From the NCBI GenBank assembly GCA_003244255.1, contig QHCD01000061.1:1-64000 (forward strand): a stretch of DNA of 64,000 nucleotides. The letters run 5' to 3'. The notes beneath the pieces are model-generated. The model saw only the letters and a list, made by a program, of their open reading frames with translations, was not told where the DNA came from and made no database searches. The translations under genes and the position numbers were made by a program. Numbering within the stretch: the first letter of the stretch is position 1; the number at the start of each line of letters is the position of its first letter. Of this stretch, positions 1-64,000 are shown one piece after another. The DNA is from Pseudonocardiales bacterium. GTDB lineage: Bacteria > Actinomycetota > Actinomycetes > Mycobacteriales > QHCD01.

Positions 1-2
1 GC

Positions 3-236
3 TCACCCTTGTGAATAAGCTTCTGTGTCGAAACCATCCGGCAAGAGATGGCTGTAGGTCACCGACCAACCCGCTGGCAAACCATTCGCGGGACGAATGC
101 GGGCCCCGGCCGAAGGCGAGGAACCTCCTGCCGTCCCGGTCGTCACGCTGCCGCAGCTGGTCGCGGTCAGGCACGTCACGCAGCCAAGTAGTAGCCAGGG
201 CAACGGACGTCGCGAGATGCGTCTCATCCTATCCAC
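3..236 (-). CDS. short lipoprotein-like hypothetical (possibly truncated)
   Basis: This 77-residue ORF starts at GTG 236, with an ATG three codons later at 227. It opens with a basic stretch, a hydrophobic core and a lipobox-like LTATSC around residue 28, so a type II signal peptide and a membrane-anchored lipoprotein are likely. The mature part is only about 50 residues of Gly/Ser-rich sequence ending at a TGA at the window edge. That is short for a lipoprotein, so it may be the 5' part of a gene broken by a premature stop. No family was recognised. The surrounding DNA is less GC-rich than the rest of the window, which fits an accessory region. Confidence 0.45.
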   Translation of the reverse strand: MDRMRRISRRPLPWLLLGCVTCLTATSCGSVTTGTAGGSSPSAGARIRPANGLPAGWSVTYSHLLPDGFDTEAYSQG

Positions 237-446
237 CGCCTACTGCTTCGTAAGCATTCCCCAGTTAGCTACCGACGGACTTCCCGGCTCATCCGTCTGG
301 GCTACAACTGGCCGAACGCGCTTGGACTCCGCGCAGCACGTGTCAACGGTTGCCCAAACCATTGCGATTCGCTCCTTTGGGTGTTGCGCGGCCAATGCTG
401 GTGACGACTGGACTGGAAGACGAGAAGCGCAACGGAGGGGCCATGG

Positions 447-821
447 TCAAAGCTTCGCGAGCTCGTACAGCTCAATCAGGTTCCCTTCCAGGTCGGCGAT
501 ATGTGCATCCGTATATCCTTCGTCACTTACGGTTGGGCCATCAAGCACTTCGACTCCCCGTCCTTCTAGGTCGCGCACCGTTTCAGCGATATTCTCCACC
601 TCAACCGAGGGTAGGCAGCGCGATCTAAGTTTGGGATTTCGAACACGCCCCTCGCCGTACAGCGCTATCCTCGCATCGCCCTCCGGCAGACCTAACCAGC
701 CATACTGATCGTCGTCTTCAAGTAATTCGGCACGCAACCCGAGCACTTCTGTGTACCATTTTACTGCAGCCGGCCAGTCGTGCACCTGAATTTCAACGAT
801 CCCTATTCGACGAAGCCCCAT
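447..821 (-). CDS. VOC (glyoxalase/bleomycin resistance) family protein
   Basis: This 124-residue protein has the size and pattern of a single-module vicinal-oxygen-chelate protein. The N-terminus (IVEIQVHDWPAAVKWYTEVLG) matches the usual first beta strand and helix, and the C-terminus (AHIADLEGNLIELYEL) matches the last strands, where a metal-ligand Glu normally lies. Such proteins act as lyases, dioxygenases or drug-binding proteins, and the substrate cannot be predicted here. The ATG at 821 gives a full-length module. It lies just downstream of a decayed transposase and no operon partner is visible. Confidence 0.8.
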   Translation of the reverse strand: MGLRRIGIVEIQVHDWPAAVKWYTEVLGLRAELLEDDDQYGWLGLPEGDARIALYGEGRVRNPKLRSRCLPSVEVENIAETVRDLEGRGVEVLDGPTVSDEGYTDAHIADLEGNLIELYELAKL

Positions 822-1025
822 GACTGGCTGCTCCTCCCTTTTGCCTAGCGGCCCTGCCTAGCTGGATCCGTTCGTTCTCAGGAGCGGGTGCGTCGAGCCA
901 CTCCACCAATTCCTCTTTCGTGCAGACGACTACGCCGCCCAAGCGAACGCCCGGCGCCAATGCTTCGCCGTGTGCATGATCGCGACCTCCTGCCTGTCGC
1001 TGCGAGCATCTGAGGCTTCGCTGGG

Positions 1026-1703
1026 TCAAACAGTAGCTCCTCGATTCGACTCGGGCAAGGAAGGGTTGGTGTCCGTTTTGCAACGATCGGTGAGAGTCGA
1101 CGCACCGACCCACCATCGGCCCCGCGGACGGTCGGTGAGGGTGGGGTCGGCGTGCAGGATGTCCAGCAGCACTTGCCGTTCATCGGCCTTGGCGCCGGTG
1201 AGCGCGAACCCGACCGGCAGGCCGTGCAGGGTGCACAGCAGATGCAGGCGCAAACCCAGAAGAAGCGCGAATGGCTGGCGCAGTAGCCGTACTCGGCCCA
1301 CCCGGCCAGATCCGAGCGTTTCACCGTCTCTGTCGATCGGGCGCATTCCACCGGCGTCGAGTCGACCACCCACACGTCATCGGTGAACACGCTCGTGTCG
1401 CGCGCCAGCACACCGATCAGCCAGCACACCGTGCCGGCTAAGGCCCGCAGCCGTTGTAGCCCGGCTGCTGCGGCAAATACGGAAACCAGCCCCGCAAGTG
1501 GACGTGCGCGTGACGCAGCCAGCGGGCCTCGCTGGTGAACCCCAGCAATGCCTGCATCACCGCCAGCGTCACCAGCTCGGCGTCGCTGATCTTCGGGATG
1601 GCCCGACCCGCGGACGGGCCGGAACCCGTTCCGGAAAGGCCGTCAACAGATCGTCGGCCTTCACCTACCGTGCGGTCACGAGGGTGTCCAGGTCAGCGTC
1701 CAC
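1026..1703 (-). pseudogene. decayed IS982-type transposase
   Basis: Reading leftwards from GTG 1703, the pieces match an IS982-family DDE transposase but sit in several frames. An opening MDADLDTLVTAR is followed at once by an in-frame TAG where the family usually has Tyr. Later segments include ISDAELVTLAVMQALLGF, DDVWVVDSTPVECARS and VKRSDLAGWAEYGYCASHS in one frame (1250-1430). The reading then shifts to LRLHLLCTLHGLPVGFALTG and AKADERQVLLDIL (about 1140-1250). Homology ends near 1130, so the C-terminal third with the last catalytic acid is missing. Another leftward frame in 793-1116 (VVVCTKEELVEWLDAPAPE) may be a scrap of an unrelated gene. Terminal inverted repeats were not identified. 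Confidence 0.8.
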
Positions 1704-1807
1704 GGTGAGCCTCCAAGCTCGACGTCGGGTAAGCAACGCCGATCCTGGACACCCTCAACCCACACTTCAGGCCGACACGCGCAAGATCACCCCTTGGAAT
1801 TAGTCAT

Positions 1808-2149
1808 CTAGGGACGGTCTACGACATCGGGTGGATGCTGTGCCTCGCGGCGCTGCTGGTCCTGATGTGGCGCCGGATGCGCGGGCGGTGACGCCCACGG
1901 GGCGCCGCCCTCCTCCGCCGGCGCTTCCGTACGCCGGTAGAAGGCGCGATTGTCCATCAGGCTGGCGAACCGCGCGGCGCTGAACGTCGATCCGTAAAGG
2001 CGTACCGACCGGCGAGCCCGGAGGCGGACCAGCAGCACGGCCACGGCGAGGACCATCACGACGCCGATGCCGATGGCGGCTGGCACGGCGCTGCGCGCGT
2101 CGAGAGCCAAGGCGCGACCCGCCAGCGGTTGGGCTGCCACGGGCCACAT
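1808..2149 (-). CDS. small membrane protein, function unknown
   Basis: This is a 113-residue reading frame with one clear membrane segment (AAIGIGVVMVLAVAVLLVRL, about residues 25-44). A basic stretch follows, then a hydrophilic Pro/His/Gln-rich tail, so a single-pass protein with a cytosolic C-terminus is likely. It starts 19 bases after the PucR stop on the same strand and could be the last gene of the one-carbon operon. No strong ribosome binding site precedes ATG 2149, and another frame is open across the same bases, so it may not be real. No family was recognised. Confidence 0.4.
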   Translation of the reverse strand: MWPVAAQPLAGRALALDARSAVPAAIGIGVVMVLAVAVLLVRLRARRSVRLYGSTFSAARFASLMDNRAFYRRTEAPAEEGGAPWASPPAHPAPHQDQQRREAQHPPDVVDRP

Positions 2150-2168
2150 CGTCGCACGCGCGAAGCCA

Positions 2169-3491
2169 TCACCCAGGGCCTGAATGCGTGACCCGCGGCG
2201 GCGGGCGGTAGTACTCGACGATCTTCACGGCGACGTGCGCGGCCAGCCGGTCGTCGGGGTCCGCCAGGTTGAGGCCGGTCAGTACCTCGATCCGGCGCAC
2301 CCGGTACGCGACCGTGTTGGCGTGTACGTGCAGCCGCTCGCCGGCGTGCTTCATGCTTCCCTTACAGCGCAGGTATTCTGACAGCGTTGGTAACAGGTCG
2401 AGCTGACGTTCGTCGTCGTAGGCGATGATCGCGCCCAGCACGTCGTCCGCGTAACGCCAGAGCTCGGTCTCGTTGCCGATCCGCAGCAGCAGGCGGTAGA
2501 TGCCCAGATCCTCGTAGCTGACCACCGGATCGTCGTGACCGACCCGCGCCCCCATCTCGGCCGCCTGTTCGGCCTGTCGATAAGCCGCGGGCGCATGCTC
2601 GGCCACCGTCGTCGGCTCCGACAGGCCGGCGCGGACCCGGCCGGTGCCGCCGTTGCGCCGCAAGACGTCGACGATCAGCCGTCGCGGGTCGGTCGCCACG
2701 TCATCGGGTACCAGCGCGACCACGGCGCCGTCGCGGACCACGGCGATCGGTCCGACGACGTCGCCCGAGAGCCCTGCCGCAAGGCGATCGGCGAGCCGAG
2801 CACCGGCAGGTGCACCCGTGTCGTCCGCGATCCGTAACAGGGCGACGCAGAACGGCGCCGCGGCGAGACCGGCCGCGCGCGCCTTCTGCCGGGCGTCGTC
2901 GGTGTCGACGAAGTGTCCCGACAGCAGGGCCTCGACGACGGCGCGGCGGTACCGGAGTCCGAGCTCGGTGCTGGTGCGCTCGTGTGCGAGGGTCAGCGCG
3001 AACAGTGGCGCGGCGTAGGTCGTGGTAAGCAGGTCGAGATCGTCAGACATCGACTGACCCGAAACGTCGTCGAGCACCAGCAGGTAGCCGAGGGGCCGGT
3101 CCTCGACGACGATGGGGGCGACCAGGAATCCCTGCGACAGAAGCGATCCGGGTACCGCGGGCACCCGCAGCGGCCGGCGTTCACCGGCGAGCGCCTGCAT
3201 CAGCCGGGCGACGCTCGGATCACGCTGGCTCCAGGTCGGCGACCCGTCGACAGCCCCCGCTTGTGCGCGCGGCGTGAAGGCCGCGTCCAGCAAGACGATC
3301 GTGCGGCCGACGAGAGCGGCGTAAGCGGTGGTCAGTTCGGCTGGGCCCACTCCGCGCAGCGCCGCATCCGCCAGCTGATCGTGCACCTCGGCGATCCGGG
3401 AGTACTGGGCAGCCATCGGGGCGCCGGGCGCCGACCGCTGTCGCGGGCGAGCCGGCTCGCCGTCCACCCTCGCGGGTTTCTTGGCGGTCAT
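2169..3491 (-). CDS. PucR/CdaR-type helix-turn-helix regulator
   Basis: This is a 440-residue transcriptional regulator. A variable sensory region (about 30-180) precedes a central GGDEF-like CdaR region (about 200-320). The C-terminal PucR HTH (about 370-430) carries LLPTLSEYLRCKGSMKHAGE and LHVHANTVAYRVRRIEVLTG, typical of HTH_30 proteins. Such regulators often activate neighbouring catabolic operons in response to a metabolite. Its ATG overlaps the stop of the upstream methyltransferase/MTHFR gene by 4 bases (ATGA), so it is translated as part of the one-carbon operon and is probably its dedicated regulator. The ligand is unknown. Confidence 0.88.
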   Translation of the reverse strand: MTAKKPARVDGEPARPRQRSAPGAPMAAQYSRIAEVHDQLADAALRGVGPAELTTAYAALVGRTIVLLDAAFTPRAQAGAVDGSPTWSQRDPSVARLMQALAGERRPLRVPAVPGSLLSQGFLVAPIVVEDRPLGYLLVLDDVSGQSMSDDLDLLTTTYAAPLFALTLAHERTSTELGLRYRRAVVEALLSGHFVDTDDARQKARAAGLAAAPFCVALLRIADDTGAPAGARLADRLAAGLSGDVVGPIAVVRDGAVVALVPDDVATDPRRLIVDVLRRNGGTGRVRAGLSEPTTVAEHAPAAYRQAEQAAEMGARVGHDDPVVSYEDLGIYRLLLRIGNETELWRYADDVLGAIIAYDDERQLDLLPTLSEYLRCKGSMKHAGERLHVHANTVAYRVRRIEVLTGLNLADPDDRLAAHVAVKIVEYYRPPPRVTHSGPG

Positions 3492-5437
3492 GCCGTGTCC
3501 CTTGCCGCGACCAGCGACCGCACCAGGCCCACCGCCTCGGCGGCGCGCTCATAGGACAACCGGACGACCACGCCCGCGGCGAGACCGCCGAGCACCGCCA
3601 CCATCTCCAGGGCTCGCTTCGTCGCCGCGGCGGGTGTCTGCGCACCCGCGACGACCGAGGGCGCGCTGACGACGCCCGGTGTCTCGCGGCTCTGGGCCCG
3701 CAGCAGCCGCTGATCGGCGTGCGGAGCGATGCTGACCAGTACTGGCACGACGACGCCGCGGTCGCGCAGCAGCGAGAGCATCCGGCCGGCGCGGTGGGCG
3801 TCGTAGACGACGTCGGTCACCAGGAAGTGCGCGCCCGCCCGGACCTTCGCCAGTGCGCGATCGACCTCCGTCCCGACGTCGAGCGCCGCCGTGCGGATGC
3901 CCGCGCCGACCACGAACCGGGTGGCATCGCGGATGGCGACGCCGTGACAGTCGACACCGACGTTGAGGCCCGCAAGCAGCGAGATCAGCCCGAGCGAGTC
4001 GACCGTCGTCTGCATGCCAGCGTCCGGGTAGTCGCCCGCGACCCGCGCCGATCCGGTTCGGCAGATCACCGTGCGCAACCCGAGAGCGTGCGCGCCGAGC
4101 AGATCCGCTTGCAGGGCAGGTAATCCGCGATCCACCGCCTCGATCGAGAACATGACCTCGATGCCGACACGCTCACGCGCCACCACTCCGGCCGCCACTG
4201 GCGAGACGCTGGTGCGCGGCGGTTCCGGCTCGGTCACCGCTATCCGATCGGCGCCGGCATCGCGCAGAGCGGCGGCGAGTTCGACGAAGGTGTCGACATG
4301 CTGGTCGCGCGGGGTCGGCAGTCCTGGTACGACGACGAATCGTCCGGGGGGCGGCCACCCAGCCAGGTCGCGGGCCGGGTGCTCCGCTGGCGCGGGCGGG
4401 ACCAGGCGCAGTCCGCGCGAGCGGCTCGGCGGAATGCGGACAGCAGGACCCATGCCGTCCAGGGCCGACGCGATGGCACGCACGTGGGCCGGCGTGGTGC
4501 CGCAGCAGCCGCCGATCAAGGTCGCGCCAGAGGCGACGAACCCCGGTGCTGCTTCGCCGAAGTAGCTGGCGTTGCGGGCATAGCGCACCTGGCCGCCGAG
4601 CCGCCGCGGCACACCGGCATTCGGCTGCACTGACACCGGAAGGCTGGTCGCCGCGGCGAACTCGGCGATGACGTCGTGCAGCGCGGCTGGGCCGACCGTG
4701 CAGTTGGCACCGATCGCGGCGACGTCGTAGCCGCCGAGTACCGACGCCGCGGTGGCCGGATCTTCCCCCCGCAGCGTGCAACCGTCGTCGCCGAAGGTCA
4801 ATTGCGCGATCACGGGCAGGTCGCAGGTGGACAGCGCGACCTCCACGGCCTGCACAAGGGATTCGAGGTCGCCGAACGTCTCCAGCACCAGCACGTCGAC
4901 CCAGTCGGCGAGCGCGTCGATCTGCTCGCGCAAGGTGGCCGCACGAGTCTCGGCCGGCACCCGGGTGAGCGCCGGCGCCGACAACGCCGGCCCGACCGAG
5001 CCGGCGACGAGCACCGGCCCGTCTGGGTGCTCGGACGCGGTCTCGGCCGCCTGGCGGGCGAGCCGAGCACCCGCGATGTTGATCTCGGCGACGTTCTCCT
5101 CCAGCCCGCGCTGGCCGAGCCGCAGCCGGTTCGCGTCAAAGGTGTTCGTCTGCAACAGCCGCGCTCCGGCGGCGACGTAGGCCTTGTGCAGGTCGGCGAC
5201 CAGCGCGGGGCGGCTCAGGTTCAGCTCGGACAGCGACCGGTCGAGCGGCACGCCGGCGGTGTGCAGCATCGTCCCCATCGCGCCGTCGCAGACGACGATG
5301 CGCCGGGCGAAGTCCGTGCGGGCTCGTGCGGTGCGACGATCGCCGTCCGGCGCGCGGTGTCCTGTCAACCGGGCACCCGCCTTCCAGCCAGCCGCCCCAG
5401 CGCGGTGCGACGTCGCCCGCGGTATCGGTGCTCTCAC
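3488..5437 (-). CDS. homocysteine S-methyltransferase / methylenetetrahydrofolate reductase fusion
   Basis: Two domains are fused, as in Bacillus YitJ-type proteins. The first (from about residue 45 to 340) is a homocysteine S-methyltransferase with VVCDGAMGTML, and a zinc site from GANC and GGCCGTTP. The second (about 360-649) resembles the MTHFR barrel (TEPEPPRTSVSPVAAG, VICRTGSARVAGDYPDAG). Together they could reduce methylene-THF and pass the methyl group to homocysteine, or act from another methyl donor. GTG 5437 overlaps the stop of a 25-codon ORF (GTGA), which suggests coupling. TTG 5368 is an alternative that would remove a low-complexity N-terminus. It ends in an ATGA overlap with pucR. 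A separate MetF and a core methionine synthase in the same operon duplicate both activities. Confidence 0.85.
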   Translation of the reverse strand: MRAPIPRATSHRAGAAGWKAGARLTGHRAPDGDRRTARARTDFARRIVVCDGAMGTMLHTAGVPLDRSLSELNLSRPALVADLHKAYVAAGARLLQTNTFDANRLRLGQRGLEENVAEINIAGARLARQAAETASEHPDGPVLVAGSVGPALSAPALTRVPAETRAATLREQIDALADWVDVLVLETFGDLESLVQAVEVALSTCDLPVIAQLTFGDDGCTLRGEDPATAASVLGGYDVAAIGANCTVGPAALHDVIAEFAAATSLPVSVQPNAGVPRRLGGQVRYARNASYFGEAAPGFVASGATLIGGCCGTTPAHVRAIASALDGMGPAVRIPPSRSRGLRLVPPAPAEHPARDLAGWPPPGRFVVVPGLPTPRDQHVDTFVELAAALRDAGADRIAVTEPEPPRTSVSPVAAGVVARERVGIEVMFSIEAVDRGLPALQADLLGAHALGLRTVICRTGSARVAGDYPDAGMQTTVDSLGLISLLAGLNVGVDCHGVAIRDATRFVVGAGIRTAALDVGTEVDRALAKVRAGAHFLVTDVVYDAHRAGRMLSLLRDRGVVVPVLVSIAPHADQRLLRAQSRETPGVVSAPSVVAGAQTPAAATKRALEMVAVLGGLAAGVVVRLSYERAAEAVGLVRSLVAARDTA

Positions 5438-5511
5438 CGAATCGTAGCCGCGTATTCCTCGCCCGCGAGCACGGTGGCCCAGGCACGGCCGTCGATGATC
5501 GTCGCGATCAT
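5434..5511 (-). pseudogene. 25-codon ORF resembling a collapsed folD
   Basis: This tiny ORF begins at an ATG overlapping the fchA stop (ATGA) and ends in a TGA overlapping the next GTG (GTGA), so it keeps the translational-coupling geometry of a real operon gene. Its peptide starts MIATIIDGRA, like the FolD N-terminus (..ILDGKA..). It continues WATVLAGEEYAATIR, which resembles the FolD segment LATVLVGDDPAS..YVR that lies about 30 residues further on in intact proteins. The simplest reading is a folD gene (methylene-THF dehydrogenase/cyclohydrolase) reduced by internal and 3' deletions. A short match like this could also be chance. Confidence 0.45.
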
Positions 5512-6122
5512 GCGGTCGTGCCCGCCGCCTGCTGCGCCGCCCGCGCGGCCTGCTCGGCGACGCGGACCGCAGCAGCGGCTCGATCGAGGAGCTCGGGTGG
5601 AAGCTTGCCCGCCCGCACATTGAGCTCGGCCAGCGTCGATGCCGCGCGGGCAGAGCCGGCGGCGAGAAAGCCTGCTGTACAAGCATCTCCGCGCAGGTTC
5701 GGGTTGCCGTCGCGGGCGATGTTCGCGGCGTCGAGCGCGATCCGCCCGGCCGTTTCGGCGATCAGGACCGGCACCGTGGCGGCCTCCGTCCAGGCGGCGT
5801 GCAGCGCCCCGCGACGGCCATCGGGATCGACGTCGCGCGGCGATCGCAGCGCCGCCAGGACCTGGCCGAATGCCCGCCCGTCCCGTTCTGCCAGCTCGGT
5901 CACCTCGCCGCGATGGCCGTCTGATCGCACGGCGATCTGCTCGGCGTCGACGACGTCGCCGGACGCGAACCGCGCCGCCATCGCGACCAGGCTCGCGGCC
6001 ATCGCCGCCGTCATCGCCGCGACCGCGCCGCCGCCCGGCGTCGGTTCCCGCGATGCCACCAGATCCAGGAATCGACCGAGCCGCAGACCGATGAAGCCGT
6101 CGTCATCGGTCCCGCCGTCCAC
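5508..6122 (-). CDS. fchA: methenyltetrahydrofolate cyclohydrolase / formimino-THF cyclodeaminase family
   Basis: This is a roughly 204-residue all-helical protein of the FTCD C-terminal family. The start region (FLDLVASREPTPGGGAVAAM) holds the characteristic PxPGGG folate-site motif, followed by Ala-rich helices (MAASLVAMAARFASGD). Family members interconvert 10-formyl-THF and 5,10-methenyl-THF (FchA of methylotrophs) or deaminate formimino-THF. Its place directly after formate-THF ligase argues for the cyclohydrolase role. No ATG lies near the domain start, and GTG 6122, about 20 bases after the fhs stop, gives a normal length. No histidine-degradation genes are nearby. Confidence 0.82.
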   Translation of the reverse strand: MDGGTDDDGFIGLRLGRFLDLVASREPTPGGGAVAAMTAAMAASLVAMAARFASGDVVDAEQIAVRSDGHRGEVTELAERDGRAFGQVLAALRSPRDVDPDGRRGALHAAWTEAATVPVLIAETAGRIALDAANIARDGNPNLRGDACTAGFLAAGSARAASTLAELNVRAGKLPPELLDRAAAAVRVAEQAARAAQQAAGTTA

Positions 6123-6142
6123 CGAGTTGGCGCCATCGGCGC

Positions 6143-7840
6143 TCAGGACAGACCCACGATCTCGCCGTCGTCGTCGATGTCGATGCGAATGAGCGCGGCC
6201 GCCGTGCCGAGCCCCGGCATCGTCCGGACGTCCCCGCAGATCGGATAGACGAAGCCGGCACCGACCGAGGCCCGCACCTCGCGGACGGGCAGCCGCCATC
6301 CGGTCGGTGCGCCGAGTTTCTTGGGATCGGAGCTGATCGACAGGTGTGTCTTCGCGATGCACACCGGGAGCGAGCCGAAGCCGGCCTGCTCGTAGGTGTC
6401 GAGCGCCTTGGCCGCGGCCGGCGCGTAGTCGACGCCGTCAGCGCCGTACACCCTGGTGGCGACGGTCTCGATCTTGTTCCGCAGGCTCATGTCGTCGGGG
6501 TAGAGCGGCGCGTAGTTCGACGGTTCGTCCGCCGCCTCCGCAACGGCTTCGGCGAGCTCGGTGGCACCACGGCCGCCGTCGGCAAAGTGGGTGCAGACGG
6601 CGGCGCGCGCATCGCAGTCCGCTGCGATCTGCCGGATCGCCTCGTGTTCGGAGGCGTGGTCGGTCGGAAACGCATTGATCGCCACGACCGGTGATACGCC
6701 GTGGATGCGGCAGTTCTCGATCTGCTTGCGCAGGTTCGCGGCCCCGGCGTGCACGTCATCGGTGTTCTCGGCCAGCAGGTCGTCCGACAGCGGCTTGCCG
6801 GCGACGATCTTGTACTTGCCCGAATGTGCCTTCAACGCACGCACGGTCGCGACGACGACGGCAGCGTCGGGGGCCAGGCCCGATGCACGGCACTTGATGT
6901 TGAAGAAGCGCTCAGCGCCCATGTCGGCGCCGAAACCTGCTTCGGTGATGAGGTAATCACCGCCGTGAATGGCGATCCGGTCGGCGACGACGGAGGAGTT
7001 ACCGGTGGCGATGTTGCCGAACGGTCCCGTGTGCACCAGCACCGGCGTGTTCTCCAGCGTCTGCAGCAGGTTGGGCTTGATCGCCTCCCGCAATATCACC
7101 GCCATCGAGCCGGCGGCCCGCAACTGCTCGGCGGTCACCGGTTCGCCGCGGCGCGTGTAGCCGACGACGATGCGTCCGAGCCGCTCGCGCATGTCACGCA
7201 ACGACGTCGCGAGTGCCAGCAGCGCCATCACCTCTGAGGCTGCCGTGATGTCGAACCCCGTCTGGCGGGGCACGCCGTCGGGGCGCCCGCCGAGACCGAG
7301 CACGATGTTGCGCAGGCTGCGGTCGTTGACGTCGAGCACCCGCCGCCAGGTGATGTTGTGCGCGTCCAGCCCGAACTCGTTGCCCTGGTAGAGGTGGTTG
7401 TCGATGACGGCCGAGAGCAGGTTGTGCGCCGCCGTGACGGCGTGCATGTCGCCGGTGAGGTGCAGGTTCAGGATCTCCATCGGTACGACCTGGCTGTAGC
7501 CACCACCCGCCGCGCCGCCCTTGATGCCGAACGTCGGGCCCATCGAGGGTTGCCGCACGGAGACGGTGGCCCGCTTGCCGATGTGCGCGAAGCCCTGTCC
7601 GAGGCCGACGGTGGTCGTGGTCTTGCCCTCGCCGAGGGGGGTGGGCGTCACAGCTGTGACCACGACGTACTTGGCCCTGGGACGGTCCGCGAGCTCGTCG
7701 ATCGCCGCCAGCTTGATCTTCGCCACCGAGTCGCCGTACGGCTCGAGCAGGTGCGCCCCGATGCCCATCGACTCTGCGATCTCGCTGAGCGGCTTGAGGC
7801 TCGCGCCCCGAGCGATCTGCAGATCACCGGGGAACGCCAT
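6143..7840 (-). CDS. fhs: formate-tetrahydrofolate ligase
   Basis: This 565-residue enzyme ligates formate to THF using ATP, giving 10-formyl-THF; the reaction is reversible and can yield ATP. The P-loop TPLGEGKTTTTVGLGQG (about 65-82) and the signature SMGPTFGIKGGAAGGGYSQV (about 99-118) are intact. Later conserved blocks such as TEAGFGADMGAERFFNIKC are also present, and the length is normal. The ATG at 7840 overlaps the adenosine kinase stop (TGATG). Many actinobacteria lack fhs, so it points to deliberate C1 input or output by this operon. Confidence 0.96.
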   Translation of the reverse strand: MAFPGDLQIARGASLKPLSEIAESMGIGAHLLEPYGDSVAKIKLAAIDELADRPRAKYVVVTAVTPTPLGEGKTTTTVGLGQGFAHIGKRATVSVRQPSMGPTFGIKGGAAGGGYSQVVPMEILNLHLTGDMHAVTAAHNLLSAVIDNHLYQGNEFGLDAHNITWRRVLDVNDRSLRNIVLGLGGRPDGVPRQTGFDITAASEVMALLALATSLRDMRERLGRIVVGYTRRGEPVTAEQLRAAGSMAVILREAIKPNLLQTLENTPVLVHTGPFGNIATGNSSVVADRIAIHGGDYLITEAGFGADMGAERFFNIKCRASGLAPDAAVVVATVRALKAHSGKYKIVAGKPLSDDLLAENTDDVHAGAANLRKQIENCRIHGVSPVVAINAFPTDHASEHEAIRQIAADCDARAAVCTHFADGGRGATELAEAVAEAADEPSNYAPLYPDDMSLRNKIETVATRVYGADGVDYAPAAAKALDTYEQAGFGSLPVCIAKTHLSISSDPKKLGAPTGWRLPVREVRASVGAGFVYPICGDVRTMPGLGTAAALIRIDIDDDGEIVGLS

Positions 7841-8826
7841 CAGAGCTGCCCGCCCGCCAGGTGCGGACGGATGTCATCGGCCGCATCCTCGCCGTAGGCC
7901 TCGCTCAGGCGCTTGATGAACTGCTCGTTCTCGAACTCGTACTCCTGCGGGCCGACCGCCTCGAGCGACAGCGTTGCGAGCAGGCAGCCGACCTGCATCG
8001 CGCGTTCTTCGGTGACCCCCCAGGTCGTCGCCGCGAGATATCCGGCACGCAGCGCGTCGCCGACGCCGGTCGGGTCCGACTTGTGCCGTTCGGGCGCGGC
8101 CGGAACCGAGAGCACCTGCTGGCTCTTGCGGGCGATCTCGACGCCCTTCGACCCGAAGGTCGTCACCTGCGCGCCGACGCGGTCGAGGATTTCCTCACGA
8201 TCCCAGCCGGTCTTCTGCTCCAGCAACTCGCGCTCGTATCCGTTGGTGAAGACGTGCGTCGCGCCGTCGATGAGCGCCCGCAAGCCCTCGCCGTCCATCC
8301 GCGCGATCTGCTGCGACGGGTCGGCAGCGAACGGAAATCCTTCCTTGCGGCAGGCCTCGGTGTGCTTGAGCATTGCCTCGGGATCGTCTGGACTGATCAC
8401 CACCAGCTCCAGCTCGTCCACTGTGGACACGATCGAGGTGAGGTCGATCTCCCGCGCCTCGGCCATGGCTCCCGCGTAGAACGACGCGATCTGGTTCTTG
8501 TCGGTGTCGGTTGTGCAGAGGAACCTTGCGGTCTGTTTCGTCTCGGAGATCCGCACCGCCCCGGTGTTGACACCGTGGTCCTCCAGCCACGGGCGGTAGG
8601 ACTCGAAATCCTTCCCCACCGAGCCGACCAGCAGCGGACGCAGGCCCAGCAGGCCCATGCCGAAGGCGATGTTCGCGCCAATTCCGCCGCGACGGATCTG
8701 CAGCTCGTCGACCAGGAACGACAGCGAGATCTCCTCCAGATGCCCGTCGACGAGCTGGTCGCGGAACCGACCTGGAAACTCCATCAGGTTGTCGGTGGCG
8801 ATCGAACCGGTGACGACGATGCTCAT
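7840..8826 (-). CDS. adoK: adenosine kinase (PfkB family)
   Basis: This 328-residue ribokinase-fold kinase closely resembles the mycobacterial adenosine kinase. It begins IVVTGSIATDNLMEFPGRF and contains the AADPSQQIARM region and the catalytic anion-hole motif DPTGVGDALRAGYLAAT (catalytic Asp near residue 256). It phosphorylates adenosine to AMP. Inside a methyl-cycle operon its likely role is to pull S-adenosylhomocysteine hydrolysis forward by removing adenosine; no sahH or metK is visible in the window. It starts 35 bases after the core methionine synthase stop and is coupled to fhs downstream. Confidence 0.92.
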   Translation of the reverse strand: MSIVVTGSIATDNLMEFPGRFRDQLVDGHLEEISLSFLVDELQIRRGGIGANIAFGMGLLGLRPLLVGSVGKDFESYRPWLEDHGVNTGAVRISETKQTARFLCTTDTDKNQIASFYAGAMAEAREIDLTSIVSTVDELELVVISPDDPEAMLKHTEACRKEGFPFAADPSQQIARMDGEGLRALIDGATHVFTNGYERELLEQKTGWDREEILDRVGAQVTTFGSKGVEIARKSQQVLSVPAAPERHKSDPTGVGDALRAGYLAATTWGVTEERAMQVGCLLATLSLEAVGPQEYEFENEQFIKRLSEAYGEDAADDIRPHLAGGQL

Positions 8827-8861
8827 GACGATCCCTTCAGACGACGAGCGCGGCGGCCAAC

Positions 8862-9875
8862 CTACCCGTGCACCACGGACGGCTGGAGCTCGGCACGCAC
8901 GAGGGCCGCTCCCGCCACCATGGCCGTGAGCTTGCCCAGCGCGACTTCCGGTGGTGTGTGGCGCAGTCCGCAGTCGGGGTTGACCACGATCGACTCCGCC
9001 GGCAGTACCTCGACGGCGCGCCGGACCCGTCCGGCAACGGTCTCGGCCGTCTCGACCTCGGTGGACTTCACGTCAATAACGCCGACGCCGACGGCGCGAT
9101 CCCAACCGAGCCGGTGCAGCAGCTGCAGGTCGTCGTATCCCTTGCGCGCGAACTCCAGCACCAGCTGGTCGACCCGCGCCTGCAACACCGACGGGAACAG
9201 GAAGTCGTAGTGCCCTTCCCACGTCGGCCGCGCGTACCGGTTCCCCCAGCAGATGTGCAGGCCCCACGACGCGGGAACGCCGTCGGTGACGATGTTCACA
9301 GCCTCGATGGCGAGCGGGACGGCGTCGGGGTAGCCGGCGAGGAACGGCTCGTCGATCTGCAGGAAGCGGGCGCCCGCGTCGAACAGTTCCCTGGCCTGCA
9401 CGTTCAGCAGCCGGGCGAGCGAGCGTACCAGCTCGGTTTCATCCGGCCGATCGCCGTTGCGCAGGCGTCGCGACAACGAGAACGGACCGGTGAAGGAGAA
9501 CTTGATCGGCCGATCGGTCTGCTGCCGGGTAAAATCGAAATCAGCGGCGAAGCCCAGGCTCTGCTGGCCGTCGGATCCGAGCGGCCGCACCAGCTCCGCG
9601 TCGTAGTAGTCGTAGTAGAAGTCCTTGCCCTGACCGCGGATCGACACCTCTGGGATGCGGGCCAGCAGATAGTCGATGTCGTTGTCGCGCCGCAGTTCGC
9701 CGTCGGAGACGACGTCGATGCCCGCGCGTTCCTGGTCCTTCACCGCCGCCTTGATCGCCACCTCTTCGATCTCGGTCAGGTGGTTCGCGCTGATCCGGTG
9801 TCGATGGAAGTCGGTCTTGATCCGCTCCAGCCAGCCCGGCACGGAGTACGACCCGACAATCGAGGTCGGCAGCAT
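8862..9875 (-). CDS. core-type cobalamin-independent methionine synthase (MetE C-terminal domain only)
   Basis: This roughly 337-residue protein corresponds to the catalytic C-terminal barrel of MetE, without the N-terminal half. Zinc-ligand motifs are visible: LHICWGN (His and Cys), a Glu in the following region, and NPDCGLRH (Cys) near the C-terminus. Early motifs TSIVGSYSVPGW and SDGELRRDND fit the family. Short MetE proteins use methyl donors other than methyl-THF-polyglutamate, for example methylated corrinoid protein, so the donor here is uncertain. ATG 9875 matches the usual family start. GTG 9914 or 9911, which overlap or abut the previous stop, are alternatives that add about 12 residues. 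Confidence 0.85.
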   Translation of the reverse strand: MLPTSIVGSYSVPGWLERIKTDFHRHRISANHLTEIEEVAIKAAVKDQERAGIDVVSDGELRRDNDIDYLLARIPEVSIRGQGKDFYYDYYDAELVRPLGSDGQQSLGFAADFDFTRQQTDRPIKFSFTGPFSLSRRLRNGDRPDETELVRSLARLLNVQARELFDAGARFLQIDEPFLAGYPDAVPLAIEAVNIVTDGVPASWGLHICWGNRYARPTWEGHYDFLFPSVLQARVDQLVLEFARKGYDDLQLLHRLGWDRAVGVGVIDVKSTEVETAETVAGRVRRAVEVLPAESIVVNPDCGLRHTPPEVALGKLTAMVAGAALVRAELQPSVVHG

Positions 9876-9913
9876 CGGCAGCCCGGGAATCGGCGCTCTG
9901 GGCTGGGCCACCA

Positions 9914-11389
9914 CTAGTCCCGTACCTGCGCGGTCATCGTCACGATGTTCGTGCCCGTGCGGTGCGCGAACCGCGCGAAGCCGACGTCGAATCCGGCGCG
10001 GCCGCCGATATGGCGCAGCAGCGGGCCGTTGCACCAGTTCACCACCGAGCCGTCGTACTTCCCCGGCCCCCGGAACGCGTTCTGGAACTGCTGGACGTCG
10101 GTGACGAACAGGTCGTGGCACAGCAGCCGTCCGAACGGATGCAACAGCGGCAGGGTGTCGACGAAGCTCGCGACGGCCCCATTGTTGACGTGCATCCGGA
10201 TGTCGCCGTCGGATTCCACTAGCGGCTGCAGGATCTCACCGGACACCCGCTCTGCGATGCGATACATGTCGAGGCCCGGGAGCGGCACATAGCGCTCCTC
10301 GAGCCGCAGCGCGGCCCACAGCTCGCGCCACAGCGTGACGGCGACCTCCGACGAGGGGAACTGGTCGGGCCGCGTCTCGGCCAGCAGGGCCGGCCCGAGC
10401 CGGAGCAGCTGGCCCACCGTGGGCCGGATGGTCTCCACCGCACAGCCGAGGTCCTCGGCAATAAGCGTCGCGTCGTCGGCGGTGACATAGGCGCGGGACT
10501 CGACCCGGTAGTTGCGCCCACCGATGCGTGCGACCTCCTCGTTGGGCAGGTTGTCGTACACATTGGACACATAGACCAGGAAGATCTTGCCGCGCAGGAA
10601 TCCCAGCGCGGTCGTGGGCGACCTCGCATCCAGCGCCAGCGCACTGATCCGAGCCTCGTGGTCGGCGACCGTGATCCTCGCCTGTTCCAGGACGTGCGGT
10701 GAGTAGTCGCACATCAGGTAGTTCAGTCGCCCGTAGTAGGCGGTACCCCGAGCACGATCCATCGCCCGGAACTCATCGAGCCACACCTTGGCCTGTCCGC
10801 CGTTGCCGACCCCGAGCTCGACGACGTACAGCTCCTCGGGGAGGGAGTTGCGCGCGGCGAGATCGTCCCAGACACCGAACATCTGGCCGAGCAGCTCTCG
10901 CACGGCGTCGGTGTTGCGGGCGTCGCTCTCGCCACCGGGCAGGGCCTGCTCGTAGAGCCGACCGGTGGCCTTCTCCCACAGGTCGAGTGCCCGCCAGTAC
11001 AGCGCGTTGAAGTCCCAGACGCAGCTCTCGGTGGTGTGCACCCACGGTTCCAGGTAGCAGCGGTGCAGACCGTTGTCCGCGTACCCGCGAAGCAGGGCGC
11101 GGGTGGTTTCGGCGAGCGGCCCTTCGGCGCTGCGCCGCAGGTCGACCGCGATCTCCAGATCGCCGTCGGCCGGCGCGCCGCCGGCGGGACCGTTGGACAG
11201 GATCGTGCGGACGTCGATCTGTTCCCGGAAGTTGTCCTTGTACTGGATCCAGTCGCAGACGACGCGCAACCGCGAGAGGTCCACCGAATCGGTGTCCCGC
11301 AACGCTGCCATGATCGGTGCCAGTGTCGCCGCCACGTCGGTGGCCTTCGCCCCGCGCAACCGCGAGGTGGGGCGGACGTCAACGAGCAT
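9914..11389 (-). CDS. MidA-like SAM-dependent methyltransferase of unknown substrate
   Basis: This is a 491-residue protein with a Rossmann methyltransferase core in its middle. Motif I is VVELGVGNGG (about 195-205), motif II is YLMCDYSPHVLEQA (about 228-242), and an acidic loop VYVSNVYDNLPNEEV follows (about 275-290). The pattern recalls the MidA/NDUFAF7 family (PF02636). The N-terminal 180 and C-terminal 150 residues are not familiar; the latter includes FRGPGKYDGSVVNWCNG. The ATG at 11389 follows GAGAGGAG at good spacing and overlaps the metF stop by 11 bases. In an operon that makes and recycles methyl groups this is the only candidate acceptor-specific methyltransferase, so it may define what the operon is for. 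Confidence 0.65.
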   Translation of the reverse strand: MLVDVRPTSRLRGAKATDVAATLAPIMAALRDTDSVDLSRLRVVCDWIQYKDNFREQIDVRTILSNGPAGGAPADGDLEIAVDLRRSAEGPLAETTRALLRGYADNGLHRCYLEPWVHTTESCVWDFNALYWRALDLWEKATGRLYEQALPGGESDARNTDAVRELLGQMFGVWDDLAARNSLPEELYVVELGVGNGGQAKVWLDEFRAMDRARGTAYYGRLNYLMCDYSPHVLEQARITVADHEARISALALDARSPTTALGFLRGKIFLVYVSNVYDNLPNEEVARIGGRNYRVESRAYVTADDATLIAEDLGCAVETIRPTVGQLLRLGPALLAETRPDQFPSSEVAVTLWRELWAALRLEERYVPLPGLDMYRIAERVSGEILQPLVESDGDIRMHVNNGAVASFVDTLPLLHPFGRLLCHDLFVTDVQQFQNAFRGPGKYDGSVVNWCNGPLLRHIGGRAGFDVGFARFAHRTGTNIVTMTAQVRD

Positions 11390-12356
11390 GCTCGTCTCCT
11401 CTCCCGGCGACGGCGCTGACCCGGGTGCGCGGGCCGACGCCGGCACGCTCGAGAATCTCCGGAATGCCGCGTTCGTAACCGAATGCCATCACGTGCACGC
11501 CGGCGACGCCGGGGATCTCCCGGATCTGCTGGATCGTCTCGACGCACAGGTCGACGCCGGCGTCGGCGATCCGGTCCTCGGGCACGGCGCGCAACCGCCG
11601 CCCGACGTCGTCCGGTACGTACACCCCCGGCACGTCGTTCGACACGTGCTGCAGTGCCCGCAGCGACCGCAGCGGGCCAACGCCCGCAAGAATGCCGCAG
11701 CGCTCGTGCAGGCCCAGGTCGCGAACCTGCTTCATCCAGTCGGCGAAGCCCGCGACGTCGAAGACGAACTGGGTCTGCACGAACTGCGCACCGACAGCGA
11801 CCTTCTTGCCGAGTCGACGGGCACGGAACTCCCGGGGGGGCGCGAACGGGTTCTCGACCGCGCCGATCAGCCACCTCGGCCGCGCCGTGAGCTCGCGGCC
11901 GGAGAGCAGCCGGCCCTCGTCGCGAAGCTCCCGCGCGGTCCAGGTCAGCTGCACGCCGTCGAGGTCGAACACGGGCTTCGCGTCGGGGTGGTCGCCGAAC
12001 CGCGGATGGTCGCCGGTGAGCAGCAGTACGTTGGGTATTCCGAGTGCCCCGGCGCCAATTAGGTCCGACTGCAGCGCGATGCGGTTGCGGTCGCGGCAGG
12101 TCAGTTGCACCACCGCCTCGACGCCGCCGGCCTGCGCGATCACGCAGCCCGCGAGGCTCGAGAGCCGGATGAATCCGCTCGGGTTGTCGGTTATGTTGGC
12201 GGCGTCGACGTGCCCGGCGAGCAGCGCGGCCTTGCGCCGGACCACCTCGGCATTCGCCCCGCGCGGCGGCCCGATCTCCGCTGTGGCGGCGAAGTGGCCG
12301 GCCCGCAGCGCTGCGGCGAGCGCCCCGGTGCCGCCGCTCTCGGGCAGATCGATCAT
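11379..12356 (-). CDS. metF: methylenetetrahydrofolate reductase
   Basis: This 325-residue MTHFR barrel reduces 5,10-methylene-THF to methyl-THF or runs in reverse. Visible features are the N-terminal ATAEIGPPRGAN (with the catalytic-region Glu), DAANITDNPSG, the flavin/folate region LLTGDHPRFGDHPDAKPVFD, and AVGAQFVQTQFVFD near residue 190, where family members have a conserved AxFxxTQ. The ATG at 12356 overlaps the stop of the MetV-like gene by 4 bases. This adjacency mirrors the metV-metF pairs of acetogens, where MetV is a small zinc-bearing partner subunit, so a MetVF-type complex is likely. Confidence 0.9.
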   Translation of the reverse strand: MIDLPESGGTGALAAALRAGHFAATAEIGPPRGANAEVVRRKAALLAGHVDAANITDNPSGFIRLSSLAGCVIAQAGGVEAVVQLTCRDRNRIALQSDLIGAGALGIPNVLLLTGDHPRFGDHPDAKPVFDLDGVQLTWTARELRDEGRLLSGRELTARPRWLIGAVENPFAPPREFRARRLGKKVAVGAQFVQTQFVFDVAGFADWMKQVRDLGLHERCGILAGVGPLRSLRALQHVSNDVPGVYVPDDVGRRLRAVPEDRIADAGVDLCVETIQQIREIPGVAGVHVMAFGYERGIPEILERAGVGPRTRVSAVAGRGDEHAR

Positions 12357-12916
12357 GCCGGCGGGCGGACGCTGTACTGGCGCGCCAGGCCGTCGCCATC
12401 GGTCCACAGGTCGTCGTCGCGACACTGCCAGTAGTTCACCCACGAGCTCTTGCCGAACTCCCGGTAATCCACCGGCCGCTGCAACTTGGCCAGATCGTCG
12501 CCGTGTCCGGCCGAGGCCGCCCGGTCATGGGCGGTCACCCACACGCACTGCCTGTCGGGGAAGACCTCGCAGCCGCCGGTCTGCGAGACGCCGCCGCACG
12601 GGCCGTTGCGCAGCTGCTTCGGGCACGTCATCGGGCATGCGTAACCGGTGGCCGGCAGCGTGCACTGGCCGCACATCTGGCAGCCGAAGATCCGCTCCTT
12701 GACCCGGCGCTCGACAGCCGTGAATGCGGCCTCGGCCCTCGGGTGCGCCTCCAGTGCGCGCGCGACCGTGCGATAGGCAGGGTTCGGAAGCAGCACCTGC
12801 CCGAGCCGGTACATCGCCCGCGGGTTATTCGCCGGACCGGTGGGCCGGATGGGACGGGGCCACTGCTCCCCGCCCGCTGCCGGCACCTCGGGCGCGCCGG
12901 TCGACCCGACGCTCAC
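12353..12916 (-). CDS. metV: MetV-like MTHFR C-terminal (zinc) domain protein
   Basis: This 187-residue protein matches the MTHFR_C family (PF12225). It has a cysteine cluster beginning FGCQMCGQCTLPATGYACP and continuing with MTCPKQLRNGPCGG, GGCEVF and RQCVWV. In acetogens such proteins (MetV) bind zinc and associate with MetF. A Pro/Gly-rich N-terminus precedes the domain. GTG 12916 overlaps the stop of the small upstream gene (GTGA), and its own stop overlaps metF (ATGA). A free-standing MetV in an actinobacterium next to MetF, Fhs and FchA suggests a Wood-Ljungdahl-like folate branch, run in an unknown direction. Confidence 0.82.
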   Translation of the reverse strand: MSVGSTGAPEVPAAGGEQWPRPIRPTGPANNPRAMYRLGQVLLPNPAYRTVARALEAHPRAEAAFTAVERRVKERIFGCQMCGQCTLPATGYACPMTCPKQLRNGPCGGVSQTGGCEVFPDRQCVWVTAHDRAASAGHGDDLAKLQRPVDYREFGKSSWVNYWQCRDDDLWTDGDGLARQYSVRPPA

Positions 12917-13149
12917 CGGCGCGGGCCGTCGTCGGCGCCCGGTAGGGCACGCAGGCCGGGCCCGATCGGGTGCATCCCGCTCCCACGCAGCGCCGCCACC
13001 GTCTCCCGTAGCCGGGTGACCTCACGGCTGAGGCGATCGACCCTCGCGAGGGCATCGACGGCGACCGCCACCTCCGCTGCGGTGGGGAGTTCCGCGGCGC
13101 GTCCGGGCAGCGGCAGGCTGCAGTAGGGACAGCTGTCGTGCGCGTCCAT
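12913..13149 (-). CDS. 78-residue CPYC-motif protein, first gene of the one-carbon operon
   Basis: This small protein starts MDAHDSCPYCSLPLPGRA, followed by a predicted amphipathic or coiled-coil segment (AVAVDALARVDRLSREVTRL) and a short tail. The CxxC near the N-terminus could bind metal or undergo redox change, but no partner CxxC is present within the chain. ATG 13149 is well supported by GGAGGT seven bases upstream; a start 21 bases further upstream is less likely. Its stop overlaps the metV start. It could be an accessory subunit or a metal-delivery protein for the methyl-transfer enzymes. No known family was recognised. Confidence 0.65.
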   Translation of the reverse strand: MDAHDSCPYCSLPLPGRAAELPTAAEVAVAVDALARVDRLSREVTRLRETVAALRGSGMHPIGPGLRALPGADDGPRR

Positions 13150-13352
13150 CGACGCACCTCCGCGGACCATCCGGTGTGATCTTCATCATCCGGCGAACGG
13201 CGCCGTCGCGGCATGCGGCCCGCCACGAAACTGCTCGATCCGCCTTGTGGCCACAGCACAAGGGCGGTCAGCAGCGGGCGCTCGCAAACTGTCGGCCGGA
13301 CCCGGCACGATGTGGGTCTGCGCGGCATCCGCCGGCAGCGGGAAGGCGGTCG
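13150..13352. promoter_or_regulatory. divergent promoter region between the one-carbon operon and lhr
   Basis: This 203-base gap separates two divergent starts and should hold both promoters. A strong dyad occurs at 13241-13266: CGCCTTGTG, a 7-base spacer, then CACAAGGGCG, complementary except for one bulged G. It could be an operator for the PucR-type regulator or a leader hairpin. No U-tract follows it on either strand. I did not recognise a known riboswitch fold. Clear -10/-35 boxes could not be assigned. Confidence 0.5.
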
Positions 13353-16300
13353 ATGGCGATGAGCGCAGCCGAGCGGTTCTCTGCGGCCACCCGCGCGTGG
13401 CTGGAGTCCGCGTTCGCCGCGCCGACACCGGCACAGCTCGGCGGGTGGGATGCCATCGGTCGCGGCGAGCACACCCTCGTCATCGCGCCGACCGGCTCGG
13501 GCAAGACGCTGGCCGCATTCCTGGCCGCGATCGACCGGCTCGCGACGACGCCGCCACCCGACGATCCGCTGCGTCGCTGCCGGGTCCTGTACGTGAGCCC
13601 GCTGAAGGCGCTGGCGATCGACATCGAGCGCAACCTGCGCGCGCCGCTGGCCGGCATCCGCCAGCAGGCCATGCGAAGCGGGCTGCCGGTGCCCGACATC
13701 GCGGTCTCGACGCGCTCCGGCGACACCCCGCCCGAAGAGCGCCGCACGTTCGCACGCCGCCCCGGCGACATCCTGATCACCACGCCGGAGTCGCTGTTCC
13801 TGATCCTCACCAGCGGCGCGCGCGAGGCGCTGCGCGGCGTCGAGACCGTGATCGTCGACGAGATCCACGCGGTGTGCAGTACCAAGCGCGGCGCGCACCT
13901 GGCCCTGTCGCTGGAACGACTCGACGCGTTGCTCGGCTCGCCCGCGCAGCGGATCGGGCTCTCGGCCACGGTGCGCCCGGCGGAGGAGGTTGCGCGATTC
14001 CTTGGTGGGCGCAGCGACGTCACCGTGGTCGCGCCGCCGTCGGCGAAGACCGTCGAGCTCGACGTCGTCGTGCCGGTCGAAGACCTCGCGCAGATGGGCG
14101 AGCCGACCGGCGAGCTGCCGGCGAACGCCGCCGGAGCCCAGCGGCGCAGCTCCATCTGGCCGGCCGTCGAGGAGAGGATCCTCGACCTGATCGAAGCACA
14201 CCGCAGCACGATCGTCTTCGCGAACTCCCGACGGCTGGCCGAGCGCCTGACCGCGCGCCTGAACGAGCTCGCCTACGAGCGCGCCGAAGGTGCTCCGCCG
14301 GAGTCCACAGTGGACGGGCGAATGCCGGCCGAGATGATGGCGCAGGCAGGGTCGGCCGCGGGAGCGCCGGCGATCGTCGCCCGCGCGCACCACGGATCTG
14401 TGTCGCGGGAACAACGCGCCGTCGTCGAGGAGGAACTCAAGGCCGGACGGTTGCCGGCCGTGGTCGCGACCAGCAGCCTGGAGCTGGGCATCGACATGGG
14501 CGCCGTCGATCTGGTCGTGCAGGTCGAGTCGCCGCCCTCGGTCGCATCTGGGCTGCAGCGCATCGGCCGGGCTGGGCACCATGTCGGCGTGGCCAGCCAC
14601 GGCGCGATATTCCCCAAGCACCGCGGGGATCTGGTGCCGTGCGCCGTCGTCGCGGAGCGGATGACCGCCGGCCAGATCGAGGCGATCCGCTACCCGCGTA
14701 ACGCGCTCGACGTCCTCGCCCAGCAGATCGTCGCGATGGTTGCGATGGAGGACTGGACGGTGGACGACGTCGCCGACCTCGTGCGCCGCGCGGCGCCGTT
14801 CGCGTCGCTGCCCGCCAGCGCCCTGGAATCCGTGCTCGACATGCTCTCCGGCCGCTATCCCTCCGACGCCTTCGCCGAGCTGCGACCCCGCCTGACCTGG
14901 GATCGGGTGACCGGAGGGCTGCGCGCCCGCCCGGGCGCGCAGCGGCTCGCCGTCACCAGCGGCGGGACCATTCCCGACCGCGGGATGTTCGGCGTCTTCC
15001 TGCTCGGCGAGACGCCGGTGCGGGTCGGTGAGCTGGATGAGGAGATGGTCTACGAGTCACGGGTCGGCGATGTCTTCCTGCTGGGCACGTCGTCCTGGCG
15101 GATCGAGGACATCACCCACGACCGCGTACTGGTGAGCGGGGCGCCGGGTGTGCCCGGCAAGATGCCGTTCTGGAAGGGCGACGCGATCGGCCGGCCGCTC
15201 GAGCTCGGCCGCGCGATCGGCGCGTTCGTCCGTGAGCTGTCCACGGTCGATGACGCGGCCGCCCGGCGGCGGCTCGCGGCAGCCGGTCTGGACCCATGGG
15301 CCGCCGACAACCTGCTCGGCTACCTGGCCGAGCAGCGGGCGGCCACCGGGCACCTACCCGACGACCGCACCATCGTCGTCGAACGCTTCCGCGACGAGCT
15401 CGGTGACTGGCGCGTGGTCATCCACTCCCCGTTCGGCGCGCAGGTGAATTCGCCGTGGTCGCTCGCCATTGCCGCCCGGCTGCGCGAGCGGTTCGGCCTC
15501 GACGTCGCCTCGATGCACGCCGACGACGGCATCGTGCTGCGGCTGCCCGACACCGATGCCGAACCGCCGGATGCCGATGTCGCCGTGTTCGATCCCGACG
15601 AGGTCGAGTCGATCGTCACCACCGCGGTCAGTACGTCCGCGCTGTTCGCGGCCCGCTTCCGCGAGTGTGCGGCGCGGGCGCTGCTGATGCCGCGCCGGGG
15701 TCCGGGTCGCCGGTCGCCGCTCTGGCAGCAGCGGCAGCGCTCGGCCCAGCTGCTGTCGGTGGCGAGTGACTACGGATCGTTCCCGGTGGTGCTCGAGACG
15801 ATGCGCGAGTGCGTGCAGGACGTCTTCGATGTGCCGGGACTGCAGTCGCTGATGCGCGACCTGCAGGCCCGCCGGGTCCGGCTGGTGGAGGTCGAGACCC
15901 AGCAGGGCTCGCCGTTCGCGCAGTCGCTGCTCTTCGGTTACGTCGGCATGTTCCTCTACGACGACGACACGCCACTGGCCGAGCGCCGCGCGCAGGCGCT
16001 GTCACTCGACACCACGCTGCTCGCGGAACTGCTGGGCCAGGCCGAGCTGCGCGAGCTGCTGGACCCCGACGCCGTCGGCGAGGTCGAGGCCGAGCTGCAG
16101 CGGCTCGCCGACGACCGGCGCGCACGGGACCTCGAGTCGACCGCCGACCTGTTGCGCCTGCTGGGCGACCTGACCACCGACGAAGCGCTCGCCCGCGGTG
16201 CCACGCCGGCCTGGCTGTCCGAACTCGAGGCGAGCCGGCGGGCGATCCGGGTGCGGATCGCGGGCGCCGAACGGTGGATCGCGATCGAGGACGCCGGCCG

Positions 16301-17885
16301 GGTGCGCGATGCGCTCGGCGTCGCGCTGCCCGTCGGCGTGCCGGGGTCGTTCACCGAGCCGGTCCGCGATCCGCTCGGCGATCTGCTCAGCCGGTACACC
16401 CGCACGCACGGGCCGTTTCATGCTGGCGACGTGGCCCTGCGGTTCGGCCTCGGGCCCGCCGTCGTCGTCGACCTGCTGAACCGGCTGGTGGCGGCCGGTC
16501 GGTTGGTCGGGGGGGAGTTCCGGCCGGGCGGCAGCGGCCACGAGTGGTGCGACGCCGAGGTGCTCCGCCGGTTGCGGCGCCGGTCGCTGGCGCGGCTGCG
16601 AGGCGATGCCGAGCCGGTGTCGCCGTCGGCGCTGGGCCGGTTCCTGCCGGCTTGGGCGCAGCTGGTACCGCCCGGCCGCGGGGCGGCGGCACTCGACCGC
16701 GCGCTGGAGCAGCTTGCCGGCGCCGTCGTGCCGGCGTCCGCGCTGGAGTCGCTGATCCTGCCGGCGCGGGTGGAGGGCTACTCGCCCGCGCTGCTGGACG
16801 GGCTTACCGCCGCCGGCGAGATCAGCTGGTGCGGCGCGGGCGGGCTGTCCGGCGGTGACGGCTGGATCTGCCTGGCACCAGCCGATCTCGCGCCCGCCCT
16901 GTTGCCCGAACCCGACCCGGACGTGGTCGCGACGCCGCTGCACGAAGCCGTGCTCACGGTCCTGGACGGCGACACCGCGATGTTCTTCCGTGCGCTCTCC
17001 GACCGCGTCTATGCGGGCGGCACGCTGGGCTCGCCCGACGACACGCTTCTCGGCGCGGCCGTGTGGGACCTGGTCTGGGGCGGCTGGCTCAGCAACGACA
17101 CCCTCGCGCCGCTGCGCGCCTCGGTCATCGGCCGCGCACCGGTGCGGCGGCCTCCCGCGGCGCGGATGCGCCGTCCCGGCCGGGCCCGGCTGCCCACCCG
17201 GGCCGGACCGCCCACCCTGGCCGGTCGGTGGTCGCGCGTGCCCGACCGCGAAGCAGACCCGACCCGGCGCTCGCACGCCGTCGTCGAGGCCCTCCTCGAC
17301 CGGCACGGCGTGCTCACCCGCGGCGCCGTGGCAGCCGAACGGGTCCCCGGTGGATTCGCCGCCGTCTACCGCGTGCTGCGCGCCTTCGAGGAGAGCGGCC
17401 GGGTGCAGCGCGGATACGTCGTCGCCGGGCTGGGCGCCGCGCAGTTCGCGGTCGGCGGGGCGATCAACCGGCTGCGCGGTTTCGCGGCGGAGAAGCGGGA
17501 CCGGCAGCCGGCACTGGTGCTGGCCACGGCCGATCCGGCGAATCCGTACGGCGCCGCGCTGCCGTGGCCGGACCGCGCAGCGGTGCCGGGCTCGGCCACC
17601 GGCCACCGGCCGGGACGCAAGTCAGGCGCGCTGGTGGTGCTCGTGGACGGCGAACTCGCGCTCTACGTCGAGCGGGGCGGCCGGTCGCTGCTGTCGTGGT
17701 CCGACGACCCGGCCGTCCTGCAGGCCGCGGCCGACGCGCTGTCGCTGGCCGTGCGCGAGGGCCGGCTCGGCCGGCTCGCCGTCGAGCGGGCCGACGGCGC
17801 GGGCGTGCACGAATCGCCGCTCGCCGCGGCGCTGGAGGCCGCTGGCTTCCGCCCCACGCCCCGCGGGCTGCGGCTGCGCGCCTGA
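13353..17885 (+). CDS. lhr: large Lhr-type DEAD/DEAH helicase
   Basis: This is a 1510-residue superfamily 2 helicase. Domain 1 has Walker A APTGSGKT (about 45-52), the DEIH box (VDEIHAVCSTKRGAHL) and SATVRP. Domain 2 has the motif VI region GLQRIGRAGH. The winged-helix and beta-barrel Lhr core and a long C-terminal extension follow, making the full-length actinobacterial form. It acts in DNA repair as a 3'-5' translocase that unwinds DNA or DNA:RNA. ATG 13353 is preceded by GGGAAGG; ATG 13359 is an alternative. It is transcribed divergently from the one-carbon operon, and downstream a GlcNAc-kinase-like gene points towards it. Confidence 0.95.
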   Translation: MAMSAAERFSAATRAWLESAFAAPTPAQLGGWDAIGRGEHTLVIAPTGSGKTLAAFLAAIDRLATTPPPDDPLRRCRVLYVSPLKALAIDIERNLRAPLAGIRQQAMRSGLPVPDIAVSTRSGDTPPEERRTFARRPGDILITTPESLFLILTSGAREALRGVETVIVDEIHAVCSTKRGAHLALSLERLDALLGSPAQRIGLSATVRPAEEVARFLGGRSDVTVVAPPSAKTVELDVVVPVEDLAQMGEPTGELPANAAGAQRRSSIWPAVEERILDLIEAHRSTIVFANSRRLAERLTARLNELAYERAEGAPPESTVDGRMPAEMMAQAGSAAGAPAIVARAHHGSVSREQRAVVEEELKAGRLPAVVATSSLELGIDMGAVDLVVQVESPPSVASGLQRIGRAGHHVGVASHGAIFPKHRGDLVPCAVVAERMTAGQIEAIRYPRNALDVLAQQIVAMVAMEDWTVDDVADLVRRAAPFASLPASALESVLDMLSGRYPSDAFAELRPRLTWDRVTGGLRARPGAQRLAVTSGGTIPDRGMFGVFLLGETPVRVGELDEEMVYESRVGDVFLLGTSSWRIEDITHDRVLVSGAPGVPGKMPFWKGDAIGRPLELGRAIGAFVRELSTVDDAAARRRLAAAGLDPWAADNLLGYLAEQRAATGHLPDDRTIVVERFRDELGDWRVVIHSPFGAQVNSPWSLAIAARLRERFGLDVASMHADDGIVLRLPDTDAEPPDADVAVFDPDEVESIVTTAVSTSALFAARFRECAARALLMPRRGPGRRSPLWQQRQRSAQLLSVASDYGSFPVVLETMRECVQDVFDVPGLQSLMRDLQARRVRLVEVETQQGSPFAQSLLFGYVGMFLYDDDTPLAERRAQALSLDTTLLAELLGQAELRELLDPDAVGEVEAELQRLADDRRARDLESTADLLRLLGDLTTDEALARGATPAWLSELEASRRAIRVRIAGAERWIAIEDAGRVRDALGVALPVGVPGSFTEPVRDPLGDLLSRYTRTHGPFHAGDVALRFGLGPAVVVDLLNRLVAAGRLVGGEFRPGGSGHEWCDAEVLRRLRRRSLARLRGDAEPVSPSALGRFLPAWAQLVPPGRGAAALDRALEQLAGAVVPASALESLILPARVEGYSPALLDGLTAAGEISWCGAGGLSGGDGWICLAPADLAPALLPEPDPDVVATPLHEAVLTVLDGDTAMFFRALSDRVYAGGTLGSPDDTLLGAAVWDLVWGGWLSNDTLAPLRASVIGRAPVRRPPAARMRRPGRARLPTRAGPPTLAGRWSRVPDREADPTRRSHAVVEALLDRHGVLTRGAVAAERVPGGFAAVYRVLRAFEESGRVQRGYVVAGLGAAQFAVGGAINRLRGFAAEKRDRQPALVLATADPANPYGAALPWPDRAAVPGSATGHRPGRKSGALVVLVDGELALYVERGGRSLLSWSDDPAVLQAAADALSLAVREGRLGRLAVERADGAGVHESPLAAALEAAGFRPTPRGLRLRA

Positions 17886-17898
17886 TGACCGCCGTCGT

Positions 17899-17940
17899 CC
17901 GGCGCCGCGGACGCCGATGGATCGGCCACTGCGGCGCCGG
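17899..17940. terminator. inverted repeat between convergent lhr and sugar-kinase genes
   Basis: A perfect 10-base inverted repeat, CCGGCGCCGC (17899-17908) and GCGGCGCCGG (17931-17940), with a 22-base loop, lies between two converging genes. It lacks a U-tract, as is usual in GC-rich actinobacteria, and could act as a bidirectional terminator. Confidence 0.5.
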
Positions 17941-17992
17941 TACGGTGCCGCTTGACGCCGTGACTGTCGGCGCCCGGTCGCGGTCGGATCGC

Positions 17993-18982
17993 CTACGCAG
18001 TGGCGACGAGGTGCGCGTGCACCGCGGGGTCGGCGCCAGCGTCGAGCAACCGGATCGCGCTCCAGGCGGCACCGGCCGCTCCATCGCGGGCATCCACGGG
18101 CTCGACGCCGAATCGGGTGCGGAGGCCGGCCCGGACGGCCGCGCGCAGCGGGCCCTCGGCCAGCAACACGCTGCCGGCCAGCACGACTTCCGCTGTGGAT
18201 GTGGCGGCGCGCAGCATCGACACCTCGTCGAGCAGCAGCGCGGCGGCGCGGATGATGAGCTCGCTGGCGACCCGATCACCCGCCGCGGCCATCGTGGAGG
18301 CGAGCGGAGCCAATCGGGCGAGCGCGATCGGCGGGCTCGCGTAGACGGCGCGCAGGATCGCGACGACGGCCGGTTCGGATCCCGGCTCGGAGGCGGAACA
18401 CAGCGGCGCCGGCACCTGCAGCGCCAAGCAGACGGGAGCGGTCAGCACTGTCGGGGGGCCGCGGCGCTCGAGGTCGGCGAGAGCGGCACGCACGACCTCG
18501 CGACCAAGCCACATCGCCGAGCCGTCGTCGCCGAGCAGCCAGCCGTGACCGTCGAGCCGCCGACGCAACCGGCCCTCGCGGACCTCCGCGACGACGGCAC
18601 CGGTGCCCGCCAGCACGAGCACGCCGTCGAGTTCCGACGTGCCGGCCGCGAAGGCGACCTCGATGTCCGAGCGCAGTTCGGTTCGCACCTGCGGGCCGAT
18701 GTCGACGACCGCGGATCGCACGGCGTCGGCCAGATCATCCGCTACAGTCTCGGCACCCGCGAGCCCGACGACCATCGCCGCGACGCGGCCCGGATCGTCC
18801 ACTGTGGACAGGGCAGCGGTCACGGCGTCGGCGATCGCCGCGACGGCGCGCTCCCGCCCTTGCGAGACGGGGTTCGCCGCGCCGGCCAGTCCGGTGCCCA
18901 GTCGCGTCCCGGCCACGTCCGCGACCAGCGCGCGCACTCGGGTGCCCCCGGCGTCGACGCCGATCACCAGCGCAGCGGCCAC
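17993..18982 (-). CDS. BadF/BadG-type ATPase, N-acetylglucosamine kinase-like
   Basis: This 329-residue protein has the actin-like ATPase fold of N-acetylglucosamine kinases. Phosphate-1 motif is VIGVDAGGTRVRALV, the adenosine-region motif is VLAGTGAVVAEV, and GHGWLLGDDGSAMWLGRE is a block typical of GlcNAc kinases. It probably phosphorylates an amino sugar taken up or recycled from the cell wall. It stands alone, convergent to lhr and divergent from the glycosylase gene 54 bases away. Substrate specificity is inferred from family resemblance only. Confidence 0.82.
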   Translation of the reverse strand: MAAALVIGVDAGGTRVRALVADVAGTRLGTGLAGAANPVSQGRERAVAAIADAVTAALSTVDDPGRVAAMVVGLAGAETVADDLADAVRSAVVDIGPQVRTELRSDIEVAFAAGTSELDGVLVLAGTGAVVAEVREGRLRRRLDGHGWLLGDDGSAMWLGREVVRAALADLERRGPPTVLTAPVCLALQVPAPLCSASEPGSEPAVVAILRAVYASPPIALARLAPLASTMAAAGDRVASELIIRAAALLLDEVSMLRAATSTAEVVLAGSVLLAEGPLRAAVRAGLRTRFGVEPVDARDGAAGAAWSAIRLLDAGADPAVHAHLVATA

Positions 18983-19036
18983 CGCGCGACCCTATCCGCT
19001 CCTCCGTGCCTGCAGCGGCGATGGTGAGATGGCACC

Positions 19037-19894
19037 ATGCCTGAGGGCGACACGGTCTGGCTCGCGGCGCTGCGGATGCGCGCCGCGCTGGCCGGCCGCA
19101 CCCTGACCCACGCCGACCTGCGCGTGCCACGGCAAGCCAACACCGACCTCTGCGGTCACGACGTCGTCGACGTGATCGCCCGCGGCAAGCACATGCTCAC
19201 GCGGCTCTCGAGTGATCTCACCCTGCACAGCCACTTCCTGATGGACGGCTCGTGGCGCATCGGCCGAAGCGGCGCACCATGGCGGGGCGGTCCCGGACAC
19301 ACCGTGCGGGCCGTGCTCGCGAACGAGCAATGGCAGGCCCTCGGCTACCAGCTGCACGACATCGCCGTGCTCCCGACGAGCGAGGAGACAACGCTGGTCG
19401 GCCACCTGGGACCCGATGTGCTCGGCCCGGACTGGGACGCACGGCATGCGGCCGCCAACCTGCGTGGTGATCCGGCGCGGCCGATCGGCGAGGCGCTGCT
19501 CGACCAGCGCAACCTGGCCGGCCTCGGCACGGTGTACGAGAGCGAGACGCTCTTCCTCTGCCGGATCTCGCCGTGGACGCCGGTCGGTGACGTCGACGCC
19601 ATCGACGACGTCGTCGCGACGGCTCACCGGCTGCTTAACGCCAACCGCCAGCACCCGGAGCAGTCGACGACCGGAAGCCGCCGGCGCGGCGAGGAGCATT
19701 GGGTCTACGCACGCCGGCGGCTGCCGTGCCGGCGCTGCGGATCGGCGGTGCGGTGCGCCCGGATCGGCGCCGCGCCGAACGACCGGGTGGCGTACTGGTG
19801 TCCGAGCTGCCAGCACGGACCGGCGCCGGCTGTCGATCCCGGGCCGTCCCGTTCGTCAGCACACCGACGACCACACAGAGGGAGGACACCGTGA
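19037..19894 (+). CDS. Fpg/Nei-family DNA glycosylase (endonuclease VIII-like)
   Basis: This 285-residue base-excision glycosylase starts MPEGDTVW. After Met removal, Pro1 is the Schiff-base nucleophile and Glu2 the catalytic acid. The helix-two-turn-helix region (ALLDQRNLAGLGTVYESETL) is intact, and the C-terminal zinc finger is formed by CRRCG and CPSC. The MPEGDTVW start is typical of actinobacterial Nei1/Nei2 proteins that excise oxidised pyrimidines. About 35 residues follow the zinc finger as a disordered tail, and the stop overlaps the next start (GTGA), so it is coupled to the DGPF/sigma genes. Confidence 0.93.
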   Translation: MPEGDTVWLAALRMRAALAGRTLTHADLRVPRQANTDLCGHDVVDVIARGKHMLTRLSSDLTLHSHFLMDGSWRIGRSGAPWRGGPGHTVRAVLANEQWQALGYQLHDIAVLPTSEETTLVGHLGPDVLGPDWDARHAAANLRGDPARPIGEALLDQRNLAGLGTVYESETLFLCRISPWTPVGDVDAIDDVVATAHRLLNANRQHPEQSTTGSRRRGEEHWVYARRRLPCRRCGSAVRCARIGAAPNDRVAYWCPSCQHGPAPAVDPGPSRSSAHRRPHRGRTP

Positions 19895-20229
19895 AGTTCG
19901 CACTGTTGATCTACGGCCAGGACGAGCCGTACCGGGCGCTGAGCGAGGCTCAGACCAAGGCCATGTACGCCGACCACGAACGCTTCGGCGCCATGCTCAA
20001 GGAGCGCGGCGCCGCCGTCGGCGGGGCCGAACTGGACATCGAGCCAATCCGCACGATGCGCATCCGCGACGGCGAGCGGGTGGTCACCGACGGCCCGTTC
20101 GCCGAAGCGCCGGAGGGGCTCGGCGGCTGGTACATGGTCGAGGCCGCCGATGTCGACGAGGCGACGGAGCTGGCCAGGTCGTTGCCGATCCTGCCGACCG
20201 ACGGCATCGAGATCCGCGCCGTCAAGTGA
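19891..20229 (+). CDS. DGPF/YCII-family protein 1, sigma-factor partner
   Basis: This 112-residue YCII-fold protein opens VKFALLIYGQDEPYRALSE and carries the hallmark TDGPFAEAPEGLGGWYMV. GTG 19891 is chosen because GAGGGAGG lies about 8 bases upstream; the frame is open further upstream, but only in the shadow of the glycosylase gene. DGPF proteins are regularly encoded beside ECF42-type sigma factors, with an undefined role in the same stress response. It is followed by a second, different DGPF gene and then the sigma factor, in one tight transcript. Confidence 0.9.
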   Translation: MKFALLIYGQDEPYRALSEAQTKAMYADHERFGAMLKERGAAVGGAELDIEPIRTMRIRDGERVVTDGPFAEAPEGLGGWYMVEAADVDEATELARSLPILPTDGIEIRAVK

Positions 20230-20239
20230 GGGATCGCCG

Positions 20240-20578
20240 ATGAGATTCCTGTTCCTCGTCTTCGACGATCCCGCCGTCGCCGCGACGATCACCGACGACG
20301 ACCGGCGCACCTACGCCGGGCAGTTCCGCGCCTATACCGACCGACTGCGAACCGCCGGCGTCCTCGTCGACGCTGCCGGCCTCGACGACCCCGACACCGC
20401 GACGACCGTTCGCCCGGCGGACGGGGTGATCACCGACGGACCGTACGCGGAGGCGACCGAGGCGCTTGGCGCGTTCTTCCACGTCGACTGTGCCGATCTG
20501 GACGTGGCGCTGTCCTACGCCCACGACGTCCCCGTCGCGACGGGCGTCACCGTGGAGGTGCGGCCAACGTTCACATGA
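20240..20578 (+). CDS. DGPF/YCII-family protein 2, sigma-factor partner
   Basis: This second 112-residue YCII-fold protein starts MRFLFLVFDDPAVAATITDD and has the variant motif TDGPYAEATEALGAFFHV, with Tyr replacing Phe in DGPF. It is the same length as its neighbour but clearly diverged from it, so the pair arose by an old duplication or separate recruitment. It begins 10 bases after the first DGPF gene, and its stop overlaps the sigma-factor ATG (ATGA). The two may form a heteromer. Confidence 0.88.
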   Translation: MRFLFLVFDDPAVAATITDDDRRTYAGQFRAYTDRLRTAGVLVDAAGLDDPDTATTVRPADGVITDGPYAEATEALGAFFHVDCADLDVALSYAHDVPVATGVTVEVRPTFT

Positions 20579-21870
20579 CCGGATCGCGCACCGGACCGGC
20601 ACCCACCGCGGCTACGGCCGCACTCGAGCGGGCCCACCGCGAGCACTGGGGCCGCCTGCTCGCTCTGCTTATCGGAGTCGTCCGCAGTCTCGACGTCGCC
20701 GAGGACGCGCTCGCCGATTCGTTCGCGGCCGCGGTGGACCGGTGGCCTGTCGACGGCGTACCGGACCGGCCTGAGGCGTGGCTGCTGACCGTGGCCCGAC
20801 GCCGCGCCGTCGACCGGCTGCGGCGCGACGCGACGCTGGCCCGCAAGCTGCCGCTGCTCATCATCGACCGGGCCGCCGAGGCGACCATCGACGGACCCGA
20901 GGGCCTGCTGGATCGACCCGTGACGACGATCCCCGACGAACGGCTGCGACTGCTGTTCACGTGCTGTCATCCCGCGCTGGCGATTGAGGCGCGGGTGGCG
21001 CTGACGCTGCGCTGTGTCGGCGGGCTCTCGACGGCGGAGGTCGCGCGCGCGTTCCTGGTGTCCGAGCCGACGATCGCCGCCCGGATCACCCGCGCCAAGA
21101 AGAAGATCGCCGCCGCGGGCGTGCCCTACCGCGTGCCGGCCGACAGCGAGCTGCCCGAGCGCCTGGACGGCGTCCTGGCAGTGCTGTACTCGGTCTTCAC
21201 CGAGGGGTACGCCGCGTCGTCGGGGCCTGGACCGGTGCGCGCGGACCTTGCCGGCGAGGCGATCCGGCTGACCCGCGTCGTCGTCGCTCTGATGCCCGAC
21301 GAGGCCGAGGCGATCGCGCTGCTCGCGCTGATGCTGTTGCAGCACTCCCGTCGCAACGCCCGGGTGGACCGGGCCGGTGACCTCGTGCTGCTTGCCGATC
21401 AGAATCGCGACCGCTGGCGCCACGACGAGATCGCCGAGGCGTTCGACCTCCTGTCCGGCGCTGCCCGGGGTCGGATCGGCAGCTACCTGCTCCAGGCGAC
21501 GATCGCCGCCGAGCACGCCCGCGCGAGGCACGCGGCGGACACGGACTGGGCGCGCATCGCCGAGCTCTACGCCGTGCTCGACGGGCTCACCGGTTCGCCC
21601 GTGGTTCGTCTCAACCGGGCGGTGGCGGTGGCCGAGGTCGACGGTCCGCGGGCCGCGCTCCAGCTGCTGGACGGACTGCAGGAGCCGCTGGCCCGTCACC
21701 ATCTCTTCTACGCCGCCCGGGCCCGGTTCGCCTGCGGCGTAGGCGATCACGCCGCCGCCGTCGACGACTACGACCGTGCGCTGGCGCTCTCCGGTGTCGA
21801 CGCCGATCGCGCGTTGCTCACCCGCCGGCGGGCCGCCTGTGCCACCCACCGGACCCAGCCGCCCGACTGA
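20575..21870 (+). CDS. ECF42-like RNA polymerase sigma factor with C-terminal extension
   Basis: This is a 431-residue sigma-70-family protein. Region 2 occupies about residues 15-80 (VVRSLDVAEDALADSFAAAV, with WLLTVARRRAVDRLRR). Region 4 lies at about 125-185 (LRCVGGLSTAEVARAFLVSE, RITRAKKKI). A long helical, TPR-like C-terminal extension follows (about 190-431), including LYSVFTEGYAASSGPG and LNRAVAVAEVDGPRAAL, as in the ECF42 group. No anti-sigma gene is adjacent; in this group the extension itself is thought to control activity. It is translationally coupled to two DGPF genes. Confidence 0.93.
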   Translation: MTGSRTGPAPTAATAALERAHREHWGRLLALLIGVVRSLDVAEDALADSFAAAVDRWPVDGVPDRPEAWLLTVARRRAVDRLRRDATLARKLPLLIIDRAAEATIDGPEGLLDRPVTTIPDERLRLLFTCCHPALAIEARVALTLRCVGGLSTAEVARAFLVSEPTIAARITRAKKKIAAAGVPYRVPADSELPERLDGVLAVLYSVFTEGYAASSGPGPVRADLAGEAIRLTRVVVALMPDEAEAIALLALMLLQHSRRNARVDRAGDLVLLADQNRDRWRHDEIAEAFDLLSGAARGRIGSYLLQATIAAEHARARHAADTDWARIAELYAVLDGLTGSPVVRLNRAVAVAEVDGPRAALQLLDGLQEPLARHHLFYAARARFACGVGDHAAAVDDYDRALALSGVDADRALLTRRRAACATHRTQPPD

Positions 21871-21896
21871 TCCAGCCTCGATCGGGAGCCGCGGCG

Positions 21897-22622
21897 TCAG
21901 CGACCGCGGTCGAGCTCGCGCAGGCCGCTGGCCAGGCCCGCAAGCCGGTCGGCGGCGTCGGAGAGATCCTGCAGCGCGAGCGGCGCAGGCTCCCGCTGCC
22001 CCGCCGCGACCGCCTCGCCGGCGGCCGACACCAGCCGCTCGTAGCCGGCGACGCCGTCGGCGAGCCGGCCGCCCATCGCGCGGACGGCGGCGGTCAGGCC
22101 GCCGGCCGCCTGGCTCGAGCCGGCGGACTCGACGGCGACCACCCGGGCAGCGTAGGCGCGGAGCTCCTGTGCGGCGGCAGCAGCGTCGGCACCGGTGTCG
22201 ACGGCGGCGGGTCCAAGGATGGCGAGCAGCTCGGCGAGCGCCCTCTCGGCGATCGTCAGCCGTTCGATCGGTGCGCGGGCCACCGACCGCCGGGGCGGCA
22301 TGGGCGGGCGCGGCTCGGGCATCGGGACGTGGTGCAGTCGCCACACCCGTCGAGCCGCTGCGGTGGTACTGACGAGACCGGCCGCGGCGACGACGGCGAC
22401 GAAGCCGCCGACCACCTCGGCTCCATTGGCGATCGCCTCGCCGGCGACGACGGAGACCGCGGCCGTGGGCGCGCCGCGGACCCCGAGTCCCCAGCGCGCT
22501 CGGCGCCGCTGGCGGCGCAGCCGCGCGGCCGGATCCCGGAACGCGGTCAGGCCATGGCGGACACCGGAGACGACCTCGGCCGCGCGCCGGGCCGCGCGCG
22601 CAGCGCGATCATCGGGGCTCAT
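21897..22622 (-). CDS. pspM: PspM-like phage-shock envelope-stress membrane protein
   Basis: This 241-residue protein is basic at its N-terminus, with a hydrophobic pair of segments at about 50-95 (AVSVVAGEAIANGAEVVGGF, VAVVAAAGLV). An Ala-rich helical C-terminal half follows. Its size, topology and position directly after pspA match the actinobacterial PspM (mycobacterial Rv2743c-type), which helps anchor PspA during envelope stress. Sequence conservation in this family is low, so the call rests mainly on context. It converges with the ECF42 gene, and only 26 bases separate their stops. Confidence 0.7.
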   Translation of the reverse strand: MSPDDRAARAARRAAEVVSGVRHGLTAFRDPAARLRRQRRRARWGLGVRGAPTAAVSVVAGEAIANGAEVVGGFVAVVAAAGLVSTTAAARRVWRLHHVPMPEPRPPMPPRRSVARAPIERLTIAERALAELLAILGPAAVDTGADAAAAAQELRAYAARVVAVESAGSSQAAGGLTAAVRAMGGRLADGVAGYERLVSAAGEAVAAGQREPAPLALQDLSDAADRLAGLASGLRELDRGR

Positions 22623-22643
22623 GGATTCCGCCCGCGCAGTTGG

Positions 22644-23507
22644 CTAGTTGTGCTGGTCGGCCTGCGGCTCCGCCGCCGGAGTGGCAGGAGCACCGCCGAC
22701 CTCCGATGCGCTGTTACCGTCGGCGGCCTGCGCGGTGGCGCCGGGCTCGATGGCGGGCGTCGAGGCGGAGTCGCCCGCCGTGATCTCACCGGCGATGCTG
22801 GCGCGGATCTCCTCCAGCCGCGCCGAACCGGCCATGTCCATCGTGGAGCGCTCGACCTCGAGCATGCGGCCCTCGACGGAGGTGCTGGCGAGTTCGGCCT
22901 GGCCCAGCGCGGTGGCGTAGCGGCGTTCGATCTTGTCCTGCACCTCGGCGAGCGACGGCACGTTCCCGGGCGCGGCAAGCTGTGACACCTGCTGCAGCGA
23001 CGCGGAGACGCGCTCCTGCATCTTCGCCTGTTCCAGCTGGCTCAACAGCTTGGTGCGCTCGGCCAGCTTCTGCTTGAGCATCGACTCGTTCTGCTCGACC
23101 GCCTTGCGCGCCTGCGCCGCCGCCGTCACCGACTGGTCGTGCAGGTTCTTCAGGTCGGTCATCTGCTGTTCTTCGGTCACCAGCGTGTTGGCGATGGTCT
23201 GGGCGGTCTGCTCGAAGTCGGCGGCCTTCTCGGCGTTGCCGGCCTGCTTCTCCTTGTCGGCGAGCACCAGTGCCTGGCGGGTCTGCGCCTGCAGCCGTTC
23301 GACCTGCGACATCTTGTTCGACAGCTTCATCTCAAGCTGCCGTTGGTTGCCGATCACCTGGGCGGCCTGCTGGGTGAGCGCGGAATGGCCGCGCTGTGCC
23401 TCCTCGATCGCCTGCTGGATCTGGATCTTCGGGTCGGCCCTCTCATCGACCTTCGCCCCGAACCACGACATGAAGTACTTCCACGACTTCACGAAGGGGT
23501 TGGCCAT
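22644..23507 (-). CDS. pspA: PspA/IM30 envelope-stress protein
   Basis: This 287-residue protein starts [20 protein letters not shown], the amphipathic membrane-binding helix, followed by long coiled coils (about 25-220). The polar C-terminal tail is Ala/Pro-rich. PspA oligomerises on stressed membranes and maintains integrity. ATG 23507 has GGGAGG about 11 bases upstream. The frame stays open upstream for another 46 codons through a tandem repeat, so a longer N-terminal form cannot be excluded. The order clgR-pspA-pspM matches the mycobacterial psp operon, where ClgR activates transcription. Confidence 0.95.
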
Positions 23508-23529
23508 GATCGCGTGTCCTCCCGGTTTG

Positions 23530-23628
23530 CCCAGTTCCAAGGTGCCCAGTTCCAAGGTGCCCAGTTCCAAGGTGCCCAGTGCCAAGGTGCCCAGGGCCAT
23601 GGTGCCTAGTGCCAAGGTGCCCAGGTGC
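23530..23628 (-). repeat. 15-base tandem array upstream of pspA
   Basis: Six near-identical 15-base units (consensus on the + strand CCCAGTTCCAAGGTG) run from 23530 to 23619, with a partial seventh to 23628. Three units are identical and the others differ at one to three positions. The period is a multiple of three and the minus-strand frame is continuous with pspA, where it would encode repeated [10 protein letters not shown]. The rest of the clgR-pspA gap (23629-23827) shows no gene. Confidence 0.92.
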
Positions 23629-23827
23629 GGATTGCACAGATGCACACGGGCGCACCGCTGCGGCGCGCCGCCGACATCATCTCACCGGCCATCGTCTCAC
23701 GCGCGCGGCGGTTGGTCCCCTTCCCTCATGCGGAGGGTCGGAGGACGTCTCTTGCGCGTGCTGCCTCGCGGTGGACATCCCTTCGGGCTCAACCGAGCGG
23801 CCGGTGATGCTGGTCGTCACGCCGGGA

Positions 23828-24196
23828 CTAGACGCCGACCGCGACCGCCCGGGGCTCGGCGCCGGCCCGTGGCTGCGGGATGACGACCTTTGTCATCGGC
23901 CGGACAGCGATGCTCCGCCGCCCCGCGGACACCCGGGTGACGACGGCGGGCTCGACACCCACTTCGGCGTCGCGCAGGGCGTCACTGGCCTCGCGGAGCA
24001 CCTCGGAGAGTGGCAGGTCCAGCGCATCACAGATCGAGCCGAGCAGCTCGGAGGATGCCTCTTTCTGCCCGCGCTCCACCTCGGAGAGGTATCCCAGGCT
24101 GACGCGGGCGCTGGTGGACACCTCCCGCAGGGTCCGCTGCTGGCGCAGCCGCTGACCGCGTAGGGTCTCGCCGATAACCCGGCGTAGAAGAGCCAT
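23828..24196 (-). CDS. clgR: ClgR-type XRE transcriptional activator
   Basis: This 122-residue protein has an N-terminal helix-turn-helix (about 10-68) with [20 protein letters not shown] followed by [16 protein letters not shown], diagnostic of ClgR. ClgR activates clp protease genes and, in mycobacteria, the psp operon. ATG 24196 follows AAAGGGG at suitable spacing. The C-terminus ends with a short Ala/Val tail, which in relatives is a Clp degradation signal (here AVAVGV). It sits between cinA and pspA in the usual actinobacterial order. Confidence 0.93.
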
Positions 24197-24342
24197 CTGC
24201 CGCACCCCTTTCGCATGTCGTGCAGCCACCGTACCTCGCACCGGCACGGCGCCCGCGCCGGCGGGTCGCGACGGCTGCCAGCGTCCGCCCACGGCGTAAC
24301 GCCGCGCGCGGGGCGGGGATTCCGTTTCGGATGCGGCAGCTC

Positions 24343-24849
24343 TCACCCCGGCGACGGCAGGCCGAGCTCCTGGCCGAGCAGGCTGAGCGCGGCGACGACG
24401 GCGCCGGCGCGCACCTGCTCGCGATCGCCGGGGAGCACCGTCCGGTGCACCACGGTGGTCCGGTCCGGCGCCGCGAGTCCCGCGTACACCGTGCCGACCG
24501 CAACCCCGTCCTGTTCGGTGGGGCCGGCGACGCCGGTGAGCGCCAGCCCGAAAGTTGCGCCGAGGCGGACGCGCACGGCGGCGGCCAGGGCGGCCGTCAC
24601 CGGCTCGCTGACGGGGCCGTGGGCGGCGAGCAGGTCGGCCGGTACTCCGCCGAGCGTCACCTTCAGGTCGGTGGCGTACACCACGACGCCGCCCCGCACG
24701 GTCGCACTGGCGCCGGGCGTGGCGGTGAGCGCCGCGGCCAGCAGTCCGGCGGTCAGCGATTCGGCAACGGCGACCGTCGCCCCGCGCGCGAGCAGCGCGC
24801 CGTGCACCTGCGCAGCGTGGACGAGCACGGCGGACGGAGGTTCGGTCAC
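24343..24849 (-). CDS. cinA: CinA C-terminal-type nicotinamide-nucleotide amidase
   Basis: This 168-residue protein corresponds to the stand-alone CinA C-terminal (PncC) domain. It contains [34 protein letters not shown] and the [19 protein letters not shown] region, which holds the catalytic Ser/Thr environment. It deamidates nicotinamide mononucleotide to recycle NAD degradation products. GTG 24849 overlaps the pgsA stop by 4 bases. The linkage pgsA-cinA-clgR is typical of actinobacteria. Confidence 0.92.
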
Positions 24850-25460
24850 GCCGGTGTGGTGCCGCCGCGTGGTGTGCGGTGCAGGGTCACGGCGCGCGAG
24901 ACGTAGTCGATGCCGGTGGCGATGGTGATCACGATCGCGACGGCCATGACGGTCACGGCCAACAGGTGCGGGCGGCCGTGCAGCGGCAGCAGGTAGAGCC
25001 CGATCGCGATCGCCTGCACGAAGGTCTTCCACTTGCCGCCGCGGCTCGCGGGCAGCACGCCGTGCCGGATGACCCACAGCCGCAGGCCGGTGACCGCGAT
25101 CTCGCGGCCGAGGATCACGACCGTCACCCACCACGGCAGCAGGTTGAGCACCGACAGGCTGACCAGGGCCGCGCCGGTGAGCGCCTTGTCGGCCAGCGGG
25201 TCGGCGAGCTTGCCGAACTCCGTAACGGTCCCCCGCCGCCGGGCCAGGTCGCCGTCGACCCGGTCGGTGAGCGATGCGGCGGCGAAGATCGCGCAGGCGA
25301 CGATGCGCCAGCCGTGATCATGGCCGTCGTCGACGAACAGGGCGATCGCGAAGACGGGCACCAGGACGAATCGCACCAGCGTCAGGGCATTGGCGAGGTT
25401 GACCGCCGAAGCCGTCGGCGCGGTCGACGACGCTGCCGGGCCCCGCGGAGCGCCACTCAT
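24846..25460 (-). CDS. pgsA: CDP-diacylglycerol-glycerol-3-phosphate 3-phosphatidyltransferase
   Basis: This 204-residue integral membrane enzyme condenses CDP-diacylglycerol with glycerol 3-phosphate on the route to phosphatidylglycerol. The CDP-alcohol phosphotransferase motif is complete within [19 protein letters not shown] and KLADPLADK (about 65-95). About six hydrophobic segments follow the N-terminal Ala/Ser-rich leader. ATG 25460 overlaps the rimO stop (ATGA), and the gene is coupled to cinA at its other end. Confidence 0.95.
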
Positions 25461-26956
25461 CGCACACTCGGCCGCCTTGCGGCCGGTCCGGTCGGCTCGA
25501 GCCTCGGGATTGCCTCGGCCGCGAGGTCGACGCCGTCGGAGCCGACGACGCGCGCCCGGATCAGGTCACCGGGCACGGCGTGGGCGGCGCCGACCAGCGT
25601 CGTCACACCGTCGACCTCCGGTGCCTGGTGTGCGGCCCGGCCCTCGACCCCATCACCGTCGATGGAGTCCACCAGCACCTCGACGACGGATCCGATCCGT
25701 TGCGCGGCGCGCTCGGCGGTGACCTGGTCGGCGAGCCCTGCCAGCCGCTCGACCCGCTCGGCGATCACGTCGGCGTCCATCTTGCCGTCGTAGCCGGCCG
25801 CCTCGGTGCCGTCCTCGTCGGAGTATCCGAAGACGCCGACGGCGTCGAGCCGCGCCTCGTCGAGGAAGGCCTCGAGCTCCTCGACGTCGTGCTCAGTCTC
25901 ACCGGGGAAGCCGACGATCACGTTCGTGCGGATGCCGGCGTCGGGAGCTAACGCGCGTACCGAACCGATCAGCTCCAGGAATCGTCCGCGGCCGCCGAAG
26001 CGCCGCATCCGGCGCAGCAGCGGTTCGCTCGCGTGCTGGAAGGACAGGTCGAAGTACGCCGCGACGCCGGGCGTCGTGGCGATGGCCGCGACCAGCGACG
26101 GGCGGGTCTCGGCCGGCTGCAGGTAGGACACCCGCACCCGCGCGATGCCGGGAACCGCCGCCAGCTCCGGCAGCACCTGCTCCAGCAGCCGCAGGTCGCC
26201 AAGGTCCTTGCCGTACGACGTCGAGTTCTCGCTGACCAGGTACAGCTCGCGGACACCGGAACCGGCCAGCCAGCCGGCCTCGGCGAGCAGGTCGTCGGGG
26301 CGCCGGGACACGAAGGCACCGCGGAACCGCGGGATCGCGCAGAACGCGCATCGGCGGTCGCAACCGCTGGCGAGCTTCAGCGGCGCCACCGGCGAGGTTG
26401 CCAGCCGGCGCCGGACAACGCGCGGCCCGGACGCGGGGGCGCCCGCGCCGGAGAGGATCTCGCCGTCACCCTCGTCGCTGGTGTCGCCGTGGCCGGGGAC
26501 GGCCGTGCTGGCGTCCACGCGGTCGGCCGGCGAGATCGGCAGCAGGGTGCGGCGGTCACGTGGGGCGTGCGCTACGATCCGGTGGCCGGCCAGCACCTCG
26601 TCGAGCCGCGCGCTGATATCGGCGTAGTGGTCGAAGGAGAGCACGGCGTCGGCCTCCGGCAGCGCGTCGGCGAGGTCGGCGCCGTACCGCTCGGCGAGGC
26701 AGCCGACGGCGACCACGCGGGCGTCCGATCCCGACGCGGCGAGCACGGCGTCGATCGAGTCCTGCTTGGCTGCCTCGATGAACCCGCACGTGTTCACCAG
26801 CACGGCGGCCGGCGGGTTCTCGGCGTCGGAGTCCGCTCCCGCGACGACGTCCCAGCCGCCCGCCGCCAGGCGTCCCGCGAGCTCCTCGGAGTCGACCTCG
26901 TTGCGCGCACAGCCCAGGGTCACAACGGCAACGCGACGATTGGGCGGAGCGGACAC
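25457..26956 (-). CDS. rimO: ribosomal protein S12 methylthiotransferase RimO
   Basis: This 499-residue radical-SAM methylthiotransferase modifies an Asp of ribosomal protein S12. The N-terminal UPF0004 domain has [19 protein letters not shown]. The radical-SAM cluster motif is [16 protein letters not shown] (about 200-216), and a TRAM-like C-terminal domain follows. A roughly 35-residue acidic and Gly-rich insert ([20 protein letters not shown]) precedes the radical-SAM motif, which is longer than in enterobacterial RimO. It is coupled to pgsA by an ATGA overlap. Confidence 0.95.
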
Positions 26957-27011
26957 GAGGTCGAGCCTACCGGGGCCGGTCAGAACCTCTCTTGATCATG
27001 CGACGGCGCGG

Positions 27012-27785
27012 TCAGTGAGCAGCGGTACCGAACGACGTCGTCGACGGCGTGATGGCGACCGTGCAGGTGCCGCCGTTGCACGGCGTCCCGAGCGCCCTAC
27101 CGTTCATCGACACGTGCACTGCCGCGGCGTTGCCGAAGCGGATCACCAGCTTCGCCGGATCGCTGAAGCTGCTGGCTTGTCCCGCTTCGAGCGTGCGCTC
27201 GAACAGCGTGGCGCCTGAACTCGAGGTGACCAGCAGCCAGCTGCGACCGGTGTCGGTCCTGACCTGCACGTGCACGCCGGTCGGCGTCGGCGTGGGAGTC
27301 GGCGACGGCCGATGACTCGGCGGAGCCGACGGGCGGTGCGTGCGGACCGGCTGGGTGCCGTGTGCACGGGATGGCAGCGACACAGCCGCGGTGCGGGCGC
27401 CCTGACCGGTGAAGTGCACGCCCAGCAGCACCGCGACGATCACGACGACGACGAGCGCGGCGGCTACCGCCCATCGAGACGCCGGTCGCGCCGCGACCCG
27501 GTGCACCTGCGCCGGCGCCTCCGCGCGCATCTGCTCGGCCGGCACCCGTTCGGCAACCCGGCGATCGAATTCCTCGATCAACACCCCGGAGTCCGCGCCC
27601 ACAACGCCGGCGATGGTGCGCAGCCGAGCTCTGGCATAGAAATCGCCTTTGCAGCCGGAGAAATCGTCACACTCGATGGCACGGACGACGCTGGCCCGGA
27701 TGCGCGTGGTGGCAGCGATGTCGTCGACCGTGAGGCCGCGGGCCTCGCGGGCGGCCGCCAGCACCGACCCGAGCGGGGCCGTCAC
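27012..27785 (-). CDS. RodZ-like HTH membrane protein
   Basis: This 257-residue protein has an N-terminal HTH_25 domain (LGSVLAAAREARGLTVDDIA, about 5-75) and one membrane segment (WAVAAALVVVVIVAVLLGV, about 120-140). A Pro/Thr linker (SPTPTPTPTG) and a beta-rich C-terminal DUF4115-like domain follow. This is the RodZ arrangement, so it may link MreB-type cytoskeleton or wall synthesis to the membrane, though actinobacterial versions are poorly studied. GTG 27785 overlaps the stop of the last of three micro-ORFs, so it is coupled to ftsK through them. Confidence 0.85.
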   Translation of the reverse strand: MTAPLGSVLAAAREARGLTVDDIAATTRIRASVVRAIECDDFSGCKGDFYARARLRTIAGVVGADSGVLIEEFDRRVAERVPAEQMRAEAPAQVHRVAARPASRWAVAAALVVVVIVAVLLGVHFTGQGARTAAVSLPSRAHGTQPVRTHRPSAPPSHRPSPTPTPTPTGVHVQVRTDTGRSWLLVTSSSGATLFERTLEAGQASSFSDPAKLVIRFGNAAAVHVSMNGRALGTPCNGGTCTVAITPSTTSFGTAAH

Positions 27786-27899
27786 GCCGCCGCCTCCACG
27801 GCAACGAGTATGTCGGCGGTCATGCCGCCGCCTCCACGGCAACGAGTGTGTCGGCGGTCATGCCGCCGCCTCCACGGCAACGAGTGTGTCGGCGGTCAT
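27782..27899 (-). other. three coupled 13-codon micro-ORFs
   Basis: On the minus strand the repeats encode [13 protein letters not shown], the same peptide again, then MTADILVAVEAAA. They span 27899-27858, 27861-27820 and 27823-27782. Every start overlaps the previous stop: ftsK TGA with ATG 27899, then two ATGA junctions, and finally GTGA into the rodZ-like gene. Ribosomes leaving ftsK could re-initiate in sequence to reach the next gene. The peptide looks like the start of a soluble protein, so the array may derive from duplication of a gene's first codons. Translation is unproven. Confidence 0.55.
27786..27899 (-). repeat. three 38-base tandem repeats between ftsK and the rodZ-like gene
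   Basis: Three consecutive 38-base units (27786-27823, 27824-27861, 27862-27899) are identical except for one A/G change in the first. Each minus-strand unit begins with ATGACCGCC and carries short complementary arms (GCCGCC and GGCGG). Because each unit starts with ATGA, the array places a start codon overlapping the preceding stop three times in a row. Confidence 0.95.
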
Positions 27900-30319
27900 C
27901 GGCCGCCTCGCAGGGTCCCGATGATGCCGGCCAGCTCTTCCGGGCGCACCAGCACGTCGCGCGCCTTCGAGCCCTCCGACGGCCCGACGACGCCGCGGCT
28001 CTCCATCAGGTCCATCAGCCGGCCGGCCTTGGCGAACCCGACCCGCAGCTTGCGCTGCAGCATCGACGTCGAGCCGAACTGGGTGGTGACGACCAGGTCG
28101 ACGGCCTGGCAGAGCAGGTCCAGGTCGTCGCCGACGTCGGCGTCGACCTCGCGGCCGCTCGGCGCCGGTGCGGTCACGTCCTCGCGGTACTCCGGCTGCG
28201 CCTGGGCGATGCAGTGCGAGACGACTGCGGCGACCTCGGATTCGGGCACGTAGGCGCCCTGGATCCGTTGCGCCCTGTTGGCACCCATCGGCAGGAACAG
28301 CGCGTCGCCGGCGCCGATCAGCTTCTCCGCACCGGGCTGGTCGAGGATGACCCGCGAGTCGGCGAGGCTGGCGGTGGAGAACGCCAGCCGGCTCGGGACG
28401 TTCGCCTTGATCAGGCCGGTGACGACGTCGACGCTCGGCCGCTGGGTAGCGAGCACCAGGTGGATGCCGGCCGCGCGGGCGAGCTGCGTGATCCGCACGA
28501 CGGCGTCCTCGACGTCGCGCGGCGCGATCATCATCAGGTCGGCAAGCTCGTCCACGATCACCAACAGATACGGGTAGGGCGTGTACACCCGCTCGCTGCC
28601 GGGTGGCGCGGTGATGACGCCCGAGCGAACCTTGCGATTGAAGTCGTCGATGTGCCGGACGCCGCTCTGCTGCATGTCCTCATAGCGCATGTCCATCTCA
28701 CGAACCACCCACTGCAGCGCGTCGGCCGCCTTCTTCGGGTTGGTGATGATGGGCGTGACGAGGTGCGGAACGCCTTGGTAGCAAGACAGTTCGACCCGCT
28801 TGGGGTCGATGAGCACCATCCGCACCTGCTCGGGGGTGGCCCGGGACAGGATCGAGGTGATCAGCGCGTTGATGCAGCTGGACTTGCCGGCTCCGGTCGC
28901 GCCGGCGATCAGGATGTGCGGCATCTTCGTCAGGTTGGTGACGACGAAGCCGCCCTCGATGTCCTTGCCGAGCCCGACGATCATCGGGTGCTGGTCGCGC
29001 GTCGCGGTCGAGGACCGCAGCACATCGCCGAGCATCACCCACTCGCGGTCGGTGTTCGGGATCTCGATGCCGACGGCGCTCCTGCCCGGGATCGGGCTGA
29101 TGATGCGGATGTCGGCGCTGCGGACGGCGTAGGCGATGTTGCGGGAGAGCGCGATGATCCGCTCGACCTTGACCTTGGGACCGAGCTCGATCTCGTAGCG
29201 CGTCACGGTCGGGCCGCGGGAGAAGCCGGTCATCTCGGCGTCGACGCCGAAGTCGGTGAAGACGCCGCTGACGGCGGCGATCACCTGATCGTTGGCCTTG
29301 CTGCGCGCTTTCGCCGGGGCACCGCCGGAGAGCACGTCGGGCGCCGGCAGCCGGTAGTCACCGGATGGGATGAGGGGCAGCTGCTCGGGCCTGGTTGCGC
29401 GCCGCTCGCGCACCGGTGGTTCGGGCCCGAGTGGCGGCGCGCTCGGCTCCGGCGGCGCGATGTCGACGTCGGTCAGCCGTACGTCGCCGCCGTCGTACTC
29501 GCGGGTCATGGAGCCCTGCCGCCGGCGCGACGGGCGCCGCACCCGGGCGGCCTCGGGCCGTGCCTGCGGCTCCGGCCCGTCCGGCTGGGCCGGTGCGGGC
29601 ACCAGCCGGGCGTGGAGCAGCCGTAGCTTCTGCGGTAGTTGGTTCACCGGCGTCGCGGTGATCACCAGGAGCCCGAAGACGCCGAGCAGGCCGAGCACGA
29701 CGGCGCCGACGTAGGCGGTCAGCCCGGCGGCCAGCGGTCCGGCTGCGAGGGCTCCCACGACCCCCCCAGCAGCGCGCCGGCCGCTGGCCGTCGTGGGTGA
29801 TCCGTGGACGACGTCGAAGATGCCGGTCACCGAGAGCGTCAGGCACAGCCAGCCGATGACCAGGCGCCCGCGCGCGTTCTCGGCCGGGGCGCGTCGCATC
29901 AGCAGCACGGCGCCGACGACGAGGATCACCGGCACGGCCGCGGCGGGCCCGCCGACGACCGTGTGCGCGGCGTCGGCGATCCACCGGCTCACCGGTCCCG
30001 CGCCGCGCCACCAGACGCCGAGGCCCAGCACCGCCGCGAGCGCGATCAGCGCCAGGCCCGCTCCGTCGCGGCGGTGGGCGGGATCGAGCTCGCGGGCGGT
30101 CGCCGCCTGCCGGCCGACGGCGCGCACGCCGAAGCCGAGCGGCCGGGCGAGCAGCGACCACAGGGCGGCGAGAATCCGGCCGAGCCGGGCACCGATTCCG
30201 CCGGTGCGAGCGCGCGACCGCCGGGCGCGGGACCTGCCCGCCGGCCGCTTGCGCCGCGCCGGCGGGCGGCCCCGTCCACCGGACTTGGGGCGCGCTCGGG
30301 TGGCCGCTCGGGTCGGCAT
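27896..30319 (-). CDS. ftsK: FtsK/SpoIIIE DNA translocase
   Basis: This 807-residue septal DNA pump coordinates chromosome segregation with division. After a very basic N-terminus there are about four membrane segments (about 85-245), then a short Pro/Arg-rich linker. The alpha/beta motor has Walker [18 protein letters not shown] and Walker [15 protein letters not shown]. The C-terminal gamma winged helix (about 740-807) recognises KOPS-type sites. The linker is short, as in other actinobacterial FtsK. The stop overlaps the first micro-ORF. Confidence 0.97.
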
Positions 30320-30451
30320 GCGATCACGGTACCCCGCTCGCCACGTGCGTCACAGGAGCCACAACCGCGACACGCGCCCGTTTGCAGTCACCGATCGGGC
30401 CGCGCCGCACCGCCGTGGCCGACTGCCGAGAGGGCACTCGAGCGAGCAGGG

Positions 30452-31468
30452 TCAAGCCTGTGGGCGGACGGTGTCGCTGCCGACGTTGCCGGCCCGAAGG
30501 AAGATCTCGTATGCGATGACGGCAGGAACGCGGACGTTGAGCTTTCCAGCGGTTTTGGTCAGCACCTGTTCGTAGTCGAGTAGGCGTCCGGTCGTCGGGT
30601 CGATGATCAACATGTAGCGAGTGAGCAGTCCGGTGTAGGCCGAGTCAACGGTGAACGCGACTCCGCGGCGACCAGCGCGATCGATGATGACGCCGTGGTT
30701 GGTGAGTTGCGAAGCGGCGAGCACGCGCCACAGGGCCGCCTGTAACGCAGGAGGTACAGCGCCATCAGTGCTGAGCAGATCGACGGTGCGTTCGACTCGC
30801 TCGACACCATTCGGAATGCCGGCGTTGTCCTGGCCCAGACTGGGATACCCAAGAAGTTGCTGGGCGAGAGCTGCTGGGTCGGTCGGAAGCGTTCCGGCGC
30901 TCGGGGTTCGCGCGCCTTTCTCTATGCGGTGGGCGTCCACGGTTCCGCCCTCGTCACGCGCAGTCACGATTCGCCCGGACCCGTCGTCGGCAAGCCATTG
31001 CTCGACTGTCTGTGGTTGTAGCTGTGAGGTCACCGATTGGCCGGCGACCGCGGTGTTCAGGTACCACGCGCGCCGTTTCAGATAGTGATAACGGCCGGCG
31101 GTTACCGCAGGCTGGCGGGAGGCGACCGCCGCAAGGCGCAGGAGCTCCGCCTTGGCCGGTTGGCCTGGCGCGCTCGGCAGCTGCAAGGGCGACGGAGTGG
31201 CGGCGTCTGCGGAGCTTCCGGACGGAAGGCCAGGCAGGACTCCACTTACCAGTGCGATGAGGGCTGCGGCCGCCGTCGGGACCGACGCGCTGACGAGCCG
31301 TCGGCGGCGCGCGCTAGAACGGACGACCTCTGGTGCGGCGGCGTCCGTCGTGAGCAACCGGTGGAGCGTAGCTTCGGCGCGGGCGTCCAGAGGGAGCTCG
31401 TCTTGGGGTGCCGGGCAGGGATCGCAAGCCATCAGCAGCTCTCGGATGGCGTGGACGTCGGATTTCAC
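30452..31468 (-). CDS. CU044_5270-type membrane protein, sigma-factor partner
   Basis: This 338-residue protein has a short Cys-containing N-terminus (LLMACDPCPAPQDEL), one membrane segment (about 65-85, TAAAALIALVSGVLPGL) and a large extracytoplasmic domain. GTG 31468 is supported by GGAGGT about 7 bases upstream; the open frame further upstream lies under the sigma gene. Proteins of this kind are encoded directly after ECF sigma factors and may act as the cognate regulator or surface sensor. Here it follows the sigma gene by 38 bases. No canonical zinc anti-sigma HxxxCxxC was found. Confidence 0.7.
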   Translation of the reverse strand: MKSDVHAIRELLMACDPCPAPQDELPLDARAEATLHRLLTTDAAAPEVVRSSARRRRLVSASVPTAAAALIALVSGVLPGLPSGSSADAATPSPLQLPSAPGQPAKAELLRLAAVASRQPAVTAGRYHYLKRRAWYLNTAVAGQSVTSQLQPQTVEQWLADDGSGRIVTARDEGGTVDAHRIEKGARTPSAGTLPTDPAALAQQLLGYPSLGQDNAGIPNGVERVERTVDLLSTDGAVPPALQAALWRVLAASQLTNHGVIIDRAGRRGVAFTVDSAYTGLLTRYMLIIDPTTGRLLDYEQVLTKTAGKLNVRVPAVIAYEIFLRAGNVGSDTVRPQA

Positions 31469-31506
31469 AGGACTACCTCCGAACGGGCGTTGGTGCAGAG
31501 AGTGAT

Positions 31507-32055
31507 TCAAGTGCGCTGCGCCGCCGGTCGCACTCGTGCGGTGCGCGAGCGGCCGAGGTCGGAATCTTCGAGCGCGCGCGCGAGCCGCCGACGAGCGCGA
31601 TGCATGCGGACGGTCGCCGCCGCTGGTGAGCAGCCGACGACCCGCGCCACGTCGTTGATGTCCAGCCACTCCCAGGCGACCAACTGGATGACCTCCTGGT
31701 CGCGAGGCGACCGACGGGCAAGTGCCTGCTGTATGCGTAACCGTTCGCCAACCTCATCGGCTGGGTCCGGTTGAGCCGTCGGAACGCCGGCGAGCGCGGC
31801 CGCGTACAGGCGCGCGTCCAACCTGCCCGCGCGACGCTGGGTTCGCTGTGCATTGGCGACCATTCGGCGCGCCTCGCCGTACAACCACGGCAGCGGTTCC
31901 GCAGGGACGGCGCTCGATCGCCGCAATGCCACCAGGAACGTTTCGGCAGTCACGTCCCGGGCGGATTCCTCGTCAATGCGACGGCGGGCGTATCGCAGCA
32001 CGTCGTCGTAGTGCCGCCGGTAGAGCGCGACGAAGCGCTCTTGGTCGCAGGTCAC
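31507..32055 (-). CDS. ECF-family RNA polymerase sigma factor
   Basis: This 182-residue sigma factor has region 2 at about 5-70 (FVALYRRHYDDVLRYARRRI, ESARDVTAETFLVALRR) and region 4 at about 115-165 (SPRDQEVIQLVAWEWLDIND, VGCSPAAATVRMHRARRRL). GTG 32055 has AGGAGG about 10 bases upstream and gives the normal ECF length. It is co-oriented with a membrane partner gene, so the two form a probable sigma/regulator pair. The group cannot be assigned by eye. Confidence 0.9.
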   Translation of the reverse strand: MTCDQERFVALYRRHYDDVLRYARRRIDEESARDVTAETFLVALRRSSAVPAEPLPWLYGEARRMVANAQRTQRRAGRLDARLYAAALAGVPTAQPDPADEVGERLRIQQALARRSPRDQEVIQLVAWEWLDINDVARVVGCSPAAATVRMHRARRRLARALEDSDLGRSRTARVRPAAQRT

Positions 32056-32226
32056 GGCGCAGCTGCCCTCCTTGCGGTCACACCGTATATGTCCGGAACC
32101 CCCCAGGTTCTTACAGCAGGTGAGAAATCCGGCTCCGCGGCGCCCGGTTACCGTGCAGAGCAAGCTGGCGACATATACACCGCCGTGCCGGTCTTGCTTG
32201 AGGCTCCGGGCGGGCGGGTCAGCTCG

Positions 32227-33807
32227 TCAGTGCGCGAGGTGGCCGGCGGTCCAGCAGGCCGCGGCGCCATGGCAGCCGGTCATGGCGGTGAGGTCGGCGT
32301 GCAGGGCCATCAGGGTGGCGGCGGGCAGCCGGCCGGCGATGTTGTGCAGCTCGTCGGGGTCGGTGGCCCGGTTGTAGTACTCCTTGGTGCCGTCGGTGTA
32401 CTCGACATAGGTGTAGGTCGTGGTGCGCAGGGCCTGGTAGGTCGTGGGGTTGCCGCTGCCCTTGCCGGGATGGTCGGGGTCGGTGCGCTGGGTGTCCGGC
32501 CCGTGGTGCTCGACCAGCGCCGCCGTGCGCCAGCTCGTGTCGGGGTGCCCGTACAGCAATGGGACCAGGCTGCGCCCGTCGACGGCGGTCGGCGTCGGGG
32601 CACCGCCGAGGGCCTCAAAGGTGGGGCACAGATCGATGTTCTGAACCGGGTCGGCGACCGTGCGTCCGGCGGGGATGCCCGGTCCGGCTGCGATCAACGG
32701 GACGTTGACGTCGGTGTCGAAGGCGGTCATCTTGCCGGGGTTCAGGCGGTACTCGCCCATGTGGTAGCCGTTGTCGGAGCTGAACACGATGTCCGTGCTG
32801 CCCGCGACGCCGGCCTTCGCCAGGGTGGCCTCGAGTGCGGCGATCATCCGGTCGACGGCCTGCACCGCCTGGACGCGTTTGCGGAATGCGGTGTCGATCT
32901 TGCCGATCTCGGTGCTGGTAAGCGGCGTGCGGGCGGCGAGCCAGGTCGGGGGGTCGCTCGGCAGGGTGTCGAACGCGGGCCCGCGGGGGGCGGTCAGGCT
33001 GGGAAAGGCGTTGGCGTCTCGGGGCGCGGGGATATACGGGGCATGCGGGGCGAAGGTGGCGATCTCTAACAGGAAGGGCGCGTGCGACGCGGCCGAGGCG
33101 CTGATGAACGCGCTGCCCTTGCCGCTGACGACGTCGGTGAGGTAGTCACTCGCCGTCGTGCCGTAGTGCACGACCCGATGGTTCTGGTTGAGGTCGTAGT
33201 TGAATTCGTGGTAGCCGTTGCCCGCGACGTCCCATTCGTTCCAGCCGGGCGGCACGTAGGGCTGGCTGCCGCCGAGGGTGTCCGCCGGGTTGTAGCCGTT
33301 GAGGTACTTGCCCATCATCGCGGTGCGGTACCCGGCCTGCTGCAGCGCGGTGGCGAAGGTGTCGTTCTCCTCCCCGCGGCTGTGGAAGACATCGAACCCG
33401 CCGTCAGCACCGGTGTTGGTGAACACGCCCGTGTCGTGCGGGAACTTTCCGGAGAAGATCGAGGAGCGGGACGGGCAGCACAGTGAGTCGGTGACGGTGT
33501 AGTTGCTAAACGACGTACCCGCCCTGCGCAGCGCGAGCAGGTGCGGCATGTACTGCACGAGGTTCGTCGACAGGTCGTCGGTCAGCACGAACACCACGTT
33601 CGGGTGCGCTACCGGCTTGGTGGGAAACGACGGTCCCGATCCCGACGTCGCGGCGCTCGACCGCCCGGACGGGGCGGGACCGGAACCGCCCGTGCATCCT
33701 GATGCCCCGATGGCCAGTATCGCCGCCGCCAGCAGCGCCAGCCCCGGTCCGGTCGGCCGCCGCCCGGCCCGGCGCCGCCAGGCCGGTTGATGGCGCACAC
33801 CTCTCAC
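32227..33807 (-). CDS. lipoprotein sulfatase family protein
   Basis: This 526-residue alkaline-phosphatase-superfamily enzyme has a lipoprotein signal (ALLAAAILAIGASGC, Cys near residue 38). The metal-binding VFVLTDDLSTNLVQ is followed by the sulfatase signature SLCCPSRSSIFSGKFPHDTG. The second Cys of CCPSR fits the C-x-P-x-R motif that is converted to formylglycine by a separate enzyme. Later blocks include VFSSDNGYHMGEY. It should cleave sulfate esters, or a related substrate, on the outer face of the membrane. It stands alone between rnj and the sigma gene. Confidence 0.88.
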   Translation of the reverse strand: MRGVRHQPAWRRRAGRRPTGPGLALLAAAILAIGASGCTGGSGPAPSGRSSAATSGSGPSFPTKPVAHPNVVFVLTDDLSTNLVQYMPHLLALRRAGTSFSNYTVTDSLCCPSRSSIFSGKFPHDTGVFTNTGADGGFDVFHSRGEENDTFATALQQAGYRTAMMGKYLNGYNPADTLGGSQPYVPPGWNEWDVAGNGYHEFNYDLNQNHRVVHYGTTASDYLTDVVSGKGSAFISASAASHAPFLLEIATFAPHAPYIPAPRDANAFPSLTAPRGPAFDTLPSDPPTWLAARTPLTSTEIGKIDTAFRKRVQAVQAVDRMIAALEATLAKAGVAGSTDIVFSSDNGYHMGEYRLNPGKMTAFDTDVNVPLIAAGPGIPAGRTVADPVQNIDLCPTFEALGGAPTPTAVDGRSLVPLLYGHPDTSWRTAALVEHHGPDTQRTDPDHPGKGSGNPTTYQALRTTTYTYVEYTDGTKEYYNRATDPDELHNIAGRLPAATLMALHADLTAMTGCHGAAACWTAGHLAH

Positions 33808-33891
33808 AGCGCCCGACGTTAGCGAGCCGGGGTGGCCCGCCGGTTCGAGCAGGGTACGGGTCTGGTTCGGCGTCGCGATCGTCGCGCGTCG

Positions 33892-35580
33892 TCAGACGGC
33901 GATAACGGTCGGCAGGATCATCGGCCGCCGGCGGTAGGTGTCGGCCACCCAGCGGCCGACCACCCGGCGCACTCGCTGGGCCAGCTGGTGGGTGTCGCTC
34001 ACGCCGTCGGTCACCGCCATCTCCAGCTCCTTCTCGATCAGCGGCAGCACGCCGTCGAACGCGCCCGCCTCGTCGGAGAAGCCGCGGCCGGACACCTGCG
34101 GGATCCCGGCCGCCCGACCGGTGGCCGCGTCGATGACGACGGTGATCGCGATGAAGCCTTCGTCGCCGAGGATCCGCCGGTCCCGCAGGGTCGCCTCGCC
34201 GACGTCGCCGACCTCCAGACCGTCGACGTAGACGTAGCCGCACTCGATGGCGCCGGTGATCCGCGCGATGCCGTCGACGAGATCGACGACGACGCCGTCC
34301 TCGGCCAGCACGATCCGGTCGGCCGGCACACCGCTGTCCTGCGCGAGGCGGCCGTGCGCCCGCAGGTGCCGCCACTCGCCGTGCACCGGCATCACGTTGG
34401 TCGGCCTGGTCGCGTTCAGCAGGTACAGCAGTTCCCCGGCCGGGGCATGCCCGGAGACATGCACCATGGCGACTTCCTTGTGAATCACGGTCGCGCCGCA
34501 GCGGGCCAATCCGTTGATCACGCCGTAGACGGCGGTCTCGTTACCCGGAACCATGCTCGAGGCCATGATCACGGTGTCGCCCGGTTCGATCCGCACGGCC
34601 CGGTGCTCGTGGCTCGCCATCCGCGCGAGCGCCGACAGCGGCTCGCCCTGCGATCCCGTCGAGACCAGCACCACGCGCTCCGGTGGCAGCCGCGCCGCCT
34701 CGTCCACCGACACCAACAGCCCGGGCGGGACCGTCAGCAGCCCGAGATCGCGGGCCACGCCCATGTTGCGCACCATCGAGCGCCCGACGTAGGCCACCTT
34801 CCGGTTGTGTGCCTGCGCGGTGTCGAGTACCTGCTGCACGCGGTGCACGTGCGAGGAGAAGCACGCGACGATCACCCGGCGAGCGGCCTTGCCGATCACG
34901 GCGTCGAGCACCGGCCCGATCTCCCGCTCGGGCGTGACGAAGCCGGGCACCTCGGCATTGGTGGAGTCGGCCAGCAGCAGATCGACGCCGTCGGCCCCGA
35001 GGCGCGCGAAACCGCCGAGGTCGGTGCGCCGGCCGTCCAGCGGCAGCTGGTCCATCTTGAAGTCGCCGGTGTGCAGCACCAGCCCGGCGCCGGTGCGGAT
35101 GGCGACGGCGAGTGCGTCGGGGATGGAGTGGTTGACCGCGAAGAACTCGCAGTCGAACGGCCCGAACCGTTCGCGCTGGCCCTCGTGCACGGTCAGCGTG
35201 TAGGGCTTGATGCGGTGCTCGCGCAGCTTCGCCTCGACCAGCGCCAGGGTGAACGTCGAGCCGACCAGCGGCAGGTCTCGCTTCTCCCGCAGCAGGTACG
35301 GAACGCCGCCGATGTGGTCCTCGTGCCCGTGGGTCAGCACGACGGCCGCGACGTCGTCGAGCCGATCCCGCAGGTAGGAGAAGTCGGGGAGGATCAGGTC
35401 GACGCCGGGCTGCTGGCTGTCCGGGAAGAGCACGCCGCAGTCGACGACGAGCAGCGCGCCGTCGAACTCGAAGACGGTCATGTTGCGGCCGATCTCGCCG
35501 ATCCCCCCGAGCGGGATCACCCGCAGGCCGTCGCGCGGCAGCGGCGGCGGTAGACCGAGTTCGGGGTGCGGATGAGACAC
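33892..35580 (-). CDS. rnj: ribonuclease J
   Basis: This 562-residue metallo-beta-lactamase/beta-CASP ribonuclease acts in mRNA decay and rRNA processing. The metal-binding HGHEDHIGG (about 80-88) is intact, and RVIPLGGIGEIGRNMTVFEF marks the N-terminal domain. The beta-CASP block includes VACFSSHVHRVQQ and VLVSTGSQGEPLSALARMA, and a C-terminal domain completes the usual length. It starts 8 bases after the dapA stop, the conserved dapA-rnj arrangement of actinobacteria. Confidence 0.96.
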   Translation of the reverse strand: MSHPHPELGLPPPLPRDGLRVIPLGGIGEIGRNMTVFEFDGALLVVDCGVLFPDSQQPGVDLILPDFSYLRDRLDDVAAVVLTHGHEDHIGGVPYLLREKRDLPLVGSTFTLALVEAKLREHRIKPYTLTVHEGQRERFGPFDCEFFAVNHSIPDALAVAIRTGAGLVLHTGDFKMDQLPLDGRRTDLGGFARLGADGVDLLLADSTNAEVPGFVTPEREIGPVLDAVIGKAARRVIVACFSSHVHRVQQVLDTAQAHNRKVAYVGRSMVRNMGVARDLGLLTVPPGLLVSVDEAARLPPERVVLVSTGSQGEPLSALARMASHEHRAVRIEPGDTVIMASSMVPGNETAVYGVINGLARCGATVIHKEVAMVHVSGHAPAGELLYLLNATRPTNVMPVHGEWRHLRAHGRLAQDSGVPADRIVLAEDGVVVDLVDGIARITGAIECGYVYVDGLEVGDVGEATLRDRRILGDEGFIAITVVIDAATGRAAGIPQVSGRGFSDEAGAFDGVLPLIEKELEMAVTDGVSDTHQLAQRVRRVVGRWVADTYRRRPMILPTVIAV

Positions 35581-35588
35581 GAATCAGC

Positions 35589-36488
35589 TCACAACGCGAC
35601 GCCGGCCGCGTCGAGATCGGTCCGCAGCACCGCGACCTCCTCATCGGTGGCGTCCACCAGCGGCGGGCGCACCGGGCCGCCCGGCAGGCCAGCGAGCCGG
35701 AGCGCAGCCTTGGTGAGGATGACGCCCTGGGTGCGGAAGAAACCGATGAAGACCGGCAGCAGCGAGCGGTGCACCCGGAGCGCCTCGCTGACATCGCCGG
35801 ATTCGTAGGCCCGGATCATGGCCCCGGTGCGCTCGCCGACCAGATGCGTCGGCACCCCGACGACGCCGACGGCGCCGATCGCGAGCAACGGCAGGGTGAG
35901 CTTGTCGTCCCCGGAATAGTAGGCGAGGTCCGTGCGCGCCAGCACCCACGCACTGGCCTCCAGGTCACCCTTCGCGTCCTTGACCGCCACGATCGCGGGG
36001 TGCTCGGCGAGCCGCACCAACGTCTCGGTGGCGATCGGCGTGCCCGTGCGAGCGGGGATGTCGTAGAGCATGCACGGCAGCTCGGCGGCGTCGGCGACCG
36101 AGCGGAAGTGCCCCAACAGCCCGGCCTGCGGGGGCTTGGAGTAGTACGGCGTGACGACGAGAACGGCGTCGGCGCCGGCCTTGCGTGCCGCCTGCGCGAG
36201 ATGCGAGCTGTGCGCGGTGTCGTTCGTTCCGACCCCGGCGACCACGCTGGCGCGATCACCGACCGCTTCGACGACGGCGCGCAGCAACCGGTCCTTCTCC
36301 TCATCGGTTGTCGTGGGCGATTCACCCGTCGTGCCGCTCACGACCAGTCCGTCGTTGCCGTGGTCGACCAGGTATCCGGCCAGCTCTGCGGCGCCGTCGA
36401 GGTCGAGAGATCCGTCGGTGGTGAACGGGGTGACCATCGCGGTGAGCACGCGCCCGAAGGGCCGCTCCTGCTCGGTCGGCACCGTCAT
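35589..36488 (-). CDS. dapA: 4-hydroxy-tetrahydrodipicolinate synthase
   Basis: This 299-residue TIM-barrel enzyme condenses pyruvate with aspartate semialdehyde in the lysine/diaminopimelate pathway. GTTGESPTTTDEEK, VTPYYSKPP (catalytic Tyr) and IVAVKDAKGD (Schiff-base Lys) are all present. ATG 36488 gives the usual start just before FGRVLTAMVTPF; a second ATG lies three codons upstream. A large hairpin sits in its leader (36569-36607). dapB lies about 16 kb away in the window, as part of the same scattered actinobacterial cluster. Confidence 0.96.
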   Translation of the reverse strand: MTVPTEQERPFGRVLTAMVTPFTTDGSLDLDGAAELAGYLVDHGNDGLVVSGTTGESPTTTDEEKDRLLRAVVEAVGDRASVVAGVGTNDTAHSSHLAQAARKAGADAVLVVTPYYSKPPQAGLLGHFRSVADAAELPCMLYDIPARTGTPIATETLVRLAEHPAIVAVKDAKGDLEASAWVLARTDLAYYSGDDKLTLPLLAIGAVGVVGVPTHLVGERTGAMIRAYESGDVSEALRVHRSLLPVFIGFFRTQGVILTKAALRLAGLPGGPVRPPLVDATDEEVAVLRTDLDAAGVAL

Positions 36489-36568
36489 GGCGATCACGCT
36501 ACCGCTCGTCGTCGGACAGGGAGGCCAACCAGAGGTCCACCGGCCGGGCGTCGTCTGGAGATAACGAA

Positions 36569-36607
36569 CCCCGTGACGCGCCAGTCGGGGGTCCGGCGCG
36601 CACGGGG
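36569..36607 (-). terminator. strong hairpin between thyX and dapA
   Basis: CCCCGTG-A-CGCGCC (36569-36582) pairs with GGCGCG-CACGGGG (36595-36607) around a 12-base loop, giving a 13-pair stem with one bulge. It lies after thyX and before dapA, both leftward, so it may terminate thyX transcripts or attenuate dapA. No U-tract follows. Confidence 0.55.
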
Positions 36608-36650
36608 CTCGTCACGAAGTTATAACGGCCGCACCGCTCGCTGTCCAGCC

Positions 36651-36722
36651 ATACCTCTCGTTCGCCCGGGCTAGCCCTCGCTCACCATGCCGATCGTTCG
36701 CTCGGGCTAGCCCTCGCTCACC
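36651..36722 (-). repeat. 36-base tandem duplication across the thyX stop
   Basis: Units 36651-36686 and 36687-36722 share a run of about 26 nearly identical bases, including GGTGAGCGAGGGCTAGCCCG on the minus strand. The right-hand copy contains the last codons and stop of thyX. The left-hand copy lies just beyond it and repeats the codons VSEG plus stop. Confidence 0.85.
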
Positions 36723-37459
36723 AATGGGCTGGACGTCACCTCGCTGCCGTCCTCGAGGGAGCTGATCACGAAATCGGCGAACACGTTGGGCGCCACCCGC
36801 TGCAGTTCCCGCAGGCAGGCGATCGCCCCGGCGCGGATCTCGACGTCGGCGTGCTCGGATCCGCGCATGGCCACGAAGTGCCGCCAGGCCCGGTAGTTGC
36901 CGGTGACGACGATGCGCGTCTCGGTGGCGTTCGGCAGCACCGCCCGCGCGGCCTGTCGCGCCTGCTTGCGCCGCAACGTCGCGTTCTCGACGTCGGCGAA
37001 TCGCTTCTGCAGTCCCTCGAGCAGATCGGTGTAGGCCGCGAGGGCGGCATCGGTGGCCACTAGGAACCGGGCGTGCAAGTCGGGATCGGCGGCGATCACC
37101 TCCGGCTCGACCATCGCGGCGTCGCGCTCCGGTACGTAGCGCTGCGAGAGCTGGCTATAGGAGAAGTGCCGGTGCCGGATGAGCTCGTGGGTAAGCGACC
37201 GCGAGACTCCCGTGAGATACATCGTGACGACGCCGTGCTCAAGGACCGACAGGTGGCCGACGTCGAGGATGTGGCGCAGGTAGCCGGCGTTGGTGGCGGT
37301 GGCCAGGTTCGGTTTCTTCCAGGACTGGTAGCAAGCGCGGCCGGCGAACTCCGCCAGCGCCTGCCCGCCGTCGGTGTCGGTCTCCCACGGCACGTCAGCT
37401 GGCGGGTCGAACTGGGTGTACGCGATCACCTGGACCCTGAGTGCGACGATCTGCGGCAC
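36707..37459 (-). CDS. thyX: flavin-dependent thymidylate synthase
   Basis: This 250-residue FAD enzyme makes dTMP from dUMP using methylene-THF and NADPH. The ThyX motif [14 protein letters not shown] is intact, with [14 protein letters not shown] upstream and [19 protein letters not shown] downstream; all resemble the mycobacterial protein. GTG 37459 has GGAGGT seven bases upstream and gives an N-terminus that aligns with relatives. The longer upstream frame is rejected because it runs through the divergent promoter. The 3' end is duplicated in tandem. Confidence 0.96.
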
Positions 37460-37615
37460 GCAACCACCTCCACCGGCGCGCAAGTCGCCCCGCGCGCGCC
37501 CTCGCTGGTACCGCGACTCTAGCGGCCTGCGCCCACGCATCCGGCTTGCTCTCCGGCGCGTCGGCGAGGATGCCAGAGCGGAGATGATTGGCGCCGTCGT
37601 CGGAAGGGAGCGGTC

Positions 37616-38542
37616 GTGTTCGACATCGCAGCGTCGGTGGATCGCTGGCAGCACGACGGGCACGAGGTGGCGCTGGTACGTCTCGTCGACGTGCGCGGCA
37701 TGAGTTCCCGGTGGCCGGGCGCCGTCGCGGCGGTGTGCGGCGGTGAGCAGGTCGGCACGCTGGTTGCCGGAGCGATCGACCGGGTGCTACCTGCACTGGC
37801 CGACACGCCCGGCCCGCACACCGTGCCGATCACCGACGACGACGCCGCGCGCAGCGGACTGGCGTGCGGCGGCGTGATCGACCTCCTCGTGCACCCGGCC
37901 GCCGCGATCCCGGCGACCGGGTGGGCCCGGCTGCGTGCCGGCCAGCCGGTCACTCTCGTCACCGACATCGACGGCGACACACCCGGTCGCACCGTCGTGC
38001 GCGACGACGACCGGATCGCTGTGACCAGCACCCGGATCGAGGTCGATGACGGCGTCCGCCAACTGATCGCGGCGTACCGGCCGGTGACCAGAGTCGTGGT
38101 CATCGGCGACGGGCTGATCGCCGCGTCGATCGGCCGGATCGCCGGCGGCCTCGGCTGGGAGTGCCGAGCGAGCACCGCGGCGCAGGAGAGCGCCTGGCTA
38201 GCGGCGGCACTCGGCCCCGCCGACGGCCTGGTGGTGCTCTCGCACGACGACGCCGTCGACGTGCCCGTCCTCGCGACGGCGCTGCGGTCGGCCGTCGGCT
38301 ACATCGGCGCGCTGGGTTCGCGACGCACGCAGGCCCGCCGCGCCGCCGGACTGCGCGCCGCCGGGCTCGACGAGGCTGACCTGACCCGGATTCATGGACC
38401 CGCGGGACTTGACCTCGGGGCCGCTCGGCCGGAGGAGATCGCCCTCGCCGTCGTCGCCGAGCTGCTGGCCGTGCTCCGGCGTGCGCCCGCGACGTCGCTG
38501 TCGGCCCGCGACGGACCGATCCACCGCGTGACGCCGGACTGA
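37616..38542 (+). CDS. XdhC/CoxI-family protein
   Basis: This 308-residue protein has the XdhC_CoxI N-terminal domain ([20 protein letters not shown]) with CGG in [13 protein letters not shown], and a C-terminal Rossmann domain ([33 protein letters not shown]). Such proteins sulfurate or insert molybdenum cofactor into xanthine-dehydrogenase-type enzymes. No molybdoenzyme gene is nearby, so its client is elsewhere. The start is GTG 37616, divergent from thyX. Its last codons overlap the first element of the operator array that precedes the RHH gene. Confidence 0.85.
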
Positions 38543-38624
38543 CGTCGAACTGACGCCACCGCGCGCTCACACTGCCGTCATCGTGGACTTGACAGACGTC
38601 GGCGCTGACGTCACTATGACGTCA
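38529..38624 (+). promoter_or_regulatory. phased TGACGTCA-type operator array and promoter
   Basis: Eight-base TGACG(T/C)C(A/G) elements begin at 38529, 38540 and 38551 (exactly 11 bases apart). Two perfect TGACGTCA palindromes begin at 38606 and 38617 (again 11 apart), the last overlapping the ATG of the RHH gene. A related AGACGTCG lies at 38594. A TTGACA at 38589-38594 could be a -35 box. Helically phased half sites suit cooperative binding by a ribbon-helix-helix protein, probably the product of the next gene. Confidence 0.7.
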
Positions 38625-39175
38625 TGGACCTGACCTCGTATCTCAGCTCGCTGCGGTCGGATCTGACCGCGGCGGCCGGCGCCGGCTCGGATGAGACGCG
38701 CCGCACCGCCGAACTCCTCTCCGCCGCGCTGGAATCCGCGGCGCGGCTCTGCCTCGTCGACGCGCTGTCGGCCGCCGCCGCCGAGATCACCGCCCGGCTC
38801 GCCGACGCCGGCGGCGGACTTGTCGAGATCCGGATGCGCGGCCGCGAGCCCGAGATCGTCGTGCTGCGGACTCCCCCGGTCGAGGCGATGGGCGCGCCGC
38901 CACCGCCGCCCGGTCCCCCGGGTTCGCCCGCCGCTCCCGACGCTGCCCCCGACGCCGCGGCCGACGACCTGGGTACGGCACGCATCACGGTGCGGCTACC
39001 CGAGTCGGTCAAGACCAGGTCGGACCGCAGAGCCGCCGAGGAAGGAATGTCGCTGAACGCCTGGATCGTGCGCGCCATCACCGACGCGCTCGGCGGTGCG
39101 CGCGACGACGACCGGCAGCGCACGACTCGCCGACGCGGCATCGGCACGCACATCACCGGCTACGCCCAGAGCTGA
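38624..39175 (+). CDS. ribbon-helix-helix regulator with N-terminal extension
   Basis: This 183-residue protein ends in an RHH domain (ARITVRLPESVKTRSDRRAA followed by MSLNAWIVRAITDAL, about 125-165). It is preceded by an Ala-rich helical region (1-85) and a Pro-rich linker. HicB-like antitoxins share the fold, but no HicA-type toxin is adjacent. The next gene encodes a DUF4097 protein, a pairing that suggests local transcriptional control. The operator array overlaps its start codon, so autoregulation is likely. ATG 38624 gives the first stable helix. Confidence 0.82.
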   Translation: MDLTSYLSSLRSDLTAAAGAGSDETRRTAELLSAALESAARLCLVDALSAAAAEITARLADAGGGLVEIRMRGREPEIVVLRTPPVEAMGAPPPPPGPPGSPAAPDAAPDAAADDLGTARITVRLPESVKTRSDRRAAEEGMSLNAWIVRAITDALGGARDDDRQRTTRRRGIGTHITGYAQS

Positions 39176-39259
39176 CCGAGCCCGAGATCCGTGCAGCCGC
39201 GCGGCGTGTCCCCACGCACCTACCTGCCCGAGAGCCAACCGAATCCCTCAGGAGCTTCG

Positions 39260-40087
39260 ATGACCGACTTCCCGATCAACCAGACCGTCGAGGCCGCCGG
39301 CCCCGTCGCGGTCGAGATCCGCAATCCGGCCGGCCAGATCAGCGTCTCCACCGCGCCGGGCATCACCGCCAGCAAGGTCCAGATCGCGCCGGCAGACGAA
39401 CAGAACCGCTCCCGGCACGCCGCGCAGAACACCACCGTGACCGCCTCGCCCGACGGCAGCTCGCTGTCCATCGAGGTCCCGGAGCGCTTCGGCCGGGTCG
39501 GTTCCGTCAACCTGACCGTCGTCGTGCCGGACGGATCCAGCGTCGAGGCCAAGACCGCGTCGGCAGACATCAGCATCGACGGAACCCTCGCCAGGGTGAC
39601 CGCGGCGACCGCCTCCGGCGACGTCTGGATCGGTGACGTCGGCGACGATGCCACCGTGCGCACGGCATCGGGCGACGTAACAGTCCGCGGTGTCGCCGGC
39701 ACGACCTCGGTCACCACGGCGTCCGGCGACATCTCGCTCGGCGCGGCCGCCGGCCACGCCGGGCTGTCCACGGCGTCCGGCGACATCCGCGCCGAGTCGG
39801 TGGCCGCGGGCATGCGGGCCCGCACGGCCTCCGGCGATATCACCGTTCGGTCGGCGTCGGGCGGCCGGGTCGAGGCGCAGACGGTGTCCGGCGACGTCGC
39901 GATAGCCGTCCCGCGCGGCATCGTCGCCTGGCTCGACCTCTCGGCCCTCACCGGGTCGGTTCGCTCCGACCTCGACGACGGCGCGACCGCGCCCCCAGCC
40001 GGCGGCGGCCTGGAACTCGCAGCGCGCACCGTCTCCGGCGACATCCGCATCAGCCGCGCGGCGGCCACGCTGGGCGGTGCCGCATGA
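39260..40087 (+). CDS. DUF4097-family beta-repeat protein
   Basis: This 275-residue protein is built from repeated strands with a TASGD(I/V) core (VTAATASGDVWIGDVGD, VRTASGDVTVRG, VTTASGDISLG and further copies), which predict a right-handed beta helix. No signal peptide or membrane segment is seen, so it is probably cytoplasmic. ATG 39260 follows CAGGAG. The function of DUF4097 proteins is not established. It follows the RHH gene by 84 bases and its stop overlaps the next start (ATGA). Confidence 0.88.
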   Translation: MTDFPINQTVEAAGPVAVEIRNPAGQISVSTAPGITASKVQIAPADEQNRSRHAAQNTTVTASPDGSSLSIEVPERFGRVGSVNLTVVVPDGSSVEAKTASADISIDGTLARVTAATASGDVWIGDVGDDATVRTASGDVTVRGVAGTTSVTTASGDISLGAAAGHAGLSTASGDIRAESVAAGMRARTASGDITVRSASGGRVEAQTVSGDVAIAVPRGIVAWLDLSALTGSVRSDLDDGATAPPAGGGLELAARTVSGDIRISRAAATLGGAA

Positions 40088-41100
40088 GCACCGCGGCGGT
40101 CCGCGCCGAACGCCGCAGCCGCGTGGCGGCGACGGGCTCGCGCCGATCCGACATCCACCCACGCTTCGGCGCCGTTGCACCGTTCACGGTGGCGTGGGCC
40201 GGCGGCACCCTTGCCGGCGAAGTGCTGCTCCCGAGGGGTGCCGGCCCGCACCCGATCTGGCTGGACGTTCCGTCCGCCGGACCTGCGACCCGCGGCCAGT
40301 GCACACCGCGCTGGCAGGCCATGGCGCCCGCTGGCTACGCCGTCGTGCGGTGGGACCGACCGGGATGCGGCGCGTCGACGGGTGAGTGGACCAGCCAGAC
40401 GATTGCCGTCGACCGCGCCCGGGAGGTGCTCGCGGTCGCCGGCGCCGTCCGCACGATGAACGTGATCGACAAGCACTGTTTGGTCGCGGCCGGGTTCGGT
40501 GAGGCGGCGTGGGCGGTCCTCGCGGCCGCGGCGTGCGACTCGATCGGGCCGTTCCCGCTGCTCGCCGGCGTCGTCGTCATCTCGGCCTCGATGCGTTACG
40601 ACGACCGCGAGGAGCGCAGGCTGCGGATCGAACTGCCACGGCGGTTCGGTGCCAGCGCGGCTGATGTCGAGCATGCGGTGGCGCTGTTCCGCCGCCAGCT
40701 CCGGATGATCCGCGGCGGCGCGCCGCTGCCCGTGGTCGCCGGCGCGGGACGGGGGCGCGCAGGAACCCGCGGCTACGACGGCCGGTTCGGTGCCACTGCG
40801 GGCGAGCTCGACTACGCGTCTCGCAACCTCGAACTCGACGCCACGCCGCTGCTCGCGCAGATCCACTGCCCGGTGCTGGCCCTCTGGGGCACCGACGACG
40901 TGTACACCGATGTCGAGCGGACCGAGGCCGGCTACCGGTCCGGGCTGCGGCGCCGGCTGACCAGCCACGCCTACCCGGGTGCCGACCATCGGCTGTGCAT
41001 CCGCGATGCGGACGCCGGGATCGCCGCGACCGTTCCGGGGATGGAGCGCGACGTCGCCCGCTGGTCGCGCCGGGTGGCCCCGCGAGTCTCGCTGGCCTGA
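40084..41100 (+). CDS. alpha/beta-hydrolase-fold protein with altered nucleophile elbow
   Basis: This 338-residue protein shows the fold through the oxyanion-side VVRWDRPGCGASTGEW, the late acidic site LALWGTDDVYTD and the catalytic-His region YPGADHRLCI. At the nucleophile elbow, where GxSxG is expected, the sequence reads CLVAAGFGEAAWAVL, with no Ser or Cys in the usual position. It may be inactive as a hydrolase or use another residue. It is coupled to the DUF4097 gene by an ATGA overlap. The substrate is unknown. Confidence 0.75.
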   Translation: MSTAAVRAERRSRVAATGSRRSDIHPRFGAVAPFTVAWAGGTLAGEVLLPRGAGPHPIWLDVPSAGPATRGQCTPRWQAMAPAGYAVVRWDRPGCGASTGEWTSQTIAVDRAREVLAVAGAVRTMNVIDKHCLVAAGFGEAAWAVLAAAACDSIGPFPLLAGVVVISASMRYDDREERRLRIELPRRFGASAADVEHAVALFRRQLRMIRGGAPLPVVAGAGRGRAGTRGYDGRFGATAGELDYASRNLELDATPLLAQIHCPVLALWGTDDVYTDVERTEAGYRSGLRRRLTSHAYPGADHRLCIRDADAGIAATVPGMERDVARWSRRVAPRVSLA

Positions 41101-41143
41101 CCCTGCGCGCACGACCAACGGGTCGCCCCGGACCGGAACGGCG

Positions 41144-42388
41144 TCAGCCGGCGGTTGCGGGGCCGACCTGTCGGGCGAGCGGCGCCGCGAGGTCGCCGCA
41201 CGGCATCACCGCGACCCGCTCCAGCTGCAGCCAGCCGGCCATCAGGGCGAGTTCCTCGGCCAGCGCCGCCGCGGTGTCGTCGGTGCAGCAGCCGGGCTCG
41301 GCGTGCGCGGCCTGCACGCGCAGGACGCCGGCAGGCCGGTCGGCCTTCAGGTCCACCCGCGCGACCAGCGTGTCGCCGAGCAGGAACGGCAGCACGTAAT
41401 AGCCGTAGATTCGCTGCGGCGCCGGGGTATAGATCTCGATCCGGTAGCGCATGCCGAAGAGCCGCTCGGTTCGCGGCCGGAACCAGACCAGCGAGTCGAA
41501 CGGCGAGAGCAGCGCCCTGGCCGAGACCCGTCGTGGGCGCCTGGCGCCGTGCCACAGGTACGCCGGCGCGGCCCAGCCCTCGACGACAACCGGCATCAGC
41601 TCGCCGGTCTCGACCAGCTCGGCGATGGCCGGGCGTGCAACGGAGTGGTGCTGCCGGAAGTAGTCGCGCAGGTCGGCCTCGGTCGCCACGCCCAGGCAGC
41701 GGGCCGCGATCCGCACCAGTTCGCGGTGGGCGTCGACGGGGTCCGGTGTCGCCCGGGCCAGCACCTCCGGCGGGATGACCCGCTCGGGGATGTCGTAGAC
41801 CCGCTCGAAGTTCGGTCGCGACGATGTCGTCACCTTGCCGTCGTAGAACAGCACCTCCAAGGCGATCTTGCCGTCGTGCCAGTTCCACATCGAACCGGGT
41901 GTGCGGGGACGCTCGGTCGCGAGCGCTCCCGAGCGGACGGGTCCCTGCTCGGCCACCAGCGCGAGCACCTGCTCGACGAATCCGGGCCGCTCGCGATCCA
42001 GTCGAGTCAGGTTCGCGAACGCCGTACGGGCCCGGCCCATCCGCCAGCGGAGGAGATGATGGAGCGACATCGGCAACAGCGACGCCTCGTGCGCCCAGTA
42101 CTCGAACATCTCCCGCCGTCGCCCGCCCCACGCCATCTGATCCAACAGCGACCGGGGATAGGGCCCCAGCCGCGCGAAGACCGGCAGGTAGTGCGAGCGG
42201 GACAGCACGTTGACGGAGTCGATCTGCAGCAGGCCGACCTGGTCGATCACCCGGCGCAGGTGCCGAGCGTCGACCCGCCCGGCCGGTCGCGGGGTCGCGA
42301 AACCCTGCGCGGCGAGCGCGATCCGGCGAGCCTGCCCGGCCGACAGGTGCTGCGCCGGCTCGGGCAGGAGTTTCGGCGGGCTGGCCAT
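41144..42388 (-). CDS. YcaQ/AlkX-type winged-helix DNA glycosylase
   Basis: This 414-residue HTH_42 protein resembles the interstrand-crosslink-repair glycosylases YcaQ/AlkX. Features are LRRVIDQVGLLQIDSVNVLS, FEYWAHEASLLP, and the C-terminal SPFDSLVWFRPRTERLFGM. It probably excises bulky or crosslinked bases. ATG 42388 fits the domain start; the frame is open upstream only across the divergent dedA promoter and coding region. The promoter gap to dedA is just 61 bases. Confidence 0.85.
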   Translation of the reverse strand: MASPPKLLPEPAQHLSAGQARRIALAAQGFATPRPAGRVDARHLRRVIDQVGLLQIDSVNVLSRSHYLPVFARLGPYPRSLLDQMAWGGRRREMFEYWAHEASLLPMSLHHLLRWRMGRARTAFANLTRLDRERPGFVEQVLALVAEQGPVRSGALATERPRTPGSMWNWHDGKIALEVLFYDGKVTTSSRPNFERVYDIPERVIPPEVLARATPDPVDAHRELVRIAARCLGVATEADLRDYFRQHHSVARPAIAELVETGELMPVVVEGWAAPAYLWHGARRPRRVSARALLSPFDSLVWFRPRTERLFGMRYRIEIYTPAPQRIYGYYVLPFLLGDTLVARVDLKADRPAGVLRVQAAHAEPGCCTDDTAAALAEELALMAGWLQLERVAVMPCGDLAAPLARQVGPATAG

Positions 42389-42449
42389 CTGCCGAACGTA
42401 GCGCGAGTGACCGACATCGACCGCCGAGCCGGTCGCCCGGCAGGGCAGG

Positions 42450-43115
42450 ATGGACGTCGTGACGCATCTGCTCGAGCAGATCGGCCAGCACGTCGGCATC
42501 TGGCTGTACTTCATCGCGGGGGGGCTCGCGTTCGGCGAGGCCGCGATCCTGGTCGGCCTGGTGTTGCCGGGCGAGACTGCGCTGCTGGTCGCCGGCTACT
42601 ACTGCCACCAGGGCGTGCTCAGCCTGACCATCATGATCATCGTCGCCGTCGCCTGCGCGATCGCAGGCGACAGCGTCGGTTACGAGTTCGGCCGCTGGTT
42701 CGGGCCGCGGCTGCGCCAGACGCGGCTCGGCCGCCTCGTCGGCGAGAGCCGCTGGGAGAAGGCCGACGACTTCCTCGACCGGCACGGCGGCAAGGCGGTC
42801 CTGTTCGGTCGTGGTGTCGCCCTACTGCGCGCGATCGTCCCGAGCATGGCGGGCATGTCCCGGATGCGATACCGCACCTTCCTGCCGTGGAACGCACTCG
42901 GCGGCGTGATCTGGGGGGCGGGCTGCGTGCTGCTCGGGTGGGCGTTCGCCGACGCGCTCTCAACCGTGGAGAGGTACCTGACCTGGGGTCCCATCCCGAT
43001 CGTGGTGATGATCATCGCCGTCGTCGCCTGGCGAGAGATCCGCAGGCGCCGGCAGGACCGAGCCGAGGCCGGCAAGGACGAGGAGGCCGAGACGTCGACG
43101 GCGGGGACCGACTGA
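42450..43115 (+). CDS. DedA-family membrane protein
   Basis: This 221-residue integral membrane protein has the DedA/VTT features. These are a re-entrant N-terminal segment (FGEAAILVGLVLPGETALLV), FGRGVALLRAIVPSMAGMSR with the conserved Arg residues, and several hydrophobic helices. Family members flip polyprenyl or other phospholipids. The C-terminus is a charged cytosolic tail. Its stop overlaps the start of the next GNAT gene (TGATG). Confidence 0.92.
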   Translation: MDVVTHLLEQIGQHVGIWLYFIAGGLAFGEAAILVGLVLPGETALLVAGYYCHQGVLSLTIMIIVAVACAIAGDSVGYEFGRWFGPRLRQTRLGRLVGESRWEKADDFLDRHGGKAVLFGRGVALLRAIVPSMAGMSRMRYRTFLPWNALGGVIWGAGCVLLGWAFADALSTVERYLTWGPIPIVVMIIAVVAWREIRRRRQDRAEAGKDEEAETSTAGTD

Positions 43116-43666
43116 TGCGGGTGCGGCCCGCGGTGCGGTGCGATCTGCGAGCGGTCTGCACCGTTCGGATCGAGTCCTGGCGGCGGGCCTACGCCGGGAT
43201 CGTGCCGGCCGATTACCTCGCGGCGATGGACGTCGAGGCCGACGTCGCCCGCCGAGCCGGCAGGCCGTGGCCCGACCCGAGCGGGTCGGTCGAGACGATG
43301 GTGGCCGACGAGGACGGCACGGTGTGCGGCTTCGTCAGCTTCGGTCCGTACCGCGCCGACGACGATTCCCCCGAGATCCCCGCCGCGGGCGAGATCTACG
43401 CGATCTACCTACCGCCTGATCGACTCTCCAGCGGCGTCGGCCGCACGCTGATGCGGGCCGCACTCGAGCGGATCGACGAGCGCGGCCTGACACCGGTGCT
43501 GCTGTGGGTGCTCCGCGACAACGCCCGCGCCCGCCGGTTCTACGAGCGCGCCGGCTTCACAGTCGACGGCGCCACCCACACGTTCGAGGTGGGCGGCGTC
43601 TTCCTGCCGGAAGTGCGGTACCGGCGCGAGGCCGTGACAACCCTTTCCGTGGGCCAGCCCGTCTAG
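43115..43666 (+). CDS. GNAT acetyltransferase
   Basis: This 183-residue GNAT-fold enzyme has the acetyl-CoA pyrophosphate loop in LSSGVGRTLMRAALE and the motif B region LWVLRDNARARRFYERAGF. The N-terminus (IESWRRAYAGIVPADYL) is typical of single-domain GNATs with small amine or peptide substrates. It is translationally coupled to dedA. The acceptor substrate cannot be predicted from sequence. Confidence 0.9.
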   Translation: MRVRPAVRCDLRAVCTVRIESWRRAYAGIVPADYLAAMDVEADVARRAGRPWPDPSGSVETMVADEDGTVCGFVSFGPYRADDDSPEIPAAGEIYAIYLPPDRLSSGVGRTLMRAALERIDERGLTPVLLWVLRDNARARRFYERAGFTVDGATHTFEVGGVFLPEVRYRREAVTTLSVGQPV

Positions 43667-43672
43667 TCCGAT

Positions 43673-44458
43673 GTGAGCACCCGAGTGCCCGGGGTGTGGC
43701 CGCACTGGGGCCGGGTCAGCACGGCGGGCTCTATCGACGCCTACATCGCCCGCACGATGACCCGCTGCTACCTGTCCTGGCGGCGCCGCAAGTGGCACGG
43801 CGAGCGGCCGACGGAGAGCCTGCCGGAGCGACCTGACCGAGGCGCAGACGGCCGACGCCCTCGGCTGCACCGCGGGAACGGTGAAGAGCCAGACGAGCCG
43901 CGCCCTCGCCACCCTGCGCACAGCGTCGTCGTCGCAGTCACCGCCGTGTTGATCGCGGTGTCGGTCGGCGGCTCCGGCGCGCGGCGGGCGACCTCGTCGT
44001 CGTCGCACGGCGGGGCGGGCAGCGCGATGGCCGGAACGCAAGCCGGAGCGATGCAGGTACCACCGGTGACCTGCCCCGCTCGCCAACCCACCGCGAACGT
44101 CCCCGCGACGCGCGATGCCACCTTCAACGGGTTGGTGCCGGGCACGCCGGTCGTGGCCAGCGTGTGTCGGTACGGCGCGTCCGCGCGGGAGGGCTATGCC
44201 CAGTTGCGAAGCTCGACCGTGGTGCGCGGTCGATCACTCGCGCCCATGGTCGCGGCGTTCAACGTGGCCCTGACATCGGGTCGAGAGCACGGTTGTCCCG
44301 CACCCGTTTATGCCCCGCCAATCGAGGTGGACTACTTCGGATATGCCGAGGGCCTGCCCGTCCAGGTGACGCTGAGCCTCGGCGGCCCCAGCAACTGCCG
44401 GTCCGACCCGAAGCCGGTGCGTAATGCGGACGGCTCGATCCGCGGCTGGCCGTCCTGA
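43673..44458 (+). pseudogene. collapsed SigE-type sigma gene fused to a secreted-domain gene
   Basis: The opening codes for a sigma region-2 tail (GSIDAYIARTMTRCYLSWRR, then RKWHGERPTESLPE). A +1 shift at about 43830 gives the region-4 helix LTEAQTADALGCTAGTVKSQ followed by TSRALATLRTASSS. The DNA between these parts is missing, so the sigma factor is not functional. The original frame runs on through a hydrophobic segment (VVVAVTAVLIAVSVGG) into a Cys-containing extracytoplasmic domain ending at 44458. That second half resembles the partner protein that usually follows such sigma genes. A short intact gene for the second half cannot be excluded. Confidence 0.7.
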
Positions 44459-44542
44459 TCTGCGCGACTCGGCGAGTCCGCTCGTCGAGTGGGGACGGGC
44501 GGTTGCCGGGACGCCGACCCGGGTCGCCGTAGGGTGTCCGGT

Positions 44543-45508
44543 GTGCGCATTCGGGCCGGCCTGCGAGCCGCGGCGATGACCGCCGCAGTCGGCGCCGTCG
44601 TTGGCGGCTGCGCCGCCGCGCCGCAGGGCGTCGCCGCACCGGCCAGCCGGGCGCTTACTCCCTCGCCTTCCGCTGCGGCCTCGTCGGTCGCCACCACGCC
44701 CTCCCCACCGCACACGGCCGCCACCATGCACGCGCCGCCGGCACCGACGACGTCGCGGCCGACCGCCACCACCGCGTCGCCCCCTCGCGCGCCGGCACGC
44801 ACCGCCCGCCCGCGGACGACGCCGACGCCGACCCCGACGACCCAGCCGCCACCGACTCCCGCTCCCACGCCGCCGCCGGCGCCGTCGGCACCCCCCGCAC
44901 CGACCCTGCTCCCCGACCAGATGGCGAGCACCGGCAGCGCGCGGCAGATCATCACGGTCACCAACGACGGCTCGGGAACGCTGGCCGTGTTACGCGCCTT
45001 CGAGCTCGACGGCGGCGCCTGGCGACAGATGTTCGGCCCGACGACGGTGCACATCGGAGCGGAAGGCTTCAGCCGTGGATTCAGCGAGTCGAACACCCAC
45101 TCCCCGATCGGCTACTACACCCTGACCCAGGCCTTCGGTAACTCGGCCGACCCGGGTTCCAAGCTGCCGTATCACCACGTCGGCTACGGCGATCGGTGGG
45201 TCGACCAGGTGTCCTCGCCGAACTACAACACGATGCAGAAGGGCGACGCCGACAAGTCACGAGGCGACGGCGAGGCGCTCTGGACCGTCGTGCCCGAATA
45301 CGACTACGCCGTCGTCGTCGACTACAACCGGTCGCCCGTGGTCAACGGCGCGGGCTCTGCGGTGTTCCTGCACGTCACCGACGGCGCCGCGACGGCCGGC
45401 TGCGTGTCGATGCCGGCGACCCAGCTGATCGCGCTGTTGCGCTGGCTCTCACCATCGATGCACCCGCGGGTCGCGATGGGCCCGCTCGCCGACGTGCTGT
45501 CGATGTAG
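44543..45508 (+). CDS. lipoprotein L,D-transpeptidase-like (YkuD) protein
   Basis: This 321-residue protein has a lipobox-like VVGGCAA near residue 22 and a very long Pro/Thr/Ala-rich linker (about 30-125), then a YkuD-type domain. The catalytic motif is FLHVTDGAATAGCVSMP, with Cys as nucleophile and the preceding His. Such enzymes crosslink peptidoglycan 3-3 or attach proteins to it. GTG 44543 is the best start; an upstream ATG would add an unlikely N-terminus. It ends directly against the next GNAT start. Confidence 0.85.
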   Translation: MRIRAGLRAAAMTAAVGAVVGGCAAAPQGVAAPASRALTPSPSAAASSVATTPSPPHTAATMHAPPAPTTSRPTATTASPPRAPARTARPRTTPTPTPTTQPPPTPAPTPPPAPSAPPAPTLLPDQMASTGSARQIITVTNDGSGTLAVLRAFELDGGAWRQMFGPTTVHIGAEGFSRGFSESNTHSPIGYYTLTQAFGNSADPGSKLPYHHVGYGDRWVDQVSSPNYNTMQKGDADKSRGDGEALWTVVPEYDYAVVVDYNRSPVVNGAGSAVFLHVTDGAATAGCVSMPATQLIALLRWLSPSMHPRVAMGPLADVLSM

Positions 45509-46039
45509 GTGGCCGAATCGTTCGTCCGCGCCGCCCGCGACTCCGACGTCGCGGAGATCGCCCGAATCCACCGCGCTACCTGGGAGACGGCATACCGGCG
45601 CTGGCTGCCGCCGGCCGTGCTGGAGCAGGCGACGCCCGAGGTTGTCGCGGCCCAGTGGCGGGCCGCCGTCGTCGAACCGCCGACGCCCGATCACCGCGTG
45701 CTGGTCGCGACCGAAGGGGACGCAACCGTCGGCTTCGCGGCGATCGCGCCGTCGGCCGACGACGACGCCGACCCGGCCACCGGCCAGGTCGTCACGCTGC
45801 TGATCGAGCCTCGCTGGGGACGGCGCGGCCATGGCAGCCGGCTGCTCGCGGCGAGCGTCGACCTGCTCCGTGCCTCCGGCGCTGCGACTGCGACGGCATG
45901 GATCTACGACCGCGATCGCGTGTCGCTGGCGTTCTTCGCCGGGGCGGGCTGGGCAGCCGACGGCGCCGTCCGGGGCTTCGATGCCGGCGGCCGGGAGCTC
46001 CGCGAGGTGCGGATGGGGGTCGCGCTCGCCGCCGGCTGA
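45509..46039 (+). CDS. GNAT acetyltransferase
   Basis: This 176-residue GNAT enzyme has VTLLIEPRWGRRGHGSRLLAA as its acetyl-CoA-binding region and VSLAFFAGAGWAADGA at the end of the fold. GTG 45509 directly abuts the transpeptidase stop. The 3' 136 bases overlap the convergent vanZ-like gene on the other strand, which is unusual. The acceptor is unknown. Confidence 0.85.
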   Translation: MAESFVRAARDSDVAEIARIHRATWETAYRRWLPPAVLEQATPEVVAAQWRAAVVEPPTPDHRVLVATEGDATVGFAAIAPSADDDADPATGQVVTLLIEPRWGRRGHGSRLLAASVDLLRASGAATATAWIYDRDRVSLAFFAGAGWAADGAVRGFDAGGRELREVRMGVALAAG

Positions 46040-46392
46040 GGCGCGGCGCCACGACGGATCAGCCACGCCGCGAGCAGCAGGCCGATGACAACGCCGATCG
46101 AATCGGCCAGCCAGTCGTGCCAGTCGCCGTCGCGGTGGATGGGCAGCATCGCCTGCAGCACCTCGGAGATCGCGGCGTAACACACCAGCCCGATGCCGAG
46201 CCACCGCCGCGGGATGCGGGCCCACGCGCCCGTCAGGGCCAGTACCAGGAACATCGCCGCGTGTACCAGCTTGTCGGCGTTGTGGGGCGAACTCGGCACG
46301 TGGCTGCCGGGTGCGTAGATGAGCAGGGTCGAGACGACGACGGCGGCGCAGAACGGCAGCCACCGGCGCGCTGCGGCGAGGTGGCGGTCCAT
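45904..46392 (-). CDS. VanZ-family membrane protein
   Basis: This 162-residue protein has about four hydrophobic segments and the VanZ hallmark HNADKLVHAAMFLVLALTGA, followed by HRDGDWHDWLADSIGVVIGL. VanZ-like proteins are linked to glycopeptide tolerance or to small membrane functions; the role here is unknown. The C-terminal 45 residues are low-complexity Pro/Ala/Ser sequence running antisense to the neighbouring GNAT gene. The useful protein may therefore effectively end near residue 118. Confidence 0.8.
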   Translation of the reverse strand: MDRHLAAARRWLPFCAAVVVSTLLIYAPGSHVPSSPHNADKLVHAAMFLVLALTGAWARIPRRWLGIGLVCYAAISEVLQAMLPIHRDGDWHDWLADSIGVVIGLLLAAWLIRRGAAPQPAASATPIRTSRSSRPPASKPRTAPSAAQPAPAKNASDTRSRS

Positions 46393-46421
46393 GGCCACCC
46401 ATTCTGCCCCGGCCGTCAGCT

Positions 46422-47531
46422 CTAGTGTCTCCGAAGCAGCAAGTGGACGTCGCCGAACTCGTGCCACCGGTAGCCTGCGCCCAGCGCCGCAGCGTACGAA
46501 GCGCAGAGCAGATCCGGCCCGGCCACGGCCTGCAGCATCTGCAGGTGGGTCGCTGCCGGCTCGTGCCACCCGGTAAGGAGACCGTCCACAGTGGACACTC
46601 CACGTTCGGGCGTGACCATGAGGTCGGTCCAGCCGGTCGCGGCGGTCACGGTGCCGTCGTCGTTCGCGGCAGATTCCAGCGCCCGCACCACGGTCGTGCC
46701 GACGGCGATGACGCGTCGCCCGTCCCGCCGGGCGCGGCTGACCTCGGCGGCGGTCTGCTCGGGCACGTCGAACCATTCGGCGTACGGCGGGTCGCCGCTC
46801 TCCAGCGACGACACACCGCAGTGCAGCGTGATCCGGGCCACCTGCACGCCCGCGACCGCGAGGCGGTCGACCAGGCGCGGGGTCAGCGGACGCGCCGCGC
46901 TCGGCATCTCCACGCTGCCCGGCAGGTCGCCGACGTCGGTGCGGTAGTCCTCGATCGGCCACGGCGAGGTGACGTAGCCGTACCGGATCGGCTGACCGTG
47001 CGCCTGGAGATAGTCCAGCAACGGCCCCGGCGTCGACACGACGGCGCGCCACAGCCGCGACGCCGCCTGCCCGGCCGGCTGCGACTCGATGATCTCGATG
47101 CGGCCGCCGGCGGGTAGCACGATGGCCGCCCCGCGGCGGTCGTCGTAGCGGGCCTCGCTCGCGATACCGGCGGGTCGGCGCACCTCGACGATCCAGTCCG
47201 AGCGGCTGGCGGCCAGTGCCTGCGCCGGGATGACGCGGGCCGACTCCGGCACGGTCGACAGGTGCACCTGCACGGGCGTGCGGGCCGGACCGTCGATGAC
47301 GCCGTCCACGCTCGCGGGAATGGTGCGTGATCGGTTGACGACGACGACGTCGCCGGCCCAGAGCACCCGCGGCAGGTCTGCAGCGATGCGGTGCTCGAGC
47401 CCGTCCGGTGTCGCCACCAGCATGCGCACGCCGTCGCGCGCGATTCCGCGCGCCTCGGGCGGGGTGGTGGCCAGCTGACCGACGTCGAGGTGGAAGCGCA
47501 GCGGCGGTTCGCAGAGCAGTCCGGTCCTCAT
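46422..47531 (-). CDS. queA: S-adenosylmethionine:tRNA ribosyltransferase-isomerase-like protein
   Basis: This 369-residue protein matches the QueA family. It has VLWAGDVVVVNRSRTIPASV, the LLDYLQAHGQPIRYGYV block, VARITLHCGVSSLESGD and VIAVGTTVVRALESAA. QueA adds the epoxycyclopentanediol of queuosine to tRNA from SAM. No other queuosine gene is in the window, and many actinobacteria lack the pathway, so it could act on another substrate. ATG 47531 overlaps the upstream SDR stop (ATGA). Confidence 0.85.
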   Translation of the reverse strand: MRTGLLCEPPLRFHLDVGQLATTPPEARGIARDGVRMLVATPDGLEHRIAADLPRVLWAGDVVVVNRSRTIPASVDGVIDGPARTPVQVHLSTVPESARVIPAQALAASRSDWIVEVRRPAGIASEARYDDRRGAAIVLPAGGRIEIIESQPAGQAASRLWRAVVSTPGPLLDYLQAHGQPIRYGYVTSPWPIEDYRTDVGDLPGSVEMPSAARPLTPRLVDRLAVAGVQVARITLHCGVSSLESGDPPYAEWFDVPEQTAAEVSRARRDGRRVIAVGTTVVRALESAANDDGTVTAATGWTDLMVTPERGVSTVDGLLTGWHEPAATHLQMLQAVAGPDLLCASYAAALGAGYRWHEFGDVHLLLRRH

Positions 47532-48226
47532 CGCGAGGTTCCGGCGAGCAGCTCGGCGGCGAGATAACGGCCGGAGGGCAGGTCACGGTCGATGAGCGCC
47601 CGCAGCGCCGGTACGACGGTCTCCGGCTCTGGCCGGTCGCTGATGTCCTCGCGCGGGAACGCCTCGGCCTGCATCTGGGTGCGCATGTCCCCCGGATCCA
47701 CCGAGTAGACGCGGATATCGGACTCCTCGGCGCCCAGCACGTTGGTGAGCTGATCGAGCGCCGCCTTGCTGGCGCCGTAGCCCCCCCAGCCGGGATAGGC
47801 CGCGACGGCGGCGTCGCTGCTGATCGCCACGATGCGACCGTGGGCCGCGCGCAACGCTGGCAACGCGAGCTGCGCCAGCGCGAGCGGGGCAAGGGTGTTC
47901 ACCTCGAACACGTCCCGCAGGACCGCCAGGTCGTAGCCGGCGAGCGGAGGCAGCGGCGATGTGCCGAGGGTCGATGCGTTGAGCACCAGCAGGTCCAGCC
48001 GCGGGCCGACGGCGTCGACGAGCGTGCGCCGGTGCGCCGCGTCGGCGACGTCGCCAGCGATGGTCACCACCTGCGCGCCGAGTTCGCTGGTGGCGGCGAG
48101 CAGTGCCCGGGCGTCGCGGGCGTCGACGACGACGCGCCAGGGCGGCCCGGCTTGCCCGTCGGCGAGGTGTGTGAGCAGGGCGTGACCGAGACCTCGCGAG
48201 GCCCCGGTGATCAGTGCGGTCTTCAT
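47528..48226 (-). CDS. short-chain dehydrogenase/reductase
   Basis: This 232-residue Rossmann oxidoreductase has the cofactor motif TALITGASRGLGHAL, the structural LVLNAS, and catalytic Ser (IVAISSDAA) with YxxxK in YGASKAALDQL. Substrate and NAD(P) preference are not clear. ATG 48226 is the domain start; the longer frame upstream belongs to a palindromic repeat element. Coupling to queA implies co-translation, perhaps accidental. Confidence 0.9.
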   Translation of the reverse strand: MKTALITGASRGLGHALLTHLADGQAGPPWRVVVDARDARALLAATSELGAQVVTIAGDVADAAHRRTLVDAVGPRLDLLVLNASTLGTSPLPPLAGYDLAVLRDVFEVNTLAPLALAQLALPALRAAHGRIVAISSDAAVAAYPGWGGYGASKAALDQLTNVLGAEESDIRVYSVDPGDMRTQMQAEAFPREDISDRPEPETVVPALRALIDRDLPSGRYLAAELLAGTSR

Positions 48227-48310
48227 GCCTTCACGGTGCGTCGCCGTCGGCATGCCGGGCATGAGGCGCAGGGTGCGCCCGGCCGCGACCTTGGACCTAG
48301 GCCGGTTCCG

Positions 48311-48380
48311 TTTCGCCGAGTGGTGAGGTTTGCGGCGTTTTCCGGCTGGGAAGGCGCGCATACCTCACCACTCGGCGAAA
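48311..48380. repeat. palindromic element, copy A
   Basis: Perfect 19-base arms, TTTCGCCGAGTGGTGAGGT (48311-48329) and its complement (48362-48380), enclose a 32-base loop that has its own imperfect stem. Similar sequence recurs at 58718-58785 and, as a single arm, at 60009-60026. It lies between the SDR gene and the response regulator. Confidence 0.92.
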
Positions 48381-48398
48381 AGAGTGGGTTGTCGCGTC

Positions 48399-49034
48399 TC
48401 AGTCGCCGGCGTCGGCCAGGCCGTTGCGGACCGCGTAGAGCGCCGCCTGGGTGCGGTCGGCAACGCCGAGCTTGGCCAGAATCGCGCTGACGTGCGCCTT
48501 GACGGTCTTCTCTGCGAGGGTGAGCTCGCGGGCGATCAGCCGGTTGGACAGGCCGCGAGCGATCAGCCGGAGCACGTCGCGTTCCCGCGGCGTGAGCGGG
48601 TCGGTCGCCGTCACGCTGGCCATCACGGTGGCGGCCACCTGCGGGTGCAGCGGCACACCCCCGGCGTGCACGGCCCGGAGCGCATCGGCCAACTCGCGCG
48701 CGTCGACGTCCTTCAGCAGGTAGCCGGCGACCCCTGCCCGCACCGCGGGCAGGACGAGATCCCGCCCGGCGAAGCTGGTCAGGGCGACCACCTTGACGCC
48801 CGGGTGGTCAGCGCGCAGGTGGCGGACGACGTCGACCCCGGACATGCCGGGCAGCACCAGGTCGAGCACCACGATGTCGGGCGTGAGCCGGCGGGTCAGT
48901 GCCAGCGCCTGCTCGCCCGAGGCGGCCTCGCCGACGACGCACATGTCGGGCTGCAGTTCAAGGAACGTGCGCAGGCCGGTGCGGACCATCGGGTGGTCGT
49001 CGACCAGCAGCAGTCGGATCGGCTGGTCAGTCAC
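48399..49034 (-). CDS. NarL/LuxR-type response regulator
   Basis: This 211-residue two-component regulator has a receiver domain (1-120) with IRLLLVDDHPMVRTGLRTFL, the phospho-acceptor Asp in IVVLDLVLPGMSG and Lys in GYLLKDVDARELA. The LuxR-type HTH (about 145-205) includes LTPRERDVLRLIARGLSNRL and LTLAEKTVKAHVSAILAKLG. GTG 49034 overlaps the kinase stop by 8 bases, so kinase and regulator are co-translated. The target genes are not evident; the nearby MFS pump is a candidate. Confidence 0.94.
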   Translation of the reverse strand: MTDQPIRLLLVDDHPMVRTGLRTFLELQPDMCVVGEAASGEQALALTRRLTPDIVVLDLVLPGMSGVDVVRHLRADHPGVKVVALTSFAGRDLVLPAVRAGVAGYLLKDVDARELADALRAVHAGGVPLHPQVAATVMASVTATDPLTPRERDVLRLIARGLSNRLIARELTLAEKTVKAHVSAILAKLGVADRTQAALYAVRNGLADAGD

Positions 49035-50184
49035 GCGCCACCTCCACGGTGATCGTGGTGCCTGCACCGGGGCCGCTCTCGACGCGCAGGACCCCACCGA
49101 CCGCGGCGGCGCGCTCACTCATCGAGCGCAGGCCCAGCCGGCGCGTCGCCCGGCGGGTGGCGACGACGTCGAATCCGGCGCCGTCGTCGCTGATCTGCAA
49201 CCGCGCCGCTGCCGGCGTCGATGAGAACGCCATCCGGATCCGGCTCGCCGCCGCGTGCTGGACGGCGTTCGCGAGCGCCTCGGCGGCGATGTAGGCCAGC
49301 TCGTGGCGCAGCGGCGACCCGACGGGTGGGCCGTTCTCGTCGATCGCCACCTCGACCGGCAGCTTGTGCAACCGCGCGGTCAGGGCCGCCCGCTTGCGCA
49401 GCATCGTGGCGAGATCGTCGTGCTCGGGATCGGCAGGTCGCAGCGTCTCGACCAACTCGCGCATCTCGTCCAGGGCGGCTGCGCCCAGGCCGCGGACCCG
49501 CCCGATCTGCTCGACCAGCGCCCGATCGGCGGCGCCCGCCAGAGCGGCCGCGCTCGCGACGGCGAGGGTCAGGCTGAACAGGGTCTGGGTCACGGAGTCG
49601 TGCAGGTCACGGGCGAGCCGGGCGCGCTCCTGTGCGGCGGACAGGTCCCGGATGCGCTCGGCGCGGTCTGCGTTCGCGATCGCCAGCGCGGCATGGGCGG
49701 CGGTGGTCTCGACCAGCGCCTGGTCGGTGGCGGTGAACGACATGGCGCCGCCGTCGTCGTCGATCTTGTCGGTGAGGTAGAGCTCGGCGAGGATCTCGCC
49801 GCCCGCGACGACGGGCACGCCGAGGAAGGCCGACATGTCCGGGTGACCGGGCGGCCAGCCGGCGAAGCGCGGGTCCTGGCGGATGTCCTGGAGCCGGACC
49901 GACGTCGGGTCGGCGAGCAGCGTCGCCAGCAGGCCGTGCTGGCGGGGCAGCTCGCCGATGGCCGCCCACGTGGCGGCGTCGACACCGGAGGTGAGGAACA
50001 GCGCGAAGCCGCCGGCGCCATCGGGGACGCCCACGGCGGCATAGCGCGCGTGCGTGATCTCGCGGGCCACCTCGAGCACCCGGCGCAGTACCCGCTCGGC
50101 GCGCGGTTCGGCGGCGACGGCGAGTGCTAGATCGAGAAGCTGCCGGAGTACGGCGTTCTCGTCCGTAACGGCTGGCCGGCTCAC
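49027..50184 (-). CDS. GAF-domain sensor histidine kinase (HisKA_3)
   Basis: This 385-residue cytoplasmic kinase lacks membrane segments. A GAF domain (about 40-170) precedes the H-box ARLARDLHDSVTQTLFSLTL (His near 200). The HATPase region has LAYIAAEALANAVQHAAASR and ISDDGAGFD, and ends LGLRSMSERAAAVGGVLRVE. It should respond to an intracellular ligand or redox cue; no heme-ligand motif was recognised. GTG 50184 is used because the open frame upstream runs antisense to nothing useful and overlaps the MFS promoter side. Confidence 0.9.
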   Translation of the reverse strand: MSRPAVTDENAVLRQLLDLALAVAAEPRAERVLRRVLEVAREITHARYAAVGVPDGAGGFALFLTSGVDAATWAAIGELPRQHGLLATLLADPTSVRLQDIRQDPRFAGWPPGHPDMSAFLGVPVVAGGEILAELYLTDKIDDDGGAMSFTATDQALVETTAAHAALAIANADRAERIRDLSAAQERARLARDLHDSVTQTLFSLTLAVASAAALAGAADRALVEQIGRVRGLGAAALDEMRELVETLRPADPEHDDLATMLRKRAALTARLHKLPVEVAIDENGPPVGSPLRHELAYIAAEALANAVQHAAASRIRMAFSSTPAAARLQISDDGAGFDVVATRRATRRLGLRSMSERAAAVGGVLRVESGPGAGTTITVEVARD

Positions 50185-50243
50185 CTGCTCATGGTCGCAG
50201 CCTGCCGGCGCAGCCGGTCGGTGCTGCTCAGCACCAAGCTCCG

Positions 50244-51863
50244 TCAGCGGGCGACCAGCTCGCCCTCCGATTGCGCCTCGGTCGAGCGTGCCGGCCGCCG
50301 CACCCACATGCACACGACGGCCGCGGCCAGGATGACCACGACCGGCAGCAACAGGGTCGGGCGCATCGCCGCGACGTAGGCGTCGGTGAACACACCGGAG
50401 GCGACCCGCCCGATCTGGACGGCAACACCGTCCGGCACGCCGCTCGGCAGGGCGAGCCGACCGCCGCTCTGCCCGGCTCCGACCTGCAACCCTTGCCTGG
50501 CGGCGTTGGCGAAGCCCGCGATGAAGCCCGGCCGGTACTGAGACGGGATCTGCGACGAGGCCCTGACCGCCTTCGTCGACAGCTCGTGCCCGAGCCGGCT
50601 GGAGAGCACGGCGATGATGGCCGCGTTGCCGATCACTCCGCCGACCTGCCGGGTGGTGTTGAACACGCCGGCCGCGGCGCCCGCCTGATGCGGCTCGATG
50701 TCGTGCATGGCGAGCGTCGTCATCGGCGCGAAGATGCAACCCATGCCGAACCCGGAGAGCACCAGGCCGGGCAGGAACATCCACCAGTGCGTGTGCGAGT
50801 GCGCGGTGAGATCGAGTACCCCCATGCCGACGGCGAACAGCGCCAGGCCGCTCACCAGGATGTACTTCCCGCCGATCTTGTCCGCCATCCGGCCGGCGTT
50901 GGGCGCCACGATCATCGATACCAGCGACATCGGAGCGAACACGATGCCGGCCTTCAGCGCCGACATGTGCAGCGCGGACTGCAGGTAGATCGTGAGCGGC
51001 AGGAACAGCCCGAACATTCCGAACATCAGCGCCGCACCGACGATGTTCATCAACCCGAAGTTGCGGTCCCGCACCAGCGCGAACGGCACCAGCGGCTCGT
51101 GCTTGTCGAGATACTGGTCGACCAGGAAGACCCCGACCAGCACGACGCCGACCCCGATGATCAGCGGGATGCTGATGAACGACCAGACCGATCCCCACTG
51201 GTACCGCTCGCCCTCGATCAGGCCGAAGGTGACGGCGAAGATGCCCGCCGACACGAGCAGCACACCGCGCAGGTCGAGCCGGTGCTTCGCTCCCATCCGC
51301 AGGTCGGGGATGATGATCGCGCCGAAGATGAACGTGGCGATCCCGACGGGCACGTTGAGGTAGAACACCCAGCGCCAGCTCGCGTCGGTGACCAGCAGGC
51401 CGCCGACGGTCGGCCCGGCGATGGTCGCGAGGCCGGCCACGCCGCCCCATACGCCCATCGCGGCGCCACGGCGCTCCCGCGGGAAGATCGTCGTGATCAA
51501 CGCCAGCGTCTGCGGGGTCAGCAGCGCCCCGCCGATGCCCTGGACCACCCGGGCGCCGACCAGCTCACTGGGGTTCTGGGCAAGGCCGCATGCGGCGGAC
51601 GCCAGCGTGAAGATCACCAGGCCGAGCAGGAACATGCGCTTCTGCCCGTGGATGTCGCCGAGCCGGCCAGCGGTGATCAGCAGGACGGCGTAGACCAGGA
51701 TGTAGGCGTTCAGCACCCACGCGATCTGATCGAGGCTCGCGTGCAGGCCATCGGTGATGCCGGGGATGGCGATGTTCACGATCGTCGTGTCGAGCAGGAT
51801 CATGAAGAACCCGAGGCAGAGCGCGACGAGCACCGCCCACGGATTTCCCTTCAGCTTGCTCAT
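50244..51863 (-). CDS. DHA2-type MFS drug exporter
   Basis: This 539-residue EmrB/QacA-like transporter has about 14 hydrophobic helices. Motif D1 is LDTTIVNIAIPGI and motif A is AGRLGDIHGQKRMFLLG. Motif C lies around GLATIAGPTVGGLL. It probably exports hydrophobic toxins using proton motive force. Its ATG overlaps the padR stop (ATGA), so the repressor and pump form one unit. A roughly 40-residue extracytoplasmic insert (GAGQSGGRLALPSGVPDGVA) lies near the C-terminus. Confidence 0.93.
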   Translation of the reverse strand: MSKLKGNPWAVLVALCLGFFMILLDTTIVNIAIPGITDGLHASLDQIAWVLNAYILVYAVLLITAGRLGDIHGQKRMFLLGLVIFTLASAACGLAQNPSELVGARVVQGIGGALLTPQTLALITTIFPRERRGAAMGVWGGVAGLATIAGPTVGGLLVTDASWRWVFYLNVPVGIATFIFGAIIIPDLRMGAKHRLDLRGVLLVSAGIFAVTFGLIEGERYQWGSVWSFISIPLIIGVGVVLVGVFLVDQYLDKHEPLVPFALVRDRNFGLMNIVGAALMFGMFGLFLPLTIYLQSALHMSALKAGIVFAPMSLVSMIVAPNAGRMADKIGGKYILVSGLALFAVGMGVLDLTAHSHTHWWMFLPGLVLSGFGMGCIFAPMTTLAMHDIEPHQAGAAAGVFNTTRQVGGVIGNAAIIAVLSSRLGHELSTKAVRASSQIPSQYRPGFIAGFANAARQGLQVGAGQSGGRLALPSGVPDGVAVQIGRVASGVFTDAYVAAMRPTLLLPVVVILAAAVVCMWVRRPARSTEAQSEGELVAR

Positions 51864-52471
51864 TGGTGCGCCTCCGTCTGAGTAGTGGGGAGGCCATGCA
51901 GCCGTGGCGGGTCGTCGGTTTTTCGCCAGCTCAGGCGCCCTGACTTCACGTCGTCGATGATGCTCCGCACCCACGACAGTTCGGCCCGTCGGGATGCGAG
52001 CAGGAATTCAGCTTCGAGCAGAAACAACCGGGCCACGCCCTGCTCCAGCACGCCGCCGAGCAGCGCCTCCCGCTGGGCGATCTCGGCTGCGACCCGCACG
52101 GCACGCGCCTCGAGCATCGCGACCGCCTCGGCGCGCGGGAGCTCGTGCATGAAAGCGACGCCGACGGCGAATGCGGGATACTCCTGCCCTGGGGTGCGTA
52201 GCAGATCGCGGACGCCGTCGATGAGAGCATCGCGGCCGGCCTCGGCCAGCGCGTAAACGGTGCGTTCGGGACGCCGGCCCGATCGCTGGGTTCCGGTGGC
52301 GACGATCAGTTCGGCACGCTCCAGCCGCTCGACCGTGTGGTAGAGCGAGCCCGGGCGCAGCTTCATGACCTGGTCGTAGGCACGGTCCTTCATCTGCTGG
52401 TGCATCTCGTAGGGATGCATCGGGCGTTCGGAGAGCTGCTCGAGTACGGCGAGCCCTAGTGGCGTGAGCAC
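51860..52471 (-). CDS. PadR-family repressor of the MFS exporter
   Basis: This 203-residue regulator has the PadR winged helix (about 1-90; MLTPLGLAVLEQLSERPMHP, LRPGSLYHTVERLERAELIV) and a C-terminal helical dimerisation domain. PadR repressors often control the adjacent pump and release DNA when the drug binds. GTG 52471 is near a dyad in the promoter at 52491-52510. Its stop overlaps the MFS start. Confidence 0.92.
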   Translation of the reverse strand: MLTPLGLAVLEQLSERPMHPYEMHQQMKDRAYDQVMKLRPGSLYHTVERLERAELIVATGTQRSGRRPERTVYALAEAGRDALIDGVRDLLRTPGQEYPAFAVGVAFMHELPRAEAVAMLEARAVRVAAEIAQREALLGGVLEQGVARLFLLEAEFLLASRRAELSWVRSIIDDVKSGRLSWRKTDDPPRLHGLPTTQTEAHQ

Positions 52472-52490
52472 GGTGGCTTAGCCCTCCCTG

Positions 52491-52510
52491 TATATCCCGT
52501 GGGGACTATA
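52491..52510 (-). promoter_or_regulatory. candidate PadR operator
   Basis: TATATCCCGTGGGGACTATA is an imperfect dyad: outer TATA arms and inner CC/GG pairs match in 6 of 8 positions per arm. It lies 20 bases upstream of the padR start, where repressor binding would block transcription of padR and the pump. Confidence 0.5.
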
Positions 52511-52604
52511 CCGCGTGGGCGGTCCGGCTGCCCTGCCGGCACCGACCCGTTCGCTTAGGAAGTCGCTCGGGGCGCACCGACTCCAACGCCCGGGCGGGCA
52601 GGCC

Positions 52605-52668
52605 TGTTGATCATGCGGTTCCGGGACGGGAAACCGGCGTGTCGCGTCCCGAAAGTACATGATCAACA
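52605..52668. repeat. second type of intergenic palindrome
   Basis: Outer arms TGTTGATCATG (52605-52615) and CATGATCAACA (52658-52668) are exact complements. An inner stem CGGGACG (52622-52628) pairs with CGTCCCG (52645-52651). It lies between divergently placed padR and the 3' end of dapB, so it may be a terminator for neither. It looks like a small repeat element. Only one copy was seen in this window. Confidence 0.85.
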
Positions 52669-52724
52669 CGGCGGGGCGACGTCCGGTGAAGCACCGGCGC
52701 AGCCGCCGAGAGCAGCGCACCGGC

Positions 52725-54855
<2,131 letters not shown>

Positions 54856-54859
54856 CGGA

Positions 54860-57097
54860 TCAGTTGGCGTCGGCAGGTGCCGCGTCGGACTCGTCGCCGA
54901 CCGGAACGAGGCTGATCTTGCCGCGCTGGTCGATCTCGGCGATCTCCACGCGCAGCTTGTCGCCCACGTTGACGACGTCCTCGACCTTGCCGATGCGCTT
55001 GCCCTTGCCGAGCTTGCTGATGTGCACCAGGCCGTCGCGGCCCGGCAGCAGCGAGACGAACGCGCCGAACGCCGTCGTCTTCACGACCGTGCCGAGGAAG
55101 CGCTCGCCGGCCTGCGGCATGTGCGGGTTGGCGATGGCGTTGATCCGCTCGACCGCCGCGTCGGCGGACGCGCCGTCGGTGGCGCCGACGTAGATCGTGC
55201 CGTCGTCCTCGATCGTGATCGAGGCACCGGTCTCGTCCTGGATCCCGTTGATGATCTTGCCCTTGGGCCCGATCAGCTCGCCGATCTTGTCGACCGGGAT
55301 GTGCAGGGTGGTGACCCGCGGCGCGTACGGCGACATCTCGTCCGGTGCGTCGATGGCCTCGAGCATCACGTCGAGGATGTGCAGGCGGGCATCCTTCGCC
55401 TGCGTCAGCGCGCCCGCGAGGACCTCAGAGGGGATGCCGTCGAGCTTGGTGTCCAGCTGCAGTGCCGTCACGAAGTCCTTGGTACCGGCGACCTTGAAGT
55501 CCATATCGCCGAAGGCGTCCTCGGCACCGAGGATGTCGGTGAGGGCGACGTACCGGGTCTCGCCGTCGACGGTGTCGGACACCAGGCCCATCGCGATACC
55601 CGCGACCGGAGCCTTGAGCGGCACGCCGGCATTCCACAACGCCATCGTCGACGCGCATACCGAGCCCATCGATGTCGAGCCGTTCGACCCGAGCGCCTCC
55701 GACACCTGCCGGATCGCGTACGGGAACTCCTCACGGCCTGGCAACACCGGCACCAGCGCGCGCTCGGCGAGCGCGCCATGGCCGATCTCGCGGCGCTTCG
55801 GCGCCCCGAGGCGGCCGGTCTCACCGGTGGAGTACGGGGGGAAGTTGTAGTGGTGGATGTAGCGCTTGGTGGTGTCCTCGCGCAGGGTGAGCCCGATCCG
55901 CTGCTCGGCGGAGAGCATGTTCAACGTCGTGACGCCGAGGATCTGGGTCTCGCCGCGCTCGAACAGGGCCGAGCCGTGGGCGCGGGGCACGATGTCGACC
56001 TCGGCCGCGAGCTGGCGGATGTCGCTGACGCCGCGGCCGTCGATGCGCACGCGGTCGCGCAGGATTCGCTGCCGCACCAGCTTCTTCGTCAGCGAGCGGT
56101 ACGCCGCGGTGAGTTCGCTGCGGCGGGTGGCGAAATCGGCGCCGGCGCGCTCGACCGCGAGTTCCTTGAGCCGGTCGAGCTCGGTCTCGCGCTCCTGCTT
56201 GCCGGCGATGGTCAGCGCCCGGGCCAGTTCGGTTGAGACGGCGGCCTCGACGGCGGCGTACGCGTCGTCGTCGTAGTCGACGAACACGGCAAATTCACCC
56301 TGCGGCCTGGTCGCGCCCATCAGCTCGGACTGTGCGTCGCAGAGGGTCTTGATGAACGGCTTCGAGGCCTCCAGGCCGACGGCGACGACCTCCTCGGTCG
56401 GCGCGGTGGCGCCACCTGCGACGAGCGCGACGGTCGACTCCGTCGACTCGGCCTCGACCATCATGATCGCGACGTCGCCGTCGTCGCGCACGCGGCCGGC
56501 GACGACCATGTTGAACACCGCCCGAGTGAGCTGGACATCGGTCGGGAAGGCGACCCACTGGTCGTCGATCAGCGCGATCCGGGTGCCGGCGACCGGGCCG
56601 GTAAACGGCAGGCCGGCGAGCAGGGTCGAGGCGCCCGCGGCGTTAATGGCGACGACGTCGTAGTTCTCGCCGGGCGCGAGTGAGAGCACGGTGATGACGA
56701 CGTTGACATCGTTGCGGAAACCCTTGGCGAAGGACGGCCGCAGCGGCCGGTCGATCAGCCGACAGGTGAGGATGCCCTGCAGGCTCGGGCGGCCCTCGCG
56801 GCGGAACACCGCGCCGGGGATCTTGCCGGCGGCGTAGGAGCGCTCCTCGACGTCGACGGTCAGCGGGAAGAAGTCGACGGACTCACGCGGCGACTTCGCC
56901 GCCGTGGTGGCCGAGAGGAGCATCGTCTCGTCGTCGAGGTAGACGGCGACGGCGCCGTTGGCCTGCCGCGCGAAACGGCCGGTTTCGAAGCGGACGGTGC
57001 GGGTGCCGAAGCGGCCGTTGTCGATGACCGCGGTGGCAGTGATCGGCTCGCCGTCGGCGGGTTGGGTGGTCGGGTCGGACACGGTTGATTCGGACAA
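54860..57097 (-). CDS. pnp: polyribonucleotide nucleotidyltransferase (PNPase)
   Basis: This 745-residue phosphorolytic 3' exoribonuclease has two RNase PH domains (about 15-250 and 340-570), a KH domain ([20 protein letters not shown]) and an S1 domain ([20 protein letters not shown]). It participates in mRNA decay, and in actinobacteria also in polymerising tails. TTG 57097 is preceded by AAAGGG at suitable spacing. A 221-base leader separates it from rpsO; no structure was resolved there, though autoregulatory hairpins are common in this leader in other bacteria. Confidence 0.97.
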
Positions 57098-57318
57098 GGG
57101 AGACCCTTTCGTTCCTCATCCCGTGCGCGGGGTACGGATCGACCGCTACCTCGCAACCGGTCTTCGATCGAAGCCCGCGGGTCGTGCCCGAGAGCCACTA
57201 CCGAGGACCGGCCATGGAGCGCGGCAGCGGGTGCGTCACCCCGGCCCGGGCTTGGTGCGTGCGGCGGGTTCGCCGTACGAGTGGCGAGGAGCGGTCCGCT
57301 CCCCTTGGTACGCCGGCG

Positions 57319-57588
57319 TCAGCGGCGCAGGCCGAGGCGCTCGATGAGCGCGCGGTAGCGACTGATGTCGGTGTGCTGCAAGTACTTCAACAGCCGGCGG
57401 CGGCGTCCGACGAGCAGCAGGAGCCCGCGGCGGCTGTGGTGGTCGTGCTTGTGCACCCGCAGGTGCTCGGTCAGCTCGGCGATGCGACGGGTCAGCATCG
57501 CGACCTGGACCTCAGGCGATCCGGTGTCGCCCTCGCCGGTGGCGTGATCGGACATGATCTGCTTCTTGACGTCACTGGCAAGCGGCAC
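57319..57588 (-). CDS. rpsO: 30S ribosomal protein S15
   Basis: This 89-residue S15 contains [40 protein letters not shown], and ends [12 protein letters not shown], nearly identical to mycobacterial S15. GTG 57588 follows AGGGAG about 7 bases upstream and gives the expected length. It sits between ribF and pnp as usual. Confidence 0.97.
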
Positions 57589-57735
57589 TGGTCTCCCTGA
57601 TAGAACTCGGTGTGGCACGCGATCTTCGGCACGCGCACGCTGGCAACCGGCCGGACAGACCCGGCCGGGCTCCAGCGTACCGGGCATGCGGCCGTGGGGC
57701 GAGTCGCGTGGGGCGCACCGGCGGTCGGGCACCGC

Positions 57736-58659
57736 TCAGCGCACGATCTCCCGGGTCCGCGCGACGTCGCGAGCCATCTGCGCGATGAGCTCGTCGACGG
57801 AGTCGAACCGCTCCATCGGGCGCACCAGCGCGGTGAACTCGATCCCGATCGGATCGTCGTAGATGTCCTCGTCGAAGTCGAGGATGTGTGCTTCCACCCG
57901 ACGGCCGTGGCCGTCGAAGGTTGGGTTGGTGCCAACCGAGATCGCAGCCGGCAGCCGCCGCTCGCCCAGCACTACGCGGCCGGCGTAGACACCGTCCGCG
58001 GGCACCGCCGCGCGCAAGGTGAGGCGCAGGTTCGCCGTCGGATATCCGAGCTTGCGGCCGCGGCCGTCGCCGCGGACGACGACGCCGTCGAGCCGGTGGC
58101 CGTGGCCGAGCGCGCGGGCCGCGGTGACCACGTCGCCGGACTCGATGCTGGCGCGCACGGACGTCGAGGAGTAGGCCAGCGCGCCGTCGGCGATCATCGG
58201 GACGGCCTCGACGGTAAAGCCGTGCTTCGACCCCGATTCCCGCAGTGATTCGACGGTGCCCGCCGCCTTGTGCCCGTACCGGAAGTTCGCGCCGACGACG
58301 ACGTGCGCGGCGTGCAACGCGCCGACGAGCGTCTGGTCGACGAACTCCTCGGGGCTCTGCCGGCTGAATTCCGCGGTGAACGCCAGCACGCACAGCACGT
58401 CGACGCCGAGCCCGGCCAGCAGCTCGGCTTGGAAGTCCGGTGCGGTGAGCCGCACCACCTCGGTGCCCGGGCGGAGCACCTCGATCGGGTTCGGGTCGAA
58501 CGCCAGGACCACTGCCGGCACCCCGGCGTCGCGGGCACGCTGCACCGTGCGTCCGACGATCTGCTGGTGTCCGCGGTGCACGCCGTCGAAGACGCCGATC
58601 GTCACCACGCAGCGTCCCCAGCCATCGGGTGCGTCCGCGACGCCGCGCCACCGCTGCAC
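57736..58659 (-). CDS. ribF: bifunctional riboflavin kinase/FAD synthetase
   Basis: This 307-residue enzyme has an N-terminal FAD synthetase domain (VVTIGVFDGVHRGHQQIVGR, with the GxFDGxHxGH signature) and a C-terminal riboflavin kinase domain (GRGRKLGYPTANLRL, VSVGTNPTFDG). It converts riboflavin to FMN and FAD. GTG 58659, starting VQRWRG, matches mycobacterial RibF and has GAGGGGAGCAGG just upstream. The longer frame belongs to the palindromic repeat. Confidence 0.96.
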   Translation of the reverse strand: MQRWRGVADAPDGWGRCVVTIGVFDGVHRGHQQIVGRTVQRARDAGVPAVVLAFDPNPIEVLRPGTEVVRLTAPDFQAELLAGLGVDVLCVLAFTAEFSRQSPEEFVDQTLVGALHAAHVVVGANFRYGHKAAGTVESLRESGSKHGFTVEAVPMIADGALAYSSTSVRASIESGDVVTAARALGHGHRLDGVVVRGDGRGRKLGYPTANLRLTLRAAVPADGVYAGRVVLGERRLPAAISVGTNPTFDGHGRRVEAHILDFDEDIYDDPIGIEFTALVRPMERFDSVDELIAQMARDVARTREIVR

Positions 58660-58717
58660 TACCTGCTCCCCTCGGTCGGTTCCCGACGTCAGCCTGCCAG
58701 AGCAGCCCCGCCCCCCA

Positions 58718-58785
58718 TTTCGCCGAGTGGTGAGATTTGCGGGGTTCGGCCGCCGGGAAACGCCGCATACCTCACCACTCGGGGT
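58718..58785. repeat. palindromic element, copy B
   Basis: TTTCGCCGAGTGGTGAGAT at 58718-58736 pairs with CTCACCACTCGG at 58771-58782. The loop is related to that of copy A (48311-48380). The right arm has lost its outer end. It lies between the ribF and histidine-phosphatase starts. Confidence 0.88.
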
Positions 58786-58800
58786 GGGAGGCTCGGTGCC

Positions 58801-59352
58801 GTGACCGTCCGGATCGTGTTCGAGACCCACTCCTGGAGCGAGGACAACGAGCACGGCATCGCGACCGGCTGGCTGCCCGGGCGGCTCTCAGGTCGCGGTC
58901 GCACGGCTGCCCGGGAGCTGGGTCGACGTCGACGCCCAGCCGGCTTCGCTGCCGTGTTCGCATCCGATCTGGCGCGCGCCGTCGAAACGGCCCAGATCGC
59001 CTTCGCGGGCAGCCACCTCCCGATCTTGCTGGACTGGCGGCTGCGCGAATGCGACTACGGCGACCTCAACGGCGCGTTGGCGGCGGCGGTCCGCGGTCAG
59101 GCGGTCGCGCGGATCGAGTCGCCGTTCCCCGGCGGCGAGAGCTGGGAGCGGGCGAGTGGGCGGGTGCACGGTTTCCTGCGCGATCTGCCGACGCGATGGG
59201 CCGGCACGCGTGTGCTGGTGATCGGGCACCAGGCGACTCGCTTCGGCTTCGAGCGCTACCTATGCCGCCGCGCACTCATCGACGTGGTCAGCGAGGAGTT
59301 CCGCTGGCGGCCCGGCTGGGAGTACGTGCTGGACGAGACGCTCCCATGCTGA
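58801..59352 (+). CDS. histidine-phosphatase-superfamily protein with variant motif
   Basis: This 183-residue protein has the branch-1 histidine phosphatase layout: FETHSWSEDNEHGIATGWLP, VFASDLARAVETAQIAF, and LVIGHQATRFGFERYL with the second His. The usual RHG is replaced by ETH, keeping the His but losing the first Arg. It may act on a phosphosugar or phosphoester, or be altered in activity. GTG 58801 is used; the upstream frame is repeat DNA. Confidence 0.82.
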   Translation: MTVRIVFETHSWSEDNEHGIATGWLPGRLSGRGRTAARELGRRRRPAGFAAVFASDLARAVETAQIAFAGSHLPILLDWRLRECDYGDLNGALAAAVRGQAVARIESPFPGGESWERASGRVHGFLRDLPTRWAGTRVLVIGHQATRFGFERYLCRRALIDVVSEEFRWRPGWEYVLDETLPC

Positions 59353-59359
59353 TGGCTGG

Positions 59360-59953
59360 TCAGCGATTCGCCCGCCGCTGCGCCTCGGTCAAGATCGCGC
59401 GCAGCGACGCCGCGACGGCCTGTTCCCACCGGCGGGCGACCAGCGCGCCCCATCGCTCGCCGAGCGCCCACAGGTCGGTGCCGAGCTCGCCGGTGTAGGT
59501 CAGCACGGTGCCGCCCGCGGTGTCGTCGTCGAACCGGAACTCCTCGACGACGTGCGGCACCGGGCCACGCACCAGCCGGAACGTGATCCGCTCGGGACGG
59601 GTGAAGCCGACGGTCTCGACCGTGACGGCGTGCAGCCGGCCGCCGTACAGGGGGGTGCGGTGCGCGGCCAGCACCAGGTCGCTGCCGGCGTCGAGCACCT
59701 GGATCTTCTCGCGCATGGCATGGGTCGCGCGGCCGAGGTACGGCGTCGCGACGATGTCGAAGACCTGCTCCCGGTCGGCCGCGATGGTCACGACCTGCGG
59801 TCCGAGCGGCCGGGTCCGCTGCCCGACGCCGAGGTCGACGGGCAGCGCGCCGCTGACCAGCCCGACGTACCCGGCACCGGCGACTGCCGCCGCGCCCGTG
59901 ACCGCCACGAAACCCGGCCGGATCCGCGCCATCTGCATCCCCTCCCCGGGCAT
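59360..59953 (-). CDS. SRPBCC-family protein with N-terminal membrane segment
   Basis: This 197-residue protein has a hydrophobic N-terminal segment (FVAVTGAAAVAGAGYVGLVSG) that could be a membrane anchor, then an SRPBCC (START-like) domain (VVTIAADREQVFDIVATPYL to the C-terminal helix). These domains bind small hydrophobic ligands. ATG 59953 has GAGGAG seven bases upstream; ATG 59932 with GGGAGGGG is a credible alternative. The function is unknown. Confidence 0.78.
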   Translation of the reverse strand: MPGEGMQMARIRPGFVAVTGAAAVAGAGYVGLVSGALPVDLGVGQRTRPLGPQVVTIAADREQVFDIVATPYLGRATHAMREKIQVLDAGSDLVLAAHRTPLYGGRLHAVTVETVGFTRPERITFRLVRGPVPHVVEEFRFDDDTAGGTVLTYTGELGTDLWALGERWGALVARRWEQAVAASLRAILTEAQRRANR

Positions 59954-60008
59954 CGTCGCACTCCTCGCCGCGTTCGCAGCCGACGCGACCCGACGGCGCA
60001 ACGTGGGT

Positions 60009-60026
60009 TATCTCACCACTCGGCGA
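60009..60026. repeat. palindromic element, single arm C
   Basis: TATCTCACCACTCGGCGA matches the right arm of copies A and B, but no matching left arm lies nearby. The overlapping GNAT gene takes its last codons (VAEW) and its stop from this arm. Confidence 0.7.
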
Positions 60027-60768
60027 CGGAGGGCCGTGCCGGGCGGCGCCAGGTGACCCCCCGGCCGACGACGCGGAATCCGAGCGAGGAGTAGACGCCG
60101 AAGCCGGGATCGCTGGCAAGCAGGGTCGCCGGCCGATCCGGTGCAGATGCGACGGCGGCCGCCGTCATCGCAGCGCCGATACCGCGGCGCCGCGCCCTCG
60201 CGCACACGGCGACCGCGCCGATGCTGCTCGCTTCGGGCGCGATCGCGGCCAGCGAGGTCGCGACCGGCTCGTCGTCGAGATAGCCGACGAACAGGGCGAA
60301 CGCGCGATCGGCGACGGTCGCGGGGCCGGGATGGATCGCGCCGTCAACGTGTCCGGACGGTGTCTTGCCGGTCGCCGCGATGACGGTGCGCTCGAAGGTC
60401 ACGACGTCGCGGGCATCGGCGACCGCCGCGATCCGCAGGCCGGGTGCCGCATCGATCGCGATCCGGCCGGCCGGCCGCAGCATCCAGGGGTCGTCGGGCT
60501 CGGCGCTGAACCCGGCGGCGGCGAGATCGAGGCCGGCCCAGCAGTCGCGGATCCGGATCGGGTCGGTTCGATCCGCGAACGCGGTGAGCATGCGGCCGGC
60601 GCTCGCGTGCCGGCCGGCGCTGCCGCCGGTGCAGAACACCGGCGAGCCGGCTGTCACCGCCCACCACAGGCCGTCGGCCTCCTCGGTCGCGATGCCGAGT
60701 GCTGCGTACGCGCGCAGGTGGAAGAACGCGTCGGCGGCGGCGCAGGTAGCGACCGGATCTGCACTCAC
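60013..60768 (-). CDS. two-domain GNAT acetyltransferase
   Basis: This 251-residue protein has a C-terminal GNAT domain (about 120-245) with IGAVAVCARARRRGIGAAMT as the acetyl-CoA motif and VYSSLGFRVVGRGVTWRR at the end. The N-terminal 110 residues form an unassigned helical domain typical of larger GNATs. GTG 60768 overlaps the truB stop (GTGA). The last residues are supplied by a repeat arm, so the original C-terminus may have been longer. Confidence 0.85.
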   Translation of the reverse strand: MSADPVATCAAADAFFHLRAYAALGIATEEADGLWWAVTAGSPVFCTGGSAGRHASAGRMLTAFADRTDPIRIRDCWAGLDLAAAGFSAEPDDPWMLRPAGRIAIDAAPGLRIAAVADARDVVTFERTVIAATGKTPSGHVDGAIHPGPATVADRAFALFVGYLDDEPVATSLAAIAPEASSIGAVAVCARARRRGIGAAMTAAAVASAPDRPATLLASDPGFGVYSSLGFRVVGRGVTWRRPARPSVAEW

Positions 60769-61649
60769 GGCGCCGGCCGCAGGACCGCCAGCGGGCGCGC
60801 GGCGCCCCCGGTCTCGGTCATCAGCGCCACGACGGCACCGTGCTCGTCGTAGACGCCGTAGGTGCCCTCGATGCCGGCGACGGCGAGCCGGCCGCCGTGT
60901 GCCACGACTCGGGCCTCTTCGGCATCGACGTCGCGACGGCCGAAGACCTGCGCGACGACGTCTTCGATCGGCGAGATTGCTTGTGCATCAAGGCTTTCCA
61001 GGTTCGTCGCGGCCTCGATCCGGAATCGTCCCACCCGCGTCCGGCGCAGGGCGGTGAGATGGCCGCCGACCCCGAGCACGGCGCCGAGATCGCGGGCGAT
61101 CGCGCGCACGTAGGTGCCCGAGGAGCAGTCGATGACGACGTCGACGTCGAGCAGGTCGCCGACCCGCCGGATCGCCGACACCTCGATGCGGTTGATGCGG
61201 ATCTGCCGCGCCGCGAGCCGCACGTCCTCACCCGCCCGCACGCGTGCATAGGCTCGCTGCCCGCCCACCTTGATCGCGCTCACCGCCGAGGGCACCTGGT
61301 CGATCTCGCCGATGAACGACGCCACCGCCGCACACACCGTGCCATCGGACGCCGAGACCGCGGTCGTCGACAACGGTTCACCATCAGCGTCGTCGGTGAC
61401 CGTCGATTGGCCGAGCCGGATGGTCGCGGCATAGGTCTTGTCGAGGCCGGCCAGGTGACCCAGCAGCTTGGTGCCTCGCTCGACACCGAGCACCAGCACG
61501 CCCGTCGCCATCGGATCGAGCGTTCCCGCATGGCCGATTTTCCTGGTGTGCAAGGCTTTTCGCGCCTGAGCCACGACGTCGTGAGAGGTGATGCCGGCCG
61601 GCTTGTCGACGACGACGACACCGGGAGGCGGCGTCAGTCGCTCGGGCAC
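60765..61649 (-). CDS. truB: tRNA pseudouridine-55 synthase
   Basis: This 294-residue enzyme modifies U55 of tRNA. The catalytic Asp lies in GHAGTLDPMATGVL (about residue 41), with VDKPAGITSHDVV at the N-terminus and the YVRAIARDLGAVLG block. A C-terminal PUA-like tail follows. GTG 61649 gives a normal start; the frame upstream belongs to a dinF remnant. It is coupled to the GNAT gene. Confidence 0.96.
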   Translation of the reverse strand: MPERLTPPPGVVVVDKPAGITSHDVVAQARKALHTRKIGHAGTLDPMATGVLVLGVERGTKLLGHLAGLDKTYAATIRLGQSTVTDDADGEPLSTTAVSASDGTVCAAVASFIGEIDQVPSAVSAIKVGGQRAYARVRAGEDVRLAARQIRINRIEVSAIRRVGDLLDVDVVIDCSSGTYVRAIARDLGAVLGVGGHLTALRRTRVGRFRIEAATNLESLDAQAISPIEDVVAQVFGRRDVDAEEARVVAHGGRLAVAGIEGTYGVYDEHGAVVALMTETGGAARPLAVLRPAP

Positions 61650-61690
61650 AACGGCCGAGGTTACGCCGCCTCCAGTGGCGGATTGCAGCC

Positions 61691-61918
61691 CTAGCGCTCG
61701 GCGCCGGCGACGGCCCACCGGCTGCCGGCGGTCCGCAGCAGCATGCCCACCAGCCGCACCAGGATGAACGCCGTCAGCCCCGCCCACCCCGCCGATGCCC
61801 CAGTGCCAGTGCAGCGCGGCGAGGTTGAGGGGCAGGAAGGCGCCGAGCGCAGCGATTAGGGTGATCGTGCGCAGGAAACCGACGTCGCCCGCGCCGACGA
61901 GCACGCCGTCCGCTGATG
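61691..61918 (-). pseudogene. dinF: C-terminal remnant of a MATE-family efflux gene (dinF-like)
   Basis: Reading leftwards the frame gives DGVLVGAGDVGFLRTITLIA and LGAFLPLNLAALHWHWGIGG, the penultimate helices of a DinF-type transporter. At about 61797 one base is missing, and the next frame continues LTAFILVRLVGMLLRTAGS to a stop at 61691. The first 350 or so residues are absent. In mycobacteria dinF lies between nrnA and truB, so this is the residue of the expected neighbour. Confidence 0.8.
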
Positions 61919-62150
61919 GTCCGGGTAGTGCTCCCTGAGGAACCTCAGAGAGGTGTATCGGTCTGCGCCGGTTACCCCGTCATCAGGCGGTTCGGGTCCT
62001 GGGGTAGATGCGCTGAAGCAACTCGGCCGAGCCGGCGACCGCATTCGCTACTCGACGGCCCACGATTATCGTTCCGCGAGCAGTGGTGGCTTGACGCATG
62101 ACAAAGCGAGTTCTTCTGCTCAATGAGGATTCTATTCTGAGTGAGGAGGC
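61919..62150. other. gap at the truB-rbfA junction, no gene seen
   Basis: These 232 bases hold no convincing gene. A 14-base palindrome CTGAGGAACCTCAG at 61936-61949 could form a small hairpin. The right end is AT-richer than the rest of the window and carries GAGTGAGGAGGC just before the GTG of the next gene. Confidence 0.6.
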
Positions 62151-63219
62151 GTGAGGGTGCCGAACGGATGGATCATCGAGTCAATTCAGGCGTACGGTCG
62201 GTCGTCGATGCTGCACACGGCCGCAGCGGGGCACGGGATCGCCTTGGCGGGTGGCATTGTGGCCGATCGTGCGCAGTTCGAGACGCTGATATTCCAGCGG
62301 GGAGAGTCGGGCTGGCAGCGGATGCGGACACCGAGCATTGGGCGGGTGAACCGAGCACTCGTGATCTCCGAGACCGAGGCGTGGGCGGTCGGCGATGGCC
62401 GGTCGCTGCACCTATCGGACGCGGGCTGGCAGGAGATAGCGACTGCGGGACCGCCCGAGACCACTGCCTACCTGGATGGGCTGGCGCGTTGCGGGGCGGA
62501 GATCTGGGCGGCCGGGTCGCTGAAGTCGACACCCGGACAGGGCAGCCGGGTGGCCAGCGGGACGGTGCAGCGTTGGGACGGCGCGCGGTGGGCGGAGCTG
62601 CCGGTGCCGGCGATCGGCGGGGAATGGCGCCTCTCCGGTATCGATGGCGTGTCCAACGACGATCTCTGGGCGGTCGGCGCTGGCTACGCGGAGGAGGCCG
62701 GCGAGGCGGTCGCGCTGCATTGGGACGGCCGGGACTGGCGGCGGCCGGCCGTACCGGGGGCGACCGACGTCTGGTTGAGCGACGTGGTGGCATTGGCCAC
62801 AGACAACGTCTGGGCGGCGGGCAGCCGGAACATGCGGGGCGGATCTCCAGATCTGCCCATCGTTGTGCACTGGGACGGCGCCCGATGGTCCTCGGTCGAC
62901 ATCGGCAGCGAGCGCGGCGACATCAGCGAGCTGACCACGGACGGCGCCACCGTCTGGGGCATCGGTTCGGGAGGTCGCCCCGGCGAGCCGCCACTTGTTG
63001 TCCGGCTCGCCGGCACCACAGCGGAACGCGTCTGCACCCAGCAGTTGGCCGACCATGCGGACGATTGCTCGCTGCACGGCGGCGCGGTCCTGGCCGACGG
63101 TCGATTGCTGGTCGTGGCTCGAAGGCTTCGGCGCCGACATCCGCTCGGGCGGGTACGGGTCCGCGCGCTTCGACGGGAGGGCGAACTGGTGGAAACTGGG
63201 CTCAATCGCGACCCGATAG
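62151..63219 (+). CDS. propeller-like repeat protein with a probable frameshift
   Basis: About 330 residues contain several repeats of the form W-A-V-G followed 20-30 residues later by LHWDG..W (ISETEAWAVGDGRSLHLSD, DLWAVGAGYAEEAGEAVALH, NVWAAGSRNMRGGSPDLPIV), which suggests a beta propeller. No signal peptide is evident. The straight frame loses its pattern at about 63115 and runs 200 bases antisense into rbfA. A +1 shift there restores plausible sequence (GFGADIRSGGYGSARFDGR) and stops at 63219. It is thus a recent pseudogene, or carries a sequence error. It lies where nrnA and dinF normally sit. Confidence 0.65.
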
Positions 63220-63663
63220 TCCATCGCCGTCGGGCTCGTCGTCGATGTGGCGCTCCCGATATGGCTCCGGGTCACCGGCGTAGCGGGCACCCTCGCGGCT
63301 GCGCGCCAGGTCCTGGTCGGCGCGCTGCGCGTCGGCGATCAGTTCCTCGATGTGGCGCGCGGTGTCGGGCACGACGTCGGCCTGGAAGGCCAGCGTCGGG
63401 GTGAACCTGACGCCGATCTGCCGGCCCACCGCGCTGCGCAGCACGCCGCGTGCGCTCTCCAGCGCCGCCGCGGAGTCCGCCGCTGCCGCATCGTCGCCGT
63501 ACACCGTGTAGAAGACGGTGGCGTCGTGCAGGTCTCCGGTGAGCCGGACGTCGGTGATCGTCACCATGCCCAGACGCGGATCCTTGATGCGTCCCTCCAG
63601 CGTGGTCGCGACGATCTCCTGGATGCGGGTCGCCATCCGGCGGGCCCGCTGCGGATCGCTCAT
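63202..63663 (-). CDS. rbfA: 30S ribosome-binding factor A
   Basis: This 153-residue KH-type assembly factor helps mature the 16S rRNA 5' end. MATRIQEIVATTLEGRIKDP and LGMVTITDVRLTGDLHDATV are characteristic. An acidic C-terminal tail of about 35 residues follows. Its 3' end overlaps the tail of the rightward propeller-like gene by 18 bases. It is next to the DUF503 gene, as in most actinobacteria. Confidence 0.95.
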   Translation of the reverse strand: MSDPQRARRMATRIQEIVATTLEGRIKDPRLGMVTITDVRLTGDLHDATVFYTVYGDDAAAADSAAALESARGVLRSAVGRQIGVRFTPTLAFQADVVPDTARHIEELIADAQRADQDLARSREGARYAGDPEPYRERHIDDEPDGDGLSGRD

Positions 63664-63703
63664 CAGCGTGCTCTCTTCCCCATCGGTGGACTGCAGTGGT
63701 GGA

Positions 63704-63997
63704 TCAGTCGTCGGGGCCGAACAATCGCCGTCGGATCTCGAGCAGCTCGACGTCCGGACGCCCGGCGAGCAGCCGCTCGCAGCCGTCGAGCCGGTCGCGC
63801 ACGTGCGCGGCGTCGCCGGCGAGCGCGGCCACGCCTATCTGGCTGCGCCGGTGCAGGTCCACCGCGCCGACCTCGCCGGCCGCGACGTCGTAGCGGCGTC
63901 GCAGCTCGGCGACGATCGGGCGGATCACGCTGCGCTTCTCCTTCAGTGAGTGCACGTCGCCGAGGCGCAGGTCGGCGACCAGCGTGCCGGTGAACAT
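63704..63997 (-). CDS. DUF503-family protein
   Basis: This 97-residue YlxP-like protein is found between infB and rbfA. It begins MFTGTLVADLRLGDVHSLKE and contains KRSVIRPIVAELRRRYDVAA. Its function is not established, though the location suggests a role in translation or ribosome assembly. ATG 63997 is chosen over the adjacent TTG. It lies at the window edge, and infB would be expected just beyond. Confidence 0.92.
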   Translation of the reverse strand: MFTGTLVADLRLGDVHSLKEKRSVIRPIVAELRRRYDVAAGEVGAVDLHRRSQIGVAALAGDAAHVRDRLDGCERLLAGRPDVELLEIRRRLFGPDD

Positions 63998-64000
63998 CAA

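What the first reader, a model, noticed from the sequence alone, without database searches (positions are those of the whole stretch)
9914..11389. Unassigned methyltransferase may set the purpose of the operon
The protein has clear SAM motifs (VVELGVGNGG, MCDYSPHVLEQA) flanked by about 330 residues not recognised as any known domain. It is the only methyltransferase in the operon without an assigned acceptor, and it overlaps metF by 11 bases. If the operon supplies methyl groups, this is the likely consumer; if it harvests them, this could be the entry enzyme.
Basis: partly seen in the sequence, partly recalled or inferred. Interest (0 to 1): 0.62.

Follow-up and report, generated by a model that had tools for sequence, protein, structure and literature searches.

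The report
Methyltransferase with its own SAM cycle
The gene encodes a previously uncharacterised methyl-transferring enzyme, distantly related to MidA, that travels between soil, desert and salt-loving actinobacteria together with genes that remake its methyl donor, so it probably makes some methylated compound in bulk; which compound is still unknown.

Summary
The ORF is real: 491 aa, minus strand, 9914-11389, with intact SAM motifs. It overlaps metF by 11 bp, and that exact overlap recurs in all nine loci that carry metF. Fold and Pfam place its core in the COG1565/MidA superfamily. It is not the MidA ortholog (a relative has both) and carries a ~115-residue N-terminal domain with no match. 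I found 15 orthologs in scattered actinobacteria. A core methionine synthase of a private clade follows directly in all 16 loci. Half also carry metK, always an extra copy forming its own clade (support 100/99), so it was inherited with the cassette. Adenosine kinase, SAH hydrolase, metF and formate/formyl-THF genes recur. One host, Haloechinothrix alba, also has a glycine-betaine cluster built alike: GSMT/SDMT-metK-adenosine kinase-metH-SAH hydrolase. Best reading: the enzyme is the SAM consumer of a dedicated SAM-regenerating cassette, probably methylating a small molecule made in bulk. The acceptor, and the methyl donor of the core MetE (no MesX found; no folate half in four hosts), remain unknown.

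The parts
9914..11389 (-). 491-aa class I SAM methyltransferase of the COG1565/MidA superfamily; new subfamily with an unrecognised N-terminal domain (about residues 1-115)
   Evidence: ORF and motifs; Methyltransf_28 in 11/15 orthologs; AF2 model and Foldseek; N-terminal domain without PDB match
8862..9914 (-). core (one-domain) methionine synthase, directly downstream; start codon uncertain (GTG 9914 or ATG near 9875)
   Evidence: Pfam Meth_synt_2 3e-36, no folate-binding half; Zn and homocysteine residues conserved; next to the MTase in 16/16 loci
11379..12356 (-). metF, methylene-THF reductase; overlaps the MTase by 11 bp
   Evidence: MTHFR 2.5e-33; overlap
12353..12814 (-). DUF5981, MTHFR C-terminal/MetV-like partner of MetF
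   Evidence: PF12225 8e-28; in 7/16 loci
7840..8826 (-). adenosine kinase (PfkB family)
   Evidence: PDB match to adenosine kinase E 1e-106
6143..7840 (-). formate--THF ligase
   Evidence: FTHFS 3e-249
5508..6122 (-). FchA-type methenyl-THF cyclohydrolase / FTCD_C
   Evidence: PF04961 9.5e-28, NF045657 below its cutoff
3488..5269 (-). homocysteine S-methyltransferase fused to an MTHFR domain
   Evidence: PF02574 9e-64 and PF02219; PRK08645; homologue beside the L003 cluster
2169..3416 (-). PucR-type regulator; homologues near 4 other clusters
   Evidence: HTH_30 2.7e-21; cluster c6

Best explanation
The protein is the methyl-consuming enzyme of a mobile, self-contained SAM-regeneration cassette. 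C1 units (in the window possibly from formate, via formate-THF ligase and FchA) are reduced by MetF/DUF5981 to methyl-THF; the core MetE remakes methionine from homocysteine; MetK (in the cassette, or the housekeeping copy in this genome) makes SAM; the 491-aa enzyme methylates its acceptor; SAH is split by SAH hydrolase and the adenosine is removed by adenosine kinase. Because a whole private SAM cycle is kept for one methyltransferase, the acceptor is most likely a small molecule made in quantity, as glycine is for GSMT/SDMT. Shown: gene content, linkage, co-inheritance of MetK, superfamily. Inferred: SAM use, flux direction, that methyl-THF feeds the core MetE, that the acceptor is a small molecule. 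Not known: the acceptor.
For: Intact SAM motifs invariant in 15 orthologs; MidA-superfamily fold and Methyltransf_28 profile. Core MetE adjacent in 16/16 loci; that MetE clade is seen only where the MTase is, in 395 class genomes. metK in 8/16 clusters; those genomes have another MetK elsewhere (for G789 and G790 partly on contig fragments), while the four genomes without a cluster metK have exactly one; cluster MetKs form one clade, 100/99, 0 of 500 shuffles. Window kinase is an adenosine kinase; SAH hydrolase in L003, disrupted remnant in L009. Precedent in one host genome: GSMT/SDMT-MetK-adenosine kinase-MetH-SAHH. Formate-to-methyl supply of SAM methyltransferases through FTL/cyclohydrolase/dehydrogenase was built in E. 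coli (PMC11887345).
Against: No acceptor gene or product is linked. PurU in 4 clusters releases formate from formyl-THF, which fits oxidation of C1 units better than supply. Five Geodermatophilaceae clusters hold only the MTase-MetE pair. The core MetE lacks the folate half, so methyl-THF as its donor is not shown. The window itself has neither metK nor SAHH in the cluster. Opp-type importers beside 4 clusters could mean catabolism. No enzymology was done.
Confidence: 0.7

Rival explanations
1. Methyl harvest: the operon demethylates an imported compound; methyl groups go to THF and are oxidised by MetF/DUF5981, FolD, FchA and FTHFS or PurU to formate, with this protein as the entry enzyme.
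For: PurU and FTHFS/FchA fit formate release; in marine-type actinobacteria DUF5981/MetF sit with MttB-like, corrinoid and pterin methyltransferases (gene identities read by eye there); Opp-type importers lie beside L008, L014, L015 and L017.
Against: No corrinoid or MttB gene seen in the annotated neighbourhoods; co-inherited extra MetK, plus adenosine kinase and SAHH, mark SAM consumption; the protein carries a standard SAM site.
Confidence: 0.1
2. Partner of the core MetE: known core methionine synthases depend on, or are predicted to depend on, a donor protein (corrinoid protein, MesX). The only invariant neighbour here is this protein, so it may deliver or gate the methyl group for the core MetE instead of making a methylated product.
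For: 16/16 adjacency; no MesX hit (but no positive control rang) and no MetE N-terminal half in four of twelve host genomes; MesA-D donors as described in PMC7857596.
Against: An outgroup homologue (L019, 39% identity) has no MetE on its 7.3-kb contig; a SAM fold is not a plausible source of methyl for methionine; MetF is in the operon as an obvious methyl-THF source.
Confidence: 0.1
3. A MidA/NDUFAF7-like protein arginine methyltransferase acting on a protein target, for example an enzyme of the operon or complex I.
For: Best six structural matches are COG1565/MidA; NDUFAF7 methylates Arg85 of NDUFS2 (PMC3829151).
Against: About 12% identity and TM 0.36-0.52 only; a private SAM cycle is out of proportion for a protein target; a separate PF02636 protein exists in G022; the extra N-terminal domain has no counterpart found.
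Confidence: 0.08

Closest known systems
MidA / NDUFAF7 (COG1565, PF02636 Methyltransf_28)
   Same: Fold of the catalytic core, SAM motif layout; profile match in 11/15 members; top six Foldseek hits
   Different: About 12% identity; an N-terminal domain of about 115 residues with no match; different neighbourhood; profile comparison with the divergent actinobacterial PF02636 set was negative; coexists with a PF02636 protein in G022
GSMT/SDMT glycine-betaine biosynthesis cluster with SAM-cycle genes (seen here in Haloechinothrix alba, L081)
   Same: One methyltransferase gene plus MetK, adenosine kinase, methionine synthase, SAH hydrolase
   Different: Methyltransferase is of another family; methionine synthase is core MetE instead of MetH; MetF/DUF5981 and formate or formyl-THF genes added; cassette MetK is a separate clade
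Core methionine synthases MesA-MesD (PMC7857596) and core-MetE of Dehalococcoides (PMC7005905)
   Same: One-domain MetE with the Zn and homocysteine residues kept
   Different: Private clade beside a SAM methyltransferase; best solved relative is 3RPD (MesD) at 195 bits over about 330 positions, no MesX found; far below the 560-bit (or roughly 55%-identity) thresholds those authors used for MesD

Membership tests
COG1565/MidA superfamily (PF02636) | Significant profile match | tested here: met
   11/15 orthologs at E<=0.01, best 1.6e-5; window protein itself only 0.015, below the curated cutoff
COG1565/MidA superfamily (PF02636) | MidA fold | tested here: met
   Ranks 1-6 of the PDB Foldseek search, E 6e-7 to 5e-6, TM 0.36-0.52; model pLDDT 77
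MidA/NDUFAF7 ortholog | Being the genome's MidA | tested here: not met
   G022 has a separate PF02636 protein besides this one; hhalign to that actinobacterial set negative
MidA/NDUFAF7 ortholog | Arginine methylation of the NDUFS2/NuoD subunit | not testable with these tools
   needs biochemistry
SAM-regenerating biosynthetic cassette (betaine-cluster kind) | SAM methyltransferase linked to MetK, SAHH, adenosine kinase and a methionine synthase | tested here: met
   All four in L003; subsets elsewhere; extra MetK clade. The window's own cluster lacks metK and SAHH
SAM-regenerating biosynthetic cassette (betaine-cluster kind) | Known acceptor/product | not testable with these tools
   no product gene linked
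GSMT/SDMT | Match to the glycine/sarcosine methyltransferase equivalogs | tested here: not met
   P0001 has no NCBIfam match, while the L081 enzyme passes NF051855
MesD/MesX methionine synthase system | DUF1852 (MesX) present | tested here: inconclusive
   0 of 12 genomes, but no positive control rang
MesB core MetE system | Wood-Ljungdahl CoFeSP present | not tested
   not searched in the host genomes

The most novel reading that the evidence does not exclude
The MTase and its core MetE form a dedicated two-enzyme system: a fifth kind of core methionine synthase, working without MesX and without a folate-binding half, obligately coupled to a MidA-fold methyltransferase that makes an undescribed bulk metabolite in diverse actinobacteria, parallel to betaine synthesis by GSMT/SDMT.
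Probability: 0.25. Interest if true: 0.72.

Novelty: new variant of a known kind. Interest (0 to 1): 0.48.

Why it matters
It points to an undescribed methylated metabolite in desert, soil and halophilic actinobacteria, gives a first functional context to a methyltransferase subfamily with no characterised member found here, and presents a core methionine synthase whose methyl donor is unknown. It is also a natural formate-to-methyl layout resembling what engineers built in E. coli (PMC11887345).

Tried and rejected
phmmer and profile search of PDB by sequence: no hit. tblastn of plasmids: none. hhalign against actinobacterial PF02636 proteins: no relation. N-terminal domain folded alone: no PDB match. 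Distance correlation of the MTase and MetE alignments: Pearson 0.84 but Spearman 0.12, driven by near-identical pairs, so not used. Promoter/terminator scan: no promoter-like match and one terminator-like match, fewer than expected by chance. First MetK tree had wrong-strand rows and was redone. Adenosine kinase copy number is not decisive: second copies in G022 and G787, but G000 has only the operon copy. Literature searches found no description of this gene pair in the library held.

Full report
The thing itself. The finding is on the minus strand: an ATG-started 491-aa ORF from 11389 to 9914. metF ends inside it (ATGCTCGTTGA). Every one of the nine loci with an upstream metF has exactly the same 11-bp overlap (coordinates, sequences), which is unlikely without selection on the junction.

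Family. The window protein alone gives only sub-threshold Pfam matches and no PDB match, but 11 of 15 orthologs match Methyltransf_28/MidA, best E 1.6e-5. The AlphaFold2 model (pLDDT 77, pTM 0.78) has COG1565/MidA structures as its six best PDB matches. The relation is distant: about 12% identity, TM 0.36-0.52. The first ~115 residues, with an invariant CDW(I)QYK-NFR block, have no solved counterpart even when folded alone. It is not the MidA ortholog: G022 has a separate PF02636 protein as well, and a profile of such actinobacterial proteins does not align with this family.

Distribution. The gene is rare: 2 of 41 relatives, 1 of 395 genomes of the class, 2 of 396 of the phylum, the query genome counted each time. 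A scan of one genome per species returned 14 orthologs in Geodermatophilaceae, Haloechinothrix, Microbispora, Streptosporangiaceae, Thermomonosporaceae, Nocardiopsis, Trebonia and Desertimonas. A 39%-identical outgroup (L019) has no MetE on its 7.3-kb contig, so the methyltransferase family is wider than the MetE pairing.

Neighbourhood. In all 16 loci the next gene is a core MetE that keeps the zinc and homocysteine residues (one row has a gap at the Ser column) and forms its own clade: in 395 class genomes only the window's genome scores 618 bits, the next 210. metF is present in 9 loci, DUF5981 in 7, metK in 8, purU in 4, adenosine kinase in 3, SAH hydrolase in 1 plus a disrupted remnant in L009. 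The window's PfkB protein matches solved adenosine kinases at E 1e-106.

Direction. Genomes with a cluster metK carry another metK elsewhere (in the fragmented genomes G789 and G790 partly as pieces), while the four genomes without it have exactly one. The cluster MetKs form a single clade (100/99) apart from housekeeping and betaine-cluster copies, and no shuffle of labels was as clustered. A private SAM synthetase inherited with the cassette, plus adenosine kinase and SAH hydrolase, is what a SAM consumer needs and is of no evident use to a methyl-harvesting pathway. The strongest parallel was found in one of the host genomes: Haloechinothrix alba carries a fused GSMT/SDMT (NF051855 above cutoff) followed by MetK, adenosine kinase, MetH and SAH hydrolase. 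The cassette of the finding has the same logic with another methyltransferase and another methionine synthase.

What remains open. The acceptor cannot be read from the sequence. No common product gene travels with the cassette; four clusters lie next to Opp-type importers and two have an F420-type oxidoreductase directly upstream, where other clusters have metF. The donor of the core MetE is also open: four of twelve host genomes have no MetE N-terminal half and none shows MesX (no positive control rang), while B12-binding domains in frames of about MetH size occur in most hosts (identity as MetH confirmed only for L081). PurU in four clusters fits C1 oxidation better than supply. In other actinobacteria DUF5981 and MetF accompany genes that read as corrinoid glycine-betaine-type demethylation, so those two genes alone do not fix a direction.

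Verdict. An uncharacterised MidA-superfamily methyltransferase that is most likely the consumer in a dedicated SAM-regeneration cassette (0.70). Methyl harvest (0.10), a methyl-donor partner of the core MetE (0.10) and protein arginine methylation (0.08) are the rivals.

Noticed in passing
window 3488-5269 (-): Homocysteine S-methyltransferase fused to an MTHFR domain (PRK08645-like): a second candidate methionine synthase beside the operon, also next to the L003 cluster.
   Followed up: partly
window 8862-9914 (-) and loci L003-L017: The core MetE is a private clade; no MesX found in the host genomes and no separate folate-binding half in four of them, so its methyl donor is unknown.
   Followed up: partly
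L081 3374-12935: Haloechinothrix alba betaine cluster: fused GSMT/SDMT, MetK, adenosine kinase, MetH, SAH hydrolase.
   Followed up: yes
L075-L078: DUF5981 of other actinobacteria sits with MttB-like, corrinoid-protein-like and pterin methyltransferase-like genes, apparently demethylation clusters.
   Followed up: partly
L009 12686-13092: Disrupted remnant of SAH hydrolase downstream of the core MetE in Haloechinothrix alba.
   Followed up: no
L014 3107-4024, L015 7091-8008: F420-type luciferase-family oxidoreductase (TIGR03560) directly upstream of the MTase in the two clusters that lack metF but have metK and an Opp importer; possible replacement of MetF.
   Followed up: no
L079 3188-4821 (-): An MTHFR-like protein paired with a second SAM methyltransferase elsewhere in the window's genome (contig C25), read by eye.
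   Followed up: no
L010 9607-9690: Short direct repeat between MTase and core MetE that copies the end of the MTase gene.
   Followed up: no

Follow-up and report, generated by a model that had tools for sequence, protein, structure and literature searches.

Among the described systems that come closest to the locus analysed here, MetJ is a ribbon–helix–helix (RHH) protein with repeated 8-bp palindromes in promoters, where the met box AGACGTCT is described as occurring in two to five contiguous copies (PMC12925634). Arc dimers occupy adjacent major grooves of a 21-bp operator, with Gln9, Asn11 and Arg13 contacting bases (PMC12645479). RelB, FitA, AtaR and MazE6 are RHH proteins with an operator in their own promoter; RelB dimers are described as binding the same face of the DNA with a critical spacing (PMC2812701), and MazE6 as binding an 18-bp site that includes the -10 region (PMC9477884). 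Toastrack (DUF4097) proteins are known from the Psp/Lia systems, where they are predicted to reside inside the cell and to contribute to the assembly of stress-sensing complexes, and where, in the parts of that source that treat their regulators, they are tied to two-component, PadR-HAAS and LytTR regulators and not to an RHH autoregulator (PMC11237479).

The present locus shares with MetJ an RHH protein, repeated 8-bp palindromes in a promoter and the GACGTC core that AGACGTCT has in common with the threonine-type box found here; however, the met boxes are contiguous, whereas here the boxes are spaced 11 bp apart, leaving 3-bp gaps, and are built into what is probably a leaderless promoter. 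The base-contacting Asn11 of P22 Arc aligns with residue 122 of the regulator (in a profile match to an Arc construct), but the Arc operator is a two-dimer site and the 53-residue Arc chains are too short to include the N-terminal domain seen here. A putative operator in the regulator's own promoter recalls RelB, FitA, AtaR and MazE6, and FitA-like genes found in this survey carry the same box pair at -18..+1 as RHH–DUF4097 promoters, although the partners of those proteins are toxins and the partner here is a Toastrack protein, as in Psp/Lia. We consider it likely that the array serves the RHH gene as its operator, and that a row of RHH protein on boxes one helical turn apart would repress its own, probably leaderless promoter.

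The window (the whole 64-kb stretch of DNA that was analysed) contains seven TGRYRYCA-like boxes upstream of the RHH gene, at -95, -84, -73, -51, -30, -18 and -7 from its ATG, together with the predicted elements of a promoter:

38529..38536, + strand: box -95, TGACGCCG, 7/8 match, within the upstream XdhC-like ORF, at its 3' end
38540..38547, + strand: box -84, TGACGTCG, 7/8 match, overlapping the stop codon of the XdhC-like ORF (38540-38542)
38551..38558, + strand: box -73, TGACGCCA, 8/8 match
38573..38580, + strand: box -51, TGCCGTCA, 7/8 match
38589..38594, + strand: predicted -35 element TTGACA
38594..38601, + strand: weak box -30, AGACGTCG, 6/8 match
38606..38613, + strand: box -18, TGACGTCA, 8/8 match, its final CA forming -12/-11 of the predicted -10 element
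38612..38617, + strand: predicted -10 element CACTAT, 17 bp past TTGACA, a strong match only at A-11 and T-7
38617..38624, + strand: box -7, TGACGTCA, 8/8 match, its final A being the start-codon A and the predicted transcription start

A sequence-only reading of this DNA had described five TGACG elements exactly 11 bases apart, in a group of three and a group of two. Direct reading and scoring bore out this grouping, with starts at 38529, 38540 and 38551 separated by 11 and 11 bp and those at 38606 and 38617 by 11 bp, but the array comprises seven boxes, since TGCCGTCA at 38573 and the weak AGACGTCG at 38594 had been missed, and instead of TGACG the repeating unit is TGRYRYCA, a degenerate palindrome of 8 bp in which positions 3 and 6 track the type of the encoded protein. 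The box at 38573 falls on the same 11-bp grid, so that six boxes called at a match of at least 7/8 lie on one exact grid in the 131 bp ending at the A of the ATG; the box at 38594 stands 12 bp ahead of that at 38606, and the 11-bp spacing thus holds for most steps and fails for those of 12 and 21 bp around the -30 box. Two perfect palindromes are indeed present, and the last of them (38617-38624) covers only the first base of the start codon (A, 38624) rather than the whole codon as had been supposed.

In 20,000 shuffles of the local sequence that preserved dinucleotides, neither a total of six boxes nor six on a grid was ever attained, and a scan of the window outside the RHH locus found at most two boxes on a grid anywhere. 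Single TGACGTCA-like words are not enriched across the window (22 observed vs 29.5 expected), and TGACGTCA was therefore rejected as a window-wide feature; the signal of the array lies in local clustering and phase. The array is real and exceeds the length first reported for it. A third perfect TGACGTCA occurs at 57567-57574 as a solitary copy with no phased neighbours.

The gene that follows the array, and the parts of its product that matter here, are as follows:

38624..39175, + strand: RHH regulator gene, 183 aa, with a Pfam HicB (PF05534) match over residues 120-152
38624..38878, + strand: conserved N-terminal domain, residues 1-85, from a predicted model
38972..39118, + strand: RHH domain, residues 117-165, from a predicted model and structural alignment
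38987..38989, + strand: Thr122 codon, for the residue on the RHH strand from which box positions 3 and 6 are best predicted

The HicB match scores 24.1 bits (cut-off 21) and is confined to residues 120-152. The modelled RHH domain (residues 117-165) aligns with AtaR (6ajm; Z 6.6, 1.8 A, 48 aligned residues), with PutA (2rbf; Z 6.1, 1.0 A, 44 aligned) and also with Arc and CopG; MetJ did not appear among the sequence matches of the protein in the PDB. For the N-terminal domain AlphaFold2 predicts a helix at 4-18, a second at 23-61 and strands at 66-72 and 75-81 (pLDDT 92.7 when residues 1-90 are predicted alone), and the linker between the two domains is poorly predicted. No clear structural match to the N-terminal domain was found in the PDB (best Foldseek E 0.83), nor in a second structural comparison, where the best hit had a Z of 5.7 and 4.3 A over 62 residues. 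An RHH gene with a long conserved N-terminal domain, followed by DUF4097, is thus what the earlier reading had recognized.

Existing annotation calls such proteins 'toxin-antitoxin system HicB family antitoxin' or hypothetical. A HicAB toxin–antitoxin reading was rejected, as there is no HicA neighbour and a DUF4097-like frame stands downstream instead, within about 4.5 kb of the RHH gene at 174 of 177 loci. By its fold and operator the protein is probably an autoregulator, and by its context it is not a HicAB antitoxin.

The protein is present in 45 of the 61 genomes of the order (E<=0.001), and a 47-sequence profile found it in 50 of 148 genomes of the class (E<=1e-8), with Streptomyces, Kitasatospora, Actinomadura, Planotetraspora and Sphaerisporangium among the named relatives. 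The first alignment took 47 of 52 sequences (L009, which has a fused frame, L041, both L043 copies and L046 were omitted), and a later reference alignment 71 of 93 reference sequences. A pattern search for the paired site TGRYRYCA-N3-TGRYRYCA returned 69 sites in the 61 genomes against 11 for a reversed control. When their places were compared by hand, 50 of the 69 lay upstream of an RHH–DUF4097 homologue (two of them from L003 and one from L070), and by a hand count 64 fell in the 45 genomes with a homologue and 5 in the 16 without.

Four of the remaining 19 paired sites lie at -18..+1 of FitA-like RHH antitoxin genes (L060, L061, L062 and L066), all with a FitA-like Pfam match that is above the cut-off in one; three of the four combine the strand R-M-N-L-R with TGG..CCA boxes. 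These cases are a separate RHH subfamily with the same overlap of site and start codon. One of them, L066 (G000:C43:1104-1122), holds the sole other paired site in the genome of the window, at -18..+1 of a gene for a 76-aa FitA-like antitoxin with the strand R-M-N-L-R and the boxes TGGTGCCA and TGGCACCA. Another site (L052) is just ahead of a small gene that looks RHH-like by eye and has no match to a Pfam RHH model at the cut-off, one (L054) is at the start of an ArsR-family gene, and one (L055), which has a TTG and a third box besides, lies 3 bp upstream of an alpha/beta hydrolase gene. Around 1542-1560 of the latter locus the three boxes are 11 bp apart; its hydrolase is unrelated, the genome has several RHH–DUF4097 copies, and it is possible that this hydrolase promoter is a second target. 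On reading, no relation was seen for the other 12.

Across homologues the box sequence drifts between TGACGTCA and TGGYRCCA, and this drift follows residue 122, which occupies the middle of the DNA-facing positions on the RHH strand, with threonine paired with TGA and asparagine with TGG. With boxes chosen blind to positions 3 and 6, half-site position 3 in loci of Asn122 proteins is G rather than A by 159 to 13 at -18 and by 178 to 8 at -30, whereas in those of Thr122 proteins it is A rather than G by 60 to 22 and by 70 to 12, and Ser122 proteins are intermediate (29 A to 11 G at -18; 28 A to 18 G at -30). The -7 box fits poorly for Asn122 proteins (105 G to 76 A). Residue 122 is the best predictor of all alignment columns, with an adjusted R2 of 0.60/0.54/0.43 against 0.37/0.35/0.31 for the runner-up, at three thresholds of down-weighting similar sequences in a set of 172. 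Within each of seven genomes that carry both types, the G fraction is higher for the Asn paralogue, apart from one tie (G032).

Ancestry enters into this association, as Asn122 loci belong mostly to an exporter-linked clade (89 of 101) and residue 122 is therefore partly confounded with descent. On a tree built without the strand residues, which took 114 of the 175 loci and left out most Streptomyces, at least 5 switches of the residue class (T/S vs N) and 7 of the operator majority are required; independent pairs number 5 on the best tree, but there is just 1 on well-supported branches, and with so few a sign test cannot reach significance. Residue 122 corresponds to Thr25 of MetJ, whose strand pattern K-x-T is comparable to R-x-T here. 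The pattern predicts that residue 122 reads the box letters, T specifying TGA and N specifying TGG, and the link supports binding by the gene's own product. Going by this statistical covariation, it is very probable that the promoter is bound by the RHH protein it drives, in line with that part of the autoregulation proposed from the first reading; the repression that it also entails would follow from where the boxes lie.

It might be supposed instead that some other regulator, perhaps a global one, binds the boxes to control the RHH–DUF4097 operon and that the RHH protein acts elsewhere, and the few sites that precede other genes, such as the ArsR-family gene of L054 and the hydrolase gene of L055, would be in keeping with this. 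However, box letters 3 and 6 track residue 122 above any other column, also between paralogues of the same genome, and the paired site is nearly confined to RHH–DUF4097 promoters, as the split of 64 sites to 5 between genomes with and without a homologue indicates, so that we regard a foreign regulator as improbable.

A phased array at the same place in homologous loci, the check that the sequence-only reading had itself named, is found. In the first 52 loci, aligned without gaps from the ATG, a box with a match of 7/8 or better stands at -7 in 48, at -18 in 38, at -30 in 27 and at -29 in 14. Among 175 distinct upstream regions (178 loci were used and 177 genes found; L195 and L198 had no usable start, and L084, which duplicates the window locus, was excluded), boxes matching at least 7/8 occur at -7 in 152, at -18 in 147, at -30/-29 in 157, at -52 to -49 in 111 and at -63 to -60 in 59, against a background of 1.5% per single offset between -115 and -71. 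Some other loci have additional boxes near -72 and -83/-84, and the long array of the window is therefore not unique. At L003 (1255-1418) the array is displaced upstream by 217-246 bp, to the beginning of a 45-codon ORF that precedes the RHH gene; the boxes overlap the ATG of this intervening ORF, which has no Pfam match.

The boxes also coincide with a predicted core promoter, which goes beyond the original account of the locus. The best-kept letters outside the boxes are TTG at -35 to -33 (T 94%, T 69% and G 69% of 52 loci). Within the boxes, A-11 (92%) and T-7 (94%) are kept far beyond their counterparts in box -30 (A 50%, T 52%; 52 loci of the order), as would be expected if a promoter added its own constraint; these letters nevertheless double as box positions, and the -35 TTG is therefore the only independent evidence of a promoter. 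The window hexamer CACTAT matches TATAAT at 3/6 positions, and a consensus promoter scan found no sigma-70-like site in the region upstream of the RHH gene. A -10 hexamer at -12 to -7 would put the start at +1 and make the transcript leaderless. The letters C-1, A+1, T+2 and G+3 merge the last box into the ATG, and an ATG start is found in 176 of 177 genes, as would be required if the palindrome's final A also has to be the A of the start codon. These sequence patterns lead us to infer that a leaderless promoter is interwoven with its own operator; with transcription probably starting at the A of the ATG, the same bases would serve as operator, promoter and start codon.

The position of the boxes bears on two further explanations. 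The RHH protein could be an autoactivator, or a regulator of both kinds, whose boxes from -51 to -95 recruit polymerase and whose core boxes shut the promoter off. Activators commonly bind around -51 and -62, and boxes are found at these places in 111 and 59 of the 175 loci. The RHH protein AmrZ, moreover, is described as both activating and repressing (PMC3325190). Yet the best-kept boxes, those at -30, -18 and -7, cover the core promoter and the start codon, where occupancy should block initiation, and the box at -51 and those more distal are less conserved, which makes activation quite improbable. That the palindromes work in the mRNA as hairpins controlling translation is scarcely credible, even with perfect palindromes adjoining the start codon, for the start predicted at +1 from the -35 TTG and the array would leave the boxes untranscribed from that promoter, and box halves are often unpaired (TGGTGTCA and TGGTGCCA are common among homologues).

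An RNA element was likewise rejected at the array, where an Rfam scan of the window gave no hit. The scan returned Actino-pnp only, elsewhere (RF01688, 64.1 bits, 57156-57212, - strand). A tRNA-Trp gene is located at 17793-17863 (- strand).

Downstream of the RHH gene lie two further genes:

39260..40087, + strand: DUF4097 (Toastrack) gene, 275 aa, with no obvious membrane segment
40084..41100, + strand: alpha/beta hydrolase-like gene, its start overlapping the DUF4097 stop (ATGA)

The DUF4097 match scores 71.8 bits (cut-off 22.9), and the hydrolase-like gene is probably a third member of the operon. The XdhC-like gene upstream of the RHH gene runs in the same direction, and the neighbours in the window with Pfam matches are Thy1, XdhC, DUF4097, the hydrolase and an AlkZ-like gene. 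In a comparison of neighbours at the 152 loci with enough sequence past DUF4097, the hydrolase gene found no match beyond the locus of the window; DUF4097 is followed at 101 of these loci by a DrrA-like ABC ATPase frame and at 71 by a DrrB-like permease frame. In Streptomyces cyaneochromogenes (L122), for example, the order is RHH, DUF4097, DrrA-type ATPase and ABC-2 permease; the window copy has no DrrA-type exporter directly downstream.

Two other arrangements may be mentioned. At L009 (601-1947, - strand) RHH and DUF4097 share a single 449-codon open frame, possibly a natural fusion or a lost stop codon. On pSLUN1 of Streptomyces lunaelactis (L200, 3935-5397) the RHH–DUF4097 pair Lun1/Lun2 heads the lunaemycin cluster and is followed by P450 and ferredoxin genes, with L199 similar in order; the Lun1 entry is labelled 'Unknown' in the description of that cluster (PMC9866976).

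With the array as the probable operator of the RHH gene, RHH dimers would place their two-stranded ribbons in the major grooves of consecutive 8-bp TGRYRYCA boxes, which, being about one helical turn apart, would set the dimers on the same side of the helix. The three boxes at -30, -18 and -7 overlap the -35/-10 spacer, the -10 element and the transcription start, so that bound RHH protein would exclude RNA polymerase and the RHH–DUF4097 operon would be repressed, whereas box -51 and those farther upstream may extend and stabilize the bound row. Occupancy, repression and cooperativity are here inferred from RHH proteins such as RelB. Since Toastrack proteins have been proposed to be intracellular parts of stress sensing, DUF4097 is the first candidate for relief, and our guess would be that it relieves or strengthens repression on an envelope signal.

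A broader and tentative reading, which we think has perhaps a one-in-three standing, is that RHH and Toastrack form a widespread actinobacterial stress switch, in which Toastrack would sense a membrane or drug signal, pull the RHH row off the bases shared by operator, -10 element and start codon, and so free a leaderless operon that ends in many species in a DrrA/DrrB-type exporter; residue T/S or N would set the box letters and thereby insulate paralogues from one another.

No description of an operator of the RHH–DUF4097 family was found in the open-access literature. The present analysis recasts this family from HicB antitoxins or hypothetical proteins to probable autoregulators with a defined operator, and links it to Toastrack proteins and, in Streptomyces, to drug-type exporters. 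The rule for residue 122 relates one residue to one base and is testable with the contrasting boxes TGACGTCA and TGGCGCCA; such a reading rule would allow operators to be predicted in any genome, and the paired proteins and operators offer a natural set for studying changes in RHH specificity. Finally, the way in which operator, promoter and start codon overlap suggests a means by which leaderless genes could be controlled while taking up hardly any additional DNA.
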